Of a DNA stretch of 64,000 nucleotides, positions 1-64,000 are shown in pieces. The position numbers and the translations under genes are program-made. The DNA comes from an uncultured Hungatella sp. (GTDB lineage: Bacteria > Bacillota > Clostridia > Lachnospirales > Lachnospiraceae): NCBI GenBank assembly GCA_947089145.1, contig CAMUJH010000005.1:40829-104828 (forward strand). Direction: 5' to 3'. Position 1 is the first letter of the stretch. The number at the start of each line of letters is the position of its first letter. Below the pieces are notes generated by a model, which saw nothing but the letters and a program-made list of their open reading frames with translations, had not been told where the DNA came from and did no database searches.

Positions 1-28
1 CTTTTTTTCTCGTATTTTGCTAAAGGTG

Positions 29-58
29 TTGCAGTGTGCCTCACTTATCTGATACAAT
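29..58 (+). promoter_or_regulatory. Putative sigma-A promoter
   Basis: A -35-like TTGCAG at 29-34 and a -10-like TACAAT at 53-58 are separated by 18 bp. They lie about 150 bp before the TPR/DUF4261 gene, leaving a long 5' leader. Assigned by consensus only. Confidence 0.5.
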
Positions 59-206
59 AAGAGTTATACTCGGATTCCTATCTTCCGGCACTCTAAGATA
101 AATCCTTAACTTTTTGTGGCGTATTGTCATGAAGGTCTATAGAAGGTCAAAACTTCCGTTTACTCCCGAAAAAAACACATATAACGCAGCTGAGAGGAGA
201 CATGTT

Positions 207-1430
207 ATGACTCTGTCAAAACAAATTGATAACTGGTATCAAGCCGGAGAGCACGGTGAGACAGTTAAAGCCATTTTAAACCTGACAGAAGGGGATGTTA
301 CAGACAGCCTGACAGAAGATCTGGCCGTGGCCTACAATAATCTTGGGCAATATGAAAAAGCGATTGAAACGCTGAAAGGAATGGACAGCCAAAACCGCAG
401 CTCCCCTCACTGGCATTACTGCATGGGATATGCGCTCTATTACGCTTCCATGGATTCTCCAACCCCTGAAAAGCAGCGATCCCTTCTTCAGGGCGCTTTT
501 GATTCCTTTTCCCAGGCCCTTAAGCTAAATCCTAAAAAAGGATTGGAGGCAGAATGCAGAGAATTCCTGTCATGGATCAGTGATGATCTATGCAGCTTCG
601 GTTCAGCCGGAAAGGCCGCTCCCCAGGAGGGCGCCTTTGTGTGCTCTGTTTTGCTGTCCGGCGCCTGGTTTGACAAAGATAAGTTCCTATGCGATTTTAA
701 TACGGACTGGTCCTTACCCATTATTCCGGATGACGGCACAGACAGCAATGCCATATCTTCTGTCAGCCCTTCTCTTGTATTTTCTGCAGATAACATGACG
801 GCTTCCATTACCCTGGTTCCCTTTGCCGTTCCCAGGCGCGAAGCTGAAAAGGCCGCAGCCTGCAACTATCTGTGGCCAAATGCGCAGAAAGTAACCCAAA
901 AGCATAAGGCTCATCTGCTTATTACTGTCTTAGACATGGATGCGCCTCCCATGGACAAGGGGATGCTTCTTGTAAAAATAGCATCCACCTGCTGCCTGCA
1001 GCTTCCTGCCATGGGCGTTTTCACCGGCGGGACTGTCTATCAAATCGGCCTGTACCGAAACATGGCAGCTGTTATAAAAAGCGGACAGCTTCCCGTTTCC
1101 AACTGGGTTTGGTTCGGGCTTTACAGAACCGGCGGCGGAATCGGCGGCTATACATATGGATTGGAACTGTTTGGAAAAGATGAGATAGAAGTGCCAAATT
1201 CTGATGCGAGCCCTGATCGGCTGCGAAATTTTCTTGTGGATCTGGCTTTTTGCGTCCTGGAAAGCCATGCGGTCTTCCAGGACGGGGACACTGTGGGGCT
1301 GTCACCGGAGCAGAGGCTGCCTGTTACCAGAAGCAAAGGTCTGGTTCTGCCTGGCATGACTCTGAAAATCCCCTACCATGTGTCCGCTTGTCCAGACACC
1401 GTCCAGGAAAGTTCTCCGGTTTTCTCTTAA
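207..1430 (+). CDS. TPR and DUF4261 domain protein
   Basis: A 407-residue cytoplasmic protein with no signal peptide. The first ~110 residues form helical TPR-like repeats (a run around AVAYNNLGQYEKAIETL), followed by a DUF4261-type domain over roughly residues 150-390. Its hallmark is the stretch from a VFSADNMTA-like strand into a PRREAEKAAA helix. DUF4261 proteins have no established biochemical role; TPRs suggest protein binding. The ATG at 207 is chosen because GAGAGGAGA lies 6 nt upstream; in-frame codons back to 114 have no ribosome site. The gene is transcribed alone and converges on the next gene across a strong hairpin. Confidence 0.8.
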   Translation: MTLSKQIDNWYQAGEHGETVKAILNLTEGDVTDSLTEDLAVAYNNLGQYEKAIETLKGMDSQNRSSPHWHYCMGYALYYASMDSPTPEKQRSLLQGAFDSFSQALKLNPKKGLEAECREFLSWISDDLCSFGSAGKAAPQEGAFVCSVLLSGAWFDKDKFLCDFNTDWSLPIIPDDGTDSNAISSVSPSLVFSADNMTASITLVPFAVPRREAEKAAACNYLWPNAQKVTQKHKAHLLITVLDMDAPPMDKGMLLVKIASTCCLQLPAMGVFTGGTVYQIGLYRNMAAVIKSGQLPVSNWVWFGLYRTGGGIGGYTYGLELFGKDEIEVPNSDASPDRLRNFLVDLAFCVLESHAVFQDGDTVGLSPEQRLPVTRSKGLVLPGMTLKIPYHVSACPDTVQESSPVFS

Positions 1431-1437
1431 AACAGAA

Positions 1438-1489
1438 TCACCTTTCTTCTCCTCAATGGCGTCCGAACCATTGTGGAAAAGAAAGGTGA
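1438..1489. terminator. Bidirectional two-stem hairpin between convergent genes
   Basis: Outer arms TCACCTTTCTT (1438-1448) and AAGAAAGGTGA (1479-1489) pair over 11 bp. An inner stem CAATGG/CCATTG (1454-1459/1468-1473) sits in the loop. It fills the gap between two converging genes and probably ends both transcripts, although neither side has a long T run. Confidence 0.6.
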
Positions 1490-1509
1490 GCCTGACCCCT
1501 TATGCTTTC

Positions 1510-2019
1510 CTATTCTACTGACCAGGCATATCCCCCCACAGGGTGATACTCCCCGGCTGGTATGATATCTTCCAGAATCCATGTGTCCGGGTCGTCTTTC
1601 GTCGCATCCGGCCCTACCATGACATAAACTTGGTACTGCGCCAGATAGCCGCCGTAAGATTCCTCTGAAGAGCGGGCATAGGAACTATTCTGGATAGCAA
1701 TCAGATCATTAAACCCTTTTAACACCTTTGTGGCATATTCCGATGCCTCTTTTTCTGATATGTCGCTGTTTACAAGAAGATAAAACCGCGCCGTATTCTC
1801 CTCTGGATAGATCCCTCCGTTTACAGATGCCGCAAAGGGAAACAGATCCTGATCCGCATAAGTATCACTGAAGTCCTGCCAAACCTGCTCCCAAACAATG
1901 CCGTCTACTGACTGGTACTGGTCATCATATTTCTTGTTATCTCCATATACAATATTACTTTTGGTACATCCGCATAATAATAAGCAAACACTTGCCATGA
2001 ATAAAATCCAGCGTTTCAT
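1510..2019 (-). CDS. Small predicted lipoprotein, function unknown
   Basis: A 169-residue protein with a type II signal peptide: basic start MKRW, hydrophobic core, then a lipobox ending at Cys18 (LCGC). It is therefore expected to be anchored to the outer face of the membrane. The mature part is acidic and tyrosine-rich, with no motif I recognise. A GGAGGAAC-type ribosome site precedes the ATG. It stands alone, converges on the TPR/DUF4261 gene, and shares an upstream region with the divergent BCCT transporter. No function is assigned. Confidence 0.75.
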   Translation of the reverse strand: MKRWILFMASVCLLLCGCTKSNIVYGDNKKYDDQYQSVDGIVWEQVWQDFSDTYADQDLFPFAASVNGGIYPEENTARFYLLVNSDISEKEASEYATKVLKGFNDLIAIQNSSYARSSEESYGGYLAQYQVYVMVGPDATKDDPDTWILEDIIPAGEYHPVGGYAWSVE

Positions 2020-2148
2020 ATTCTTATGTTCCTCCTTCTTTCAATCTTTTGTATTATATAGGAAAACTGCTTTTTTTCACAGGGGTTTTTACAAAAAGTC
2101 AGAAAAACTTTATATTTTCCTCTTGCCATTTCTGAATATCAGTGGTAA

Positions 2149-2188
2149 TATGTTCAATAACAAAATATTTTTTAAATTTTTGAACATA
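2149..2188. promoter_or_regulatory. Inverted repeat before the BCCT gene
   Basis: TATGTTCAA (2149-2157) and TTGAACATA (2180-2188) are perfect 9-bp arms around an AT-rich 22-nt centre. The right arm ends directly before the GGGAGGA ribosome site of the transporter. It could be an operator for osmotic control or an RNA hairpin masking the ribosome site; the sequence cannot decide. Confidence 0.5.
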
Positions 2189-2202
2189 AGGGAGGACTTT
2201 TT

Positions 2203-3744
2203 ATGGAGCATAAATCTTTAAAGCCTGTCTCCGGCGCTGGAAGCCGGCTGGACTGGGTCACCACCGTCATTCCGTTTGTCTTCATATTGCTTTTGTGCGC
2301 TGTATTTTTTGCATTTCCCCAATCGTCAGGCAGCGTGCTGTCAGCCGTCCGCAGCTTTCTGGGAGATGAGCTGGGAAGCTGCTATCTTCTCATAGGACTG
2401 GGGATCTTTCTGTGCTCCCTGTATATTGCCTTTTCTCCATACGGAACCATACGTCTGGGCGCGGAAGAAAAGCCTCAGTACTCTTCCTTTCAGTGGGGTT
2501 CCATGATGTTTACTGCCGGACTTGCCGCAGATATCCTGTTCTATTCCTTATGTGAATGGATTCTGTATGCCGGGGAACCCCGCATTGGGCAGATGGGGGA
2601 AATCCAGGACTGGGCTTCCACCTACCCGCTGTTTCACTGGGGGCCTATTCCATGGAGTTTTTACATGGTGCTGGCAGTGGCTTTCGGTTTTATGCTTCAT
2701 GTGCGCAAAAGGGATAAGCAGAAGTATTCCGAAGCCTGCAGGCCCCTTTTAGGCACCCGTGTAGACGGGTTTGCGGGAAAGCTCATTGATCTGACTGCCG
2801 TGTTTGCGCTGCTGGCTGGAACCGCCACCACATTTTCACTGGCCACCCCTCTCCTGTCCGGAGCTGTCAGCCAGCTTTTCGGCATGGCTCAGAGCCATCT
2901 GCTGACCATACTTATTCTGGTAATTATCTGCATTACCTACACGGTTACCGTATATTTCGGCATGAAAGGCGTTGCAAAGCTTGCCGCCTCCTGCTCCTAT
3001 CTGTTTTTTGCCTTCCTGGCCTATGTGCTCATAGGCGGCGGCCGGCCCCGCTATATTATTGAAACCGGCATTACAGCCATAGGCAATCTGGCTCAAAACT
3101 TTATTTCCCTGTCCACCTGGACGGATTCCCTGCGGACTTCTTCCTTTCCGCAGAACTGGACGATTTTTTACTGGGCGTATTGGATGGTGTGGTGTGTGGC
3201 GACTCCGTTTTTCATTGGCTCCATCAGCAGGGGACGCACGATCCGGCAGACCATATTAGGAGGGTATTTCTATGGGCTGTCCGGAACCTTTACCTCTTTT
3301 ATCATTCTTGGCAATTACAGCCTGGGGATGCAGATGGCCGGAAAACTGAATGTGATGAAATTGTATGAGCAAACCGGAGATCTCTATCAGGTCATCTTAT
3401 CCATTATGGAAACCCTCCCTCTGGCAAAAGCAGGCCTTGTTCTGCTGGCGATTACCATGATTGCCTTTTACGCCACCTCTTTTGATGCCCTGACCATGGT
3501 TGCATCCACCTATTCCTATAAAGAACTTCCCGGAGGAACAGAGCCGGACAAACATGTAAGGCTGTTTTGGGCAGTGCTTCTCATGCTTCTTCCCATTGCA
3601 CTGATTTTCTCTGACAGTTCCATGTCTAATCTGCAGTCTGTATCCATTATTGCCGCCTTTCCTATTGGCGTCATTATCCTTCTTATTGTAGGAAGCTTTT
3701 TCAAGGACGCCAAGGCCTACTTAAGAGAACAGGAAAAAGAGTGA
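2203..3744 (+). CDS. BCCT family betaine/carnitine/choline transporter
   Basis: A 513-residue polytopic membrane protein of about 12 helices. The BCCT signature is seen as FYWAYWMVW near residue 320, followed by the SRGRTIRQT loop. Family members (BetL, OpuD, BetP, CaiT) import quaternary ammonium compounds using Na+ or by exchange. The size is typical, without the long regulatory tail of osmosensing BetP. Likely roles are osmoprotectant uptake or delivery of betaine/carnitine for anaerobic metabolism; substrate cannot be read from sequence. Start ATG 2203 has GGGAGGA 7 nt upstream. Single-gene unit ended by the hairpin at 3753. Confidence 0.92.
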   Translation: MEHKSLKPVSGAGSRLDWVTTVIPFVFILLLCAVFFAFPQSSGSVLSAVRSFLGDELGSCYLLIGLGIFLCSLYIAFSPYGTIRLGAEEKPQYSSFQWGSMMFTAGLAADILFYSLCEWILYAGEPRIGQMGEIQDWASTYPLFHWGPIPWSFYMVLAVAFGFMLHVRKRDKQKYSEACRPLLGTRVDGFAGKLIDLTAVFALLAGTATTFSLATPLLSGAVSQLFGMAQSHLLTILILVIICITYTVTVYFGMKGVAKLAASCSYLFFAFLAYVLIGGGRPRYIIETGITAIGNLAQNFISLSTWTDSLRTSSFPQNWTIFYWAYWMVWCVATPFFIGSISRGRTIRQTILGGYFYGLSGTFTSFIILGNYSLGMQMAGKLNVMKLYEQTGDLYQVILSIMETLPLAKAGLVLLAITMIAFYATSFDALTMVASTYSYKELPGGTEPDKHVRLFWAVLLMLLPIALIFSDSSMSNLQSVSIIAAFPIGVIILLIVGSFFKDAKAYLREQEKE

Positions 3745-3752
3745 AACCAGAA

Positions 3753-3782
3753 CGGCATAACCTACGCATTGTGGTTATGCCG
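3753..3782. terminator. Intergenic terminator hairpin
   Basis: CGGCATAACC (3753-3762) pairs perfectly with GGTTATGCCG (3773-3782) around a 10-nt loop, followed by CCTTTTGG. It lies between the convergent BCCT and ABC-F genes and likely serves both. Confidence 0.7.
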
Positions 3783-3809
3783 CCTTTTGGATATGCTGCG
3801 TTTCGCTCC

Positions 3810-5453
3810 CTATTCTTCCGTCATCTCGTCTTCCTTTACCGCAATGGTAAATACCTGTCTCTTGCGGGCCATCTCGTCGTTTTCCAGATACTCGTCATAG
3901 GTGGTAATCTTATCGATCAGCTGGCCGCCTACAATCTCCATAATCCTGTTGGCTGTAGTCTGCACTATCTGATGATCGCGGGAAGAAAAGATCAGCACTC
4001 CGGGAAATTTCATCAGCCCGTTATTTAAAGCCGTGATGGATTCCATATCCAGATGATCCGTAGGCTCATCCAGCATCAGCACATTCGCCCCGGAAATCAT
4101 CAGCTTTGACAGCATGCACCGCACTTTCTCCCCTCCGGAAAGGATTTTTACCTTCTTCACCCCGTCCTCGCCGGCAAACAGCATGCGCCCCAAAAAGCCG
4201 CGGACATACGTAGCATCTTTCTCCGGAGAGTATTGAGTCAGCCAGTCTACAATCGTATCATCATTATTAAATTCCGCCGAATTGTCTTTTGGGAAATAGG
4301 ACTGGGTCGTGGTAAGGCCCCATTTATAGCTTCCCTCATCCGGCTCCATCTCCCCGGAAAGAATCTTGAACAGCACGGTTTTGGCCTGTTCGTTTGGTCC
4401 CACCAGGGCAACCTTGTCTTCTCTGTTAAGGATAAATGAGATATTGTCCAGGATCTTTACCCCGTCAATGGTTTTTGACAGGTTCTCTACAGTCAGCACC
4501 TCATTGCCGATCTCACGGAAAGGCCGAAAATCAATGTATGGATATTTCCTGCTGGAAGGCTTAATATCGTCCAGTTCGATTTTCTCCAAAGCCCTCTTTC
4601 TGGATGTGGCCTGCTTGGATTTGGAAGCATTGGCAGAGAATCTCTGGATAAATTCCTGCAGTTCTTTAATCTTCTCCTCTTTCTTCCGGTTAGCCTCCTT
4701 CATCTGCCGCACCATCAGCTGGCTGGACTCATACCAGAAATCATAGTTGCCTGCATACAGCTGAATCTTCCCATAGTCAATATCCGCCGTGTGGGTACAT
4801 ACTTTATTAAGAAAATACCGGTCATGGGAAACCACGATCACCGTATTCTCAAATCCAATCAGGAATTCCTCCAGCCATGCAATGGCATCCAGATCCAAAT
4901 GGTTCGTAGGCTCGTCAAGGAGCAAAATATCCGGATTTCCGAAAAGGGCCTGGGCCAGAAGCACTTTAACCTTTAATGATCCTACCAGATCTTTCATCAG
5001 CGTATCATGGTATTCCGTCTCAACGCCAAGGCCGTTCAAAAGATTGGCAGCATCTGATTCCGCCTCCCAGCCATTCATCTCCGCAAACTCCGCTTCCAGA
5101 TCAGCCGCACGGATACCGTCCTCATCACTGAAATCTTCCTTCATGTAGATCGCATCTTTTTCCTTCATGACTTCATACAGGCGGGGATTGCCCATGATCA
5201 CCGTATCCAGAACAGGGTATTCGTCATATTTAAAGTGATCCTGCTGCAGGAAAGACAGACGCTGTCCAGGGGTGATCACCACATCCCCTGTAGTGGAATC
5301 CAGCTGCCCTGACAAAATCTTTAAAAATGTAGATTTTCCGGCTCCATTGGCGCCAATAAGGCCATAGCAGTTGCCCTCTGTAAATTTAATATTCACATCT
5401 TCAAATAATGCTTTCTTGCCTACCCGCAATGTTACATTGTTTGCACTAATCAT
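3810..5453 (-). CDS. ABC-F family ATPase (YbiT/YkpA-like)
   Basis: A 547-residue soluble protein with two ABC ATPase domains and no membrane segments, the mark of ABC-F factors that act on the ribosome. First half: Walker A GANGAGKST near residue 35 and Walker B ILLLDEPTNHLD near 175. A charged, coiled linker rich in K/E (about 230-300) is the P-site tRNA interaction motif. Second half: unusual Walker A GPNEQAKT near 350, signature LSGGEK near 440 and LMLDEPTDHLD. The ATG at 5453 is preferred over a GTG at 5462 because AAGGTGA lies 6 nt ahead of it. Translation-factor type is likelier than drug resistance, but target antibiotics cannot be excluded. Confidence 0.9.
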   Translation of the reverse strand: MISANNVTLRVGKKALFEDVNIKFTEGNCYGLIGANGAGKSTFLKILSGQLDSTTGDVVITPGQRLSFLQQDHFKYDEYPVLDTVIMGNPRLYEVMKEKDAIYMKEDFSDEDGIRAADLEAEFAEMNGWEAESDAANLLNGLGVETEYHDTLMKDLVGSLKVKVLLAQALFGNPDILLLDEPTNHLDLDAIAWLEEFLIGFENTVIVVSHDRYFLNKVCTHTADIDYGKIQLYAGNYDFWYESSQLMVRQMKEANRKKEEKIKELQEFIQRFSANASKSKQATSRKRALEKIELDDIKPSSRKYPYIDFRPFREIGNEVLTVENLSKTIDGVKILDNISFILNREDKVALVGPNEQAKTVLFKILSGEMEPDEGSYKWGLTTTQSYFPKDNSAEFNNDDTIVDWLTQYSPEKDATYVRGFLGRMLFAGEDGVKKVKILSGGEKVRCMLSKLMISGANVLMLDEPTDHLDMESITALNNGLMKFPGVLIFSSRDHQIVQTTANRIMEIVGGQLIDKITTYDEYLENDEMARKRQVFTIAVKEDEMTEE

Positions 5454-5503
5454 TTCTTTCACCTTTCTGACTTCACATTCCGATTATTACAGCTGTCCCG
5501 TAA

Positions 5504-5530
5504 AAATGGGGTCCTTGACGGGCCCCATTT
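5504..5530 (-). terminator. Terminator after the HIT gene
   Basis: AAATGGGG (5504-5511) pairs with CCCCATTT (5523-5530). On the minus strand the stem is followed by further T residues. It lies about 75 bp beyond the HIT stop codon. Confidence 0.6.
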
Positions 5531-5607
5531 ACACATCACTTCCATTTTACATGATTTTTCCTGATTTGCAAGTGGTTTCATCATTTTTTCCCGCTGCATC
5601 CCAGAAA

Positions 5608-6030
5608 TTATAATAACTCCTTGCGCAGTTTTTCTGCCATAGCTTCGTATTCCTCGTCAGTCAGATAGGTCTTGTCCGGATTCATCTGGAACGTGCCGCC
5701 CCACTCGTCTCCCCCATTATACTTGGGCACAATATGCATATGAAGATGACATCCCGTATCTCCGTATGTGCCGTAATTTACTTTGTCAGGATTAAATATC
5801 TTGTGGACAGCCCTGGCAACCTTTGCCACGTCGGCAAAAAATGCATTGCGGTCTTCGTCACTGATATCGATCATCTCGCTGACATGATCCTTATATGCCA
5901 GGATTACCCGCCCCGGTTTGCTCTGCTCCTTAAAAATGTAGACAAACCCTGTATCCATGGCACAAACCGGATAGCCGAATTTTGCTACTAACTCTCCCTG
6001 CATGCAATATGCGCAATTCTGATCTTTCAT
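5608..6030 (-). CDS. HIT family nucleotide-binding hydrolase
   Basis: A 140-residue histidine-triad protein. The triad HLHMHIVPK (about residues 95-103) supplies the catalytic histidine of nucleoside phosphoramidase or dinucleotide hydrolase chemistry. Upstream, a DKVNYGTYGDTGCH-like strand matches the family fold. A CAYC pair near the N-terminus resembles the partial zinc site in some HIT proteins. It lies just downstream of pyrC on the same strand, separated by 84 bp, and is followed by a terminator. The precise substrate is unknown. Confidence 0.88.
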   Translation of the reverse strand: MKDQNCAYCMQGELVAKFGYPVCAMDTGFVYIFKEQSKPGRVILAYKDHVSEMIDISDEDRNAFFADVAKVARAVHKIFNPDKVNYGTYGDTGCHLHMHIVPKYNGGDEWGGTFQMNPDKTYLTDEEYEAMAEKLRKELL

Positions 6031-6114
6031 GGTTCTCTCTCCTTTTTATGTTGGTCGGCTGACTTAAACTGTTACCTTTGATTATAGTCCCTTTTCCTCT
6101 ATTCCGCAAGAACA

Positions 6115-7383
6115 TCATTGGGATTCATACACCACTTTTCCCTGGCATATGGTGTAATGTACTTTTCCCTTCAGCTGCCAGCCCGCAAAAGGCGAATTGG
6201 CTGCCTTCGAGCGGAATCCTTCAGCCACAAAGCTTTCATCCGGATTAAATATTACCAGATCTGCCTCTGCGCCTTTAGCCATACGCCCGCACTGCAGCCC
6301 ATAAAGCCTGGCCGGGTTCAGGCTCATCTTGATCATCAGATCTGTCATGGTCAGATATCCCTTTTCCACTAGTTGCGTAATGCCCAATGCCAGAGAAGTT
6401 TCCAATCCAATGATTCCGCTTGGCGCCTTTGTTAACGGGGCTGCTTTTTCCTCTGTGCTGTGAGGGGCATGATCAGTGGCTATTATATCAATGGTTCCGT
6501 CCTGAAGCCCCTGTATTAATGCCTGGCGGTCCTGTTCTGTCCTAAGAGGAGGATTCATCTTTGCCAAAGTTCCATATTGCAGCACCGCCTCATCAGTCAG
6601 CGTAAAATGGTGAGGAGTTACCTCTGCCGTTATTCTCACTCCCATTTTTTTTGCCAGCCTCACTGCCTCCAGGCCTCCTCTGGAACTGATATGCTGGATG
6701 TTGACTTTTGCCCCTGTATGGAAGGCAATCATGCAGTCCCTGGCTATCAGGCTGTCCTCAGCTATGGCAGGGGAGCCATAGATCCCCAGCTTCTCTGCGG
6801 CCCTTCCATGATGGATTCCGTTATTTTCTATAAAACAAGGGTCCTCCTCATGAAGGCTGATGGGAACATCCAGCATAGCAGCCTGTTCCATGGCCTGACG
6901 CAGCAATTCCCCGTTCATCAGCGGAATGCCGTCATCCGTAAAGCCGGAAGCCCCCGCCTTTTTCAGTGCCGCCATATCCGTAAGAGCCTGTCCTTTCATT
7001 CCCACAGATACTGTCGCCGCCGCTAAGACATGAATCCCGGTCTTCTTTCCTTTCTCAATCACATATTTAAGGGTTTCCTCATTGTCCACCACAGGCTTTG
7101 TGTTTGCCATACATACTACTGTGGTAAATCCTCCTGCCGCTGCCGCTGCCGCCCCGGTATTAATGTCCTCCTTGTAAGTCAGCCCCGGATCTCTGAAATG
7201 CACATGGACATCCACCAAGCCGGGAGCCACCACGCAGTCCGCCGCGTCAATAACCCGGTCATAGCTGCCGTCATCCTCATATCTTCCGATCCCTGCAATC
7301 CGATCTCCCTCTAATACCACATCCGCCCTTTTCTCTTCACCTTTTTCCGTATCAATAACCCGGCCTCCCTGAATAAGAATCAT
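6115..7383 (-). CDS. pyrC: Dihydroorotase, class I
   Basis: Catalyses reversible cyclisation of carbamoyl-aspartate to dihydroorotate in pyrimidine synthesis. The 422-residue protein has the amidohydrolase zinc motif DVHVHFRDPG near residue 60, the class I stretch YKEDINTG, and a late metal-site motif IATDHAPHS. These place it with class I (AtDHOase/Bacillus) enzymes rather than the E. coli type. ATG 7383 is chosen because AGGAGG lies 10 nt upstream; an ATG at 7392 would abut that site. It starts 5 bp after the ThrE small subunit, so it may be co-transcribed. No other pyr genes are in the window. Confidence 0.93.
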   Translation of the reverse strand: MILIQGGRVIDTEKGEEKRADVVLEGDRIAGIGRYEDDGSYDRVIDAADCVVAPGLVDVHVHFRDPGLTYKEDINTGAAAAAAGGFTTVVCMANTKPVVDNEETLKYVIEKGKKTGIHVLAAATVSVGMKGQALTDMAALKKAGASGFTDDGIPLMNGELLRQAMEQAAMLDVPISLHEEDPCFIENNGIHHGRAAEKLGIYGSPAIAEDSLIARDCMIAFHTGAKVNIQHISSRGGLEAVRLAKKMGVRITAEVTPHHFTLTDEAVLQYGTLAKMNPPLRTEQDRQALIQGLQDGTIDIIATDHAPHSTEEKAAPLTKAPSGIIGLETSLALGITQLVEKGYLTMTDLMIKMSLNPARLYGLQCGRMAKGAEADLVIFNPDESFVAEGFRSKAANSPFAGWQLKGKVHYTICQGKVVYESQ

Positions 7384-7388
7384 GTTCT

Positions 7389-7844
7389 TCATTCCTCCTG
7401 TGATTTTCTGCCTTTTGCCTTTCTCCATTTCATTTGAAACAGCTTTTGGGGAAGCTGAAACACAAATACAATAGCCAGCACAATGGCCACAGCCGCTTTC
7501 ACTGCCGCAAACCCCTTTTCAGCCGCCATCCCCATCTCTCCGGTTACAATATAGTAAGCTGTCCAGTAAATCCCGCCTCCCGGCACCAGAGGGAAAATCC
7601 CGCTGATAAGGAAGATCGTCACGGGACACTTTTCCTTCACGGCAAAGAGCCTGGACAAAATCACTACCAGAATCGCCGCAAACAAAGACGCCTCCGGAGG
7701 AGAACACACGGGAAGCAGCAGACAGTACAAAAGCCAGCCTGTCCCTCCAATGAAGCCGCAGTAAGCATAATACGCCCTTGGCACACTGTACAGCACGGAA
7801 AATGCAATTGTCCCAGCCACTGCCGCCATTACCTGTCCTGCCAT
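7389..7844 (-). CDS. Threonine/serine exporter, small subunit (DUF3815)
   Basis: A 151-residue membrane protein with four to five hydrophobic segments and the FPLVPGGGIYWTAYY motif of the ThrE C-terminal domain. In Corynebacterium ThrE is one polypeptide; in many Firmicutes it is split, and the larger subunit is the next gene upstream here. Together they should export threonine/serine or related small molecules. ATG 7844 is chosen because AGGAGG sits 5 nt before it. Function for this split form is inferred from family membership. Confidence 0.85.
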   Translation of the reverse strand: MAGQVMAAVAGTIAFSVLYSVPRAYYAYCGFIGGTGWLLYCLLLPVCSPPEASLFAAILVVILSRLFAVKEKCPVTIFLISGIFPLVPGGGIYWTAYYIVTGEMGMAAEKGFAAVKAAVAIVLAIVFVFQLPQKLFQMKWRKAKGRKSQEE

Positions 7845-7902
7845 TTTTCCCTCCTGCATTTTATTTCTGATACTGAATGCCGTATTACCGGGGGCTTTAC
7901 AG

Positions 7903-8670
7903 CTACAGCATTAACCGCTGTTTCACCGTGTAAACCAGCCCTACGCCCATGGCAATGCCAAAAAATACCAGCAGGGCATCTATGAGTCTTACTGTCCCTG
8001 CAATATAGTTTTCATCTGCAATATCTCTGATCGCATTGGTAAAGGCCACTCCCGGCACTAAAGGGATAATGGAGCCGATCACCATCTGATCCAGGTTGCG
8101 GCCTATTCCCAGCATATATAAAATCATGCAGGACATTGTGGCCACGGCGCCCCCTGCGATGCTGGACACGATCTTATTAAGATACGGCCTGCTTATGTAA
8201 ATTATAAATATGTAAAGAAGGATTCCTGCCAGAATGGATGCCATGCAGTCTTTCAATTCCCCTCCGTAAAGATAGCAGAAGGCCCCGCTGCCAATGCCGG
8301 AACTGAGAATCTGCATATGTGCCGACTTTCCCGGCATATGCCGGATTTCCTCCAGGCGCTGGCGAACCTCCTCAATGCTGTAGCGCCCTTCCTCCACTTC
8401 CCTGGACAGCTGGTTCACTGCTGCCACCCGGTTTAAATGGGAGCCGCTTACAGGAATGTGCTGCACTTTAGCAAAAACTTCTTCTGTCACGTTTCCCGAT
8501 GTCAAAAAAATGCCGTTGCTTAAAACAAAGGCACTACTGGATTCAATCCCGTAATGCCTGCAAATTCGGTTTATGGTTTCCTCTACCCGAAATATCTCAG
8601 CCCCATTTTCCAGCAGAATGTGTCCTGCCTCCATGGCTGCCTCCATAATTTCCCTTTCCTCTTCTACCAT
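7903..8670 (-). CDS. Threonine/serine exporter, large subunit (DUF1212)
   Basis: A 255-residue partner of the preceding small ThrE subunit. The soluble N-terminal part carries the family motif LLENGAEIFRVEETI, followed by five membrane helices containing IIPLVPGVAFTNAIRD. The ATG at 8670 has AAGGAG 6 nt ahead; an alternative ATG at 8688 has only a weak site. A dispersed repeat fills the gap between this start and the XRE gene. The two subunits are 58 bp apart in one operon. Confidence 0.87.
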   Translation of the reverse strand: MVEEEREIMEAAMEAGHILLENGAEIFRVEETINRICRHYGIESSSAFVLSNGIFLTSGNVTEEVFAKVQHIPVSGSHLNRVAAVNQLSREVEEGRYSIEEVRQRLEEIRHMPGKSAHMQILSSGIGSGAFCYLYGGELKDCMASILAGILLYIFIIYISRPYLNKIVSSIAGGAVATMSCMILYMLGIGRNLDQMVIGSIIPLVPGVAFTNAIRDIADENYIAGTVRLIDALLVFFGIAMGVGLVYTVKQRLML

Positions 8671-8697
8671 GCCCGACTCCTTTTCCATAAAAGTTCC

Positions 8698-8790
8698 GCC
8701 GCCGGTTAGGCGGCATAGATTCAGGGATGCCAAATGCACCCGCCGGACTTTCGTGCGTGGAGGTTACGTCCCCTGCCGGACGCATGGGGT
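8698..8790 (+). repeat. Dispersed intergenic repeat, copy 1
   Basis: A ~93-bp GC-rich segment that reappears inverted at 36986-37080. Shared features are a small hairpin GGCAT-N10-ATGCC, the near-identical core CCCGCCGGACTTTC, and a GCGCAT-like end. It fills the space between the XRE stop codon and the ThrE start. It looks like a REP-type element; no coding role is apparent. Confidence 0.6.
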
Positions 8791-8793
8791 TAA

Positions 8794-9033
8794 TTAGTCC
8801 TCAGGCTCAAGCTCGTCAAAGATATCGGAGTCATAAAATTCCCTCATGGTCACCCCAAGGCCTTCAGCGATTTTTTTAATATTTACAATGCCGGGATTCT
8901 GACTTTTTCCGTGCAGGATGCTTTTTACGGTTGACGGCGGCATACCGGTCTGATAAATCAGTGCATATTCGGTCAAACGTTTCTTCTGCCTCAGTTCATT
9001 GATTCTCAAATTAGTGGCCTCACAAATTCTCAT
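8794..9033 (-). CDS. Small XRE-family helix-turn-helix regulator
   Basis: A 79-residue Cro/CI-type DNA-binding protein that is little more than an HTH domain: IYQTGMPPSTVKSILHGKS forms helices 2-3, followed by KKIAEGLGVTMREFYD. The acidic tail FDELEPED ends it. ATG 9033 has GGAGA 7 nt upstream. It follows the last glycosyltransferase of the glycan operon by 55 bp, in the same direction, so it may be co-expressed and control that operon or the ThrE genes. Target is unknown. Confidence 0.85.
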   Translation of the reverse strand: MRICEATNLRINELRQKKRLTEYALIYQTGMPPSTVKSILHGKSQNPGIVNIKKIAEGLGVTMREFYDSDIFDELEPED

Positions 9034-9088
9034 GTCACACTCTCCTGTTTTTATAGGATAGTGTATCCGAAATCCATGAGAAAATAGG

Positions 9089-10135
9089 TCACTCTGTCGC
9101 CTTCCGGAATTCGGCCTCCCCATTGGTTTCCAGCGGTTTTCCAAAGCCGTCCGCTTTTCTTTCTTCTGCCGCAAACCTTTGTCCCTCCGGCAGGATTTTC
9201 CGTTCTTTGCAGACTATGTTTTTGGTTTCCGCCACAATATAAATAGGCCTGTCTTTCAGTTCTGCAAACAGGATCGACATATATTCTCCCATAATGCCGA
9301 CAATCAAAAACAGAATGGCAAACATAAAGCAGTTAAGCACAACAATGGTAGCATATCCGCTGGGCGCTCCGCCTCTGGTAAATAAAGTATAGACCATTAC
9401 CACCACGCCTAAAAACGCTGCCATGATTCCGGCATAGATCCCCAGCTTTAACGGCAGATTGGAAAAGCAGACAATGGTGTTGACCGAAAACTGCACCAAT
9501 TTCCTGATGCTGTATTTGCTCTCCCCCGCAGCTCTTATTCCTGCCTCATAGGAAATGGTGGTTTTTGCAAACCCTACGTTCTGCACATAGCCTCTTAAAA
9601 ACCGCACTTTCTCACGATAACTGACTTTTAAGACTTCCGCCACCCTCCGGCTGACTGCAAAAAAATCCGACGCATTATTTTCAAACCTTACATCTGACAG
9701 AAGATTAATGAGTTTATAAAACGCTGATGATGCCAGATTCTTAAACCACCCTGCAGACTCATTTTTCGTCCTGACCATATTGATGACCTCAAAGCCCTGG
9801 CCAAGCCTGTCAGCAATCTCCACAATGCACTCCGGCGGATGCTGCAGGTCAGCATCCATGCAGATAATGCCGTCGCCCTTGCTGTAGTCAATTCCCGCTA
9901 TCATAGCTGCCTCATGGCCAAAATTTCTGGAAAAACTGACTATTTTTACATGGGCATCCTCTGCGGCAAGCTCCTGAAGGATCTCAAGGCTTTTGTCCCT
10001 GCTGCCGTCATTCACAAACAGAAGTTCATAATCCCAGTCAATGGTTGTCAGAACCTTTTTGGCTTCCCCATAAAACTGCCTGAGCACAGCCTCTTCATTA
10101 TAAACCGAAACCACAACTGACAATAAATTTCCCAT
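9089..10135 (-). CDS. GT2 family glycosyltransferase, polyprenyl-phosphate type
   Basis: A 348-residue DPM1/GtrB-like enzyme. The N-terminal GT-A domain has VSVYNEE, the metal-binding MDADLQHPPE near residue 95, and a GESKYSIRKL motif. Two membrane helices follow (about 230-290). Such proteins move a sugar from a nucleotide donor to undecaprenyl phosphate on the inner membrane face, supplying GT-C transferases acting outside; the two polytopic proteins in this operon are candidates. The tail beyond residue 310 is basic and variable. It is 28 bp from licD. Confidence 0.88.
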   Translation of the reverse strand: MGNLLSVVVSVYNEEAVLRQFYGEAKKVLTTIDWDYELLFVNDGSRDKSLEILQELAAEDAHVKIVSFSRNFGHEAAMIAGIDYSKGDGIICMDADLQHPPECIVEIADRLGQGFEVINMVRTKNESAGWFKNLASSAFYKLINLLSDVRFENNASDFFAVSRRVAEVLKVSYREKVRFLRGYVQNVGFAKTTISYEAGIRAAGESKYSIRKLVQFSVNTIVCFSNLPLKLGIYAGIMAAFLGVVVMVYTLFTRGGAPSGYATIVVLNCFMFAILFLIVGIMGEYMSILFAELKDRPIYIVAETKNIVCKERKILPEGQRFAAEERKADGFGKPLETNGEAEFRKATE

Positions 10136-10163
10136 GTATTTGATTCCTTTCCATGGATATACA

Positions 10164-11030
10164 TTATCCCGTCACCTGAATTTCAATGGCGGAATGGGTA
10201 GGGACCCTGTTCTCTCTGGGAGGAAGCTGCATATAGTCCCCATAGATCTGTCTCAGCACCTGATCCCAATTTGCAGGCGCCATTAAAACCGTGTCCTCAA
10301 ACGGCAAATCCACAGCCTGATTATTCCACTGCTTCTCTATGGTCACCTGCAGATAGTCCGGCTGATAATTGCTGTAATAGCGCAGTCTGCTGTCCCCCCC
10401 ATTATACCGCACCGCCAGGCTGTGCTGCATTCTGCGGATAACTTTCATGGGAATCCTTTTTCCTGCTGCCGCCAAAACCTTTACCGCAATTCTTCCAAGG
10501 CTTCCGTATTTCGAGTAATCCAGCTCATACCGATGTCCCATGGCCAGGCCATAGACAAGGGTGTGAAGGCCTCTGACAAAAGCTGCTTTCCCTTTGCACT
10601 CCGGCAGGTCATCCTGAATAAACAGATCTACCCACAAATGATTAAGCCGCCCTCCGTAAAACTGCATCTCAGGTCCGTCCTCATGAGTCTTACTGTTCAT
10701 ATACAAAATTCTGGGAGTAAAATCGTAAAACGCATTTCCCTTTCCCAGCTGATGGGGCTCCAGAAGCTTCATCCCTCTGGGCAGCTCTTTTCTTACTACC
10801 TTTGCAAACTTCTCATAGTTGTCCCTGGTAAATGCCACATCCGCATCATCATCCCACGGAATAAAGCCCTGATGGCGCACTGCTCCCAGAAGAGTCCCTG
10901 AATCAATCAGATACTGAATCTTATACTTTCTGCATATCCTGTCAATTTCTTTTAAGATTTTTAAATTAGCCTCATGAATTGGAGTCAGATCATAAGGAGC
11001 CGAGAGTTCCTGCCTGTCCTTTTCCTCCAT
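10164..11030 (-). CDS. LicD family phosphotransferase
   Basis: A 288-residue protein with the LicD/nucleotidyltransferase signature: LIDSGTLLGAVRHQGFIPWD followed by DDDADVAF near residues 40-65. LicD proteins of pneumococcus and Haemophilus transfer phosphocholine to teichoic acid or LPS sugars; others transfer other phospho-substituents. No licA/B/C choline genes are seen here, so the transferred group is open. It sits in the glycan operon between a GT2 gene and rfbH. Confidence 0.88.
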   Translation of the reverse strand: MEEKDRQELSAPYDLTPIHEANLKILKEIDRICRKYKIQYLIDSGTLLGAVRHQGFIPWDDDADVAFTRDNYEKFAKVVRKELPRGMKLLEPHQLGKGNAFYDFTPRILYMNSKTHEDGPEMQFYGGRLNHLWVDLFIQDDLPECKGKAAFVRGLHTLVYGLAMGHRYELDYSKYGSLGRIAVKVLAAAGKRIPMKVIRRMQHSLAVRYNGGDSRLRYYSNYQPDYLQVTIEKQWNNQAVDLPFEDTVLMAPANWDQVLRQIYGDYMQLPPRENRVPTHSAIEIQVTG

Positions 11031-11096
11031 CTATGCATCCTCCTGGTTTTCTGCGTATATTCCTCTATTCTCCATAAGCCTGTATGGTATCAGCAC

Positions 11097-12431
11097 TCAT
11101 CTCACTGCTTCCCGGATAACCTCAGCCATATAGTCAATCATTTCGTCTGTCATTCCCGGATATACCCCTACCCAGAAGGTATCCTTCATAATTCTGTCTG
11201 TTACCTGAAGGCTTCCCGCAACCCGGTATCCTTCTCCGCTTTGTCTCATCTGATCAAAGCATGGATGCTTTGTCAAATTCCCGGCAAACAGCATCCGAGT
11301 CTGGACGCCCCTGCTTTCCACATGCTGTACCACCTGATTGCGGTCTGTTCCCTCTTTGCATGTTATTAGGAATCCAAACCAGCTGGGTCTGGAATTCTGT
11401 GCCGCCTGAGGAAGAATCAGCTTATCTTCCGTCCCCTTAAGTCCCAGATAAAGCCTGTCAAAATTGTGACGCCGCCTTTCCACAAAGGACGGAAACTTCT
11501 CCAGCTGCGCACATCCAATGGCAGCCTGCATATCCGTGGCTTTCAGATTATAGCCAAAATGAGAATAAACGTATTTATGGTCATAGCCCAGGGGCAGTTC
11601 ACCATACTGCCTGTCAAATCTGTGCCCACACAGATTGTCGCGTCCTGAAGGGCACACGCAGTCCCGCCCCCAGTCGCGGAATGAACGGATGATCTTATGA
11701 AGCAGCGGATTGTCTGTATATACGGCTCCTCCTTCCCCCATGGTCATATGATGGGGCGGATAAAAGCTGGAGGTTCCTATGTCACCTATGGTGCCGGAAA
11801 ATTTCTCTCTTCCTTCTATAATATATCTGGTTCCTAGTGCGTCGCAGTTGTCCTCTACCAGCCAAAGATTGTGCTTTCTGCAAAATCCCGCCACTGCTTC
11901 CAGGTCAAACGGGTTGCCAAGGGTGTGAGCCAGCATTACAGCCTTTGTCTTTTCTGAGTATGCGTCCTCCAGTTTACTCACGTCAATATTGTACTGGGGA
12001 ATCGTCACGTCTACAAACACGGGGACCGCCCCATACTGAATCATGGGAGTCACCGTGGTGGGGAAACCGGCAGCTACGGTGATGACCTCGTCCCCTCTTT
12101 TTATCTGGCGTTCTCCCAGCAGCGGTGATGTCAATGCCATAAATGCCGCCAGATTGGCAGAAGAACCTGAGTTTACCAGAGAGCAGTACTTAACCTGCAG
12201 ATACTCCCCCAGCTTTTTTTCAAATTCGTCCGTGTATCTTCCAGAAGTAAGCCAGAATTCCAGGGAACTGTCCACCAGATTCATCATCTCCTGTTTGTCG
12301 TATACTCTGGAAGCATAGGGAATCCTGTCACCTTTTTTATATGCCTTCTTTCCATGGAAGCGCTGGCAGTACTCGCCTACCAGTTCAAGAATCTCCTGCC
12401 TTGCCTCAGCCTCGGTTTTATTATCAAACAT
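11097..12431 (-). CDS. rfbH: CDP-4-keto-6-deoxy-D-glucose 3-dehydrase (E1)
   Basis: A 444-residue PLP/PMP enzyme of the DegT/DnrJ/EryC1 fold. In the cofactor-lysine position of aminotransferases it has histidine: the motif SFYPPHHMTMGEGG places His227 there. That is the hallmark of RfbH/E1, which removes the C3 hydroxyl with PMP and an iron-sulphur cluster. A cysteine-rich stretch (CVCPSGRDNLCGHRFD) matches the 2Fe-2S ligand region. It usually needs the E3 reductase (RfbI/AscD), not seen in this window. It starts 5 bp after rfbG. Confidence 0.93.
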   Translation of the reverse strand: MFDNKTEAEARQEILELVGEYCQRFHGKKAYKKGDRIPYASRVYDKQEMMNLVDSSLEFWLTSGRYTDEFEKKLGEYLQVKYCSLVNSGSSANLAAFMALTSPLLGERQIKRGDEVITVAAGFPTTVTPMIQYGAVPVFVDVTIPQYNIDVSKLEDAYSEKTKAVMLAHTLGNPFDLEAVAGFCRKHNLWLVEDNCDALGTRYIIEGREKFSGTIGDIGTSSFYPPHHMTMGEGGAVYTDNPLLHKIIRSFRDWGRDCVCPSGRDNLCGHRFDRQYGELPLGYDHKYVYSHFGYNLKATDMQAAIGCAQLEKFPSFVERRRHNFDRLYLGLKGTEDKLILPQAAQNSRPSWFGFLITCKEGTDRNQVVQHVESRGVQTRMLFAGNLTKHPCFDQMRQSGEGYRVAGSLQVTDRIMKDTFWVGVYPGMTDEMIDYMAEVIREAVR

Positions 12432-12436
12432 TGCGC

Positions 12437-13522
12437 TTATCCTTTCTGTTCTCTCTGAAAAAATTCATAAATCTGCTTGTCCATGATCTCCAGGATCTCC
12501 TCTCCTGCAAGATAGGCCTTCGTCCACTGCACAGTCTGATCCACTGCCTGCCTTATATTCATATGCGGCTGCCATCCGAATACCGTCTTTATTTTAGAAC
12601 AGTCCAATTTCAGGAAATTAGCCTCGTGAGGGCCTCCGTCATACTGGTTTACCCATGTCATCCCATCTCCCCAGGCTTCGCAAAACAGATCCGCCAGCCT
12701 GCCTGTAGTAATGCAGTCTCTGTCATCAGGCCCCACATTGTAATATCCTGCGTACGCCGAATCTTCATACTGTTTCATGGCAATAAGCAAATAGATAAGC
12801 AGCGGTTCCAGCACATGCTGATACGGCCTGACTGAATGGGGATTGCGGACAATAATGTCTTTTCCTGCTGATGCCGCGCGTATACAGTCCGGAATGATCC
12901 GGTCATTGGCAAAGTCTCCCCCTCCTATAACATTTCCTGCCCTGGCTGTTGATACCCTGCAGCGGTTATCGCAAAAAAATGATCGGATATAGCTGTGAGT
13001 CACCAGCTCTGAACAGGACTTGCTGTTGGAGTACGGGTCATAGCCGTCCAGGTTATCACATTCCCGGTATCCGTATTCCCACTCTTTATTCTCATAAACT
13101 TTATCCGTTGTCACATTCAGGCATGATCTGACCGATTGTGTGAGACGGACACACTCTAGTATGTGGGCCGTGCCCATAACGTTGGTTTCATAAGTATAAA
13201 CCGGATCTTTATAGGAGTCCCTCACAATGGGCTGCGCTGCCAGGTGGAACACGATTTCCGGCTGAACCTGTCCAAAAACCTGTTTCAGATGTTCCAGATC
13301 CCTGATATCGCCTATAATGCTGTCCATGGTGTGGTCAAGCCCTGCCCCATAAAACAGGCTGGGGCTTGTCGGCGGTTCTTTTGCATAGCCTGTAACTTCT
13401 GCCCCCATATCCGTCAAAATTCTGCACAGCCAGGAGCCCTTAAATCCTGTATGGCCCGTAACCAATACCTTTTTTCCTTTATAAAATTCGCAAAATATAT
13501 CCCAGGTGTTATCCATTTCCAA
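12437..13522 (-). CDS. rfbG: CDP-glucose 4,6-dehydratase
   Basis: A 361-residue extended short-chain dehydrogenase. The NAD motif GHTGFKGSW lies near residue 20, the catalytic YDPYSNSKSCSEL tyrosine/lysine pair near 160, and NVTTDKVYEN before it carries the dehydratase Thr-Asp. It converts CDP-D-glucose, made by RfbF, to CDP-4-keto-6-deoxyglucose for RfbH. Gene order F-G-H matches enteric dideoxyhexose loci. Confidence 0.94.
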   Translation of the reverse strand: MEMDNTWDIFCEFYKGKKVLVTGHTGFKGSWLCRILTDMGAEVTGYAKEPPTSPSLFYGAGLDHTMDSIIGDIRDLEHLKQVFGQVQPEIVFHLAAQPIVRDSYKDPVYTYETNVMGTAHILECVRLTQSVRSCLNVTTDKVYENKEWEYGYRECDNLDGYDPYSNSKSCSELVTHSYIRSFFCDNRCRVSTARAGNVIGGGDFANDRIIPDCIRAASAGKDIIVRNPHSVRPYQHVLEPLLIYLLIAMKQYEDSAYAGYYNVGPDDRDCITTGRLADLFCEAWGDGMTWVNQYDGGPHEANFLKLDCSKIKTVFGWQPHMNIRQAVDQTVQWTKAYLAGEEILEIMDKQIYEFFQREQKG

Positions 13523-13598
13523 CCATTCCTTTCCCTTCAGCCATGGGCATCAATGCCTAAAATCTTCTTGCGCGCCGGTTCTGGGACTGTATGAGATC

Positions 13599-14375
13599 TT
13601 AATTATTCCATATTTTCCATGGCGCTTTCCCGCTTTGCCACAGATCCTCCAGCTTTTTCATCTCCCGCTGAGTGTCCATGCACTGCCAGAATCCGCTGTG
13701 GTGGTAGCCCATCAGCTGGCCCTCCGCCGCCAATCGCTGCAGCGGTTCCTGTTCAAACACCGTGGCGTCATCCTTCAGATAATCAAAAATCTCCGGATTC
13801 AAAACCATGAAACCGCCGTTAATTAAGCTGGCATCCGCCTCTTTCTTCTCCCTGAAAGAGCGCACCACATAGTCCGGCCCAATATCCAGCACTCCCTTCA
13901 TCTGTGCAATGCTTACGGTTGTTATGGTAGCAGTCTTTCCATGAGTGTTGTGGAACTGAAGCAGCGCCTGCAGATCCACGTTGCATACCCCATCCCCATA
14001 AGTAAGCATAAACGGTTCCTGTCCGATAAAAGGCTGAATCCTCTTGACCCTGCCTCCGGTCATGGTATTAAGCCCCGTATCTACCAGGGTCACTTTCCAT
14101 GGCTCTGCGTAATTATTATGGACCTCCATTTGATTGTTGGCCAAATCAAATGTCACATCCGAGGTATGGAGAAAATAATCTGCAAAAAACTCTTTCACCA
14201 CATATTGCTTGTACCCAAGGCAGATGACGAACTCGTGAAACCCAAATTCTGAATAATATTTCATAATATGCCACAAAATAGGCTTCTCTCCGATTTCAAT
14301 CATAGGTTTTGGCTTCAAATGGCTCTGCTCGCTGATCCTGCTGCCAAATCCTCCTGCTAAAATGACTACCTTCAT
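13599..14375 (-). CDS. rfbF: Glucose-1-phosphate cytidylyltransferase
   Basis: A 258-residue sugar nucleotidyltransferase starting MKVVILAGGFGSRISEQS. The substrate motif LKPKPMIEIGEKPILWHIM and MLTYGDGVCNVD are diagnostic of the cytidylyl type. It makes CDP-glucose from CTP and glucose-1-phosphate. The ATG at 14375 is chosen because AAGGAG lies 9 nt upstream; an in-frame codon at 14417 would intrude into the preceding gene. Confidence 0.94.
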   Translation of the reverse strand: MKVVILAGGFGSRISEQSHLKPKPMIEIGEKPILWHIMKYYSEFGFHEFVICLGYKQYVVKEFFADYFLHTSDVTFDLANNQMEVHNNYAEPWKVTLVDTGLNTMTGGRVKRIQPFIGQEPFMLTYGDGVCNVDLQALLQFHNTHGKTATITTVSIAQMKGVLDIGPDYVVRSFREKKEADASLINGGFMVLNPEIFDYLKDDATVFEQEPLQRLAAEGQLMGYHHSGFWQCMDTQREMKKLEDLWQSGKAPWKIWNN

Positions 14376-14389
14376 CTGTTCGTTCTCCT

Positions 14390-15814
14390 TTATTTCTGCT
14401 GCCGGAAAATGTTCCACTGGTATTCCTTTAAGATTTCAAGGGCCTCCCGTACTTCCTGCCCGCCTTCCGGCCTGCTCATATGATATTCAAAATTTGCCCT
14501 CAGCTCCTCATCTGACCTGTTTTCAAAATCCAGCGCAATCTTCCTGCGGTTCTCACATGTCTCTTTTCTGAACGGCGCCTTTTTTATCTCCTCTGCAGTG
14601 GTATATATATTTCCTGCCAGCAGCACAGCCATTATGCCTGCCATAAAAAGGCGGCACATGGTTTTCCCCACGCCTTTTGCTTTTTCAGGCAGGCCTGCGA
14701 AAGACAGATGCCTCTGGCCTATTCTGCCCCATGCAAGCCCGAAAGTCAAAATGATCCCTAACATCCCTTCCTGAAACTGCAGAGCGTACCTGGAGGACAT
14801 GCCATAGTCCTCCCTTAAAAATACCCATCGGGACACCATGATCAAAATATGGTTCAGGCCCCCTGCGCATATAAGCATCAGAGGAAATGCACTCTCCTCG
14901 TATAACCGATACCGCCACTGCTGCCACAGTGCCAGCCCATAGGCCACCATAACTGCAATGCCCAAAACGTAATATGGAATATTTGTGGCAAACACAGCCT
15001 GAGCGCACTCTACACCCATGACCATAGAGGAAAAGGATTTCACCAAAAACCGGACAAAGAATCCAGGCGTATCAGCCAGCTGTGTCATCAAAGGCACCTG
15101 GGCCACGCCAAGCTTCTCCGGCTCTGCCAGAGAACTGCTCCATATATACAGCATTAGCGGGATAAGAGCTGATATTCCATATAAAATATATCGCTTCTCC
15201 CACTTCCCTTCCCTTCTCCCTGTAAGGATCATCTGAAATCCATAAGCCAGCAGGAGCACCACGGTATAGATGGCACAATAAGGCCCGGCCATTCCCAGGG
15301 TAATGATCCAGGGCAAGATCAAAAGCCGGATTTCATCCCCCCTCTTTCCCTCATCCCGCCACATTCTCTCCAGAACCAGGTAGTGTAAATAAAATCCTGT
15401 AAAAGCCAGAAAATGAATCCAGCCGCTGCCGTTTATCATCATCTCCCATTTATTCAGGCTGAAAATCAGAATCATTGCGCCTACAAGCCAGAAAATCCCA
15501 ATATTCCTTTTTATGCAGTATGCTGTTATCTGAACCGCCGAGACGCCTAAAAACACAACGCCCAGAGTCTGGTCAAAGCGTATGCTGTAGTCAAAGAATG
15601 TGACATTAATAATCCTGGCCACATAATTCAAAGGTATACGTGTTAAAATATCACCTACAAAAAACTTATCAAAATTCCACACATCCGGCAGATAGCTGTT
15701 TACCAAACGGATATAATCCGAATACACCACGTCTGCGAACGCCGACGCTACATACCACAGACCAAACATCGTGCCTATAGCCGGCAAAATATAACACCAC
15801 TTTCCAGTTTTCAT
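14390..15814 (-). CDS. Polytopic membrane protein of the glycan operon
   Basis: A 474-residue integral membrane protein with about ten to eleven hydrophobic helices and a long first extracellular loop (ADVVYSDYIRLVNSYLPDVW). A DYIRL-type acidic motif after the first helix recalls GT-C glycosyltransferases, whose catalytic Asp lies in that loop, but I cannot assign the family firmly. Final ~60 residues are charged and cytoplasmic. ATG 15814 follows AAGGAG by only 4 nt; an ATG at 15829 is possible. It may glycosylate the surface polymer outside the cell using polyprenyl-phosphate sugars. Confidence 0.75.
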   Translation of the reverse strand: MKTGKWCYILPAIGTMFGLWYVASAFADVVYSDYIRLVNSYLPDVWNFDKFFVGDILTRIPLNYVARIINVTFFDYSIRFDQTLGVVFLGVSAVQITAYCIKRNIGIFWLVGAMILIFSLNKWEMMINGSGWIHFLAFTGFYLHYLVLERMWRDEGKRGDEIRLLILPWIITLGMAGPYCAIYTVVLLLAYGFQMILTGRREGKWEKRYILYGISALIPLMLYIWSSSLAEPEKLGVAQVPLMTQLADTPGFFVRFLVKSFSSMVMGVECAQAVFATNIPYYVLGIAVMVAYGLALWQQWRYRLYEESAFPLMLICAGGLNHILIMVSRWVFLREDYGMSSRYALQFQEGMLGIILTFGLAWGRIGQRHLSFAGLPEKAKGVGKTMCRLFMAGIMAVLLAGNIYTTAEEIKKAPFRKETCENRRKIALDFENRSDEELRANFEYHMSRPEGGQEVREALEILKEYQWNIFRQQK

Positions 15815-15891
15815 AAAGCTCCTTGTCATTCTTGCGGCCTTGCCGCACTGCAACGCCGGCTTAACACCCCCTGCCGTCCAAACCGCTGCCT

Positions 15892-17745
15892 CTAATCCGC
15901 CGTAATCTGCACAATCATAGAAAACCGCTTTTCCCCTCTCTGCTCCTGGGCATCCTCCAGATAAAAGTTATTCTCAAAATCCAGTTCTACAATATCATAC
16001 GGCCTGGTCTGCAATTCTACCTGCGTAATGTTCTGCTGAATTTTCACCTCTGCCGCAGGCTGGCCGTTCTGATAAATAACCGTCTGCTCATGACCGTCCA
16101 TGGCCCCCGGATACATCAGCTGCAGGCTGATGACTCCGCTGCTGCCGGACATTACCCGGAGCTTTGCGCTTTCATCCATCCATCCGTCACGATAATAGCC
16201 GTAAATCGGTTCACATTTTAAGATCCGTACGGCCTCTGTAATGTCCTGGTATGCATGGAATGCCGGCTCCTCCCGGATAACCAGCATATTGTTGTTCACC
16301 TGGCCGAAGTCCCGGATGCTGTCTACAAAAATAACCTCTGTGCCTTCTGCTTTCCTCTCCTTGTCAAAAACCTTAAAAAAGGTATCTGCATAAAAGTCGC
16401 TGACTTCATAGGAGTTTTTTAATATATAGATCTTCTTTCCAAAAATATCCCGGCCATATTTTTCGTAAGTCTGCTCTGCCAGAGAATTGTACTGCTGCTG
16501 GGTGTTCCAGTAATATAAATTGGAAAATCTTCGCCGGTAATAGGTTTCTACCGGTATCATAAGAACTGCATAGGCAAGAATCATAGCTGTACAGGCCAAA
16601 GCCATTTTATAGTCCGGTATCCGGCGCACCGCATCCGGTTTCTCCGCCGCCGGCCTGGCAATTACACCGCACATATAGGCCAGCCACAGCCATGCCCCTG
16701 TCATGGACACATAAACCCACCGCACCTCCACCCGAATCGTCACACTGGAACATGCAATGCATGCCCCTATAAACAGGAAAAACAGGAGGCTGTTTCTTAG
16801 AATCGCAGTCCTTCCCCATCTGCTCCGAATCGTCTTTATGACAAACACAATCATAACAGCCAATACTGTCAAATCAGTCATCACAATCAGAACCTTGATC
16901 CATCTGGAAGACTCCAGCCAGCTTAAAGCGCTTAAATAGCTTTCCCCTGAATTGATTCCAAAAAGATACAGTACCTGCTGAATGGCAAAGCCCGCTGCCT
17001 GCCTGATGTTCAGCGTATCCGCCACATCCGTCCCTCCGGTTCCGGCAGGCATTACGGTCCCGATAGCAGCCAGACGAATCCCCTGCATCAGGGCAAATAC
17101 TGCCAAAGGCGTAATCCACTCCCGTATGTTCTTATTTCGCTTCATCAAAAGTACTGCGAAAAGCAGCGGCAGAAGAACCATGTACCGCTCATGAATAAAA
17201 CATACGGCAAAATACAGCCCGTTAGCTATGCCAAACCACAAAAGATCCTGCCCCGGCTCATTGACATACCGATAAAGGCAATACAAGATCCCGATGGCGG
17301 CCCACAGGGCAAGGGACTCCATAAGCCCGTAAACCTGAGAGATCTGGTAATATGACATCCTTGACAGCAAATACAAAAATCCCACTGTGAATCCGATTAT
17401 ATTGTTGCCGGACAGCCTTCTTGCGAACCGGCATATAGTGTAGGCAATGGCGCTGTTAATTATAATATTAATAGGGACAAACCAGGTTACATGGCTTCCC
17501 ACCAGCCCCAGCTGCAGATAGGCTGCCAGATAGTAAAGAAACCTGAACCGGGTGCTGCCTATTGGAAATACAAACTCCCCAAAACTTTGCTCTCCATAAC
17601 AGGACCACAGATACAAATCATCCATAAACAGGCCCCGAATCTCAATCCCGGCATTTATAAAAAATCCGAAAGCCAGCAAAAGCCCGGCTGTAATCACCTC
17701 GTCCTTCCATCGGTACTGCCACACACCAGCACGCTTTTTTTCCAT
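15892..17745 (-). CDS. Large polytopic membrane protein, possible GT-C transferase
   Basis: A 617-residue protein with about eleven membrane helices in the first ~390 residues, then a soluble, probably extracytoplasmic domain of ~210 residues rich in tyrosines and beta strands. The first loop has an acidic motif (RGLFMDDLYLWSCYGEQSF) like the Asp pair of GT-C enzymes, and its pattern resembles DUF6056-like proteins, though this is tentative. ATG 17745 follows AGGAGG; a GTG at 17778 is an alternative overlapping the upstream gene. Function inferred from operon: sugar transfer or glycan modification at the outer membrane face. Confidence 0.75.
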   Translation of the reverse strand: MEKKRAGVWQYRWKDEVITAGLLLAFGFFINAGIEIRGLFMDDLYLWSCYGEQSFGEFVFPIGSTRFRFLYYLAAYLQLGLVGSHVTWFVPINIIINSAIAYTICRFARRLSGNNIIGFTVGFLYLLSRMSYYQISQVYGLMESLALWAAIGILYCLYRYVNEPGQDLLWFGIANGLYFAVCFIHERYMVLLPLLFAVLLMKRNKNIREWITPLAVFALMQGIRLAAIGTVMPAGTGGTDVADTLNIRQAAGFAIQQVLYLFGINSGESYLSALSWLESSRWIKVLIVMTDLTVLAVMIVFVIKTIRSRWGRTAILRNSLLFFLFIGACIACSSVTIRVEVRWVYVSMTGAWLWLAYMCGVIARPAAEKPDAVRRIPDYKMALACTAMILAYAVLMIPVETYYRRRFSNLYYWNTQQQYNSLAEQTYEKYGRDIFGKKIYILKNSYEVSDFYADTFFKVFDKERKAEGTEVIFVDSIRDFGQVNNNMLVIREEPAFHAYQDITEAVRILKCEPIYGYYRDGWMDESAKLRVMSGSSGVISLQLMYPGAMDGHEQTVIYQNGQPAAEVKIQQNITQVELQTRPYDIVELDFENNFYLEDAQEQRGEKRFSMIVQITAD

Positions 17746-17774
17746 GCAGTTACTTCCTCCTGCTTTTTCTAAAT

Positions 17775-18560
17775 TCACTGGTAATTCTTATAGGCCAGGC
17801 GGTACAGCATCATAAGCCCGGCTGCAAGTTTTCCCGGCCACATTTTCTCGAACATCTGCCGCTCCTCCTGCTCCCTGCGGTGATCTCTGATGCACGCCTT
17901 AGTAGTGGCGCCGTCGTGAACCCTGTAATAAAGCAAAGGTTTTTCCACGCAGATGAACCGTCCAGGCTGTCCTGCCAGCTTTCTCATGCACTCCCAATCC
18001 AATACAAAGTCGTAATTGCCTGAAAATAAAGGAAGCGCCAGCTGTGCCTTTCTGTAGCTGCAGGACGGGCACATGACAGGATTTCCCAAAATCAGGCCGC
18101 TTCTTTTTACAGCAGTTAAATGGCAGAGGCCGCGGACCCGCCACGGCAGACGCAGTACCTTTTTTACCGCTTCCACAGCGCCTCCCCAGTACAGCTTCCC
18201 ATATTTTATCAGAATCCCGTCACTCATAAATACAGTCATATCCGGCCACTGTCTATAGACCCGGCATAGTTCTTCTACATAATGCCGGTTATACAGATCA
18301 TCCTGGTGGGCAATGGTTACAAACTGCCCATCTGCCTTTTCCACTGCAAAATTCCAGTCATCCTGAATATTGCTTTTTCCTCCTCTTATATAAAGGGGAA
18401 TGCCATACCTTTCAAGAATGGCATCCAGCCACGGGCTGGGAGTGGATGTGGCGCAGATAATCTCTGTTTCTGCTGTCTGGGCTTTCAAGGAGCGAATGCA
18501 CGCTTCCAAATATGGAGACTGCCCGTAGGCACAGATGACAAACGTATGAAATCCCATCAT
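17775..18560 (-). CDS. GT2 family glycosyltransferase
   Basis: A 261-residue enzyme with a GT-A fold: it starts TFVICAYGQSPYLEACIRSL, and has the nucleotide-sugar motif TIAHQDDLYNRHYVEEL near residue 95, in which QDD replaces the usual DxD. A WECMRKLA motif follows near 190. No membrane helix, so it probably works at the inner membrane face on the lipid-linked repeat unit. Donor is likely one of the sugars made in this operon. It lies 24 bp after gmhA. Confidence 0.87.
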   Translation of the reverse strand: MMGFHTFVICAYGQSPYLEACIRSLKAQTAETEIICATSTPSPWLDAILERYGIPLYIRGGKSNIQDDWNFAVEKADGQFVTIAHQDDLYNRHYVEELCRVYRQWPDMTVFMSDGILIKYGKLYWGGAVEAVKKVLRLPWRVRGLCHLTAVKRSGLILGNPVMCPSCSYRKAQLALPLFSGNYDFVLDWECMRKLAGQPGRFICVEKPLLYYRVHDGATTKACIRDHRREQEERQMFEKMWPGKLAAGLMMLYRLAYKNYQ

Positions 18561-18584
18561 TTACCTCATTGCAAAAGCAAAAAA

Positions 18585-19220
18585 TTAAAAGAAATATTCC
18601 TCCAGCATCAGGCATAGGGCATGGTAGACGGGCAGATGCAGTTCCTGAATCTTATACGTCTCCTGCTCCGGAACGATTATGGCCGTGTCTGCATGTCTGC
18701 CAAGTTTACCTCCGTCTTTCCCTGTCAGTCCAATAACCTTCATCCCTTTAGCCTTTGCTGCTATTAAAGCATAATAAATGTTGGCTGCATTGCCGGAGGT
18801 GGAAATTCCCAGGAATACATCCCCCTCCTGTCCGTATCCATATACCTGCTGCGCATATACCATAAGTCCGTCTACATCATTCAGAAATGCGGTAGACAAC
18901 CCCGGATGGCCCGTAAGGGCAATGGCAGGCAGGCCCTCCTGAAGTTTCCCCGCCAGTTCTCTTCCCACAGTGCCGTCAATCTCCGCCATCTTCTCAGCCA
19001 TGTCTTCCGGAATGCCGCGCCGCTTTACAAAGCCTTTCATCAGTTCCCCTACAATGTGTTCCGAATCTGCCGCGCTGCCGCCGTTTCCTGCCACCAGCAG
19101 CTTATGGCCTGAAACAAAGCATTCCCTCAAAGTCTCATAGGCCTGTAAGACAGATCCCCTAACCGGTTCCAGACAGGGATACCTGTCCGCCAGTTCCTGT
19201 ATATATGCCATCTCATCCAT
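18585..19220 (-). CDS. gmhA: Sedoheptulose 7-phosphate isomerase
   Basis: A 211-residue SIS-domain protein. LLVAGNGGSAADSEHIVGEL near residue 50 is the phosphoheptose isomerase signature, with GISTSGNAANIYYAL as the phosphate loop. It converts sedoheptulose 7-phosphate to D-glycero-D-manno-heptose 7-phosphate, the first step to GDP-heptose. ATG 19220 overlaps the end of gmhB by 8 bp; the upstream codons in this frame lack a ribosome site. A GFVKRRGIPEDMAEKM stretch matches the family's active-site segment. Confidence 0.93.
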   Translation of the reverse strand: MDEMAYIQELADRYPCLEPVRGSVLQAYETLRECFVSGHKLLVAGNGGSAADSEHIVGELMKGFVKRRGIPEDMAEKMAEIDGTVGRELAGKLQEGLPAIALTGHPGLSTAFLNDVDGLMVYAQQVYGYGQEGDVFLGISTSGNAANIYYALIAAKAKGMKVIGLTGKDGGKLGRHADTAIIVPEQETYKIQELHLPVYHALCLMLEEYFF

Positions 19221-19800
19221 GCTGTTTTTTTTCCTTTCCAATAATGAACTCTGCTGCGCCCATAAGAGTTTCCGAGTAAAAATCATAAAATGGCTCCTCT
19301 CCCTGCCGCCTGCTTTTTTCCCGCTCTTCCCTGCCATAGCCTGTGCCTACCAGAATGCTTCTTATTCCATAATTATGGCCTGCCTGAACATCAATGCGCT
19401 TGTCGCCAATCATATAGGAATGGTTTTTATCGATCTCATATTCCCGCTCTGCCATTTCAAACATTCCCGTATCTGGTTTTCTGCAGCGGCAAACCTTCCT
19501 GTACTCTCCGATGCCATGCTCTGGATGATGAGGACAATAATAGAACGCATCGATCCAGGCTCCGTCCCTTTTCAGCTGTTCATTGAGATACCGGTGAAGC
19601 CTGTGCATGTGCTCCACTGTGTAATAGCCTCTGGCAATGCCTGCCTGATTCGTCACCACTAAAATGCAAAATCCGTTGTCGCGCAGAATTTTTACAGCCT
19701 CAGGAACTCCTGGAAGGATCACCAGATCCTCTGGGCGGTAAAGATATGTGACTTCTTTGTTAATAGTTCCGTCACGGTCTAAAAACACTGCTTTATCCAT
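19213..19800 (-). CDS. gmhB: D-glycero-D-manno-heptose 1,7-bisphosphate phosphatase
   Basis: A 195-residue HAD-superfamily phosphatase. Motif I FLDRDGTIN near residue 5 holds the nucleophile; a zinc-binding CPHHPEHG...CRCRKP loop is typical of GmhB; MIGDKRIDVQAG is the last motif. It removes the C7 phosphate. ATG 19800 follows AAAGG; a TTG at 19821 is possible. It lies between hddA and gmhA in pathway context. Confidence 0.92.
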   Translation of the reverse strand: MDKAVFLDRDGTINKEVTYLYRPEDLVILPGVPEAVKILRDNGFCILVVTNQAGIARGYYTVEHMHRLHRYLNEQLKRDGAWIDAFYYCPHHPEHGIGEYRKVCRCRKPDTGMFEMAEREYEIDKNHSYMIGDKRIDVQAGHNYGIRSILVGTGYGREEREKSRRQGEEPFYDFYSETLMGAAEFIIGKEKKQHG

Positions 19801-19892
19801 ATATCTCAGCCTTTCTGCCAAGATCCCCTTTTTTAATCGGCCTTGGCAGCCTTAGAGTACTTTGACTATGCACTGACAGATAATCCTATGCG

Positions 19893-20963
19893 CTACAGAT
19901 GAAACTCATAGCTTCTGTCAGGCATCTGTATATTCACGCTGTCATATGCCCATCGGCTCTCATCTGCAATCCATGACTGGGCTCCCCGCAATTCAAAATT
20001 CCAGTCTGTCAGCTGCCCTCCCGCAGCCTCCATCCGCGCCGCCACCTTATGTTTTACATTGTATGGACAGTACATCAAAAGATACCCGCCGCCGCCGGCG
20101 CCTAAGAGCTTGCCTCCCAGGGCCCCGGCCTTTTTTGCTTCGTCGTACAGCTCGTCTATCTGAGGATTGGTAATCTTGCTGCTCATACGCTTCTTACTTT
20201 TCCACCCATAGTCCAAAAGCTTTCCAAAACTGTGCAGATTGCCTTTTAACAGCTCGTCCTTCATGGCATAAGCCAGAGCTTTTACCTGGCACATGGCATC
20301 AAACGGAGCTTTCTTTTTATAATTGCTTACCTGGTCTTTAATAATGTTGGCTGATACATGGATCTTTCCTGTGTAGCATAGCAGCAGATTATACTGCAGT
20401 TCATGAATAATGTCCTTTTTTATTCTTAAAGGATTTACCACCACATTATTTCTTCCGTGAAATTCAATAAAATTAAACCCGCCGAACGTGGAAGCATACT
20501 GATCCTGATAACCGCCGTCGATTTTTAAGTCTTCCCGTTCCACCTTATAGGCCAGATCCGCCATGGCATACCCGTCTAACTCCACGCCTTTCCAGCGGGC
20601 CATAGCAGTAAGGAGGGATACCATTACGGTGGAAGACGTCCCCAGGCCTGAGCCTGGCGGCGCATCACATTGAAGGTACACCTCGCATCCCTGTTTTATC
20701 TCCATGGCGTTTAATGCCGCCGTTACCAGGTCCAGCCGCCCGTCATAAACATAGTTTTCCCTGACATTGTACTTTACAGTCATGTCAAAATCCAGGGAAT
20801 GGACAATAATCTGATCATCTTCCCTGGGTACAATGGAGCAATATGCATATTTGTTTATGGTGCTTCCTATAATCGCTCCTCCCTGTTCCTCGCAAAAAGG
20901 AGCTACATCTGTTCCTCCTCCGCCAAAGCTGACCCGCAGCGGCGCCTTTCCTCTGATTACCAT
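19893..20963 (-). CDS. hddA: D-glycero-alpha-D-manno-heptose 7-phosphate kinase
   Basis: A 356-residue GHMP kinase. It begins VIRGKAPLRVSFGGGGTDVA, has the ATP loop PPGSGLGTSSTVMVSLL near residue 105 and the C-terminal motif KLLGAGGGGYLLMY. This set fits HddA, which phosphorylates C1 with alpha stereochemistry, committing heptose to the GDP branch rather than the ADP branch used for LPS core. It overlaps hddC by 7 bp, implying coupled translation. Confidence 0.92.
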   Translation of the reverse strand: MVIRGKAPLRVSFGGGGTDVAPFCEEQGGAIIGSTINKYAYCSIVPREDDQIIVHSLDFDMTVKYNVRENYVYDGRLDLVTAALNAMEIKQGCEVYLQCDAPPGSGLGTSSTVMVSLLTAMARWKGVELDGYAMADLAYKVEREDLKIDGGYQDQYASTFGGFNFIEFHGRNNVVVNPLRIKKDIIHELQYNLLLCYTGKIHVSANIIKDQVSNYKKKAPFDAMCQVKALAYAMKDELLKGNLHSFGKLLDYGWKSKKRMSSKITNPQIDELYDEAKKAGALGGKLLGAGGGGYLLMYCPYNVKHKVAARMEAAGGQLTDWNFELRGAQSWIADESRWAYDSVNIQMPDRSYEFHL

Positions 20964-21664
20964 GTCAGAACTCCCTTCTTAATGTCATCCATAAACCGAT
21001 AGTAATCCTGGGGAATGCCGATATCAATAAAATAGCCGTCATTGACAAAGCCGCCCAGCCTGCGCCCTTCTGACAGCCATTTAGGAATCATATCCTGCTC
21101 TAAAGATACTTTGCCCTCAGGAATCTCATTGATCAAATCCCGGCGCATCAGGTATACCCCGCCATTAATCGTTCCGGCCTTCTGCTCCCTGGTCTTTTCA
21201 TTAAACCCTGTCAGCATCCCCTCTGCAAGCAGAGCCTGTCCATATCTTGACACATCCTCAACCTCCCTTAAGACCAGGGCCATGTCCAGCTCCGTGTCCT
21301 TCCTCTGCCGTATTAAGCGGTGGTAATCCATTCTGTAGAATGTGTCTGCATTCAAAACGAAAACTTCCTGGCCTGTCATATGCCGGGCCGCATTCTTTAT
21401 AGCTCCGGCAGTGCCCAAAAGGGTTTCCTCATAGGCATAGGAAGTATGAATTCCAAATTTCTTCCCGTCTGTAAAATACTCCTCCACCATAGAGCCTTTA
21501 TACCCTACGGCAAAAATAATGTCATCAATTCCCTGCCCTGCCAGCTCCTGAATTACATATTCCATAAAAGGCTTTCCCTGAATAACCGCCATGGGCTTTG
21601 GACGGTCGTTTACCACGCTGCGGAGCCTGGTGCCCAAGCCGCCTGCCAGTAAGATTGCCTGCAT
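20957..21664 (-). CDS. hddC: D-glycero-alpha-D-manno-heptose 1-phosphate guanylyltransferase
   Basis: A 235-residue sugar nucleotidyltransferase, first gene of the operon. It starts MQAILLAGGLGTRLRSVVND with RPKPMAVIQGKPFMEYV; FVLNADTFYRMD is the metal-binding aspartate. With hddA, gmhA and gmhB it completes synthesis of GDP-D-glycero-alpha-D-manno-heptose, as in the S-layer glycan of Aneurinibacillus and in Campylobacter capsules. GAGG lies 8 nt before ATG 21664. Confidence 0.92.
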   Translation of the reverse strand: MQAILLAGGLGTRLRSVVNDRPKPMAVIQGKPFMEYVIQELAGQGIDDIIFAVGYKGSMVEEYFTDGKKFGIHTSYAYEETLLGTAGAIKNAARHMTGQEVFVLNADTFYRMDYHRLIRQRKDTELDMALVLREVEDVSRYGQALLAEGMLTGFNEKTREQKAGTINGGVYLMRRDLINEIPEGKVSLEQDMIPKWLSEGRRLGGFVNDGYFIDIGIPQDYYRFMDDIKKGVLTW

Positions 21665-21695
21665 ATTTTAATCCTCATTTTTTCAGTTTTGCATA

Positions 21696-21701
21696 AGTAT
21701 A
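21696..21701 (-). promoter_or_regulatory. Possible -10 box of the glycan operon
   Basis: TATACT on the minus strand, 32 bp before the hddC start, is a good -10 match. No convincing -35 hexamer is found at 17 bp; TTGTCT lies 22 bp upstream. It is the only plausible promoter core close to this end of the 13-kb operon. Confidence 0.4.
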
Positions 21702-21810
21702 CCATCTTTCAGGGAATTTTACCAGACAAGAGGAGTATTTTTTAATATTCTGTAACCAAAAATAAAGATATACTGAAAACTTATCTTGAATAACGTGAAA
21801 AGAAGGTTGT

Positions 21811-21990
21811 TGATATAATGGTAAAACAGTCACGGAAACTATCTCGTACCTTATGAAACGATTTGAATTTTCAGAAGCAAGGTCTGAAAAAGAGGTAGAA
21901 AAATACTGGAATATATAATCTTACAATCAAATACCGACCGCCCTATCAGAAAACATCTTTTCGTTTGCATTTCTGATAGGGCGGTTTTTG
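21811..21990 (+). ncRNA. Orphan short plus-strand transcript (sRNA or micropeptide mRNA)
   Basis: An extended -10 promoter TGATATAAT (21811-21819) is followed ~120 bp later by a strong intrinsic terminator: 15-bp perfect arms at 21938-21952 and 21970-21984, then TTTTTG. The next gene lies on the other strand, so the predicted ~165-nt RNA serves no downstream gene. It contains a 21-codon reading frame (21853-21918, starting MKRFEFSEARSEKEVEKYW) whose ATG overlaps the TGA of a 12-codon frame beginning at 21818. Ribosome sites are weak. The remaining intergenic sequence (21665-22042) is AT-rich and otherwise featureless. Confidence 0.5.
21938..21990 (+). terminator. Strong intrinsic terminator
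   Basis: CCGCCCTATCAGAAA and TTTCTGATAGGGCGG form a perfect 15-bp stem with a 17-nt loop, followed by a T run only on the plus-strand side. The orientation is opposite to the flanking coding genes. Confidence 0.8.
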
Positions 21991-22042
21991 TTAATAAAAA
22001 TTTAAAAAGTATCCTTTTGTACACCGTTGCAATCGAAACGGC

Positions 22043-22927
22043 TTAAAACTTCCTGCTCCCTCCCCCATGGCTTCTTCCGCCTGATGACATATGCGTAGAA
22101 CTGCGCCCGGACGAGGAATATCCTCCGCCTCTTCCCACGCTTCCCGTATTCCTGGGGATTACTCTGCTGGTGACAAACTTATTAACCAGTGTATCCTTTT
22201 CATCGCCATAGGCGAACCTGGCATCCGCCCGGTATGCCATAGTCAGATTCCGGATCTGCTTCTCATCCTCCTCCATGGCATACTGCCGCTTTACGGCCAC
22301 ACAAGCCGTACCCGCCACAAAAGCAGAAACACATACGGCCAACAGCGCCTCATACCAGCGTATGCTTCTGTAGACGCTGACTTTTCCTGTTTCCGTATCA
22401 TAATTATACTGGCCGGCTGGTATTCCGGCCCTGCAGTATTGTTCCACATCCCCTAAAAACGAGTCCACGCCGGCTCTGTAATCTCCCTGGGATGCCCCTT
22501 CGTATACCCCGTCCAGCATGTCCTCAATCCGCTGATCCGTAAAGATCCGGATGGCCTTTCCGGCAGTAGAAAATGCCAGCTCCCGGTTATCCATGTCAAT
22601 CAGAAAAAGGATTCCGCTTTTGTCATCCCCCTGGCCAAAGCCGCCTTCCTCGTAAAAATCATCAGCATATTCTGTGGCTGTCTTTCCCTGTGCGTCCTTG
22701 GCAGTTACCACCACAATATCCAGATGGTACGCCTCCTGGTACTCCTTAATCCGGCGTCTTGCCTCCTGCACGTATGTGTTATCCAGAAGCCCTGCCATGT
22801 CATAGATTCGTTTTCCGTCAGATGCCTCTGTCTCAATATCACTGCTGCCCCAGACAATCTGCGCTGCGGCAAGGCACCACACTGCCGTCAATATCCATGC
22901 CGCCATATATCGTATCTTCATTCTCAT
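22043..22927 (-). CDS. TPM domain membrane protein (YgcG/YdjH-like)
   Basis: A 294-residue protein with an N-terminal signal or anchor helix, an extracytoplasmic TPM_phosphatase domain (about residues 40-165, with IVVVTAKDAQGKTATEYADD and GILFLIDMDNRELAFSTAG), a second helix near 190-210 and a cytoplasmic tail ending in glycine/serine runs (GGGYSSSGRSS). B. subtilis YdjH of the pspA-ydjGHI operon has this plan. ATG 22927 overlaps the upstream stop as ATGA, implying coupled translation. Probable role: membrane-stress or cell-envelope maintenance; biochemical activity unproven. Confidence 0.85.
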   Translation of the reverse strand: MRMKIRYMAAWILTAVWCLAAAQIVWGSSDIETEASDGKRIYDMAGLLDNTYVQEARRRIKEYQEAYHLDIVVVTAKDAQGKTATEYADDFYEEGGFGQGDDKSGILFLIDMDNRELAFSTAGKAIRIFTDQRIEDMLDGVYEGASQGDYRAGVDSFLGDVEQYCRAGIPAGQYNYDTETGKVSVYRSIRWYEALLAVCVSAFVAGTACVAVKRQYAMEEDEKQIRNLTMAYRADARFAYGDEKDTLVNKFVTSRVIPRNTGSVGRGGGYSSSGRSSTHMSSGGRSHGGGSRKF

Positions 22928-24021
22928 ATAAAATACCCCGCAGCCAAAAGCACGGCCAAAAGCGGCAGAAAGATTTCGGCAAAAAATATCCACAGTTTTT
23001 TGGTATCCACAGGAAGCCTTCCGCATACTTTACCGCTTTGCCCATTGCAGGCAAAATAGTAAATATCTCCTGTCTTTCTCTCCCTGTAAGTCAAAGTCCA
23101 TACAGGGAGCAGGGCATATTCCCACCTTTTGTTCCGAAGTCTCGTCTCCTGGTTTCTGATATTAACGCTGTTATAACTGCCAATGCTGTTTTTCAGACTG
23201 TCTGCCGCAAATCCTCTGATCTCCTGCTCCACCTCTTCCTGAAACCGCCCTTGTTCCATATCCCGCTTTTCCGCAAAAAATCCGGACAAAAACCCCATGG
23301 AAAAAGGCTTCATGGCACTGACATCAAAAGGCATTACCCCTTCCGCCAGCTTCTTATCTGCTTTCTTTAAGGCATTGCGGGGCACATGAGCAATGTCCAT
23401 AGTGCCTGAGCGGGACACATCATACTTCTGCGTCTCCGTGTACTGCATATTTCCTGTCTGCCAAATGCGCAGCTTTGTCCCTTCCCCAGCAAGCTTTCCG
23501 TCCACCTGGCAGCTGTAAAGCCAGTAAGGGAAATAGACTCCCGTCATCTTTTCAATCTGTTGGGGGGCATAAAAGTCTGAAGGCACGAAACGCTTTTTTT
23601 TCAGCCACTGAAGAAAGATTTCCGTTGCTTTCTCCTTGTCAATGGCAAAAGGAAGAACATAATCCGGCCTATATTCTCCCTGAAGCCTTCCCTGAAGAAT
23701 CACCGGATTCTGGCAGTAGAAGCAGAAAGAGGCAGCCGTAGTCCCATCGGTAACGATCTCTGCCCCGCAGCTGGGGCACGTATATACTACGGCATTTTCC
23801 ATGCCTGCCTGCCCTGCAGCACTGTCTTCCCGCTTTCCGGCTCCGCCTTTTTTCTCTTCATAAGCAGCCTCTTCCTGATTCGGCCTTGTCTCTGGAGCTA
23901 TTTTCTCCAGCTCCTCCTGAGTAAACCTGGACAGGCAATACTCACATTCATAATCCTGGGCGGCGGGATCAAACTGAAGCCCTCCGCCGCAGTTAGGGCA
24001 TTTTATACTTACTGTTGCCAT
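22924..24021 (-). CDS. TFIIB-type zinc-ribbon membrane protein (YdjG-like)
   Basis: A 365-residue protein opening with a zinc ribbon (CPNCGGG then CEYCLSRF, residues 9-32), then a second ribbon (CPSCGAEI then CFYCQNPV, about 80-105), a large beta-rich middle domain with VYFPYWLYSCQVDG, and a single C-terminal membrane helix. This resembles B. subtilis YdjG, reported to work with YdjH and PspA at the membrane. Translationally coupled to the TPM gene. No PspA gene is in the window. Confidence 0.82.
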   Translation of the reverse strand: MATVSIKCPNCGGGLQFDPAAQDYECEYCLSRFTQEELEKIAPETRPNQEEAAYEEKKGGAGKREDSAAGQAGMENAVVYTCPSCGAEIVTDGTTAASFCFYCQNPVILQGRLQGEYRPDYVLPFAIDKEKATEIFLQWLKKKRFVPSDFYAPQQIEKMTGVYFPYWLYSCQVDGKLAGEGTKLRIWQTGNMQYTETQKYDVSRSGTMDIAHVPRNALKKADKKLAEGVMPFDVSAMKPFSMGFLSGFFAEKRDMEQGRFQEEVEQEIRGFAADSLKNSIGSYNSVNIRNQETRLRNKRWEYALLPVWTLTYRERKTGDIYYFACNGQSGKVCGRLPVDTKKLWIFFAEIFLPLLAVLLAAGYFI

Positions 24022-24081
24022 CTGTCCGGCCTCCGCCTGTTACTATTAAAGTATCGAATCCTTACAGTAGGACTGCGCACA

Positions 24082-24158
24082 GGTGCGCTGTCCGTACGGT
24101 GCCAAAATACCTGTTTTTGGCATTTTGTGTGCATCCCCAGCCAGGCGCATGGGGTTTA
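24082..24158 (+). repeat. Dispersed intergenic repeat, divergent copy 3
   Basis: A segment lying directly behind the SPFH stop codon. Its right end (CATCCCCAGCCAGGCGCATG) matches the right end of copy 1 with few differences, and both run into GGGGTT at the stop codon of the adjacent gene. The left half instead has its own hairpin, TGCCAAAA/TTTTGGCA. Kinship to copies 1 and 2 is tentative. Confidence 0.4.
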
Positions 24159-25457
24159 CTGTCTGGGTTTCCCGCATTCGCTGCAGAATTTCCCCGTGTT
24201 TACTGCGCCGCAGCTGCAGGTCCATGGCCCGGCGGCTGGTCTGGGACTGCCGCATTCACTGCAGAACTTTCCCGTGTTGGTCGTACCGCAGCTGCAGGTC
24301 CATGCCCCTGTCTGAGCTCTGGCGCCGTCATGAGGCTGGCCATGGCTTTCCCCCATGCCGGAAGCCTGCGGCCCGGCCTGTTGAGCGTATCCTGCTGCCT
24401 GCTGTCCATACCCCGGGGCTGGCTGTCCCTGACCCATCTGCTGGCCGTAGCCCATACCTGCCTGGTTCATCTGCATCTGCTGGAAATTCATGTTGGAAAC
24501 ATTGGCCATATAGCCCCCCGCCGTGTTCATCCCCACTCCCATGCCCATAAATCCGGCCATGGAACCGTTGGCATTGGAACCTGCCGCCTCCATGCCTCTT
24601 GCGATAGCGCCCTGCACATACCCTTCCCTGACAGAGGGATCGCTTAACATGGCGCCCTGGTTGCGCATGTTGATCAGCTTTTGGGACTCCTCATCATAGG
24701 AAATGCTGGCAATTCCTACGGACTGAATTTCCATGCCCCGCATCTGCTTCCAGTCTTCGTCCAGCACATTGGACATATACTTTCCCAGTTCCCGGCCTTT
24801 GGAAGACACATAGGAAATACGGATTCCATCTGCTGACATCTGGTTAATGGAAGACTGCAGCGCCTCCAAAAACTCGCTGAGATACTGCTCATTAATGCTC
24901 TGGATCTCCACCTTGCTGCGGTTCTTGGGGATCGCCTCTCCATAAAACTTCAGCGGATCTGTTATCTTTATGGAATAAGTCCCATGGGCCCGCAGAAAAA
25001 GCTCCGCATTATAGAACAGATCAAAATAGTTGATAGGATTGCGGGTGCCGAACTTAATCCCTTTAATCTCCTGCAGATTGATGAAAAATACTTTCTGTAC
25101 TGTAGGGGTGCTGCCGCCATATTTCACGCGCTGATAGGACTCCTTTAAAGTATCGCCAAACTGGCCGTTAAACAGAGAGGGCAATGAAGAATTATTAACT
25201 GTATAATAACCCTCCTCTGCCGTATAATCCACCACTTTGCCGCCGTCTACCAGCATCATGAACTGATTCGGATACACGTGGATCACCGATCCGTTGGAAA
25301 CCGTATCTGCAGTCCCTTTTGTATTGGAGCCTTTCCGAATCTTTACTCCGTTTGTAAAAACGGTCTGATCGCCCATTTCTCCGGCTTCTATGACCTCCAG
25401 CCACTGATCTGCCAGAGAACCGCTTATGGCTGCGCCGATTGCCTTAATAATTCCCAT
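24156..25457 (-). CDS. SPFH domain protein with tandem zinc ribbons (YdjI-like)
   Basis: A 433-residue protein. Residues 1-270 form an SPFH/band-7 domain of the virion-core-protein-like type (VIEAGEMGDQTVFTNGVKIRKG; LFYNAELFLRAHGTYSIKITD). A Gly/Met/Gln-rich linker (about 280-380) follows, then two near-identical zinc ribbons (CSCG-x8-CSEC, repeated) at the C-terminus. B. subtilis YdjI has the same SPFH plus ribbon plan and belongs to the PspA-linked sigma-W operon. SPFH proteins scaffold membrane microdomains. The ribbons arose by a tandem DNA duplication of about 75 bp. Confidence 0.87.
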   Translation of the reverse strand: MGIIKAIGAAISGSLADQWLEVIEAGEMGDQTVFTNGVKIRKGSNTKGTADTVSNGSVIHVYPNQFMMLVDGGKVVDYTAEEGYYTVNNSSLPSLFNGQFGDTLKESYQRVKYGGSTPTVQKVFFINLQEIKGIKFGTRNPINYFDLFYNAELFLRAHGTYSIKITDPLKFYGEAIPKNRSKVEIQSINEQYLSEFLEALQSSINQMSADGIRISYVSSKGRELGKYMSNVLDEDWKQMRGMEIQSVGIASISYDEESQKLINMRNQGAMLSDPSVREGYVQGAIARGMEAAGSNANGSMAGFMGMGVGMNTAGGYMANVSNMNFQQMQMNQAGMGYGQQMGQGQPAPGYGQQAAGYAQQAGPQASGMGESHGQPHDGARAQTGAWTCSCGTTNTGKFCSECGSPRPAAGPWTCSCGAVNTGKFCSECGKPRQ

Positions 25458-25519
25458 ATGTCAATCCCTCCTGAACACTATATTCTTTTTCTTAAGTATA
25501 CCGTTTTAAAGTCCTGAAA

Positions 25520-26464
25520 TCAATGATTTTCCTTCTCAACCCGATGCAGTTTCCACACCCTGACATCCACAGGCGTAATTCCTGTGCCGCAGTATTCGCA
25601 GAACTTGCTTCCCAGCCTGGTAATCGGGGCCCCGCAGTTTGGACATGTTACGCCTACGGCAGTTGCCAGCTCCTTTATCTTGGAGAGATCCTGTATGTAA
25701 ATCAGTTCCATATTGTACCTGGTCTGTTCTTTGCGGATTTTATCACGGATTTCTGATTTTCTCTTTCCCCTTTGCCTGACTCTTTCTGCTTTTCCCAAAC
25801 GTCCGCTTTCGTTTCGGCCTTCATTCACCCGCCAGCTTCCTGCCTCTTCTTCCTTCTTTATCTCCTCATAATAATACTCCACCGAAGACTGCAGCTTTAT
25901 GATGCACATTCCTGCCTCTTTCTGGTATCTGGAAATTTCCGTCTGGTGAATCCTTACCTGTCCATAGCTTTCCCTGACTCCTCTGCGTCTCTGATCTTCT
26001 ATGCAAAGTTCCACCTGCCTCTTCAGTTCCTCTGAAACCGCAGAAACTGGCATTTTGCTGTCCCTCCCCCTTGCTGTCACCACCGGACCGCTGCCGCATT
26101 GTTCCCCGGGCTTCCCTGGACATCTGCCCTCTAATACTGCCGCATCCTGACAGCTTAACGCCTCCAGATATGCCTTCAGCATATTCTCACACATTTGTTT
26201 CCACTGAGCCCAGTGAAACTCCGGAAAGTCAGCCTCTATCTGAGGCAGGCAAAGCTTTGTCATCCCGGATACGGATTTCGGCGTTTCCGCCAAAATATCC
26301 GCCTGCCTCTCCAGTCCCTCTGCAAAAGAAGGAGTTCCGAACATGGCTTTTGAAATCATCCGCATCTGCCTGCGTATCCGAAACCAGGCATACGCCCCTC
26401 CTGCCAGCAGTACGATCCCAGCCACAAGCCCCGGTGCGCCGGCAAGGGCTTCTAATACTTCCAT
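25520..26464 (-). CDS. Tim44-like protein with C-terminal zinc ribbon
   Basis: A 314-residue protein: an N-terminal membrane helix (residues ~8-27, GLVAGIVLLAGGAYAWF), a Tim44-like domain (about 60-230; DFPEFHWAQWKQMCENMLKA), a basic low-complexity region, and a zinc ribbon CPNCGAP...CEYCGTG near residue 285. Bacterial Tim44-like proteins are poorly understood; some are membrane-bound transport-associated factors. ATG 26464 has GGAGG 8 nt upstream and overlaps the permease gene by 13 bp, so the long in-frame extension upstream is not coding. Confidence 0.75.
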   Translation of the reverse strand: MEVLEALAGAPGLVAGIVLLAGGAYAWFRIRRQMRMISKAMFGTPSFAEGLERQADILAETPKSVSGMTKLCLPQIEADFPEFHWAQWKQMCENMLKAYLEALSCQDAAVLEGRCPGKPGEQCGSGPVVTARGRDSKMPVSAVSEELKRQVELCIEDQRRRGVRESYGQVRIHQTEISRYQKEAGMCIIKLQSSVEYYYEEIKKEEEAGSWRVNEGRNESGRLGKAERVRQRGKRKSEIRDKIRKEQTRYNMELIYIQDLSKIKELATAVGVTCPNCGAPITRLGSKFCEYCGTGITPVDVRVWKLHRVEKENH

Positions 26465-27300
26465 CTTCGTTTCCTCCTGGGATTCACCTGATTTACCGCT
26501 GCCCATAAGCATGCTCCTGCCAGAAGAAGCTGCACAATTATGCCAAGCAGCAGCCAGTCCCCTGCTGTCAGCCGCTGGAGCGAACTGCCGGTCCATGTCT
26601 GCAGTATGGAAATCCTCCGCACATTGCCCAGCTGCTCTCCCATAGCGGCTCCGAAAGGAACTCCCGGATTTAAAAGCAGCAGCCACGCAAGATAGGAGAA
26701 CCCGGAAGAACCGCTAAACCGCACGACAGCCGCTGTTCCCAAAACTAAAATTGCCATTGCGCAATAACTTGCCACTGTAGCTATGGTAGTCTTTCTGAAC
26801 ATGGAGGAACAGCAGATGCCTATGCTCCCTGACAAAACTGCCGTGGATATAAAGCTTAGTAAAAGAAGGACAATATCCTTTACTGTCACGCCGCCGTAAA
26901 TAAACACCAATGCCAATATAGGAAAGCTGGATACAATAAGCAAAATCATGGTGGACAGTCCTGTCATCAGTTTTCCGATCACAATATCCATCGGGGTCAT
27001 GCGGGTGGTGAGAAGCAGGTTCAGGGTCTGCCTCTCCCTCTCCCCGCTGATGCTCCCTGCAGTAAGGGCAGGCACAATTAAAAGGATCATCACAAATTCA
27101 ATGCATGCTACAAGAATATACAGGTTCAGAAAACTGGCATACTGGATTTCCGCCGTAGCCTTTGCCTGAGTGACCATGGAGTACATATTCAGAAGGGCGG
27201 CCAGAGACAAGATTGTATTGCATAGAAAAATTATAAGCGGAAGCCGGAATGATCGGGATCTTACCCTGGCTTCCTGCCAATAGATCGGATTAATTCTCAC
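26452..27300 (-). CDS. ABC-2 type transporter permease
   Basis: A 282-residue membrane protein with six helices and the ABC-2 motif GSISGERERQTLNLLLTTRM near residue 80, which contacts the ATPase. It pairs with the adjoining ATP-binding gene. The GTG at 27300 overlaps the ATPase stop and gives a natural start (RINPIYWQEAR); an ATG at 27324 is an alternative, but it has no clear ribosome site. Substrate unknown; by context, an envelope component or stressor. Confidence 0.85.
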   Translation of the reverse strand: MRINPIYWQEARVRSRSFRLPLIIFLCNTILSLAALLNMYSMVTQAKATAEIQYASFLNLYILVACIEFVMILLIVPALTAGSISGERERQTLNLLLTTRMTPMDIVIGKLMTGLSTMILLIVSSFPILALVFIYGGVTVKDIVLLLLSFISTAVLSGSIGICCSSMFRKTTIATVASYCAMAILVLGTAAVVRFSGSSGFSYLAWLLLLNPGVPFGAAMGEQLGNVRRISILQTWTGSSLQRLTAGDWLLLGIIVQLLLAGACLWAAVNQVNPRRKRRWKY

Positions 27301-28237
27301 TAATAAGCACCATCCCTTCCTCATGATTGATAATCTGCATAAATACGGATTCCAGGCTTCCTCTTTCCCTCACAAACCCGCAGACCATGACCCCTGCTTC
27401 GATCAGCTGCTTCAGCAGCGCTGCCTCATCCTCCTGTTCCCCGGTAAAGCCAACCATAATATCATTCTGACGTATGGTGATCGTCTCCACATAGGGGTGG
27501 GACCGCAGCAAATTCAATGCCTTCTCTTTATTTCTGCACACTGTGATCAGCAAAGGGCTTCTTACATTGATCTGGTTTAAAATATCGTTTATAGAGCCTT
27601 CCAGCACCATTTTCCCCTGTTCAACGATCCCGATGTCTGTACAAACCTCTGACAGTTCCGATAAAATGTGGGAACTGATGACAACGGTCTTCCCCTGCTC
27701 CCGAAGTTCCTTTAAAATCTCCTTAAATTCATATCTGGTTCCCGGGTCCAGCCCTGACGTAGGTTCATCCATAACGAGAATCGGCGGGTTATGGATCAGT
27801 GCCCTTGCCAGGCAAAGCCTCTGCTTCATTCCTCTGGACAGCCCATCCACATAATAATCTGACTTTTCTCCCAGTCCCACCTGCTCCAGCAGATCCCAGG
27901 AACGTTTCCTTGCGTTTAACCCGTATAGGCCGCCGCAGGCAGAAAACAGCTCCATATATTCCCAAACTTTAAGATTGTCGTAAACGCCAAAGAAATCAGG
28001 GACATAGCCGATTTTTTCCATAACCTTTCCCGGTTCTTTCATTGCGTCTATGCCATCTACGATCACGCTGCCGCTGTCCGGAAGCAGCAGCCCTGTAAGG
28101 ATCTTTATGGTCGTGGTTTTCCCTGCTCCGTTTGGCCCTACAAACCCGTACAGAGCCCCTGCATTTACGCACATGCACAGTCCGTCCAGGGCAGCCATAC
28201 GGCCATACATCTTTTTCAGGCCTTCCACTTTCAGCAT
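27290..28237 (-). CDS. ABC transporter ATP-binding protein
   Basis: A 315-residue ATPase with Walker A GPNGAGKTTTIKIL near residue 35, signature LSRGMKQRLCLARAL near 135 and Walker B ILVMDEPTSGLDPG. The ~80-residue C-terminal extension is typical of ABC-2 exporters such as CcmA/NatA types. It abuts the preceding large membrane protein (shared base at 28237) and overlaps the permease. Confidence 0.92.
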   Translation of the reverse strand: MLKVEGLKKMYGRMAALDGLCMCVNAGALYGFVGPNGAGKTTTIKILTGLLLPDSGSVIVDGIDAMKEPGKVMEKIGYVPDFFGVYDNLKVWEYMELFSACGGLYGLNARKRSWDLLEQVGLGEKSDYYVDGLSRGMKQRLCLARALIHNPPILVMDEPTSGLDPGTRYEFKEILKELREQGKTVVISSHILSELSEVCTDIGIVEQGKMVLEGSINDILNQINVRSPLLITVCRNKEKALNLLRSHPYVETITIRQNDIMVGFTGEQEDEAALLKQLIEAGVMVCGFVRERGSLESVFMQIINHEEGMVLISEN

Positions 28238-30696
28238 TATCCTTCCCTCCCCACAATCTCCACCATAGGAAGCAATACATTCAAATTATAGTCCGCCCTG
28301 TTTTCATAAACATATTTAACTGTAACCGAATTGCCTGGTGAAAGGTAAGGCGCCAGGTCATGTTCCTCATACACTTCTTTCATGGAATCCATTAAATCAA
28401 ATTTTCCTGTACTGTGATTATAAAAATAAATGTTTCCTGCAAACAGATTTAAATTGCGTCCGGCCCCTTGCCCTGTAAAGACAGAGGACACAGGGCGTAA
28501 TATGAGTTTTTCAATCTGTACGTCATTTCCTAAAGAATACTCCAGCGTTACCGGATCTCCTCCATACAGCATGTTGCCGGCGGAATCATAGCTTCCCCCT
28601 GACACCTGCGGCTTCCGGATCAGCCCCGACCGGTAAATCACCTGATCATCGCTGGAATACACATTGATGTCCGAAGCTGCCACGGTCTTTCCCTCAGCCC
28701 TTCCGCTGTTGAGAAGGTGCGCCCCATCCTCGTCGCTCTGGCTCAGAACGCCGATGATCTTGGCATTAGGCGAATAGTCCGGCATAAAATTATTAAGATA
28801 GAAGGTCAGCACATTGGTTTTCGCCACTGCCTCCAGATACCGGTCATTGTTTATATCCGCCTTCTCAAATTCGTTCTGCCCTGACAGATAGGAGGCCACC
28901 TGATAGGCATGATTTAACGGATATGTCAAAACTTCCAGTCCGTCCAGGGAGTATGGTATCCCTGGCTCCATATCTCCAAGATAGATCAGTTTGCCGTAAA
29001 GAAGCACTGCGCAGTCTTCCAGAGTCTCCTTAAAATGGCTGGTAATCGTTCCTGTATATTTCCCCTGGACAATCTCAATCTCCCCATCAAATCCCACTCC
29101 TTCCGCGTTGGCTGTCACTTTGTCCATCTGAAAATATCTCGCGTCAAAAGCCGGCACTGACTGGATCGATACAACCGTTTTGTCATGAAGGTAGTCTGCT
29201 TTTATGCTGTATTCTTCCATTCCTGTAAACTGCTTTCTCGCCCCTGACTGCTCCGTGCCATAATAATTTTGAGTTACGGGCTTTACCCAGTAGCCGGAAG
29301 CCAGTTCTGACTCATGGGGCCTGTTATATGGGGCCTGAATATTCATGTAGGCCGTGTCGCTGACCGTATCATAAGTAACCTCCAAAAAACGGGCGTAGGT
29401 ATAAAACGTGTCCTTAAACCGCGTTGTGCTTCCCATTAGCCAAATAATCACTGTAAACAGCACAGACAGAACCATGACGCTGCCCATGTAGTATTCTGTC
29501 AGATCGCGCTGTTTTAAAAAGACATACAATCCGATTCCTGCCAGAAATACGTAGATCATGATCTCCATGGTATAGAGCGCCATATTGGGAAGCCGCCTTA
29601 CATTACCTGTATTAAGCATATCTCTTACTGACCAGTACTGTCCGGTGTTGCCACTGTATGCCGACTCCGCCAGAGCGGTGATCCTGTCCTCCCCCAAAAT
29701 CCCCGTAAGAAGTTTATCCAGGTAGGAGGGATTTTCCCGGCAAAAAGCGCCGATGTCCACAAAGTCATAGGCAGCTACAGCAATGATGCCTCTTCGGTAG
29801 GTTACAGTGCTCAGAAGAACCTGGGAGTCATCTTCCAGCAAAATGTTTCCTCCTGACAGAGAAAATTCCACGCAGGGGATCTCCAGAATAGAGGGGCTGG
29901 GAGTTTCCTGGGTGTAATGATCCCTCATATCAATGTGGCGAAGGCGGGGTTCCTCATACATCTCCTCCAGCAGCTCCGGTGCAAATCTGCCTAAAGTGCC
30001 GTCAACATTCATGCCGGTTCCCATTATCATTACTCCTCCGCTGCGCACCCATTCAATAAGCACCTGGCTCTGCGCGTCTGACAGATCCCGGATGCGGAAA
30101 TCCGTAACAAGCATCACATCAATCATGTCCAGGCCCAATTTATCTTCTGGAAAATTCAGCGTATCAAAGGGTATGGTTTTGGTGCGGAGCATGCCATAGT
30201 CCACTCCCACTCTGTCCCACCCTGTAAGGGCCTCCGGCACATTGCTTAAAACGCCTACAAATAATTCCGGCACATCCAGGCTGAAGTCCAGCTGCAGCCG
30301 CTTTTGGGCCGCCTGCTGTCCCTGTCCGTCTACCACTGTTGCAAACAGCTGATCCGACCGGTTTCCCATAGGAATGTACAGATGCATTTCCTGTTCCTGC
30401 CCCGGGTCTGCAAAAACGGGATAATCATAGCGGTAAACCTCATAGTCCGATTCCATTACCAGAATCTGGAGCTTTCCGTCTAATGCCGCTCCTCCCTGAT
30501 TCTGTATGCTTACATCCAGCGGCACATACCTGCCGCTTTTTGCCGCCCCTTCATATCCGTATTCCACGTCCAGGACGATTTTTAACTGTTCCTGGTCTTC
30601 CATGCCGTCATATGCGCCCGCCCACAGGGTCATAACGGCAGAAAGGGCCAGCACAAATACCAGCGGCCCTATAAGCAGTCTCTTTTTAAAATTCAT
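28237..30696 (-). CDS. Large membrane protein with GATase-like domain
   Basis: An 819-residue protein with an N-terminal signal/anchor (LLIGPLVFVLALSAVMTLWAG), beta-sandwich-like extracytoplasmic part, a class I glutamine-amidotransferase-like fold (MLVTDFRIRDLSDAQSQVLI through GGVMIMGTGM, residues ~185-240; no catalytic Cys-His pair evident), two central membrane helices (~375-430) and a large C-terminal outer domain. Comparable proteins often neighbour ABC-2 exporters in Firmicutes. ATG 30696 has GGGAG 6 nt upstream and overlaps the kinase gene by 11 bp. Possibly a sensor or accessory to the transporter. Confidence 0.75.
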   Translation of the reverse strand: MNFKKRLLIGPLVFVLALSAVMTLWAGAYDGMEDQEQLKIVLDVEYGYEGAAKSGRYVPLDVSIQNQGGAALDGKLQILVMESDYEVYRYDYPVFADPGQEQEMHLYIPMGNRSDQLFATVVDGQGQQAAQKRLQLDFSLDVPELFVGVLSNVPEALTGWDRVGVDYGMLRTKTIPFDTLNFPEDKLGLDMIDVMLVTDFRIRDLSDAQSQVLIEWVRSGGVMIMGTGMNVDGTLGRFAPELLEEMYEEPRLRHIDMRDHYTQETPSPSILEIPCVEFSLSGGNILLEDDSQVLLSTVTYRRGIIAVAAYDFVDIGAFCRENPSYLDKLLTGILGEDRITALAESAYSGNTGQYWSVRDMLNTGNVRRLPNMALYTMEIMIYVFLAGIGLYVFLKQRDLTEYYMGSVMVLSVLFTVIIWLMGSTTRFKDTFYTYARFLEVTYDTVSDTAYMNIQAPYNRPHESELASGYWVKPVTQNYYGTEQSGARKQFTGMEEYSIKADYLHDKTVVSIQSVPAFDARYFQMDKVTANAEGVGFDGEIEIVQGKYTGTITSHFKETLEDCAVLLYGKLIYLGDMEPGIPYSLDGLEVLTYPLNHAYQVASYLSGQNEFEKADINNDRYLEAVAKTNVLTFYLNNFMPDYSPNAKIIGVLSQSDEDGAHLLNSGRAEGKTVAASDINVYSSDDQVIYRSGLIRKPQVSGGSYDSAGNMLYGGDPVTLEYSLGNDVQIEKLILRPVSSVFTGQGAGRNLNLFAGNIYFYNHSTGKFDLMDSMKEVYEEHDLAPYLSPGNSVTVKYVYENRADYNLNVLLPMVEIVGREG

Positions 30697-31837
30697 GTTT
30701 TTCTCCCGGGTTTCCGAAGTTTTCTTTATTAATATCAAAATCCACCTGAAGCCTGACTGTAAACACAGTGCCGTTCAGATCACTGGCCACTCCTATGGTT
30801 CCGCCATGCATCTCCACAATATTCCTGGCAATGGCCAGCCCAAGTCCGGTTCCTCCTGTATTGGAGGAGCGGGACTGTTCCACCCTGTAAAATTTCTCAA
30901 ACAAAAGAGGAAGCTCCTCTTTCGGTATTACATATCCATAGTTGGTGACAGACACGGTTACCATGGTTTCCGCAGCATGAATCTTCACCACAATGCGTTT
31001 TCCCTCTGCCCCGTATTTAATTGCATTATTGATCAGATTATCAAACAGTCTGGCCAGCAGATTTCCGTCTGCATTAATCATCTTTGCCGGAACGTTGCTC
31101 TGCAATTCGTATGCCAGATTTTTATCCATGAAATTGGGATAGAATTCCTCCAGAAGCTGGCTTAACAGTTTTACAATGTCTACCTTTGTAACTTTCATGG
31201 ATACTTTTCCGTAATTCAGCTTGGTGAATCCAAATAAGTCCTCTATAAGCTTCTCCAGACGTTTTGCTTTTGTGTAGGTGATATTAATATATTTTTTCTC
31301 CATCTCCGGGGTTATATTCGTGGAGACAGACAGCAGTTCCAGATAGCCGATGATAGATGTCAGCGGAGTTCTCAAGTCATGGGCTATGTTGGTAATCAGC
31401 TCATTTTTCGTTCGTTCTGATTCCCGCTCCTTATCCATCAAAGTACGGATATCTCCCACCATTTTGTTGAGATTGGCAGCCATGGCGGAAAATTCGTCAT
31501 CTCCTACTACCTCCACAGTGGTATTTAAGTCGCCCTCGGAAATATTGCGGATCGCAGTGGAAAGCTTTATGATATAGTCCATAGATTTTTTCTGCAGTAC
31601 AAGAAAAGCCGCAGAAAACGTGGCGATTCCAGCCAACACGTACAGAAGCGTGATGACTGCGTCCGGCTGATAAAAGACAGCCTGCAGGGATTTCTCCCTG
31701 CCCTGCCTCACGGCGTACTCTCCCAGCATCGTAAGATTGGTCACGAGGAACAGATCCACCAGGCAGGCAAACATGGCACTGAGTATAATATTGGTGATCA
31801 CTCTTGTATGAAACCGGCGGCTCATATCATTTTTCAA
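30686..31837 (-). CDS. Sensor histidine kinase, VanS-like
   Basis: A 383-residue kinase with two membrane helices (about 12-32 and 58-80) around a short outer loop, a HAMP segment, a phosphoacceptor His in ITNIAHDLRTPLTSI near residue 153, and an ATPase domain with DNLINNAIKYG and GTGLGLAIARNIVEMHGG. The short outer loop suggests sensing inside the membrane or through the neighbouring transporter. The TTG at 31837 has AGGG 7 nt upstream; ATG 31825 is an alternative. Overlaps the regulator gene. Confidence 0.9.
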   Translation of the reverse strand: MKNDMSRRFHTRVITNIILSAMFACLVDLFLVTNLTMLGEYAVRQGREKSLQAVFYQPDAVITLLYVLAGIATFSAAFLVLQKKSMDYIIKLSTAIRNISEGDLNTTVEVVGDDEFSAMAANLNKMVGDIRTLMDKERESERTKNELITNIAHDLRTPLTSIIGYLELLSVSTNITPEMEKKYINITYTKAKRLEKLIEDLFGFTKLNYGKVSMKVTKVDIVKLLSQLLEEFYPNFMDKNLAYELQSNVPAKMINADGNLLARLFDNLINNAIKYGAEGKRIVVKIHAAETMVTVSVTNYGYVIPKEELPLLFEKFYRVEQSRSSNTGGTGLGLAIARNIVEMHGGTIGVASDLNGTVFTVRLQVDFDINKENFGNPGEKHEF

Positions 31838-32531
31838 TTTTGTACCCTACCCCCCACACCGTGGTGATAATCTTATTCTGCCTGGTATCTTCTTTCATCT
31901 TTCCTCTAAGGCGCCGGATATGTACCATGACCGTATTATTGGCCTCATAAACCTTCTCATTCCACACCTTCTCAAAAATCTCGTCAGTACTGAACACCTT
32001 TCCCGGGTTGGAGGCCAGGAGATATAAAATGTCAAATTCAATGGGAGTCAGCTTTATCTCTTCCCCATAAACCGTTACCTTATGATTATCTTTATTAATC
32101 ACCAGACCTTTAATGGAAATCTCGTTTCTGTCTTCTTCCCTGGATGCACTGTTGGGATTTAACTGAGTATAGCGCCGCAGCTGGGATTTTACCCTGGCTG
32201 TCAGCTCCAGAGGATTAAACGGCTTTACCACATAATCATCTGCCCCTGTGCCAAGGCCCAGGATCTTGTCAAGGTCTGTAGAGCGGGCACTGAGCATAAT
32301 AATCGGAATGTTATTGGTTTCCCGTATCTTTTTGCACATCTCCAGGCCATCCATTCCCGGCATCATAATATCGAGAAGCACCAGATGAATCTCTTCTTTC
32401 TCAAGAATGTTCAGCCCGTCCTGGGCATTGCCTGCCTTAAATACTCTATATCCATCGCTGACCAGATAAATTTCCACCAGGTCCGCAATCTCATTTTCAT
32501 CATCAACTACCAGAATACTGATCTGTGACAT
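31827..32531 (-). CDS. OmpR/PhoB-family response regulator, VanR-like
   Basis: A 234-residue regulator. The receiver domain has DDE near residue 10 and the phosphoacceptor in LVLLDIMMPGMDG near residue 54. The winged-helix domain follows, with LTPIEFDILYLLASNPG and a VHIRRLRGKM recognition helix. AAAGGAGG lies 7 nt before the ATG. As first gene of the nine-gene run it likely controls that run. A -10-like TATGAT lies about 60 bp upstream. Confidence 0.92.
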   Translation of the reverse strand: MSQISILVVDDENEIADLVEIYLVSDGYRVFKAGNAQDGLNILEKEEIHLVLLDIMMPGMDGLEMCKKIRETNNIPIIMLSARSTDLDKILGLGTGADDYVVKPFNPLELTARVKSQLRRYTQLNPNSASREEDRNEISIKGLVINKDNHKVTVYGEEIKLTPIEFDILYLLASNPGKVFSTDEIFEKVWNEKVYEANNTVMVHIRRLRGKMKEDTRQNKIITTVWGVGYKIEK

Positions 32532-32706
32532 GGAATGTCCTCCTTTTTCTGCAGCGTTTCTTTCCAGGTTCGCCTTTGTCTATCCATCATACCACATAAA
32601 AGGGGATTTTGCTTTACTTTTTCATTAAAAAAACACAGGGGAATCTCTGTCAAATTCCCGGAAGTTCCCTTACATGGCTATAATTTTCAGTGCTAAGGGA
32701 AGATCG

Positions 32707-32860
32707 TTAAGGCGAAGCTGCAGGCAGGCCGTTGAGTGTCCTGCTGCTGTCCGGGTTCAGGTTTGCAGGACATTCCGATGAGCCAAAAAGCGTGTCTCAT
32801 CTCCATAGCAAAATTCACCCGGACAGCAGCAGGACACTCAACGGCAAAAGCAGAATCCGC
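32707..32860 (+). repeat. 154-bp structured element, copy A
   Basis: Order: conserved lead-in TTAAGGCGAAGCTGC, a 29-nt stem arm (32728-32756), a 60-nt loop, the perfectly complementary arm (32817-32845), then conserved AAAAGCAGAATCCGC. The loop has a nested stem GATGAG/CTCATC (32777-32782/32796-32801) and an outer TTTGC/GCAAA pairing. Lead-in, loop and trailer match copy C; the stem does not. No frame, T tract or terminator logic explains it. Confidence 0.75.
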
Positions 32861-32994
32861 CGGCCTAAATCCTTGAGCAGATGACGCCGGCCCATACACG
32901 GAAAGCCTTCTCTATATCAATCATTAGCATTAGCGCTGCGGGCAAACCATGCTCACATAACCATTAAATTTCCTGCAGCATATCATCAGATTAA

Positions 32995-33148
32995 GCGAAT
33001 TCTGCTTTTGCCCCAAGGGCTCCATCTCCTGGCAGGGTGAATTAATGCCGTGGAGAAGAGACCTGTTTTTCGGGCTCTTCGGAACGTTTGGCAATTCTGA
33101 ACCCTGCCAGGAGATGGAGCCCTTGGGGCCTGCGGCAACTCCGCCTAA
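32995..33148 (-). repeat. 154-bp structured element, copy C (inverted)
   Basis: Read on the minus strand: lead-in TTAGGCGGAGTTGC, a 28-nt arm (33128 to 33101), a 62-nt loop, the perfect partner arm (33038 to 33011), then trailer AAAAGCAGAATTCGC. The loop shares TTCCGA, GAGCC, AAAAA, GTCTC and TCTCCA blocks with copy A; the nested stem is GAAGAG/CTCTTC, a compensated change. About 12 of 28 stem positions differ from copy A, yet both stems pair perfectly. Confidence 0.75.
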
Positions 33149-33153
33149 TCCCC

Positions 33154-35292
33154 TTATTCCGTCTCCCTCTCCACCGGGACAAACACCCTTTTATCCTCCG
33201 GCTCCTCTAAAGCCTGCTGCCTCTTTACCGCTTCCACGGCCTCCTGGCAGAACCTTTCCTGTGCGCACAGGGGCGTCTTTCCCCTTCTGTCAACCTTCGC
33301 ATAACTTCCGTCGGGCTGCAGGATATGAGCCTTCATATTGTCGTCCAGCTGAACCTGCAGAATATGGATCGCTTTCTCTTTAAGCTTCTCATCCAGAACA
33401 GGGAACACGATCTCCACCCGCCGGTCCAGGTTCCTGGGCATCCAGTCTGCGCTTCCCATGTACACTTCAGGAAACTCGTCATTTTCAAAATAGAAAATGC
33501 GGATATGTTCAAGGAAATTGCCTACAATAGAGCGAACTGTAATATTTTCGCTAAGGTTAGGAACTCCTGCCTTAAGGCAGCAGATTCCCCTGACAATCAA
33601 ATCAATCTTTACGCCTGCGCATGAAGCCTCATACAAAGCCGCAATAATATCCCTGTCGCACAGGGAATTTACCTTGGCAATAATTCTCGCGCTTCTTCCT
33701 GCCTTTGCATGGTCGGTTTCCCGCTTAATCATGCGAAGGAATCTTTTCCGCAGCCAGATCGGCGCCACTGCCAGCTGATTCCAGTGAAGAGGTTCCGAGT
33801 ACCCGGACATCATGTTGAAAACCGCCGTAGCGTCCTCTCCGATCTGGGGATGGCATGTAAGGATTCCGCAGTCTGTATACAGCTTCGCCGTAGAATCATT
33901 GTAATTGCCTGTACCCAGATGGACATAACGGCGAATTCCGTCTTCCTCCCGGCGTACTACCAAGGTAATCTTGGAATGGGTCTTCAATCCCAGCAGGCCG
34001 TAGATTACATGGCATCCCGCCTTTTCCAACGTCTTAGCCCAGTTAATATTGTTCTCCTCATCAAACCTGGCTTTCAATTCCACCAGGACAAATACCTGCT
34101 TGCCCCGGTCCGCCGCCTCCGCCAGCGCAGCCACAATCGGCGAGTTGCCGCTGACGCGGTACAGCGTCTGCTTAATAGCCAGCACCTGCGGATCTCTGGC
34201 AGCGGTCTTTACAAAACTCACCACCGGGTCAAAGGATTCATATGGGTGATGCAGAAGAATGTCTCCTTTGCGGATATTGGTAAAGATGTCATCCTCATTC
34301 ATAAAGGCAGGGTTAGGCTGAGGGGTATATCTGGGGGCCTTCAGATGGTCAAAGCCATCCATTCCGTACATCTTCATAAGAAATGTCAGATCCAGGGGGC
34401 CGCTGATAGCAAAAATATCCTCAGAATGGATATCCAGTTCCTTTTTCAGACGCTTCAGCAGCCGTTTGTCTGTATTTTCCTCGATCTCCAGGCGGATTGC
34501 TTCCCCCCATCTGCGCTTCTTTAACTGCTTCTCGATTTCCTTTAATAAATCCTCGGCCTCTTCCTCGTCTATAGTCAGATCTGCGTTTCTCATGATCCGA
34601 AACGGATGGGCATCCAGAACTTCGTGTTTTACAAACAGGGAGGAAATATTTCGCTCTATGATCTCCTCCAGCAGGATTACTACCCGCTCCTTGTCTGACG
34701 GAATCTCCACAATGCGGGGAAGAACGCTGGGTACCTGAACCATGGCAAAATCCAGCTGCTCCGGCTTCTCCTTTTCTTTAATAAGCGCGGCAATATTCAG
34801 AGATTTATTGTATATCAGCGGGAAGGGCCTGGAAGAATCCACTGCCATAGGAGTCAAAACCGGGTACACGTTGGAGCGGAAGTATTCATCTGCAAACTTC
34901 CCTTCCTCCTCTGTCAGCTCTTCATGCCTGGCAACAATGCGAAGGCCGTTCTGCCGCAGCGCAGGAAGGAGAGAACGGTTATAAGTGGAATATTGAAGCG
35001 CCACCAGGTCATGGGTTTTTTCCCCTATCTTTTCTAACTGCTCCTCAGGCTTTAGCCCTGCTATGTCCGGCTTGGAATATTTTGCATGAACCATGTCTTT
35101 TAAAGAAGCTACCCGCACCATGAAAAACTCGTCCAGGTTGGAGGCCGTTATGCTTAAAAATTTCAGCCGCTCAAACAGCGGCAGGCTTTTATCTCTTGCC
35201 TCTTCCAAAATCCGATAATCAAATTCCAGCCAGCTTAATTCTCGGTTTACATAATTCTCACACTTTATATATCGTGAATCTATCTCAGCCAC
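33154..35292 (-). CDS. ppk: Polyphosphate kinase 1
   Basis: A 712-residue RNA-degradosome/Ppk1 family enzyme that polymerises ATP gamma-phosphate into polyphosphate. The N-terminal domain starts YVNRELSWLEFDYRILEEA; the catalytic core has IKQTLYRVSG, the phosphorylated histidine in LKTHSKITLVVRRE, and VHLGTGNYNDSTAKLYTD; GSADWMPRNLDRRVE is the second active-site element. It lies 3 bp after ppx, forming a synthesis/degradation operon. Confidence 0.95.
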   Translation of the reverse strand: MAEIDSRYIKCENYVNRELSWLEFDYRILEEARDKSLPLFERLKFLSITASNLDEFFMVRVASLKDMVHAKYSKPDIAGLKPEEQLEKIGEKTHDLVALQYSTYNRSLLPALRQNGLRIVARHEELTEEEGKFADEYFRSNVYPVLTPMAVDSSRPFPLIYNKSLNIAALIKEKEKPEQLDFAMVQVPSVLPRIVEIPSDKERVVILLEEIIERNISSLFVKHEVLDAHPFRIMRNADLTIDEEEAEDLLKEIEKQLKKRRWGEAIRLEIEENTDKRLLKRLKKELDIHSEDIFAISGPLDLTFLMKMYGMDGFDHLKAPRYTPQPNPAFMNEDDIFTNIRKGDILLHHPYESFDPVVSFVKTAARDPQVLAIKQTLYRVSGNSPIVAALAEAADRGKQVFVLVELKARFDEENNINWAKTLEKAGCHVIYGLLGLKTHSKITLVVRREEDGIRRYVHLGTGNYNDSTAKLYTDCGILTCHPQIGEDATAVFNMMSGYSEPLHWNQLAVAPIWLRKRFLRMIKRETDHAKAGRSARIIAKVNSLCDRDIIAALYEASCAGVKIDLIVRGICCLKAGVPNLSENITVRSIVGNFLEHIRIFYFENDEFPEVYMGSADWMPRNLDRRVEIVFPVLDEKLKEKAIHILQVQLDDNMKAHILQPDGSYAKVDRRGKTPLCAQERFCQEAVEAVKRQQALEEPEDKRVFVPVERETE

Positions 35293-35295
35293 GGC

Positions 35296-36882
35296 TTAAC
35301 CCCTCCTTTTCCTTTTCAGCACTGGCTTAATGCCGAAAATCTCTTCAAAGAAATCCCCACAAAGCATTACCGCAAACAGTTCCAGGCTAATATCGCCGTC
35401 GTATGCGGCAGTAACCACCAGCTCCCCGTTTTTCACGCTCATACGGCAGTTTTCCGTTTTCTGCTTATGGCTCCTGTCAAGGGCATTTGCCATGCGTAGA
35501 AGGGCCGTCAGCTTTGCTACTCTGGTATCTTCATCCGCATAGTCAAATTCCGCCCCGTAAAAGCGGACAACGTTGGCCACCAGCTTCCTCTCCTCATGGG
35601 ACAAGCCGATGATTTCCGTAGCCATAATGATATTATAGGCGCTGGTCCCTGTATTTCTGGTGCTGATAAATTTGCCGCAGCCGTGAAGAATGGCTGCTAT
35701 CTGCAGCAGCAGGCGTTCTCTGCTGCCTAATCCATGGTTTTTCTTCATCACGTCAAACAGCTGGAGAGCCAGCTTCTCCACACACTGGGCATGGCTTCCT
35801 CCGCAGCGGTACCTCTTTGCCATATTGCGGGCCGCTATGGGAATATCTTCATCAAAGCTGTGGGCAAAATTCAGCTTCTTGATGTTCTGGGCATATTCGG
35901 AGGCAATTCCGTCGCACATACGGATTCCAGGAATCCATATCATCTCAGCGCCTGTCATCTCCACCACTTTGCGGAAAATAATGGCTGCCGGCATTAAAAG
36001 GGTGGCATATCCTGCATTAACTCCAAACCGCTCTTCAATCTGATCCTGTGACATCTGACAGAGCCTGTCTGCATACGCCATAAAATCAGAAGCACTGATG
36101 CGATCCGTAGTCCCCAAACGGGTTTCCTGGGAATCGCTGCCGGCTGGTGACCCGTTCTTTCCCCTATACGAAGCCACATAGTCCACTTCGTCTCTTGCCA
36201 GATACAGAATCAGCTCTCCAATGGCAATCAGATTTTTGATGCCCCGGTTCTTCATGTCCCGATCCTTCAGATACATCTTTTTGTAGGTTCCCAGCTCTTT
36301 GTCCACTATCTCCTCCACAATGGCTCTCTGCATCCGGCTGTCAGCGGGAATCTTCGATAAGATCCCTCCGATGGCCATGACGCCCAGAGGCAGGTTCTGG
36401 GTGGAAACAAGGCTGTCTTTGTCAAACAGGGAAATCTGCATGCTGCCAAAGCTGACATCTGCAATGGCAGTTCCCTTCTGGATGATTTTCTGAAATTCCG
36501 ACTCCTTCATGGCAATAGCCTTGTAGGTCAGAAGCCTTTGCTCTGAGTTGCTTAAGACCTTTACCGAGATCCCGGTCCTTACCCGTATCTGTTCCAAAAT
36601 AATCTGGCTGTTTTTGGCAAGGCGCATGGCAGTAGTGGCATAAGCCCGGTAATCGGATATCTGGTAGCTTTTCATCACCGTCATGAATTCTTCCAGAATC
36701 CTGCACATTTCATCAATAAGCTCATAGCTGATTTTTCCTGTGCTGTAGGTGTTTTTCCCCAATGCAATTACGTGGCGCAGGTGATCGATCTGTCTTAACC
36801 CGTTTTTTGCCGTAATCTCGTAGATTCCCAGTTCCAGCTTAAAGGAACCCACGTCAATGGCCGCAAATAATTGTGCCGCCAT
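35296..36882 (-). CDS. ppx: Exopolyphosphatase / pppGpp phosphohydrolase (Ppx/GppA) with HD domain
   Basis: A 528-residue protein. The N-terminal ASKHA fold shows FAAIDVGSFKLELGIYEI and IADVSFGSMQISLF phosphate-binding motifs; a C-terminal HD-like domain contains ILHGCGKFI. Such proteins shorten polyphosphate chains or hydrolyse pppGpp. Some usual acidic residues of the first motif pattern are altered (DVGSF instead of DxGSN), as in related clostridial proteins. First gene of ppx-ppk. Confidence 0.9.
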   Translation of the reverse strand: MAAQLFAAIDVGSFKLELGIYEITAKNGLRQIDHLRHVIALGKNTYSTGKISYELIDEMCRILEEFMTVMKSYQISDYRAYATTAMRLAKNSQIILEQIRVRTGISVKVLSNSEQRLLTYKAIAMKESEFQKIIQKGTAIADVSFGSMQISLFDKDSLVSTQNLPLGVMAIGGILSKIPADSRMQRAIVEEIVDKELGTYKKMYLKDRDMKNRGIKNLIAIGELILYLARDEVDYVASYRGKNGSPAGSDSQETRLGTTDRISASDFMAYADRLCQMSQDQIEERFGVNAGYATLLMPAAIIFRKVVEMTGAEMIWIPGIRMCDGIASEYAQNIKKLNFAHSFDEDIPIAARNMAKRYRCGGSHAQCVEKLALQLFDVMKKNHGLGSRERLLLQIAAILHGCGKFISTRNTGTSAYNIIMATEIIGLSHEERKLVANVVRFYGAEFDYADEDTRVAKLTALLRMANALDRSHKQKTENCRMSVKNGELVVTAAYDGDISLELFAVMLCGDFFEEIFGIKPVLKRKRRG

Positions 36883-36985
36883 ACATAACTCCTCCCCTCT
36901 TCCCTCTCTTGAAATTTTTATGATCCAGCCAGGGCACGCCTGAAAATCAAAACTCCCCCTGCCCTGTTACTGTTTTCCAAGCAAA

Positions 36986-37080
36986 CCTGATGCGCCCCGC
37001 TATAAACACACCGCCGCAAATGAAAGTCCGGCGGGCGCACTTGGCATACCTGAATGCATGCCGTCTAATGGCCGGCGGGA
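36986..37080 (-). repeat. Dispersed intergenic repeat, copy 2 (inverted)
   Basis: Minus-strand match to the repeat at 8698-8790: TTAGACGGCAT, hairpin GGCATGCATTCAGGTATGCC, core GCCCGCCGGACTTTC and a GGGGCGCAT end. It lies 4 bp beyond the DUF815 stop codon. The remaining 36883-36985 gap holds the ppx upstream region with a CCTCCCC-rich ribosome site and no clear gene. Confidence 0.6.
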
Positions 37081-37083
37081 ATT

Positions 37084-38352
37084 TTAAAGCAGATGCGTAA
37101 TAAACTGAGCCGCCGTCCTTCCCGAAAGCCCTCCGTGGGTAAGCTCCCATTTATTGGCTTCCTGGTATAATTCCTCCATGGGCATGGTAATTCCATGACG
37201 TTTGGCCAGAGTCTTTACAATATTCTGGAACTCCCTTTTATCCGGCGATCCAAAATAGATGGTTACCCCGAAACGGGCTACCAGAGACAGCTTTTCCTGC
37301 ACGGTGTCATTGACATGAAGCTCATCGTCCAGCTCCCGTTTGTCACTGAACTTCTCCCGAATCAAATGCCTGCGGTTGGAAGTGGCATAAATCAGGACAT
37401 TTTTCGGTTTCCGGCCAAGCCCGCCTTCAATGATGGCCTTAAGATATTTATATTCCAGCTCGCTTTCCTCAAATGACAGATCATCCATATACACGATAAA
37501 CTTGTAATTCCTGTCCTGTATCTGCTCCAATACGGAAGAAAGTGCATGGAATTGATGCTTGTACACCTCAATGATCCGCAAGCCCTGGTCATAATACTCA
37601 TTTAAAATAGCCTTAATGCTGGAAGATTTGCCGGTCCCTGCATCGCCGAACAGCAGCACATTGTTGGCGGCCCTGCCCTGGATAAAGCTTTCTGTATTTT
37701 CAATCAGCTTTTTCTTCTGCAGTTCATACCCCACAATATCATCCAGGTACACATGTTCCACATTTACCACCGGCTCAATAACCGCCTTATGGCGGTCTTC
37801 CACTATACGGAACGCCTTGTTCAGCCCGTACTTTCCCACGCCGAACTCCCGGTAAAACTCTGTTACCGCACGCTGGAAACCGTCAATATCCTCCGCCGCC
37901 TCCAAAGCCAAAGAAAGTTCAACGATCCGGTCCCGGATTCTCCTGTTAAAGATCCGGCTGACCGTATCCGCAGGCTTATAGCAGGCCAGCTGGCTCCACA
38001 CCGGCTCCCCTTCCGCCTCCTCATCCAAAACCCGGATATCTTTTCTGTAAAGTTCCTGTATCGCCGCCAAATCCTGCCTTGCAAGCCTGGACAAGGTCCC
38101 TCCCTGATCTCCGCGGATCTCGCAGGAAATGCTGTAGGCATTTTCCTGTTCGGCAAGTCCATACGCCAGAAAGCAATGCCACAAATTCCCCTCAAACCCA
38201 TAGTCCGCCGCCAGTTCAATCAGCTGGCTGGCAAGGGCATAAATGTCCAGGCCGTCACTCTGGTCTTTGTTCCCGCAAAGCAGCTGCGCCATCTGATCAA
38301 AAAGTTTCTGGTTTTTAAAATTCCGATATATCAGCAATCGCTTCGTGTTCAT
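37084..38352 (-). CDS. DUF815 family AAA ATPase
   Basis: A 422-residue P-loop ATPase. Walker A is FGDAGTGKSSSIKAIL near residue 240, Walker B FIVYMDDLSFEE near 290, and sensor-like LIYATSNRRHLIREKFSD near 325, matching DUF815 (YcaJ/DnaA-like AAA core). The N-terminal ~200 residues are helical and specific to this group. Role unknown; conserved in Firmicutes. ATG 38352 has AGGAG 9 nt upstream; the in-frame stretch upstream to 38481 overlaps pheA and is discarded. Confidence 0.87.
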   Translation of the reverse strand: MNTKRLLIYRNFKNQKLFDQMAQLLCGNKDQSDGLDIYALASQLIELAADYGFEGNLWHCFLAYGLAEQENAYSISCEIRGDQGGTLSRLARQDLAAIQELYRKDIRVLDEEAEGEPVWSQLACYKPADTVSRIFNRRIRDRIVELSLALEAAEDIDGFQRAVTEFYREFGVGKYGLNKAFRIVEDRHKAVIEPVVNVEHVYLDDIVGYELQKKKLIENTESFIQGRAANNVLLFGDAGTGKSSSIKAILNEYYDQGLRIIEVYKHQFHALSSVLEQIQDRNYKFIVYMDDLSFEESELEYKYLKAIIEGGLGRKPKNVLIYATSNRRHLIREKFSDKRELDDELHVNDTVQEKLSLVARFGVTIYFGSPDKREFQNIVKTLAKRHGITMPMEELYQEANKWELTHGGLSGRTAAQFITHLL

Positions 38353-38363
38353 GGCTCTGTCTC

Positions 38364-39491
38364 CTAATAATTGCCCAAAATCCTCATGTTGGCAGCTTCC
38401 TCGGAAACGCTTCTCAATGCGTTTTGAATGGAAGCGTCGCTTAAATTGCCTTCCACGTCTACAAAGAACCGGTACTCCCACGTTTTTCCCTGTATGGGAC
38501 GGGATTCTATCATTCTCATGTTGACCCCATTGTAAATAAGATTGCCCAACATATTATACAGGGTTCCGCTTCTGTGGGGAAGTTCAAAACAAATGGTAAT
38601 TTTTCCCGCATCTTTGCGGTAAATGCGGTCTTTGGCAAGGATAATAAACCGGGTAGTATTATTCTTGTTGTTGTTAATGTTTTCCGCCAGCGCTTCCAGG
38701 CCGTACAGCCTTCCTGCAGCCCGGCTGGCCACAGCAGCCTGGCTTTTATCATGGTCGCTGATAATCTTTCTGGCAGCCATTGCCGTGTTCTCCACGCTGA
38801 TCTGCCGCCACTGAGGGCGTGCGTTAAGATATTGGCCGGACTGCATCAGAGCCTGGGGATGGGAATACACGGTCTGAATGTCATCAAGGGATGCCCCGGG
38901 CAGTCCAAGCAGCATGTGATTCACCGGAATGCAGATTTCCGCCACAATAACATTGTCATGGCAAAGCATTAAGTCATAGTTGTCACTGACAGCCCCTGCA
39001 GAAGAATTCTCAATGGGAATTACCGCATAGTCCGCCTTCCCTGATTCCGCTGCCTCCATGGCCTCCTCCCATGTGTTCACATGAAAGGCATCCACCTGGT
39101 CGCCAAAATAGGCAAGCGCCGCCTCATGGCTGTAGGCCCCCTCCACGCCCTGATATACTACCCGTACCGCCTGAGCGGGGATGCTGTCCACCTGCCGGAA
39201 TCCCAATCCGGATTTTTTCCCGTGCTGTTCCAAAAGACGGTATTGATAGCGGCGGCTGATAGTCATAAGCTGAGTAAACAGTTCCTGGGCTGCCTGCTGG
39301 TTAAACGCTCCATGAGCCAGCTCTCTGACTGCGGCGATTTTCGCCTGTTCCCGCTCTCTGTCAAAGACCTGCTCTCCCGTCTCGATCTTAAATTCCGCCA
39401 CCTGTTCTACTAGCTTCATTCTCTCTTCAAACAGCCGGATAATCTCCTGGTCAACCGTATCCAGCCGATCTCTGATTTTCATCAAATCCAT
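38364..39491 (-). CDS. pheA: Bifunctional chorismate mutase / prephenate dehydratase
   Basis: A 375-residue P-protein making phenylpyruvate. Residues 1-90: AroQ-type chorismate mutase (IRDRLDTVDQEIIRLFEERM). Middle: prephenate dehydratase with VVYQGVEGAYSHEAALAYF, IENSSAGAVSDNYDL and the TTRFIIL catalytic loop. C-terminal ACT domain with ESRPIQGKTWEYRF, the Phe-binding ESRP motif, so feedback inhibition by phenylalanine is expected. It lies 11 bp before DUF815. Confidence 0.95.
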   Translation of the reverse strand: MDLMKIRDRLDTVDQEIIRLFEERMKLVEQVAEFKIETGEQVFDREREQAKIAAVRELAHGAFNQQAAQELFTQLMTISRRYQYRLLEQHGKKSGLGFRQVDSIPAQAVRVVYQGVEGAYSHEAALAYFGDQVDAFHVNTWEEAMEAAESGKADYAVIPIENSSAGAVSDNYDLMLCHDNVIVAEICIPVNHMLLGLPGASLDDIQTVYSHPQALMQSGQYLNARPQWRQISVENTAMAARKIISDHDKSQAAVASRAAGRLYGLEALAENINNNKNNTTRFIILAKDRIYRKDAGKITICFELPHRSGTLYNMLGNLIYNGVNMRMIESRPIQGKTWEYRFFVDVEGNLSDASIQNALRSVSEEAANMRILGNY

Positions 39492-39495
39492 GTTT

Positions 39496-40245
39496 TTATG
39501 CTCCCTCTCTCAGTCTCTTTTCCTTTATCAGCATGTCGATAATGATCTCCCTGGTGTGGGCGCCTACAAATTTCTTTTTCTCCGGCTCCAGTCCTTTGAT
39601 GATAAACGGCTCTCCGAACTCAATGGTCACTTGAGAGGATTTCATCTTTGGAAAATGAGCCTCATACACTTCCGCCGTCCCCGTAATGGCCACCGGAACC
39701 ACCGGGCAGCCTGTCTTTTCGGCAATCTTTAAGCTGCCTTCCTTAAACGGAAGCAGATCCAGATAATCGTCTGCTTCATTTCTGGTCCCCTCCGGAAAAA
39801 TCCAGATAGAAACGCCGTTTTTTACTTTGGAAACCCCTTCCAATATGGCCTTAACGCCTTCCCGGATATTTTCCCTGTCCAGAAACAGGCAGTTGACATT
39901 TCGCATCCAGTTAGACAGAAGCGGAATCTTCTCCATCTCCTTCTTTGCCATAAATCCCAGAGAAGTGGGCACTGTTGTGTAGCCTACCAGAATATCAAAA
40001 TAGCTTCTATGATTGCCCACATAGAGCACCGGCTGATCCGGCGGAATATTCTCAAGACCCTTTACCGTAATATGTACTCCGGCCACCTTTAAAATGCGCC
40101 GGAACATGAAGCGGACAATGGCCAGGCTCTGCCTGCCTTTCTTCTCCGGATCTGTTTTCCCAATCTGTTTCTCTAATATGAGAATAGGAATACTGAAGAT
40201 TAAAAACAGAATAACCATAGATGCAACCAGAATAAATTTCAGCAT
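39496..40245 (-). CDS. plsC: 1-acyl-sn-glycerol-3-phosphate acyltransferase
   Basis: A 249-residue membrane-associated acyltransferase that makes phosphatidic acid. N-terminal membrane helix (VASMVILFLIFSIPILIL); catalytic HX4D motif NHRSYFD near residue 80, substrate motif FPEGTRNEAD near 150, and VVPVAITGT. It is 4 bp before pheA on the same strand, though the link is probably positional only. Other phospholipid genes (cls) lie just upstream. Confidence 0.92.
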   Translation of the reverse strand: MLKFILVASMVILFLIFSIPILILEKQIGKTDPEKKGRQSLAIVRFMFRRILKVAGVHITVKGLENIPPDQPVLYVGNHRSYFDILVGYTTVPTSLGFMAKKEMEKIPLLSNWMRNVNCLFLDRENIREGVKAILEGVSKVKNGVSIWIFPEGTRNEADDYLDLLPFKEGSLKIAEKTGCPVVPVAITGTAEVYEAHFPKMKSSQVTIEFGEPFIIKGLEPEKKKFVGAHTREIIIDMLIKEKRLREGA

Positions 40246-40302
40246 AGTTTTCTCCCTCTTTTCATCCCTTTATTATATAAAAAGAAAGGCGCAAATACAA
40301 GT

Positions 40303-40806
40303 CTAAGCGCCTTTCTTTTTTGTAATTTGTTCGAATAGAAGTCCTGTTATAAACCACAGGGGAGCAAAGTCCAGGCGGATCAGGCCGTCCACGTTGGAGT
40401 GAAGGCCGCTGTAGTCCCAGGGACAGACTCCCCCGGCCTTTAACAGCGTGCCAAACAGATACTCCGCCGTGAAAATAAGAACCATGTAAAGCATTCCATG
40501 ACGGAGGATTCTGTCTGCTGCCGCCAGCGCTTCCCCCGGCTTTATCTGAAGCCATCTGTCCACCGCCTGGCCGATAGGAGAAAGTAAGGCTCCCAGACCA
40601 TAGATGGGAAACATTAAAAGAGAAGTGCTTCCCATAAGCCTCCAGTCATGTGCAGCTATGGAGCCTACAGAGGTAAAAATCACCTCAAGGCACCAGCCTG
40701 CTACTCCGCATTTAAAAAAATCTTTTCCCAGTTCTTTTATCTTATATGCTGTCTTCATGAAAGCAGTATGTGTGGAATAGGGGAAATTTATGCGCGGCCC
40801 TGCCAT
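40303..40806 (-). CDS. CmpB-like (putative ABC permease) small membrane protein
   Basis: A 167-residue protein with four or so hydrophobic segments and conserved FKCGVAGWCLEV, PIYGLGALL and CPWDYSG motifs of the family labelled putative ABC transporter permease (ABC_trans_CmpB), found widely in clostridia. No transporter partner is nearby and function is unproven. Both ATG 40806 and ATG 40758 have weak ribosome sites; the longer form is given. Confidence 0.7.
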   Translation of the reverse strand: MAGPRINFPYSTHTAFMKTAYKIKELGKDFFKCGVAGWCLEVIFTSVGSIAAHDWRLMGSTSLLMFPIYGLGALLSPIGQAVDRWLQIKPGEALAAADRILRHGMLYMVLIFTAEYLFGTLLKAGGVCPWDYSGLHSNVDGLIRLDFAPLWFITGLLFEQITKKKGA

Positions 40807-40821
40807 AAGGATTTGGCTCTT

Positions 40822-42339
40822 CTACAAAAGCGGCGATAAAAGCCTGCTGCACTGCTCCTTAATCCGAATCCACATATTCCTTTGTTCATACCGTTCCTTT
40901 GTCACCTCCTGACAGTGATCTAAATCCTTTCTGAAAGCCTCCTCCAGTTTTTCCGTGGTTTCCTGATCAAAAATAGTGGCATTCACTTCAAAGTTCAGCT
41001 CAAAACTGCGGATATCCATGTTGCCCGTTCCATAGCTGCATACCAGCCCGTCAGCCATAACGCCTTTGGCGTGGAGGAATCCTTCTTTATAAACATAGCA
41101 TCTTGCGCCGACTGCCAGAAGATCGCCCACATAAGAATAGGACGCCCAGTATACAAACGGATGATCCGGTTTGCAGGGAATCATCAGACGCACATCCACG
41201 CCTGCCTCCGCTGCCATCTTAAGCGCCGAAAGAACCGCATCATCCGGCACAAAATAGGGAGTCTGAATATAAATATGATCTTTTGCCTTGTTAAACAGCT
41301 GAAGGTAATTGTTGCGGATCTGGCGGTTGCTGGCATCAGGGCCGCTGCTGATAATCTGTATCTCCACATCATGTTTGCCTCCGTCAGGAAATGCCTCCTG
41401 GCCTTTCTCCTGATCCAGTCCAAAATACCATCCGTCTTTAAACAGGTTTTCCCCTGCCGCATAATTCCAGTCCAAAGCAAAGCGGATCTGCAGACTGTAA
41501 ACGGCACTGCCCCGGATCTTTAAGTGAGTATCCCGCCAGTAGCCGAACTTCGGATCTTTTGAGATATACTCACGGCCAATATTAAAGCCGCCTACATACC
41601 CCACTCTGCCGTCAATCACCACAATTTTCCGGTGGTTGCGGTAATTAACCCTCAGCTGCAGCCTTCCTAAGAAAGCGGGAAAAAATTCTCCCACCATGAC
41701 GCCGCTGCTTTCCAAGTCTTTCCACACCCGCTTCGGCATAAATCTGCCGCCCATGCCGTCATAGAGAATCCGCACCTCTACTCCATGGGTCACCTTTTCC
41801 TTTAGAACCGGAATCATCCTCTGAAACACCTCATCATTCTTGATGATGTAATATTGAATGTGGATATATTCCTGAGCCTTTTTCATCTCAGCAATCAAGT
41901 CATCAAACTTTTCAACCCCGTCAGTAAAAATCTCTACCTGGTTGTCTCCCGTAAGCACTGCTCCGGAAGTTTCCATATTGTATTTCACCAGATTCTCGTA
42001 TTCTGCGTAACGGGAATCCCTAAGCCACACGTCCCTCTCTGCGATAGCTTCCTCCTGGGACTTTATGGTATATTTAAACCGGTCTTCTACCTCCTTAACC
42101 CGGAACATTTTGTTTTTGCGGTAATCCTGGCAGAGAAGGAGATACAGAAAGAAGCCAAAAATCGGCACGAAATAAAGGGCCAGCAGCCATGTCCACACCG
42201 CTTTTGGATCTCTTCTCTGAAAGAAAACAATAACCACGGACAGGACAAGATTAATATACAGAAGATGCTCCATCATCCATCCCCACGCCGCAAATATCTG
42301 CCCGGGTATCTCCACCAGAATATCAAGGATCGCTTCCAT
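40822..42339 (-). CDS. cls: Cardiolipin synthase
   Basis: A 505-residue phospholipase-D family enzyme condensing two phosphatidylglycerols. Two N-terminal helices (INLVLSVVIVFFQRRDPKAV), then two HKD motifs: NHRKIVVIDG near residue 230 and LHAKGVMADG near 420. GGFNIGREYI and GTGNMDIRSFELNFEVN are the companion motifs. It acts at the inner membrane. DUF4250 lies 57 bp upstream on the same strand. Confidence 0.94.
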   Translation of the reverse strand: MEAILDILVEIPGQIFAAWGWMMEHLLYINLVLSVVIVFFQRRDPKAVWTWLLALYFVPIFGFFLYLLLCQDYRKNKMFRVKEVEDRFKYTIKSQEEAIAERDVWLRDSRYAEYENLVKYNMETSGAVLTGDNQVEIFTDGVEKFDDLIAEMKKAQEYIHIQYYIIKNDEVFQRMIPVLKEKVTHGVEVRILYDGMGGRFMPKRVWKDLESSGVMVGEFFPAFLGRLQLRVNYRNHRKIVVIDGRVGYVGGFNIGREYISKDPKFGYWRDTHLKIRGSAVYSLQIRFALDWNYAAGENLFKDGWYFGLDQEKGQEAFPDGGKHDVEIQIISSGPDASNRQIRNNYLQLFNKAKDHIYIQTPYFVPDDAVLSALKMAAEAGVDVRLMIPCKPDHPFVYWASYSYVGDLLAVGARCYVYKEGFLHAKGVMADGLVCSYGTGNMDIRSFELNFEVNATIFDQETTEKLEEAFRKDLDHCQEVTKERYEQRNMWIRIKEQCSRLLSPLL

Positions 42340-42395
42340 TTTCCACCCCTCCTTTAGCCATCTTCTGAAGGTATGGTTCCCTTAAATGCACATTG

Positions 42396-42575
42396 TTACA
42401 CAAACATATTCTTTTCGGAATCATAGCGGTAGTCAATCCTGCCAAGGCTTTCTTCTATATCCTTTTGCTCCAGGTCCAAAGATCTGCAGCATTCTTCCAG
42501 AGACGGGTAGAAATCCCTTAACTGGGTGTTCATATAGCTTAACAGCATTACTGGGTCTTTCGGAATCTTACTCAT
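42396..42575 (-). CDS. DUF4250 small protein
   Basis: A 59-residue protein starting MSKIPKDPVMLLSYMNTQLR and ending IDYRYDSEKNMFV, matching the DUF4250 family of Clostridia mini-proteins. AAAAGGAGG lies 8 nt before the ATG, so expression is well supported. No membrane segment; probably a helical bundle. Function is unknown. Confidence 0.85.
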   Translation of the reverse strand: MSKIPKDPVMLLSYMNTQLRDFYPSLEECCRSLDLEQKDIEESLGRIDYRYDSEKNMFV

Positions 42576-42773
42576 ATAATCTGCCTCCTTTTCTTTATTG
42601 GATGTATAAGCTTCACTTAATCGGATTATGATAAATGCGGAATCGGCTTAAGCTGCCTGACTAACAACAATTATACTAATTTTACTCGCTTTGAGAAAAT
42701 TCGTCTAGCCATTTCCAAATATTTATGATAATGTTTATACATGTGAAAACAAAAACAAAGGAGCGCAAGCCTT

Positions 42774-43790
42774 ATGAAACGGATTCTCCTTATTGCAACC
42801 GGCGGCACCATTGCTTCTAAGCGCAGCGCAGCCGGATTAAAACCCTTGATTTCTTCTGACGAGCTGTTGGGCTACGTTCCGTCTGCCTCCCAGTTCTGCC
42901 AGGCGGACGCCCTGCAGCTGTTTAACCTTGACAGCACCAACATCCAGCCAAAGCACTGGCTTGCCATGGCTTTGGCAGTGGAAGAACACTATATGGACTA
43001 TGACGGGTTTGTCATCTGCCACGGCACGGATACCATGGCCTACACGGCGGCGGCTCTGTCCTATCTGATTCAGAACTCGCCAAAGCCTGTTGTCATTACC
43101 GGTTCCCAGAAGCCCATTGACATGGAAATTACAGATGCCAAGTCCAACCTTTTGGACAGCCTCTGCTTCGCCTCCTGCGATTCCTCCCATGGAGTCAATA
43201 TTGTATTTGACGGCAAGGCAATTGCAGGTACAAGGGGAAAAAAAGAACGCACCAAAAGCTATGATGCGTTTTCAAGCATTAACTTTCCTTATATTGCTGC
43301 TATTCAGGACAGCCAGATTCTGTTTTATCTGAATGACAAAAATCTGCTGTCAGCCCCTGTTAAGTTCTACCACGATTTAAATCCCCGCATCGGGCTGCTG
43401 AAGCTGATCCCTTCCATGGATGCCACGGTTCTGGACTATATGGCAGAGCATTATGACGCGGTTATTATCGAATCCTTTGGGGTCGGAGGGCTCCCCAACT
43501 ATGACACCTGCGGATATTATTCTGTTGTGGAAAAATGGGTTAACCTGGGAAAAACCGTAGTCATGGCCACCCAGGTCACCAACGAGGGCAGCAATATGTC
43601 CGTCTATGAAGTGGGGCGGAATATTAAATATGAATTTGGCCTTCTGGAATCGTACGATATGACGCTGGAAGCTACCGTGACAAAGCTGATGTGGATTCTG
43701 GGGCAGACAAAAGAGCGGGAGAAGGTGAAGGAATTATTCTACCAAACGATTAATCGGGATATCCTGTGGAAAGTGACTCCGCAGCCTTAA
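42774..43790 (+). CDS. ansA: Type I (cytoplasmic) L-asparaginase
   Basis: A 338-residue enzyme hydrolysing asparagine to aspartate and ammonia. Motif 1 LIATGGTIASKRS holds the nucleophilic threonine at ~12; motif 2 CHGTDTMAYTAAAL near residue 83 has the second Thr-Asp; a Lys follows in the conserved TDAKSN region. No signal peptide. AAAGGAG lies 10 nt before ATG 42774. Single-gene unit on the plus strand, closed by the 43824 hairpin. Confidence 0.94.
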   Translation: MKRILLIATGGTIASKRSAAGLKPLISSDELLGYVPSASQFCQADALQLFNLDSTNIQPKHWLAMALAVEEHYMDYDGFVICHGTDTMAYTAAALSYLIQNSPKPVVITGSQKPIDMEITDAKSNLLDSLCFASCDSSHGVNIVFDGKAIAGTRGKKERTKSYDAFSSINFPYIAAIQDSQILFYLNDKNLLSAPVKFYHDLNPRIGLLKLIPSMDATVLDYMAEHYDAVIIESFGVGGLPNYDTCGYYSVVEKWVNLGKTVVMATQVTNEGSNMSVYEVGRNIKYEFGLLESYDMTLEATVTKLMWILGQTKEREKVKELFYQTINRDILWKVTPQP

Positions 43791-43823
43791 AGCGCCTGCC
43801 GCCTCACAATGGGGCCGGAAAGC

Positions 43824-43865
43824 CTTTGCCCCTGTTTGGCCCCGGGCTGGCCAATGGGGGCAAAG
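43824..43865. terminator. Bidirectional hairpin between convergent ansA and kinase genes
   Basis: CTTTGCCCC (from 43824) pairs with GGGGCAAAG (to 43865), with an inner GGCC/GGCC pairing. It occupies the short gap between two converging stop codons. No strong T run. Confidence 0.55.
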
Positions 43866-43881
43866 ACTTAGTCCGCCGATA

Positions 43882-45696
43882 TCAGAGCTTTTTCCCTTTT
43901 TTGTCAATCTTCTCTATCCTGGCGCTTACGCCGTCACTGGTATTTTCCAGCGCCACGCTTAATCCGTGAAGCCCCAGAATCTTCCTGGCCAGAAAAAGCC
44001 CCATTCCCATATGTCCCTGCCCCTTATTTCGGCTTTTGTCACCCATATAGAACATGTCAAAGGCATGAGTCAGCTCCTCCCGGCTCATAGGCTCCCCTGT
44101 GTTCTCCACAACGCAGCAGTCCCTCTTTGTCCTAATAACAATCCTGCCGCCGCAAACGTTATAATTCACGCTGTTGCTCAACAGGTTCCACAGGGCGCCT
44201 GCCAAATATTCCCTGTCTCCGTCTACTGCAAAATCCTCCTGATCCTGAAAGATCACCTGGATATTTTTCTCCCGGATCATGGGCTCAAATCTGGCCATCT
44301 GCTCTTTTGCCAGCTCCGAAAATGACACGGTCTCTTTTTTCAGAACCGCCTCATCGGAATCCAGCTTGGATATCTCAATCATCTTCACTATCAGCCGGTC
44401 CATCTCCTCTGTCTGGCCGATAATCTGAGCCAGGTAATAATCCCTCTTCTCTTCCATGTTGTGTTCAACAAGGTTCTCCGCAAAATTCCGGATAACCCCT
44501 AAAGGAGTCTTCAGCTCATGGGCCATGGCATTAATGAAATCCTGGCGCATCTCCTCCAAGGCTGTCTGTGCGTCATAGGTTTTGCGAAATACCCGGATGA
44601 TTTTCGCCGCACATGCAAGGGTCAGCACAAGCCCTGCCGCATAGACATATTTCATGTAATCCATGGCTGCCATCCAGGGACTGCTCTCCATGCGCAGCTC
44701 CGCATATACAGGGGCTTCCTGGGTTCCCACCTTCAGCTGATACCGCCCTCTATAGTAAAATCCGTCACTGTCAATGATAATCGAAGGCTCCTCAATGCCT
44801 TCCTCCCATGTAAAGCTCTGTCTAGCCGGAAATCCATGAAGGTACTGGCTGCTGCACCATGTCTTCCAGCTCTCAAAATCTCTCCAAGTCTCATATGAAG
44901 TCATATAAGGAAGCCCCAAGCTGGTATTTAAAACAGTGCCCTTTTCCAATTCCTCCCGGCTTACATTGGAATCCACCCACTGCCACACGATCTCACTGCC
45001 CGTCTGCGTAAAAGATCCTGTCACTGTCTCTTCACCCGTAGCATAATCGACTTTTACCATCTCCATGCTGTTAACAGCCCCTGTCAGCGGGTCAGCGTAA
45101 TTTTCCCCGTCCCACTCATCTTCCGGCATCCATATAAGCTTCTGCACATAGATCCCCCACAGCCTGCGCCCATCTGGCGACGTCCGGATGGAAAACCGGT
45201 ATTTATCTGGTATGGCGGACTCTATGGAGATATAATGGACATTCTCCCACTGGTACCGTGCCAGCTGTTCCTTCTCCTGGGAAGAAAGATAGTCATCCAG
45301 ATCAAAGGAAGCGTATCTTCTTACAAATGAGTCCGCCGAATGGATGGCGTTTCCGCCGATCTCATCCCTGGTTCTGGCTATCAGGGCTTCATCAGTTCCG
45401 TAAAACCCAAGAGAGATCTGCAGCATCTCATCATTTATTCTCCAAAGATATCCATTGGCCAGATCCTGATAAAATGCCTGCCTATCCTCTTCACTGTCCC
45501 AGCCCTCTTCTTTTGCCTGCCCCTCTTTCTCATTAACCTGCCTGACAATGTATACCGCAAACTCCCTGAGCCTCTGGGCAAAGTCTTCTGTAAACTTTGT
45601 CTTAACCAAAAACGTTGCCAATGCCATGGTCAAAAGATACACGGCCCCGAATCCGGCTGTCACTGGTTTCCAAAAGTTTTTCTTCTTTCTTCTCAT
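43882..45696 (-). CDS. Sensor histidine kinase with large extracytoplasmic domain
   Basis: A 604-residue kinase with a membrane helix near 13-33, an outer sensing domain of ~310 residues, a second helix near 345-365, then HisKA (INAMAHELKTPLGVI, His near 392) and an ATPase domain (NLLSNSVNYN; GMGLFLARKILGLHG). The outer domain has no fold I recognise; its size suggests direct ligand sensing. It overlaps its response regulator by 4 bp. Confidence 0.9.
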   Translation of the reverse strand: MRRKKKNFWKPVTAGFGAVYLLTMALATFLVKTKFTEDFAQRLREFAVYIVRQVNEKEGQAKEEGWDSEEDRQAFYQDLANGYLWRINDEMLQISLGFYGTDEALIARTRDEIGGNAIHSADSFVRRYASFDLDDYLSSQEKEQLARYQWENVHYISIESAIPDKYRFSIRTSPDGRRLWGIYVQKLIWMPEDEWDGENYADPLTGAVNSMEMVKVDYATGEETVTGSFTQTGSEIVWQWVDSNVSREELEKGTVLNTSLGLPYMTSYETWRDFESWKTWCSSQYLHGFPARQSFTWEEGIEEPSIIIDSDGFYYRGRYQLKVGTQEAPVYAELRMESSPWMAAMDYMKYVYAAGLVLTLACAAKIIRVFRKTYDAQTALEEMRQDFINAMAHELKTPLGVIRNFAENLVEHNMEEKRDYYLAQIIGQTEEMDRLIVKMIEISKLDSDEAVLKKETVSFSELAKEQMARFEPMIREKNIQVIFQDQEDFAVDGDREYLAGALWNLLSNSVNYNVCGGRIVIRTKRDCCVVENTGEPMSREELTHAFDMFYMGDKSRNKGQGHMGMGLFLARKILGLHGLSVALENTSDGVSARIEKIDKKGKKL

Positions 45697-46361
45697 CTTT
45701 CCACCTCCAGCCGATAACCGGATTTGCGCACAGTCTCAATCACGCAGCCGCAGGAGCCCATGGCCTTTCTAAGCTTTTTGATGTGATTGTCGACTACTCT
45801 CTCATTTCCGTCAAAATCATATCCCCAGAAGCGGATCAGAAGCTGCTCCCGGCTGAATATGCGCCCCGGATTCTCCATGAAAAAGACAAGCATCTCATAT
45901 TCTTTCGGCGGCAGCAAAAGAAGCTCCCCATGGCTCCACACCTTATGGCTCTTTCTGTCCGCCTTCAGGCTGCCGGCCTCCAGATACGTCCGGCTTCCCT
46001 GGATTCTTCCAGTCAGCGCCATGGCCTTTGCATACAGCACCGGAAGGGAAAACGGCTTGGTCACATAGTCGTCAGCCCCCAGGGAATACCCGTTAAGCTT
46101 ATCCTCCTCCATAACCCGGGCAGTGATGAAAATAACAGGTACGTCGCTGATTTTGCGGATCTTGCGGCATAAGGAAAACCCGTCTGCGCCGGGAAGCATT
46201 ACGTCCAGCAGTATCAGGTTAAAGTTTTTTCGTCTCAGCAGATCCAAAACCTGAAGTCCATCTTCCTCGGTTTCCGCCGTCCATCCCTTACCGGTAAAAT
46301 AATCAGCGGCAGCTTCCGCTATCAGATGGTCATCTTCCACAATCAGCAGTCTCAGTTCCAT
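45693..46361 (-). CDS. OmpR/PhoB-family response regulator
   Basis: A 222-residue regulator: receiver with EDDH near residue 9 and acceptor Asp in LILLDVMLPGADG, then winged helix with LPPKEYEMLVFFMENPG and DNHIKKLRKAMG. Partner of the 604-residue kinase by ATGA-type overlap. Regulon not visible. Confidence 0.92.
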   Translation of the reverse strand: MELRLLIVEDDHLIAEAAADYFTGKGWTAETEEDGLQVLDLLRRKNFNLILLDVMLPGADGFSLCRKIRKISDVPVIFITARVMEEDKLNGYSLGADDYVTKPFSLPVLYAKAMALTGRIQGSRTYLEAGSLKADRKSHKVWSHGELLLLPPKEYEMLVFFMENPGRIFSREQLLIRFWGYDFDGNERVVDNHIKKLRKAMGSCGCVIETVRKSGYRLEVER

Positions 46362-46449
46362 TTGCGTTCTCCGTTATCGGTCTTTTTGATGGTTTTACTT
46401 TATCATTCCAATTTATCCTTTCTGTATCCTTTTTATTTAATCTCAAATC

Positions 46450-49400
46450 CTATTTTAATATTTCCCCCAGCACTTCCATGACTCGGTGAATATCAATGGG
46501 CTTTGCTATATGGCCGTTCATTCCTGAATCAAACGCCGCCTTTCTGTCCTCTTCAAAGGCATTTGCAGTCATTGCCACAATAGGGATATGGGCAGCGGCA
46601 GGATCGCTTAATGCCCTTATATGCCTTGTAGCTTCATACCCGTTCATTATCGGCATCTGAATATCCATTAGGATCAGATCATACTGCCCGGGCTCAAACG
46701 CTTTCATCTTATCCACTGCCACCGCTCCGTCGTCAGCCACGTCAACAGAAAATCCCTCTTCCTGGAGAATCTCCACTGCGATTTCCTGGTTCAGCTCATT
46801 GTCCTCTACCAGAAGGATTTTCTTCCCTTTAAAAAGGGACTCCTGATCCGAAACGGTAACAGCCGTATCTTCAGGTAAAAATGGCGACTCCAGAATTTCT
46901 CTCAGCTCTGACAAAAAGATCGGTTTTGAGCAGAAAGCCGTAACCCCAGCTTCCCTGGCCTCCTCTTCAATGTCTGACCAGTCATAGGCAGTCAGGATAA
47001 TGATGGGCGTTTCCTCCCTGATCAAGCTGCGGATGCGCCTTACCACCTCGATGCCGTTCATGTCAGGCATCATCCAGTCTATAATATAGGCGGCATACGC
47101 ATCGCCCTGATCCTCCGCCAGCTGGACGCGGAGTACTGCCTCTTTCCCGGAAGTTGTCCAATCCGGCCTCATGCCTATGGTAGAAAGCATTTTTGTAACG
47201 CTGGAGCAGGTATTAAAATCATCATCCACCACAAGGGCCCTTAAGCCTTTCAGCTGCGGGATAATCTCCTGCCTTACCTGGCCGGAACAGGTCTTAAACT
47301 TCAGCTGCACTGTAAATGTGGTGCCTTTCCCTTCCTCGCTGGCAACGGATATGGTGCCGCCCATCATATCCACTATATTTTTTGTAATAGCCATTCCAAG
47401 CCCGGTTCCCTGAATTCCGCTGACCGTGCTGGTCTGCTCCCGTTCAAAGGGCTCAAAAACGTGTTCCTGGAACTCCCTGCCCATTCCGATTCCCGTGTCT
47501 TTTACCTGGAATTCATAGGAAGCCCAGCCCTCCGGCGCCTCCCCCTTCTGCAGCACGCGGACGCTGACAATTCCGCCTGGCTTTGTAAACTTCATGGCAT
47601 TGCTTAAAAGATTAAGAAGAATCTGATTCAGCCTCAGCTTATCACACAAAATATTCTCGTTAACCACATCAGCCGTATCAATGTAAAAATCCAGCTGTTT
47701 TGATGTGATGTCCGCCTGGACAATGGTCTTTATGTCATGCATGGCCTCTGGAAGAGAAGTCTCCTTTTCCTCAATCATGACTTTCCCGCTTTCAATCCGG
47801 CTCATGTCAAGTACATCATTGATCAGGCTCAGCAGATGGTTGCTGGACGTGGCGATCTTTGACAGATAATCCTGAACCCGCTCTGTGTCCGTAATATGCG
47901 TGGCTGCCAGGGAGGTAAATCCTATAATGGCATTCATAGGCGTCCTGATATCATGGGACATGTTGTTGAGGAACACGGTCTTTGCCCTGTTTGCATGCTG
48001 TGCGGCCGCCAATGCGTCCTGAAGGTCGATCTTCTGCCTGTCCAGCTGCTCCTGCATCTTTTTCTCATCATCAATATCAACAAAAAGCCCTACAAACGTA
48101 ATGGGAGAGCCGTCTTCACGCCTGGACAGCCGGCCTGCTGCATGGAACCACCTCCACCCGGCATTTTTTGTCATAAGACGGTATCTTACATCATAAGTCC
48201 TTTTTCCGGTGTAGTCATTTACAGTACCCCAGTATTCCTCCATGATCCTCTCTTTGTCTTCATCATGCAGCAAGTCTGACCAGGATTCCAGCTTATCAGG
48301 AAAGTCCTCTTTGTCTTTGTATCCCAGCATTCTCCGGAAATCATCTGTCCATGTACAGGAAACCATGTTTGCATTCTCGTCAAAATCCATGCTCCACAGG
48401 CCGGACCCCATGGCGGCATGAATATTTTCCATGGCTTTCTGCTCCTTTTCAATCTGGACAAGGGCCGCCCTAATCCTGTCGCTGTCCGCCTTTTCCTGTT
48501 CCAAAAGAATTTTGGCTCCTTTTCTGGACTGGTGCAGAAGCACCAGGCATACGCCGAGCATGGCAATCACCGTAATGGCAATCTGAACCGCACTGCGCTT
48601 TATCATCGCCGAACTGATGGAGCTGATTTGGTCGCTTATTACATTGCTCCTGACTAGAACCGTCAGCATCCAGTTGGTGCCCTCCACCGGCATATAGCAG
48701 AGATCCTCCTGGCTCTTTTGGTAAATAAAAGATATATGTCCCATTCTACCTTCTGCAAAATCATTTTCCAGCTGCTCATAGCTGAATCCCTCATTGATAT
48801 CTGCATCTGCAATCGCCGAAAGAAGATTGTTTCCTGCCATAAGGCATCCGAATTCGTTGTTTGTCAGGCTCTCGCCGTTTCGGTAGTACAGGCTCCAGTA
48901 AGTTTCGCTTTCATTTGTCTGTAATGCCAGAGAGCTTAACATCTCATTTATGTTTATCTCAATAAAGCATGCGCAGATCTGCAGCCCCTGAAAATAAATA
49001 TTCTCAACAGGAATTGCGAGAATCACCTGTTTCTTGGCTCCGTAAAGATTGGAAATGCTGATAACCGGATCTTTAAGGTTTTCAGAAAGAAACCCATATC
49101 TGGTAAGGCCGGTTGTTGTGCTGTGTTCTGTGTAGACGGTTCCGTTTTCGTCTGCCAGGGCAAATTTATCCACTCCATAAAGCCTCTTTATCTTTCCAAG
49201 ATATCTGCGCAGCGCCTCCTGGGATTCCAAATCCGCATCCTCCAGAATGCTGATGGCATCTGCCATATGTGCAAAATCACTATCCAGCTTTCCGGAAACG
49301 TCCTGGGCCCTGCGGCCTGCCAATTCCTCCAGATAAAATTGGCTGACCCTGTTTACCGCCTGCTGGGTACTGATCTGGGCCCGCTTCAGCACCCAGATTG

Positions 49401-49506
49401 TGGTAAGCAGAAGAATGGCGGCAATAATGACCCCTCCCCAAATGACGGAAATGACTGTTTCTTTTTTTTGTTTTTTACTGATACCATTCGATTTCGTCCG
49501 TTCCAT
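46450..49506 (-). CDS. Hybrid sensor kinase with two receiver domains
   Basis: A 1018-residue hybrid kinase. N-terminal helix (~18-40), a Cache-like extracytoplasmic domain (to ~300), second helix ~305-325, PAS domain (~355-480), coiled stretch, HisKA (NNMSHDIRTPMNAIIGF, His ~517), ATPase domain (GTGLGMAITKNIVDMMGG), receiver 1 (ALVVDDDFN, acceptor in YIIDWMMPDMNG) and receiver 2 (ILLVEDNELNQEI; DLILMDIQMPIMNG). No HPt or output domain, so an HPt partner is expected elsewhere. It follows a sugar-binding lipoprotein gene by 18 bp, a LuxPQ-like arrangement. Confidence 0.93.
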   Translation of the reverse strand: MERTKSNGISKKQKKETVISVIWGGVIIAAILLLTTIWVLKRAQISTQQAVNRVSQFYLEELAGRRAQDVSGKLDSDFAHMADAISILEDADLESQEALRRYLGKIKRLYGVDKFALADENGTVYTEHSTTTGLTRYGFLSENLKDPVISISNLYGAKKQVILAIPVENIYFQGLQICACFIEININEMLSSLALQTNESETYWSLYYRNGESLTNNEFGCLMAGNNLLSAIADADINEGFSYEQLENDFAEGRMGHISFIYQKSQEDLCYMPVEGTNWMLTVLVRSNVISDQISSISSAMIKRSAVQIAITVIAMLGVCLVLLHQSRKGAKILLEQEKADSDRIRAALVQIEKEQKAMENIHAAMGSGLWSMDFDENANMVSCTWTDDFRRMLGYKDKEDFPDKLESWSDLLHDEDKERIMEEYWGTVNDYTGKRTYDVRYRLMTKNAGWRWFHAAGRLSRREDGSPITFVGLFVDIDDEKKMQEQLDRQKIDLQDALAAAQHANRAKTVFLNNMSHDIRTPMNAIIGFTSLAATHITDTERVQDYLSKIATSSNHLLSLINDVLDMSRIESGKVMIEEKETSLPEAMHDIKTIVQADITSKQLDFYIDTADVVNENILCDKLRLNQILLNLLSNAMKFTKPGGIVSVRVLQKGEAPEGWASYEFQVKDTGIGMGREFQEHVFEPFEREQTSTVSGIQGTGLGMAITKNIVDMMGGTISVASEEGKGTTFTVQLKFKTCSGQVRQEIIPQLKGLRALVVDDDFNTCSSVTKMLSTIGMRPDWTTSGKEAVLRVQLAEDQGDAYAAYIIDWMMPDMNGIEVVRRIRSLIREETPIIILTAYDWSDIEEEAREAGVTAFCSKPIFLSELREILESPFLPEDTAVTVSDQESLFKGKKILLVEDNELNQEIAVEILQEEGFSVDVADDGAVAVDKMKAFEPGQYDLILMDIQMPIMNGYEATRHIRALSDPAAAHIPIVAMTANAFEEDRKAAFDSGMNGHIAKPIDIHRVMEVLGEILK

Positions 49507-49524
49507 TTTCTGCTCCCGTCATCC

Positions 49525-50652
49525 TTAATCCATTTCCCCATACAATATCCCAAGCAGCGCATCTGCCTGATTCTGGTATACCACCGTGGTTTTTTCCTCT
49601 GTCTTTTCAGGATAAACCTCTCCCGGCATCTGTCCGTCGGCAATTTTTACGGCCACCTGAATCGTGTCAAAGCCAATAGAAAAGCAGTCCTGAACCCCAA
49701 GCGCATAGATGGTTCCGTCCCTCAGGTACTCAAGCGCCTCCTGGTCATGATCCATTCCCACTATCACGGTTTCCTCCTGCCGTCCGGCTTCGGTAACCGC
49801 CCTGGCTGCGCCAACAGGATTACTCATGTTACAGCAGACAATTCCTGCAAGGTCTTCCTGATGTCTGAAAAATTCTTTTGTAAGTTCATAAGCCCTTTCC
49901 ACAGAATCCCCGTCATAGGCTATCTCTGTAATCTTCATATGAGGATACTTTTCAATTACCGCCTGTGCGCCAAGAGCCCTTTCCTCGTGGCAGGGAACAC
50001 CTTTAGCCCCAACCAGAACGGCCACATTCCCTTTATAGTCAAGCTTCCTGCAGAGTGCTTCCGTAAGGCTGGCTCCGTCTTCATAATTATGGGTATTCCC
50101 CACATAGGCAATACGCCTGCATCCGTCTTCTCTGGATGCATCGGAACTTGAAAATGTCATAACCTTATGGCCTCTTTCTATCAGTTCATTGATTGCAGGC
50201 GTAACAGCGGCTACATCAGCCACGTCTACGCCTATTACATCAAAGCCTCTCTCAGAGGCTTCCCGAATACGCCTGATCTGATCCTCAGCTGATACATCAG
50301 CCGGGGCCAGATATTCATAATTTATAGTAATCCCCATATCCTCATATTGTTTTGCTGCGTCTTCCATTCCCAATCCGACGGCATCCCACCAGGCATGCAC
50401 CGTTTTATATGTAAAATAAAAATTATATTCTTTCTTTAAGGGTTTATATCCATCCAGTTCATGATTAAACTCAACGGCATTTATCAAATTTCCGCCGCTT
50501 TTGTCTTGTGGGGTTTCTGATATCTGTTCATTGTCGGATGGAGGCAGCGCATGTCCGCTGCTCTCTCTGCCGCATCCCGCCGCCCCCAAAATGCTTCCAG
50601 AAAAAACTGCCGTCAATACTATATAATTTAGAATCCTGTTTTTCTTAAGCAC
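49525..50652 (-). CDS. Sugar-binding lipoprotein (periplasmic-binding-protein domain)
   Basis: A 375-residue lipoprotein starting with GTG (50652), with a type II signal and lipobox ending AAGC. The mature part is a ribose/galactose-binding type I fold (FDVIGVDVADVAAVTPAINELI; VIVGMDHDQEALEYLRDGTI). No ABC permease or ATPase is adjacent; the next gene is a hybrid kinase. It probably presents a ligand to that kinase's outer domain. GTG start is chosen for the signal sequence; GAGGAGG lies some 11-13 nt upstream, a loose spacing. Confidence 0.82.
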   Translation of the reverse strand: MLKKNRILNYIVLTAVFSGSILGAAGCGRESSGHALPPSDNEQISETPQDKSGGNLINAVEFNHELDGYKPLKKEYNFYFTYKTVHAWWDAVGLGMEDAAKQYEDMGITINYEYLAPADVSAEDQIRRIREASERGFDVIGVDVADVAAVTPAINELIERGHKVMTFSSSDASREDGCRRIAYVGNTHNYEDGASLTEALCRKLDYKGNVAVLVGAKGVPCHEERALGAQAVIEKYPHMKITEIAYDGDSVERAYELTKEFFRHQEDLAGIVCCNMSNPVGAARAVTEAGRQEETVIVGMDHDQEALEYLRDGTIYALGVQDCFSIGFDTIQVAVKIADGQMPGEVYPEKTEEKTTVVYQNQADALLGILYGEMD

Positions 50653-50753
50653 AGCTGCGTATTCCCCTCCTCTGTCATTCTGTTTGTATTTCCATTGTAA
50701 AGCATTCTGCCGCATTCTTCAACCCCGGCTCATAATAAATCTGGGGAAACAGC

Positions 50754-50795
50754 AAATGCCAGAATCCCCCGATTAATCAAGGTATTCCGGCATTT
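50754..50795 (-). terminator. Hairpin after the TIM-barrel gene
   Basis: AAATGCC (50754-50760) pairs with GGCATTT (50789-50795), extended by GAAT/ATTC. It lies just past the stop codon of the secreted TIM-barrel gene and before the binding-protein gene's start, suggesting separate transcripts. Confidence 0.5.
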
Positions 50796-50816
50796 CTACC
50801 TGCCGCCGCATCCGTT

Positions 50817-52439
50817 TTATTCATTCAGCATCTGGTTCAGCTGGCGAATTCCCTCCAGACAGGGCAGCTGGCTTCCGTCTAAGTCATGAAGCTGTCCGTC
50901 CTGAACAAAATTATAAACGCTGATATTATCCAAATACACCTCCCCGGCTGCCCGGAACCGTATCTGATCATAATCAAAACAGCCAAAATTCAAATCATAC
51001 TGTTTTTTGCCGTCTACTGTAACTTCTTTTGTCTTAGAACCCATAATCACTGTCAGCTTCACCGGCCTGTCGCTGTCCGCCATAAAACGCACATGATTCT
51101 CGAATTGTCCTTTTGACGTAATCCGCCCCCCTACGTTCTGAGAAAGGCTGCCTCCTTTTTGAATCCGCGCCTGATTGCTGTCGTCCCGCCGTACAAACGT
51201 TACTCTGTTGGCATCCCATCCCTGGCCTTCCAGTGCGAACTGGCTGTTAAAAACGCCGTTATTGGCATAGTTGCGGTACGTCCAGACAGCATATCCATTG
51301 GTATAGTTCCGCAAAATGCCGGAAATCCCTGTGAGGAAAGCATTTCTCTCCTCCTCCAGAAGCCGGGCATTCTGCTCAAACCCGGGCGTGGTATCCATAT
51401 ACAGAAGCTGATCAATATAGATTGGCTTTCCGGCATTGTGGGCTTTTACCAGATTAAGCTGATGCTCCATCATGGCCACCGCCTCCGCCGCTGTAAGCTG
51501 TCGTTCAAAAGCCTGGCCCATGGACACGCTGTACATCAGCGCCGTATAGGAGGATTCCCCGCAGGGGAATGTGGAATAATGGGCAGCTCCCACTGTTTCC
51601 CCGTTTATGTCCTGTACCGGGTCCACATCCAGCCGCACCTCCATAGACAGATCCGGAAATACCTGCTGGGTTTGTATAAGCAGCTCATTCAAAAAATTAT
51701 CATAAAATTCAAAAAACAGTTTGTATGCCGGACTCTCCCTTTTTGGGATGCCAATCTGTTCAAAGCTGTCAAAGGATGTTGCAGGCCCGTAATATTCGTT
51801 TACCTGTTCCAGAGTGTAATTATCTTCCAGATATTTTTGAAAACCAATCCGTTTTGCCTCTTCTGCCCCCGCTTTACTTGAGCCATACTGTCCGGGGGCA
51901 TCTTCCACATAATTCCAAAAATCTTCCCATGTAATGAATCCCCCGTAAAAGTTCTCATAGCCTGACACGGACTCATACAGCCTTTGTGCGTAACTGAGCC
52001 ATGCAGACCGCATCGTTTCGTCCCCCAGCAGCTTTTTGTACCGGTTCTGCGGCGACTCTCCCGGGCAGTAATCCCAAGTATAACCTACCCTTAAGCTTAC
52101 CCAAAGCCCCTGCTCCCCGGCCGCCCTCATAATCCGATCCAGCTTTGCAAAGGTATAATCACTGTACTGTATGGGATTGACGGACGGCTGAAACTCCCGC
52201 CATGGGACTGCCAGGATAATGCTGTTAAAGCCGTCTGCAGCAATCTGTGCCAGCTCCTCTTCCATATGATCGCTTTCCGAATTCCAGAAATTAATCACCC
52301 ATTCATCCGACACATAGGTCACGGACCTAAGCTGATCCGGCCCTGCCCCATCCGGTGCGCCATAAGACATAAATGCCGCTGACAAGATCATGCAAATGGT
52401 TGTAAAAACATAGCGTTTCCAATGATTTCTTCTTCTCAT
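50817..52439 (-). CDS. Secreted TIM-barrel protein, putative glycoside hydrolase
   Basis: A 540-residue protein with a signal peptide (basic RRRNHWKR, hydrophobic TTICMILSAAFMSYGA). The body resembles clan GH-A barrels: EELAQIAADGFNSIILAVPW, GLWVSLRVGYTW, and GGFITWEDFW near residue 175, where Glu could be the acid/base. The last ~110 residues are beta-rich and may bind carbohydrate. I cannot place it in a numbered GH family. ATG 52439 follows GAGG; earlier in-frame codons spoil the signal peptide. It has its own consensus promoter. Confidence 0.75.
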   Translation of the reverse strand: MRRRNHWKRYVFTTICMILSAAFMSYGAPDGAGPDQLRSVTYVSDEWVINFWNSESDHMEEELAQIAADGFNSIILAVPWREFQPSVNPIQYSDYTFAKLDRIMRAAGEQGLWVSLRVGYTWDYCPGESPQNRYKKLLGDETMRSAWLSYAQRLYESVSGYENFYGGFITWEDFWNYVEDAPGQYGSSKAGAEEAKRIGFQKYLEDNYTLEQVNEYYGPATSFDSFEQIGIPKRESPAYKLFFEFYDNFLNELLIQTQQVFPDLSMEVRLDVDPVQDINGETVGAAHYSTFPCGESSYTALMYSVSMGQAFERQLTAAEAVAMMEHQLNLVKAHNAGKPIYIDQLLYMDTTPGFEQNARLLEEERNAFLTGISGILRNYTNGYAVWTYRNYANNGVFNSQFALEGQGWDANRVTFVRRDDSNQARIQKGGSLSQNVGGRITSKGQFENHVRFMADSDRPVKLTVIMGSKTKEVTVDGKKQYDLNFGCFDYDQIRFRAAGEVYLDNISVYNFVQDGQLHDLDGSQLPCLEGIRQLNQMLNE

Positions 52440-52479
52440 AGGTATCCTCAAACATTCTCTTGATAAAAAAGCAGGCTTT

Positions 52480-52508
52480 ATTGTATCATTGAACAAAAAT
52501 TTTGTCAA
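52480..52508 (-). promoter_or_regulatory. Consensus sigma-A promoter of the TIM-barrel gene
   Basis: On the minus strand TTGACA (52508-52503) and TACAAT (52485-52480) are separated by exactly 17 bp, 41 bp before the ATG. This is the closest match to consensus in the window. Confidence 0.8.
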
Positions 52509-52591
52509 CTGTACAAAAAATTAATGCAATTTTACAATTATCCCTATATCAGCCGCCTTTCTCAGCCTTTGGCCCTTGTAAAGTTTCCATA

Positions 52592-55429
52592 TCATTCCAT
52601 GGCCATCTGCATCAATGCCTCAAAGCTGTCTACTACCGCATAGACTACGTCACTATTGCTAATAGCCCTAAAGTGCTCTCTTGCACAGTGGATTTTAGCT
52701 TTTTCTAAAAGCCGCTGATCCTTATCGTCCATGGTTCCTTTTGTCTCAGCAATAAAATGCCTGTGCTTACCGGTTCCATCCTTAAAGGCAATGGCCCAGT
52801 CAGGACTGTAACGTCCGGCTGGCGTAGAAATGAAAAAGCTTTTGGGAAGCTTTACATAGACTGCAACCTCCCGGGCCTGGTCAAGCCTTTTGGCAAACGC
52901 CATTTCGTTTTGCGAGTCGCAGACAACATGGTCATACAAATGCTTATTGACCTTCATTGCATTAATGCCAAGTTTCCCCCAGGCAGAAGGCTTTAAAAAA
53001 ATATCCGTATCATATTTTTCATCCAGCGCTTTATACGCAACATGTTCCATAACCGCCGCTGCCTTTTGATCATTTATAATCGCTGATGCCTTTATAATGA
53101 ATTCTTCCGGATTTTTCTTAAACTGATCAAAGGCATCTTTTTTAATTCCTGTCAGAATCTGAATAACCGCCTTGCGTGTAAGCCCGGTTTTATCCACCAC
53201 GTTCCCGACCAGGTCATACTTTACATGATGATTTGCTTCCGGCCCTGCCTGCAGCGTATAATTTGTGGAGGCGCCTCTGACCATGGATTCTCCCAAGAGC
53301 AGTCCATCCCTTGATTTTATATCCCTCATCTGACCAGACTCTACCTTAAAGAACACCCTGAATACCTTCAGCCGTTCATTTAATGCCGAAACCGCATTTT
53401 TTACCAGTTCATCTGTATCAAAATCAACTGTATATGCTGACTTTGTATTGATCTTAGACCATAGGTCTCTAAATTCCCTGCTGTTTAGCTTCTTCTGATC
53501 CGCCTTCACCTCTACATTGCCGCCGCGCGCATTTTCAGGCTGCATGATCCAACTGTCGTAGACAGAATCAAGGAGCTCAGGCGTGACTTTCCTTGGCCGG
53601 TCCGCGGCGGCTTCTGCAAGTTCAGTCTGCAGTCCTTTGGCAAAGCTGTCGTAGCTTTCGCTGGCAATCACTGTCAGTACATTGATATTGTGTACATCGC
53701 TTCCCAGAATGTTCTCATCCATGCGCTCTCCGTCCTGATTTACACAAAGGCGGAGACCCCGCCCCACCTCCTGGCGTTTGCGGACCTCGCTGCTGCTTTG
53801 TTTCAAGGTGCATATCTGAAATACGTTAGGGTTATCCCACCCTTCCCGCAGTGCAGAATGCGAAAAGATAAATCTTACAGGGGAACGGTCTGGATCGCGC
53901 TCCAACAGCAGTTCCTTATTTTTCATAATCAGATCATATGCGTCAATATCGTCAGAAGCCGACTCTTTACCTGTCACTTTGCTGTTGACCATACGTCCTT
54001 TTTTGTCAATGGAAAAATATCCGGCATGGGTTCTGCAGGCCGGAATCGAGTCCAGATATTTTCTATAGCCGTCATCGCCATGGTCTTGCAGGCTGCTGAT
54101 AATATCCTGGTATTCTTCTTCAAACATCCGGGCAAAGATTCCGTTCTGAGCCTGGCCCGCCGAGTCATATTCTTTATAATGCGCAACCTCATCAATAAAA
54201 AATAATGACAACACCTTGATTCCCTTATAAAACAGCTGCCTTTCCCGGTCAATGTGAGACAAGATGGTTTCCCTGATCTGAATCCTGCGAAGCTGGGCTT
54301 CATTTACCCTGCCAATAACATCTCCTGCATAAATCTTAATTCCATTGATAAATTCCACGGAATTATCACGTCCGTCAATGTCTTTTACAATAAATCCGTT
54401 TTCATACTCAGACAATTCCCCGGAATGGCGGTAAAGGTTAAAACCGATGCCGGCTTTCCGGCTCTTTTTCCTTATTCCGGACGCTCCCTTAAAGTCAAAC
54501 TGCAGCGTGGCTGTGGGAGCGGATTTGGAGAGATTGACACTCTCCAGGTAGACGTAACTGCCTGTTGCTTCCGTTCCGATCTCTGTAATGCCCTTAACCG
54601 CAATCTTCTTGACCAGGCGCTTATTGTAAGCTTCCATGGCATCCAGGCAATATACCATATTGTAAATGCTGTCACGTTTATGGGTTGCGGAATACCGCAG
54701 AGTCATCAGCGGATTAAATGCTTTAAGGTTTTTCTTTGTCTGCTTCCCCTCAACAGACTGAGGTTCGTCAATAATTACAATGGGATTCGTTTTGGCAATA
54801 ATGTCTATGGGCCGGCGGCTGCGCAGTTCATCCAGCTTCATATAAATCCTGCGGGCAGCCTGTCCTCTTGCATTAAATGCCTGGGAATTAATGATCATCA
54901 CATTTATCCCGCTGTCAGACGCAAAACCATTGATTTGGCTTAATTGGGAGGAATTGTATATGAAAAATCGGATCTTCTTTCCATACTCTTCTGTAAAATG
55001 ATCCTGCGTCACCTGGAATGACTTATATACGCCTTCTCTGACGGCAATGCTGGGAACCACGACGATGAATTTGCTCCACCCGTACTGCCTGTTTAATTCA
55101 TACATTGTTTTTATATACGTATAAGTCTTTCCCACCCCTGTCTCCATTTCTATGGAGAGATTAAACCTTCCTTCAAGTTTTTGGGAAAGCGGAATCCGGT
55201 TATCCCGCTGCACCCTATTTAAATGTTCCAGAATCATTCCATCCGGCAGCATAATATCTGCATTGGGCCAGCCTGTAAAATCCTGCTCTTCTGTCATTGT
55301 GACCTGGTAGCAGTCTGACCCATGATCCATCCTGTAGGAAGGAGTCTGATATGGCTGTCCGGCAAATACGTCCACCACTGCCTTTGCGGCGTCCGCCTGG
55401 AATTGCTGGCGCTTAAACTGCAGCTTCAT
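52592..55429 (-). CDS. Type III restriction endonuclease, Res subunit
   Basis: A 945-residue DEAD/DEAH helicase-nuclease. Walker A ETGVGKTYTYIKTM near residue 96, Walker B VIIDEPQSVEG near 224, motif III RYSATHKRDS, motif VI QEVGRGLRLCV near 565, and a C-terminal PD-(D/E)XK nuclease (YSPDWAIAF then FIAETKGTM near 890). The complex translocates on DNA and cuts between two inverted unmethylated sites. No frameshift or missing motif is visible, so it looks functional. It starts 11 bp after mod. Confidence 0.94.
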   Translation of the reverse strand: MKLQFKRQQFQADAAKAVVDVFAGQPYQTPSYRMDHGSDCYQVTMTEEQDFTGWPNADIMLPDGMILEHLNRVQRDNRIPLSQKLEGRFNLSIEMETGVGKTYTYIKTMYELNRQYGWSKFIVVVPSIAVREGVYKSFQVTQDHFTEEYGKKIRFFIYNSSQLSQINGFASDSGINVMIINSQAFNARGQAARRIYMKLDELRSRRPIDIIAKTNPIVIIDEPQSVEGKQTKKNLKAFNPLMTLRYSATHKRDSIYNMVYCLDAMEAYNKRLVKKIAVKGITEIGTEATGSYVYLESVNLSKSAPTATLQFDFKGASGIRKKSRKAGIGFNLYRHSGELSEYENGFIVKDIDGRDNSVEFINGIKIYAGDVIGRVNEAQLRRIQIRETILSHIDRERQLFYKGIKVLSLFFIDEVAHYKEYDSAGQAQNGIFARMFEEEYQDIISSLQDHGDDGYRKYLDSIPACRTHAGYFSIDKKGRMVNSKVTGKESASDDIDAYDLIMKNKELLLERDPDRSPVRFIFSHSALREGWDNPNVFQICTLKQSSSEVRKRQEVGRGLRLCVNQDGERMDENILGSDVHNINVLTVIASESYDSFAKGLQTELAEAAADRPRKVTPELLDSVYDSWIMQPENARGGNVEVKADQKKLNSREFRDLWSKINTKSAYTVDFDTDELVKNAVSALNERLKVFRVFFKVESGQMRDIKSRDGLLLGESMVRGASTNYTLQAGPEANHHVKYDLVGNVVDKTGLTRKAVIQILTGIKKDAFDQFKKNPEEFIIKASAIINDQKAAAVMEHVAYKALDEKYDTDIFLKPSAWGKLGINAMKVNKHLYDHVVCDSQNEMAFAKRLDQAREVAVYVKLPKSFFISTPAGRYSPDWAIAFKDGTGKHRHFIAETKGTMDDKDQRLLEKAKIHCAREHFRAISNSDVVYAVVDSFEALMQMAME

Positions 55430-55440
55430 GACATCCCTCC

Positions 55441-57408
55441 CTAGATTACCTTAATACGCGTATCAGGAGATAGATGTTTAAATATCTCAGTTACATTAAT
55501 TTTAGCCGGGCTGTCAGGAAAGCTGCCGTCCCTGAACACGGCCCTTAAAGGCCGCCTTTTGGCCACGGCCCTGAGCACGCTGTCAGGGATCGTCTCCGAA
55601 AAGCAGGCTATTAAATCTCCGTCATTGTAATCATGTATGCTGCACCCGTCAATTACCTGGGACCTGTACGGCAGGGAAAGAGGCAGTCCCCATTCCAGCA
55701 CGCATCCGAACAGCAGATCCAGATCCGTCCTGTCACTCTTAATGTTAGATTCCATGAGAAACAGCATCTTCTGATCATACTCCTCAGGGGAGTAATATAC
55801 ATCTTTCATATTTGTATCATCCACTTTAAAAACACGGAACCCATAATCAATATCTGCATTTGTCTCTGATTTAATCCTCTCTCCGGCGCGGATGATCCTG
55901 TCCCTGCCGATCTGGCACATATCCCTGTAGCCTTGCCCATATGCCTGCGTATTTTCGGCAATTATCTCCGGGATCTGAACCATTATGAACCGTCTGTCCA
56001 GGCCGTCTTCCGCGTTTGCCTGCAGGACGCCGTGGGCTACGGTGGCTGAACCTGAAAAGAAATCAAGCACAATATCTCCTTTCCCGGTAAAGGACTTAAT
56101 ATGTTCTTTGCAAATGTTCACTACTTTTGGAGTGTCAAACGGGATCTTCATCTGTGCAAGCATATCAACATCACTTCCTCCATAGTAAAGCAGTGACGGA
56201 ATGTTTTCATACATATTATCTATTAACAGATATTTGCTGTTGGGAATCGTAGTTTCATCCTTGCCGAATAAAATACGTCCCTCTTGTGCCATCCTTCTCA
56301 TGGTTGCCGACGGGCTGCGCCATCCTCTGTCCGGCACCGGACACGGTTTACGGGTAACCGGGTGAATCAGCGGGGTAAAGTAATCATCCGGCGCCTTCTT
56401 TTTGTTAGGCCAGGCCATTGACACAAGACGGTATACATTTCCGTTTTCATCAATCCGGTTGTATGCCTTCTCTCCGCCGCTGAAGTCATTCTGCAGGCGC
56501 ATCCATGCTGAAAATTCTGCATTTGCGTCTTCCAGCGTATAGCTGTCTGTCACTTTTGCAAACAGCTGCGCCGCCTTATTTAATATTGCCCTGGCATTTT
56601 TTTTCGGCCTCTGCACTTTGCATCTCTCAGTAAAGACAGACTTATTTTTTGCATAAACCAGAATATATTCATGCTGATAGGAAATGGCGCGGGCATCGCC
56701 TTTAGGATTCCGTTTATCCCACACTATGGTTCCCAGATCGTTGGATTCTCCAAATACTTCCTGACATATTTTCTGGAGATTTGTTATTTCATGCTCATCC
56801 ATGTTTATAAGAATCACGCCGTCATCGGCCAACAGGTTTCGGGCAAGCAAAAGCCTGGAATACATCATAGAGCACCAGTCAGAATGGTATCTGCCCCTTG
56901 TCACGGCGTTCTCTCTTCTGAAATTCACATTGCCTTCTTCGTCAAAATATCCGGTTCCGCTGTCATACTCTTCCTGATCCATTTTAAACGAATCCGGATA
57001 GATAAAGTCATGTCCCGTATTGTACGGCGGGTCTGTATAGATCAGTTTTACTGCCCCCAGGTAACTTTCCTGCAGCAGCTTAAGCGTCTCCAGGTTGTCT
57101 CCTTCTATGTAGAGATTCCTTGTTGTGTCCCAGGCTTTGCTTTCCTCAATTCTTGGACGGAGGGTTTTCCTTATCGGTTTATAAGCTTCTGCAATTGCCG
57201 CCTTCTTTCCAACCCAGGTAAATTCATAGGACTCGTCCCCTGGCAAAGTTTCTTCTGTAAGCATCTGCCGCAGCACATCCATGTTCACGGTCAGGACAGG
57301 ACGGCCATTCTTGTCTTTGCTCTCCGCAACGCAGTTTGGAAATATTTCGCCAAGCAGCGCAATGTTGCAGGCGGTTATATTCCGGCTCTCCATTCTCATC
57401 TTTTCCAT
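55441..57408 (-). CDS. Type III DNA methyltransferase, Mod subunit
   Basis: A 655-residue beta-class N6-adenine methyltransferase. Catalytic motif IV DPPYNTGHDFIY near residue 125 precedes the AdoMet motif LDFFSGSATVAHGV near 445, the beta-class order. Target recognition domain lies between; the DNA sequence recognised cannot be read. No simple repeat tract of the phase-variable type was seen. ATG 57408 lies 5 bp after the upstream gene's stop; GGTGA precedes it. An upstream in-frame stretch overlaps that gene and is discarded. Confidence 0.93.
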   Translation of the reverse strand: MEKMRMESRNITACNIALLGEIFPNCVAESKDKNGRPVLTVNMDVLRQMLTEETLPGDESYEFTWVGKKAAIAEAYKPIRKTLRPRIEESKAWDTTRNLYIEGDNLETLKLLQESYLGAVKLIYTDPPYNTGHDFIYPDSFKMDQEEYDSGTGYFDEEGNVNFRRENAVTRGRYHSDWCSMMYSRLLLARNLLADDGVILINMDEHEITNLQKICQEVFGESNDLGTIVWDKRNPKGDARAISYQHEYILVYAKNKSVFTERCKVQRPKKNARAILNKAAQLFAKVTDSYTLEDANAEFSAWMRLQNDFSGGEKAYNRIDENGNVYRLVSMAWPNKKKAPDDYFTPLIHPVTRKPCPVPDRGWRSPSATMRRMAQEGRILFGKDETTIPNSKYLLIDNMYENIPSLLYYGGSDVDMLAQMKIPFDTPKVVNICKEHIKSFTGKGDIVLDFFSGSATVAHGVLQANAEDGLDRRFIMVQIPEIIAENTQAYGQGYRDMCQIGRDRIIRAGERIKSETNADIDYGFRVFKVDDTNMKDVYYSPEEYDQKMLFLMESNIKSDRTDLDLLFGCVLEWGLPLSLPYRSQVIDGCSIHDYNDGDLIACFSETIPDSVLRAVAKRRPLRAVFRDGSFPDSPAKINVTEIFKHLSPDTRIKVI

Positions 57409-57412
57409 CTTG

Positions 57413-58183
57413 TCACCACTCTGTGATCCCATGTTCTGCAAATTCCTCAATCTTCCTGTACCCAAGCAGCCTGCATTCCGGTTCCCGCGTATGATCAAAC
57501 TCAAAAATCTTCAAGCGGGATACGTCATCAAAAAGGGGGGTTTTCTTCCGATAATTATATACAATGTAAAAGCCTAAGCCCCTTTCTTTGGCCAATGCTG
57601 ACAGCAGGCTGAAATTATTGTAATCCGCTTTATATGGCTTCCATTTGTCTAACGGAATAAACGATCTCTTTAATTCAATGATTTCCCTGGGCTCATGGTT
57701 TTCCAGGCGCAGCAAATCAATATCAGAAACCACAACCGAACTTCCCATATTCTCTCTCTGCCATTCATGATATGGGCTTGATTTCTTGTCATTAATGGAC
57801 TTTTGGGCTGACAGTCGATTCATTGTAAGTCCATATTGGGCAAACCTTTTTTTCAGCTCCTCCGAAGAAATCACGGATACGGATTTCATCCCTCTTTCAC
57901 AGTACCTCACTCTTTCAATAGGGCCCTCAGGGGCAAATCGGACAAAATTTACAGGAATGCCTGTATCACCTGCAATTTTTACGGCCTCTTTTACGGCCCT
58001 TTTCTCCGCTGTTGTCGCTGCTGTTTCAAGCTTCTCCTCTGACGCCACCGTCAGGACCTTTGGCTCATTGTATGTATTTCCGTATACAAGGAGCCAAAGG
58101 TTCCCGCTTGTCCAATAGAAGCTGTCTCTTTTTTCGCATCTGCTCAGATATTCGTAAACACCGTTTCCGACGTAATAGCTCAT
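57413..58183 (-). CDS. PD-(D/E)XK nuclease-like protein linked to type III R-M
   Basis: A 256-residue protein I do not recognise by name. Residues ~150-175 show a nuclease-like core: SDIDLLRL (Asp) followed by EIIELKRSF (Glu-x-Lys), the PD-(D/E)XK pattern. The N-terminal 80 residues include an aromatic stretch (DSFYWTSGNLWLLVYGN); a KRAVKEAVKIAGD helix follows. It lies 4 bp upstream of mod in the same operon, so it probably belongs to the defence unit as an accessory nuclease or DNA-binding subunit. The palindrome TTCTTTTAGACTAAAAGAA about 70 bp upstream is a possible operator. Confidence 0.7.
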   Translation of the reverse strand: MSYYVGNGVYEYLSRCEKRDSFYWTSGNLWLLVYGNTYNEPKVLTVASEEKLETAATTAEKRAVKEAVKIAGDTGIPVNFVRFAPEGPIERVRYCERGMKSVSVISSEELKKRFAQYGLTMNRLSAQKSINDKKSSPYHEWQRENMGSSVVVSDIDLLRLENHEPREIIELKRSFIPLDKWKPYKADYNNFSLLSALAKERGLGFYIVYNYRKKTPLFDDVSRLKIFEFDHTREPECRLLGYRKIEEFAEHGITEW

Positions 58184-58312
58184 AGGCTTTATTGACCTTC
58201 CTTACTGCTTCCCTATGGGGAACATATATGCTTCATATAGTATATCACGGATTCTTTTAGACTAAAAGAACAAAAAATGGTTCTGTTTCTGGTTTCTTCC
58301 TCTACAGCACAG

Positions 58313-58349
58313 CAGGCTGAAAAATGCTTTCGCAGCATTTCTCAGCCTG
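58313..58349 (-). terminator. Hairpin after the YjbR-EVE gene
   Basis: CAGGCTGA-AAAATGCT and AGCATTT-TCAGCCTG pair around a TTCGC-type loop. It lies between the YjbR-EVE stop and the promoter region of the next operon. T run is poor, so the terminator role is moderate. Confidence 0.5.
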
Positions 58350-58369
58350 TCTGTGTTATTGCCCGGCAT

Positions 58370-59110
58370 TTACAGGTTCAGTTCATGGCTTAAGCTGTTA
58401 GGTACCCCTCTTGGCCCGCGGACAGCGTAGATTCCGTAATCTTCCTTCAGCTTATGAAAAGTAAACTGCTTTGAATCATACCTGCGCAGAAGCTTAATCT
58501 TCATTAATACAGCAATAGACAGATTTTTATCCTGATAGTTATAGGGAATGTCCGCTTCCGCCACCTTGCATTTATAAAGAATTGCCGATACGGGAGCCGC
58601 TACATACATAAAAATCGTGTCGCCGGCTTTTATGCCGCTGCTTTGCTTCCAGTCTATCATGTCCTTGTGGTCAAAGGCATGCTGTATATCATAAAATTTC
58701 GGATTGGCCGGGACGATCCACTCTTTGGGAGGGCGAAGCTTCTCCTTCCTTTTCTTTGATGCCGTGGCGGAGAAACTTATATCAATCAGATCAAAAATCT
58801 TCTCTTCTTTCACGGTGCCGTCCAGCAGCACTGTGATCCAATGATTCTTATTCATGTGGTAAGCAGGGAGGATGCCTTTCTCCTGCAGCAGCGTATCCCG
58901 GAACATCATATCATCCATTTTCAGATTAAGCACATTGATTTCTCCGCATCCGGAAAGCCCCAGTTTATCCCCGCTGACGCTCATAGCCAATGCAAACCAC
59001 TTTTTATTGTCGCTGTGGCGGAATACGGCATTGCTGTCATACTTTGCCCAGGGGTATTCCGGGGAAGTTTTATATTTTCGTTTTATGTATTCTGTTATCT
59101 TTTCGCGCAT
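58370..59110 (-). CDS. MmcQ/YjbR and EVE-like domain fusion protein
   Basis: A 246-residue protein. Residues 1-115 match MmcQ/YjbR proteins (PEYPWAKYDSNAVFRHSDNK; PAYHMNKNHWITVLLDG), a CyaY-like DNA-binding fold. From ~130 an EVE/PUA-like domain follows (EWIVPANPKFYDI; IKAGDTIFMYVAAPVSAIL; PRGVP). EVE domains bind modified bases in DNA and are common near restriction systems. It adjoins the type III island on the same strand with 187 bp between, so it is plausibly part of it. No catalytic residues seen. Confidence 0.78.
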   Translation of the reverse strand: MREKITEYIKRKYKTSPEYPWAKYDSNAVFRHSDNKKWFALAMSVSGDKLGLSGCGEINVLNLKMDDMMFRDTLLQEKGILPAYHMNKNHWITVLLDGTVKEEKIFDLIDISFSATASKKRKEKLRPPKEWIVPANPKFYDIQHAFDHKDMIDWKQSSGIKAGDTIFMYVAAPVSAILYKCKVAEADIPYNYQDKNLSIAVLMKIKLLRRYDSKQFTFHKLKEDYGIYAVRGPRGVPNSLSHELNL

Positions 59111-59167
59111 GTTATCTCCTTTGCATCAGCAGGCTCCATGATGGAAGGCATCTGCTGAAAGTCACCC

Positions 59168-60079
59168 TTATGAATCGCCTTGCCCCAGGGCAGCGCCAGT
59201 TAAAGCCTTCTGAATGATCTGCAGAAAATGCCTTGTCTCCTGGCTGGCCTTGGCCGAATAGATCATCCCATAGGGGATGGTATCGTCTGTCATCAAAGGA
59301 ACCGACACCAGAGACGGATGAATATCCTTCCAGTTCTCCAGGCTTAAAAGCAGGCAGCCTTCCTCTCCGCAGCGGTTAAACACCTCCAAATCATAGTGGC
59401 ACGGTACATCCAGAATCGTTATTTGGGGATGTTCTTTTTCTATCTCATTCCGAATCCGGTCATTAACGGGGCTGTTGCCCACCTCCTGTATCATAAGCTT
59501 CTCACCGTGAAGATCTTTATAGGACAGGGATTCTCTCTGGGAGAGCCGGTGCCCCCATGGCATGGAGATGCAGAAATGGCATCGCCCCAGCTCTAGAAAA
59601 CGGTTGAATCTTGCTACATAGACGGAATCAAAGGGGCCTGTCATCACATCGTACTTTTTTCCCACATTGGCAAAGGCTGTTTCCGTGCTGGAGTCTTCAA
59701 AGGGAACCACCCGCAGCTTAAATCGGGGATGCTGCTCTCTGACCTTGTTCCACAGATCCATAAATGGTTTGCATGGATACAAGGCAGAGGTTCCCAGACG
59801 GATAAGGATCTGGTCTATGTTCTCCGCCTGATAGGCCCGCCAGACCGCCTCCCGGGACTGCATAATAAGCTGTTTGGCATCTCTGTAGACAGACTCCCCT
59901 GCCGCAGTCAAAGCAGCCCCTTTGCTGGTGCGCACAAAGAGAGGAAGTCCTATATGGCGTTCAAGCTGGTTCATCTGCTTCATAATCGCAGTGGGGGAAA
60001 TATAAAGCTTTTCCGATGCTTTTAAAAAACTTCCGCAGTCTGCCACGGTTATCATTGTGTCTAATAAGGGATTATACAT
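59168..60079 (-). CDS. LysR-family transcriptional regulator
   Basis: A 303-residue regulator. The HTH is FLKASEKLYISPTAIMKQMNQL (shown in part: KLYISPTAIMKQMNQLERHI, residues 20-40), followed by an LysR substrate domain. AAAAAGGAG precedes ATG 60079. Divergent from the aldo/keto reductase, the usual layout for a LysR controlling its neighbour. The inducer is unknown. Confidence 0.92.
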   Translation of the reverse strand: MYNPLLDTMITVADCGSFLKASEKLYISPTAIMKQMNQLERHIGLPLFVRTSKGAALTAAGESVYRDAKQLIMQSREAVWRAYQAENIDQILIRLGTSALYPCKPFMDLWNKVREQHPRFKLRVVPFEDSSTETAFANVGKKYDVMTGPFDSVYVARFNRFLELGRCHFCISMPWGHRLSQRESLSYKDLHGEKLMIQEVGNSPVNDRIRNEIEKEHPQITILDVPCHYDLEVFNRCGEEGCLLLSLENWKDIHPSLVSVPLMTDDTIPYGMIYSAKASQETRHFLQIIQKALTGAALGQGDS

Positions 60080-60226
60080 AACCGCTCCTTTTTGCTTAAA
60101 CTTTTAGTTAAAATCATTCTAACTATCCTGCGCTTCCATGTCAAGGAAAAATCCTCTAAAATAGAACCAGGAAACAGTCAATGTCGTTTAGTAAGAAAAA
60201 TAAAAATGAAAGGAATGGAAAATAGT
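60080..60226. promoter_or_regulatory. Divergent promoter region for lysR and reductase
   Basis: A 147-bp AT-rich gap between divergent starts. It has a dyad TTAAACTTTTAGTTAA near 60096 that fits a LysR-type T-N11-A site in spacing only loosely. No exact -35/-10 pair is claimed. Confidence 0.4.
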
Positions 60227-61246
60227 ATGAAAAAACGATTGCTTGGCAGCGTGGAAGTGTCTGAGATCGGTATGGGATGTATGGGATTCTCTCATGGATA
60301 CGGCCGTGTGCCGGAGGAAGAGTACTCGGTGCGGGCTATAGAAAAGGCCCATGATTTTGGATGTACTTTATTTGATACTGCGGAAGTCTATGGGAAGGAA
60401 ATGTTTTATCCCGGCCACAATGAGGAGCTTGTGGGAAAAGCCCTGGCTCCTTTTCGGAAAAAAGTGGTCCTTGCCACCAAATTCCACCTTCAGCCCCAGG
60501 AACTGAAGTCCGGCGCCGCGCCATATGACGCCATACTCAGCCATCTGGAGGCTTCCATGAAGCGCCTGAAAACAGACTATGTTGATCTGTATTATCTCCA
60601 CCGGACCAATGATCTGGTTCCGGTGGAAGAAATCGCCCTGGCCATGGGAAAATTGATTCAAAACGGCCTGATCCGGGGCTGGGGCATGTCCCAGGTTTCG
60701 GCCGATACCTTGAAAAGGGCCCATGAGATCACCCCTGTCTCGGCAGTTCAAAATCTCTATTCCATGGTGGAAAGGGACTGCGAACAGGAAATTTTCCCAT
60801 ACTGCATCAGAAATCATATTGGCGTTGTCCCATTTTCGCCTATTGCAAGCGGACTGCTGTCAGGAAAGGTAACTGCCGAAATAAGGTTTGAAGGGGATGA
60901 CGTCCGCAAATTCGTCCCGCAGCTTTCTAAGGAAAACCTTGCAGCCAACCAGCCGCTCCTGGATATTCTTGCAGAGTATGCGGGCCGCTTCTCCGCCACT
61001 GCCGCACAAGTCTCTCTCGCCTGGATGCTCCATAAATATCCCAATGCGGTTCCCATCCCCGGCTCCAAAAATCAGGACAGAATCCTTGAAAACCTGGGCG
61101 CCTGCAGGGTTTCTCTGACAGATCAGGAGTTCTGCGCCCTGGAGGCTGCCCTGGACGCCTGCACTGTCTATGGCCACAGAGGACATGTGGAATCTGAACA
61201 GAGATCCTTTAGCAGCAATTGGAGAAACCGGCCTTCCAAAGGCTGA
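60227..61246 (+). CDS. Aldo/keto reductase
   Basis: A 339-residue NADPH-dependent reductase with the (alpha/beta)8 fold. Catalytic tetrad is visible: Asp and Tyr in FDTAEVYG, Lys in VVLATKFHL and His in YYLHRTND. Cofactor motif PIPGSKNQDRILENL near residue 280. Substrate cannot be predicted. ATG 60227 (MKKRLLGS) is chosen by family alignment; AAAGGA lies 12 nt upstream and an in-frame ATG at 60215 abuts that site. Divergent LysR probably regulates it. Confidence 0.9.
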   Translation: MKKRLLGSVEVSEIGMGCMGFSHGYGRVPEEEYSVRAIEKAHDFGCTLFDTAEVYGKEMFYPGHNEELVGKALAPFRKKVVLATKFHLQPQELKSGAAPYDAILSHLEASMKRLKTDYVDLYYLHRTNDLVPVEEIALAMGKLIQNGLIRGWGMSQVSADTLKRAHEITPVSAVQNLYSMVERDCEQEIFPYCIRNHIGVVPFSPIASGLLSGKVTAEIRFEGDDVRKFVPQLSKENLAANQPLLDILAEYAGRFSATAAQVSLAWMLHKYPNAVPIPGSKNQDRILENLGACRVSLTDQEFCALEAALDACTVYGHRGHVESEQRSFSSNWRNRPSKG

Positions 61247-61253
61247 GAATCTG

Positions 61254-61719
61254 TTTTCACGCCATGGGAGAACTGTCAAGGCAGACTGCGTTCAGATCAA
61301 TAATCTGGAAGGCGCCCGCCTGACTTTCATCCACTGGTGGCGCATCCTTCGCCGGGCGCATGAAGGTTTACTTGGGAACCAGCATTGATGCCGCCTATGC
61401 AGACATGATGGCAATCCTGGACCGCCAGGAGCCTCTTGCCGGCTGCTATTCTGCCGACAATGATGACCTGGCTATCGGGGCCATGAAAGCATTCAAGGAA
61501 CGGGGGTATAAAATCCCTGATGATATCAGTCTCTTAGGTTTTGACAATACCCCCTTTTCTTCTTATGTAGATCCTCCTTTGACTACGGTAAATGTTCCCA
61601 AGTACTATATGGGACAGCTGGCTGCCCACAGGCTGCTGGACGTGCTGAAAGCTCCTGAATTCCATCCGGTAAAGATAGAGGTAAGCACCAACCTGATCAT
61701 TCGCCAATCCATTAAATAG
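61254..61719 (+). pseudogene. LacI-family regulator remnant
   Basis: The second half (61360-61719) encodes a clean C-terminal LacI ligand domain (GCYSADNDDLAIGAMKAF; ISLLGFDNTPFSSYVDPPLT). Just upstream another frame holds a LacI-like NNLEGARL fragment (about 61290-61320), then a stop and frame change. The helix-turn-helix and most of the N-terminal lobe are gone. So this is an internally deleted, frameshifted gene, probably once a regulator of the adjacent reductase or a lost sugar operon. Confidence 0.75.
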
Positions 61720-61786
61720 GAATAATTGATTGCAAATTGATTTGTTCCATAAAAATCTAGTGGCTTTTCTCGTCGAAAGATGATAT

Positions 61787-61792
61787 TATAAT
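61787..61792 (+). promoter_or_regulatory. Probable -10 box for thyX
   Basis: TATAAT 72 bp before the thyX start, in an AT-rich region. The -35 is not convincing. A short dyad (CTTTGCAAAATAGCTTTGCA-like) lies in the leader. Confidence 0.45.
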
Positions 61793-61864
61793 GAAAATTA
61801 AAGGCGCTTTGCAAAATAGCTTTGCAGCCGCCTGAAATATAAAGCAAGCGGAGAAATTTAGATA

Positions 61865-62536
61865 ATGAATATAATGAAAGCCGGATTTGAAATTTTAACG
61901 CCAATTTCTCATGGCGGAATTGTTGAACTGAAACATATAGAAAAAATCGGAAGGATCTGCTATAAATCAGAAGATCGGATAACAGAAGACGGGGAATCCG
62001 CAAAAAAGTTTGTTAAAATGCTCATTGATCGGGGCCATGAAGCCATGATTGAACATTCCTCTTTATCAGTAAAGTTTACTGTTGACCGCGGAGTATCCCA
62101 TGAATTGGTACGGCATCGGATCGCATCATTTGCGCAGGAAAGTACCCGCTATGTGAATTATTCTTTAGACAAATTTGGCAATGAAATTAATGTAATTCAT
62201 ATTGAAAAGGGCATTGCCCTTGACAAAAAAATGGATAATATGGATGCAAATGCCATTGCTGCAATTATAGAAGAATGGGAAATGGCCATGAAAGATGCGG
62301 AAAGGCATTATATGAAAATGATAGATCTAGGCGCGACGCCTCAGATTGCAAGATCCGTATTGCCAAGCAGTACAAAAACAGAACTTATAATTACGGCTAA
62401 CTACAGGGAGTGGCGGGCATTTTTTAAGTTAAGGATTCCTGCAGCTGCGCATCCGCAGATGAGGGAGATAACCATACCCTTGTTAGATGAACTGAAAATG
62501 AGGCTGCCTGTTATCTTTGATGATATAGAAACATAA
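61865..62536 (+). CDS. thyX: Flavin-dependent thymidylate synthase
   Basis: A 223-residue ThyX that makes dTMP using FAD and methylene-THF. The ThyX motif RHRX7S is present as RHRIASFAQESTRYVNY near residue 80; ARSVLPSSTKTELIITAN and REWRAFFKLR complete the site. No thyA is seen in the window. GGAG precedes the ATG by 11 nt. The gene is visibly more AT-rich than its flanks, suggesting possible transfer. Confidence 0.95.
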   Translation: MNIMKAGFEILTPISHGGIVELKHIEKIGRICYKSEDRITEDGESAKKFVKMLIDRGHEAMIEHSSLSVKFTVDRGVSHELVRHRIASFAQESTRYVNYSLDKFGNEINVIHIEKGIALDKKMDNMDANAIAAIIEEWEMAMKDAERHYMKMIDLGATPQIARSVLPSSTKTELIITANYREWRAFFKLRIPAAAHPQMREITIPLLDELKMRLPVIFDDIET

Positions 62537-62572
62537 CTATAAATTGTTTTTAAATGAAAAGAGGCATGTGTA

Positions 62573-63928
62573 ATGGATTATGTACTGTCTTCACCTGTTG
62601 CCACCCTGCCCTACCAGGTTCTTTCCTATTACCCTTTTTGGAACAGGCATCTGCGTTTCTCTAAAAGTACGACATTTTTTGTATTGTCCCTGCTGGTTTT
62701 TGTTAAATGTGTCTGCTTCTATTTCTTTGTGCCGCAGCCTGTATCCGCCCGCCTAATGGAACTTCTGTTTGGTGTGGTTCATCTGCTTGTGTTTCTGTCC
62801 ATGATAGGGCTGCATCCAGGCAAAGCGTTGTTTGTCTATTTCTTTCTGCTTACATACCTTGGCTTCAACCGGGGCATAGCCAACTTTATGCAGGTTCGGT
62901 TTACCTGCCTGCCGCATTCCGGTCTTTACGCATACTCAAACGGTTTGCTTCATCTGGCAATGCTGGCGATAACAATCCCGTTTGTCTTGCTTCTTTTCAA
63001 ACAGACCTGCCATGAAATCGCAGAGACAAAAGAAAAATATATCATTTCTCATTTTTGGATCATCCCTGCTTTGTCTCTGGGAACTTCTTTCGTTTATAGT
63101 ATAAAAATAACCCCGGAATCAGCAGGAAGCCTTTCCTTCCTTATTTCCAGGCTTTTTCTTTTCCTATGTACGCTGGCGGAATATATTGTACTTATACGCT
63201 CCCTGCAGGCGGCCCGCAGTCATGCGCAGTTGGAAGCACAGGCTGAAAGCAACAAACTGCTTGCGGCCATGCACCGGGAACAATATGCTCTTCTGCTGAA
63301 ACGCATTGAGGAAACGCGCCAGGCAAGACATGACCTGCGTCAGCATCTTACGCTGATACAGAGTTATCTGGACAACGGGGATAAAGACGCCTTAAAAGAA
63401 TACGTGCACACTTATGGCCAGTCTATCCCTAAATCCTCCAGCAGTTCTATTTATTGCAAAAATTATGCTATTGACACCATCATGCGTTTTTACCTGACTC
63501 AGGCAGCGAATGAAGGGATTCAGGTGACGGTGTCCCTGCCGCTGCCAGGGGAACTCCCCATACCAGAGCCGGACGTATGTGTCCTGCTTGGAAACCTGCT
63601 GGAAAATGCTCTTGCGGCCTGCCGGGAAATGGCGCCTTCCGAGAACCGTTATATTAAGGTCTGCGGACTTTTCACGCCGCCCTATGCCCTATCCTTTACA
63701 GTGGATAACAGTTTCCGGCCGCAGCAGTCATTCGGTCAGGACGGCTCACCGTTTTCTGCTTCTTCAAATTATGACCATCCGGGGCTTGGACTTGGGCTCT
63801 CCTCTATCCAATCCACAGCGGCCCGTTTTAGAGGTACCGCCAAATTTGAAACAACAGAAACGGAATTCCGGGCATCTGTACTTCTGTTCGGGAAAGACGC
63901 CCAGGCTGACGGGGCTATTCCCCAATAA
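62573..63928 (+). CDS. GHKL-type sensor histidine kinase (AgrC/NatK-like)
   Basis: A 451-residue kinase with about six N-terminal membrane helices (residues 15-210), a coiled segment, phosphoacceptor His in ARHDLRQHLTLIQSY near 260, and a GHKL ATPase domain (LLGNLLENALAAC; GLGLGLSSIQ). These kinases usually pair with LytTR regulators; none is downstream before the terminator that overlaps the stop codon. ATG 62573 has AAAAGAGG ahead. It may be an orphan or its partner lies outside the window. Confidence 0.88.
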   Translation: MDYVLSSPVATLPYQVLSYYPFWNRHLRFSKSTTFFVLSLLVFVKCVCFYFFVPQPVSARLMELLFGVVHLLVFLSMIGLHPGKALFVYFFLLTYLGFNRGIANFMQVRFTCLPHSGLYAYSNGLLHLAMLAITIPFVLLLFKQTCHEIAETKEKYIISHFWIIPALSLGTSFVYSIKITPESAGSLSFLISRLFLFLCTLAEYIVLIRSLQAARSHAQLEAQAESNKLLAAMHREQYALLLKRIEETRQARHDLRQHLTLIQSYLDNGDKDALKEYVHTYGQSIPKSSSSSIYCKNYAIDTIMRFYLTQAANEGIQVTVSLPLPGELPIPEPDVCVLLGNLLENALAACREMAPSENRYIKVCGLFTPPYALSFTVDNSFRPQQSFGQDGSPFSASSNYDHPGLGLGLSSIQSTAARFRGTAKFETTETEFRASVLLFGKDAQADGAIPQ

Positions 63929-63950
63929 TGCAATATTATTGGGGAATAGC
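63914..63950 (+). terminator. Terminator overlapping the kinase stop codon
   Basis: GCTATTCCCCAATAAT (63914-63929) pairs perfectly over 16 bp with ATTATTGGGGAATAGC (63935-63950), loop GCAAT, then TTGCTTCT. The kinase stop codon is inside the left arm, so no downstream gene is likely to be co-transcribed. Confidence 0.7.
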
Positions 63951-64000
63951 TTGCTTCTATCCAGTTATTTTTGCCAGCGCTTTAATGTAGGAAACCATTG

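What the first reader, a model, noticed from the sequence alone, without database searches (positions are those of the whole stretch)
32707..33148. Two inverted 154-bp elements with covarying perfect stems and a conserved loop
Copies A (32707-32860, plus) and C (32995-33148, minus) are the same length and share lead-in, ~60-nt loop and AAAAGCAGAAT trailer. Their 28-29-bp stems are each perfect. Compared with each other, the stems differ at about 12 of 28 positions, every difference matched by its partner; the nested loop stem also changes in a compensated way (GATGAG/CTCATC versus GAAGAG/CTCTTC). This indicates structure, not sequence, is maintained. It could be a new structured RNA, a single-strand-DNA recombination site, or a mobile palindromic element. 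The alternative is arm-to-arm gene conversion.
Basis: seen in the sequence. Interest (0 to 1): 0.88.

Follow-up and report, generated by a model that had tools for sequence, protein, structure and literature searches.

The report
Jumping hairpins with self-matching arms
Two long DNA hairpins lying between two bacterial genes are members of a family of small jumping elements with more than thirty copies in this genome, apparently moved by a transposase encoded elsewhere; their two arms keep matching each other while their sequence changes, which makes them a natural test bed for how matched mutations arise.

Summary
In detail: A and C each carry a perfect 29-bp stem, and the stems differ at 12 of 29 positions, always on both sides. 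They belong to a multi-copy family: 42 distinct places in this genome, and matches in 8 of 24 congeners but 0 of 16 genomes outside the genus. The family is mobile. Many copies end in an 18-nt terminal inverted repeat (TIR; 52 sites, 0 in the control) and 9-12 bp target duplications (11 of 20, against 5 of 380 mismatched pairings). The same TIR lies beside IS4-family transposase genes in related genomes. At the window's locus, four congeners lack both copies; the sister species has C but lost A's hairpin. I conclude that A and C are degenerate IS4-type MITEs (miniature non-autonomous transposons). Covariation is real (144 double-changed cells against 37 in shuffles), but G·T wobble is not favoured over A·C (18 against 31 of 2717 cells), and recent double changes are mostly transversions. 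That points to pairing kept at DNA level, partly by arm-templated copying, rather than a classical RNA. The conserved loop also occurs in a second mobile frame and is unexplained.

The parts
32707..32863 (+). Copy A, whole hairpin element (A subfamily)
   Evidence: CM match 32720-32863, 144.7 bits
32728..32756 (+). A, 5' arm of the 29-bp stem
   Evidence: (I3)
32757..32816 (+). A, 60-nt loop with nested stems
32817..32845 (+). A, 3' arm of the 29-bp stem
   Evidence: (I3)
32846..32860 (+). A, conserved trailer AAAAGCAGAATCCGC
32992..33148 (-). Copy C, whole hairpin element (CAATGTC-TIR subfamily, C type)
   Evidence: CM match 32992-33137, 177.9 bits
33101..33129 (-). C, 5' arm of the 29-bp stem (minus strand)
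33039..33100 (-). C, 62-nt loop; identical to the consensus of the 18 own C-type loops of that length
33010..33038 (-). C, 3' arm of the 29-bp stem (minus strand)
32995..33009 (-). C, conserved trailer AAAAGCAGAATTCGC
32978..32995 (-). C, decayed right TIR (11 of 18 matches to the inverse of CAATGTCATTTAGTTAAG); the left TIR is worse (9 of 18)
   Evidence: row L033
32671..33153 (.). Stretch holding A, spacer and C; missing between the same two genes in four congeners

Best explanation
A and C are old, partly decayed copies of a family of non-autonomous IS4-type transposons (MITEs), about 180 bp long where both TIRs are intact. SHOWN: the family has many copies in this genome and in congeners. 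Better-preserved copies have the TIR CAATGTCATTTAGTTAAG and direct duplications of 9-12 bp, most often 10. The same TIR lies beside IS4 transposase genes in related genomes, and the window's locus is empty in four other species. INFERRED: an IS4 transposase acting in trans cut and pasted the elements, mostly into intergenic sites. This assembly, which is 87% complete, has none matching the one I tested, so the enzyme was lost, is missing from the assembly, or is of another subgroup. The interior is a conserved loop core held on a stem whose sequence is free as long as the two arms pair. INFERRED, less certain: the stems are kept perfect at DNA level in the source copies. When the hairpin extrudes during replication, the nascent strand switches template onto the other arm, so one event rewrites both arms; selection on transposable source copies discards elements whose fold or loop is broken. 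Once inserted, copies drift with uncompensated changes and can lose the hairpin by deletion.
For: Copies: 42 distinct places in own genome, matches in 8 of 24 congeners and 0 of 16 others. TIR: 52 sites with up to 2 mismatches in own genome, 0 for the reversed control. Target duplication: 11 of 20 elements score at least 5, against 5 of 380 cross-pairings. Transposase: the TIR-linked ORF on L229 (cut by its contig end) passes the NCBIfam IS4 cut-off (118.2 against 115 bits) and Pfam DDE_Tnp_1. A congener, G015, has a 463-aa open frame, 46% identical to it over the match, between two TIRs with one mismatch each (L242). Empty locus: G024, G005, G015 and G022 lack A and C; sister G010 (ppk protein 98% identical) has C but A's hairpin is deleted. 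Intergenic: 15 of 16 sites have no ORF of 150 aa or more across the restored site (crude scan). Covariation: 144 double-changed cells against 37.4 +/- 4.7 in shuffles and at most 23 in slid controls. DNA-level pairing: G·T 18, A·C 31, other mismatches 95, Watson-Crick 2573 in 88 hairpins. Double changes among 19 own C-type copies: 11 distinct, 9 of them transversions; single-arm changes 24 cells, 16 of them transitions (Fisher p = 0.012; 16 of 19 and p = 0.001 after removing cells caused by shifts). G015: one stem position occurs as T/G (10), T/T (2) and G/G (3) in 15 hairpins.
Against: No match to the L229 transposase in own genome; its two DDE_Tnp_1 genes have no TIR with up to 4 mismatches in the stretches fetched. 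A shows no clear TIR and C only decayed TIRs without target duplication, so their transposition is inferred from relatives and the empty locus. Nine of 20 elements show no duplication at the threshold. Arm-templated copying alone does not explain why the unpaired internal-loop bases stay conserved (pairwise identity 0.858 against 0.657 in the stem middle). It can also invert loops, and none was seen (61 usual, 0 inverted, 53 undecided of 114). In the one orthologous pair (C in G010) the two changes are uncompensated. Stem mismatches in inserted copies are not significantly rarer than mismatches in target duplications (6 of 261 against 5 of 88, p = 0.15; with L048 included 8 of 289 against 7 of 100, p = 0.07). 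The copies are related, so the p-values and shuffles are indicative only.
Confidence: 0.75

Rival explanations
1. A structured regulatory or small RNA carried by the element: the transcript folds, the loop binds a protein or target, and selection keeps the stem by ordinary compensatory mutation.
For: Strong covariation against shuffled and slid controls. Nested stems covary while neighbouring unpaired bases stay conserved. The same core sits in several species and in two mobile frames.
Against: Wobble pairs are 18 of 2717 stem cells and no commoner than A·C (31), where RNA selection on the + sense would favour them; a transcript of the other strand would see the 31 as wobble, p = 0.085, so that sense is less clearly excluded. 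Recent double changes are 9 of 11 transversions, which do not pass through wobble. No promoter-like site in 32500-33250. No Rfam match at the gathering score; the four weak hits are microRNA models far below their cut-offs. The sister species lost A's hairpin.
Confidence: 0.15
2. Pure DNA mechanics: an inert MITE whose palindrome is kept perfect only by template switching or inter-copy conversion, with no selection on the fold; loop identity merely reflects recent spread.
For: Both homogenised states of the same mismatch occur. Double changes far exceed the shuffled control and have another spectrum than single changes. Template switching at quasi-palindromes is established in E. coli (PMC7202029, abstract) and proposed for RNA hairpins (PMC8794818, abstract and discussion).
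Against: Conserved unpaired internal loops would be converted into pairs or drift; they have not. Loops are near identical between species whose stems differ through most of their length (L075 against own C type). No inverted loops among 61 decided.
Confidence: 0.35
3. A single-stranded DNA recombination or replication site (attC-like, or a substrate of an HUH enzyme), where the folded strand is the substrate.
For: Nearly Watson-Crick-only stems, conserved unpaired loops, folds strongly as DNA.
Against: The ends and target duplications fit a DDE transposase, which (established knowledge) acts on double strands. I did not search for integrases or HUH enzymes.
Confidence: 0.08
4. Bidirectional transcription terminators or mRNA-stabilising hairpins at gene ends.
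Against: No T run after the stems; the only terminator-like site found in 32500-33250 is a different hairpin at 32639-32659. The locus has no such element in four congeners.
Confidence: 0.05

Closest known systems
Bacterial MITEs with whole-element stem-loops (ERIC, YAPL/RU-2, RUP, Correia/NEMIS, RPE)
   Same: About 100-170 bp, mobile repeats, largely intergenic, many forming long stem-loops; empty sites reported for YAPL (reviews PMC2229807 and PMC10969869, passages read).
   Different: As recalled, those families are compared by sequence identity; here the stem sequence is nearly free while pairing, loop and trailer are kept, and the ends match IS4-family elements.
bcr1 repeats of the Bacillus cereus group
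   Same: Recalled from memory: about 155 bp, mobile, with a conserved secondary structure; only a search listing seen here.
   Different: Different host and, as recalled, different ends and target.
IS4-family insertion sequences (NF033592, DDE_Tnp_1)
   Same: TIR CAATGTCATTTAGTTAAG beside the transposase gene; about 10-bp duplications in our element, a length that I recall as usual for part of this family.
   Different: No transposase gene; interior replaced by the hairpin core, for which the model finds only 2 matches in 19 loci with the TIR or an IS4-like gene, and I read both as element remnants beside or interrupted by an IS.
Quasi-palindrome template-switch mutation
   Same: Arms become more alike in one event (PMC7202029 abstract; PMC8794818 abstract and discussion).
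   Different: Studied there in E. coli reporters and in rRNA or microRNA gene histories; here it would act repeatedly on dispersed mobile copies.

Membership tests
MITE (non-autonomous DNA transposon) | Short, many dispersed copies | tested here: met
   42 distinct places; 180 bp from TIR to TIR in intact copies such as C48:11778-11957
MITE (non-autonomous DNA transposon) | Terminal inverted repeats | tested here: met
   18-nt TIR, 52 sites against 0 in control; in A and C themselves absent or decayed
MITE (non-autonomous DNA transposon) | Target-site duplication | tested here: met
   11 of 20 elements against 5 of 380 cross-pairings; not visible at C, not tested at A
MITE (non-autonomous DNA transposon) | Empty sites in relatives | tested here: met
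   ppk locus: four congeners without A and C; not tested at other loci, and the exact junctions were not resolved
MITE (non-autonomous DNA transposon) | No transposase of its own | tested here: met
   About 150 bp each; the only ORF of 80 aa or more reaching into A or C is 33045-33383, no known protein by eye, not searched
Derived from IS4 family | Shares ends with an IS4-transposase element | tested here: met
   L229 by profile; L242 by similarity to it; L227 and L232 by eye only
Derived from IS4 family | Matching transposase present in the same genome | tested here: not met
   0 matches in G000, 5 of 26 genus genomes have one; two DDE_Tnp_1 genes of G000 lack the TIR nearby. The assembly is 87% complete
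Derived from IS4 family | Mobilised in trans by that transposase | not testable with these tools
   needs a transposition assay
Structured RNA family | Compensated changes in helices | tested here: met
Structured RNA family | Wobble pairs tolerated better than non-pairs | tested here: not met
   G·T 18, A·C 31 of 2717 (p = 0.085); the lean is towards wobble on the minus sense, not significant
Structured RNA family | Match to a curated family | tested here: not met
   0 at gathering score in the whole window
Structured RNA family | Transcribed | not testable with these tools
   only a consensus promoter scan, 0 found
REP/RAYT (HUH-mobilised) repeats | Mobilised by a Y1 transposase | not tested
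   no search for Y1 enzymes was made
Integron attC site | Integrase and cassette array | not tested
   no integrase search was made

The most novel reading that the evidence does not exclude
The hairpin core is a folded nucleic-acid module of its own, selected as a fold (conserved loop, trailer and unpaired bases; stems free in sequence but strictly Watson-Crick). It has been captured by at least two apparently unrelated mobile frames: the IS4-type CAATGTC element and a second element flanked by CTAA in G015. Its arms evolve by one-step arm-templated rewriting. It would be a DNA-level counterpart of a covarying RNA, able to mislead RNA finders that rely on covariation.
Probability: 0.25. Interest if true: 0.75.

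Novelty: new variant of a known kind. Interest (0 to 1): 0.5.

Why it matters
Covariation is usually taken as the best evidence for a conserved RNA. Here is a large natural set, dozens of dispersed copies in some genomes, with strong covariation but no wobble preference and with transversion-rich double changes; a mobile DNA palindrome may therefore imitate an RNA family. The set also makes the open question of how matched double substitutions arise (two steps through wobble, or one templated step) directly countable, because copies can be dated by their target duplications and compared with orthologues.

Tried and rejected
Rfam at gathering score and at E up to 1: nothing credible. Plasmid and phage collections: no match. 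Composite-unit reading of A+C (one transposon with a hairpin at each end): a second pair of the same kind lies on contig C29 with similar spacing but different spacer sequence, and A and C belong to different subfamilies, so I treat them as separate insertions; this is not proven. The repeat GCTGT[AT]T[AT]GTTGAGTGAGC in G015 was first taken as a second TIR; its flanks turned out to be conserved too, so it is internal to a larger CTAA-flanked element. Terminator reading rejected. The palindrome GTTACTGTTCAC, seen in variant forms at several insertion sites, has no match in the window. Paper searches for this element by TIR or trailer letters, by host name, or by MITE with Lachnospiraceae or with IS4 and Clostridium gave no paper on it; the library holds open-licence papers only.

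Dropped rows: of 103 candidate hairpins 15 were dropped before the pair counts for having fewer than 22 columns or under 80% Watson-Crick pairs; some were chance or truncated matches. The filter inflates the Watson-Crick share but should not bias G·T against A·C. Gap columns (48) were not counted as mismatches; some come from a mis-set loop anchor in five copies. In one search the 24 single cells include 4 caused by one-base shifts in L017 and L019 and 2 from one changed pair in L013; the cleaned count, made by hand, is 16 transitions and 3 transversions (tested). The target-duplication comparison used nine copies; L048 was left out there and added, and L107 has no hairpin. The hairpins come from the loci that I fetched, not from every copy in G005, G015, G016 and G024. 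One search used stricter filters that lose weak matches.

Full report
OBSERVATION. A has 29 of 29 Watson-Crick pairs around a 60-nt loop and C (minus strand) 29 of 29 around a 62-nt loop. The stems differ from each other at 12 of 29 positions, each compensated. Folding z-scores are about -10 to -11 against dinucleotide shuffles, as RNA and as DNA. They lie in the 622-base gap between a response-regulator gene (31827-32531, minus) and a polyphosphate kinase gene, ppk (33154-35292, minus; gene names from my reading of the translations, no profile search).

FAMILY. A search of the window's own assembly (G000, 4.46 Mb, 127 contigs, 87% complete) with A gave 46 blastn places. From 27 copies I built an alignment and a covariance model R1. 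R1 gives 69 rows in the own genome, which are 42 distinct places once the 27 reverse-strand duplicates of palindromes are removed (my count); 31 of them score above 100 bits. Among 40 relatives it finds matches in 8 of 24 congeners and 0 of 16 genomes of other families in the order (stricter filters). Named contigs that carry the exact trailer are mostly labelled Clostridiaceae isolate C65_88, Hungatella sp. or Lachnospiraceae; of 81 stretches found, those from distant phyla look like chance 18-mers and were not examined.

MOBILITY. Aligned flanks of the C-type copies show the end sequence CAATGTCATTTAGTTAAG inverted at both ends. It occurs 52 times in the own genome with up to 2 mismatches and 0 times for the reversed control. 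Intact copies measure 180 bp from end to end, e.g. C48:11778-11957. Of 20 elements tested (19 model matches, window copy C among them, and one 72-bp internally deleted copy), 11 have a target-duplication score of at least 5, against 5 of 380 pairings of flanks from different elements; lengths are 9, 10 or 12, most often 10. The exact 18-mer occurs in 12 of 299 genomes of the family, own included. In three of the others (L227, broken; L229; L232, partial) it is followed by a transposase-like frame by eye. That of L229 passes the NCBIfam IS4 cut-off and matches Pfam DDE_Tnp_1. Relatives of that protein occur in 5 of 26 genus genomes, not in the own one. The best, L242 in G015, is a 463-aa open frame between two one-mismatch TIRs. 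The own genome has two other DDE_Tnp_1 genes; no TIR with up to 4 mismatches lies in the stretches fetched around them. At the window's locus the sister species G010 (ppk 98% identical in protein) has C with an identical loop and two single-arm changes, while A is reduced to its trailer, its lead-in and a stub of one arm. G024, G005, G015 and G022 have neither. Fifteen of 16 C-type sites have no ORF of 150 aa or more across the restored site. G010, 82% complete, has 8 distinct places by my count, 3 above 100 bits, so the family expanded in the window's lineage, shrank in the sister, or is under-assembled there.

STRUCTURE. The covariation is strong: 27 of 41 pairs have a change on both sides and 144 cells are double-changed, against 37.4 +/- 4.7 in shuffles and at most 23 when the partner is slid. 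The stems of the fetched copies vary widely between fixed ends, while the loop is conserved. G016 copies with the C-type loop differ from own copies at a few loop bases but through most of the stem. Mean pairwise identity in the 27-copy alignment is 0.657 in the stem middle, 0.858 in unpaired internal-loop columns, 0.863 in the inner stems, 0.882 in the trailer, but only 0.596 in the lead-in.

RNA OR DNA. In 88 hairpins from five genomes (of 103 candidates, 15 dropped by length or pairing) there are 2573 Watson-Crick, 18 G·T, 31 A·C and 95 other cells. Selection on a transcript of the + sense would favour G·T over A·C; the counts lean the other way, p = 0.085, so a minus-sense transcript is less clearly disfavoured. 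For 19 own C-type copies, 11 distinct double changes fill 22 cells and single-arm changes fill 24 cells. Doubles are 9 transversions and 2 transitions; singles are 8 and 16 (p = 0.012), or 3 and 16 when cells made by one-base shifts and one double-counted pair are removed (p = 0.001). The copies are related, so this is indicative. Two-step compensation through wobble predicts transitions. In G015 one stem position is found as T/G (10), T/T (2) and G/G (3) in 15 hairpins, so both ways of removing a mismatch, or recombination between two perfect forms, have occurred. No loop is inverted relative to the trailer (61 usual, 0 inverted, 53 undecided of 114), so whole-loop template switches are rare or removed.

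WHAT INSERTED COPIES DO. They drift. The G010 orthologue of C has two uncompensated changes. Stem mismatches in nine copies with a duplication (6 of 261 pairs) are not significantly rarer than mismatches in their duplications (5 of 88, p = 0.15); with L048 added it is 8 of 289 against 7 of 100, p = 0.07; all counts were made by hand. Hairpins are also lost by deletion: A in G010 and, perhaps, a 72-bp copy with TIRs and a perfect 10-bp duplication, which may instead have moved without the hairpin. So the matched changes probably arise mainly in source copies or around transposition.

SECOND FRAME. In G015 the same core sits, often twice in opposite orientation, inside a larger repeat with ends CCCGGATAAACC and GTTCTTAAGGGT, next to CTAA on both sides at 10 of 13 distinct loci by my count. 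The left CTAA is nearly constant, so it may be part of the element. A core shared by two frames hints that the hairpin is a module of its own, the basis of the novel case.

MECHANISM. I favour an IS4-type non-autonomous transposon carrying a fold-selected core whose arms are rewritten jointly by replication template switching. Template switching at quasi-palindromes in E. coli is described in PMC7202029 (abstract and start of the introduction seen). Its role in RNA hairpins is argued in PMC8794818 (abstract and discussion read), which also states that its evidence for maintenance of short stems is circumstantial. IS elements, including an IS4 member, are reported to target REP palindromes (PMC1525189, passages). 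MITE reviews PMC2229807 and PMC10969869 were read in passages only. What the loop does is not known; the identity as a mobile element is well supported, the maintenance mechanism only moderately.

Noticed in passing
G015 loci L089-L096, L255-L274: Nested palindromes: a CTAA-flanked element with two inward-facing hairpins seems to have inserted into the apical loop of another hairpin of the same family (L096 compared by eye with L310).
   Followed up: partly
L264 (G015:C1:181000-181900), about 190-330: Fusion of the left half of one hairpin with the right half of another, as if the DNA between two inverted copies had been deleted.
   Followed up: no
Flanks of L041, L042, L043, L044, L055 and others: Several insertion sites lie in a palindrome like GTTACTGTTCAC..GTGAACAGTAAC, perhaps a REP-like preferred target of this IS4 group; no copy of it in the window.
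   Followed up: partly
L252 and L242 (G015): IS4 elements with CAATGTC-type ends lie inside or beside hairpin elements of the family.
   Followed up: no
G021:C179:249-266 (L145): A lone TIR followed at once by GCATTG, possibly a 24-bp remnant element.
   Followed up: no
G000 contigs C65, C79, C91, C119, C64, C75, C14, C48: Several copies sit near contig ends, so the true copy number in this assembly may be higher.
   Followed up: no
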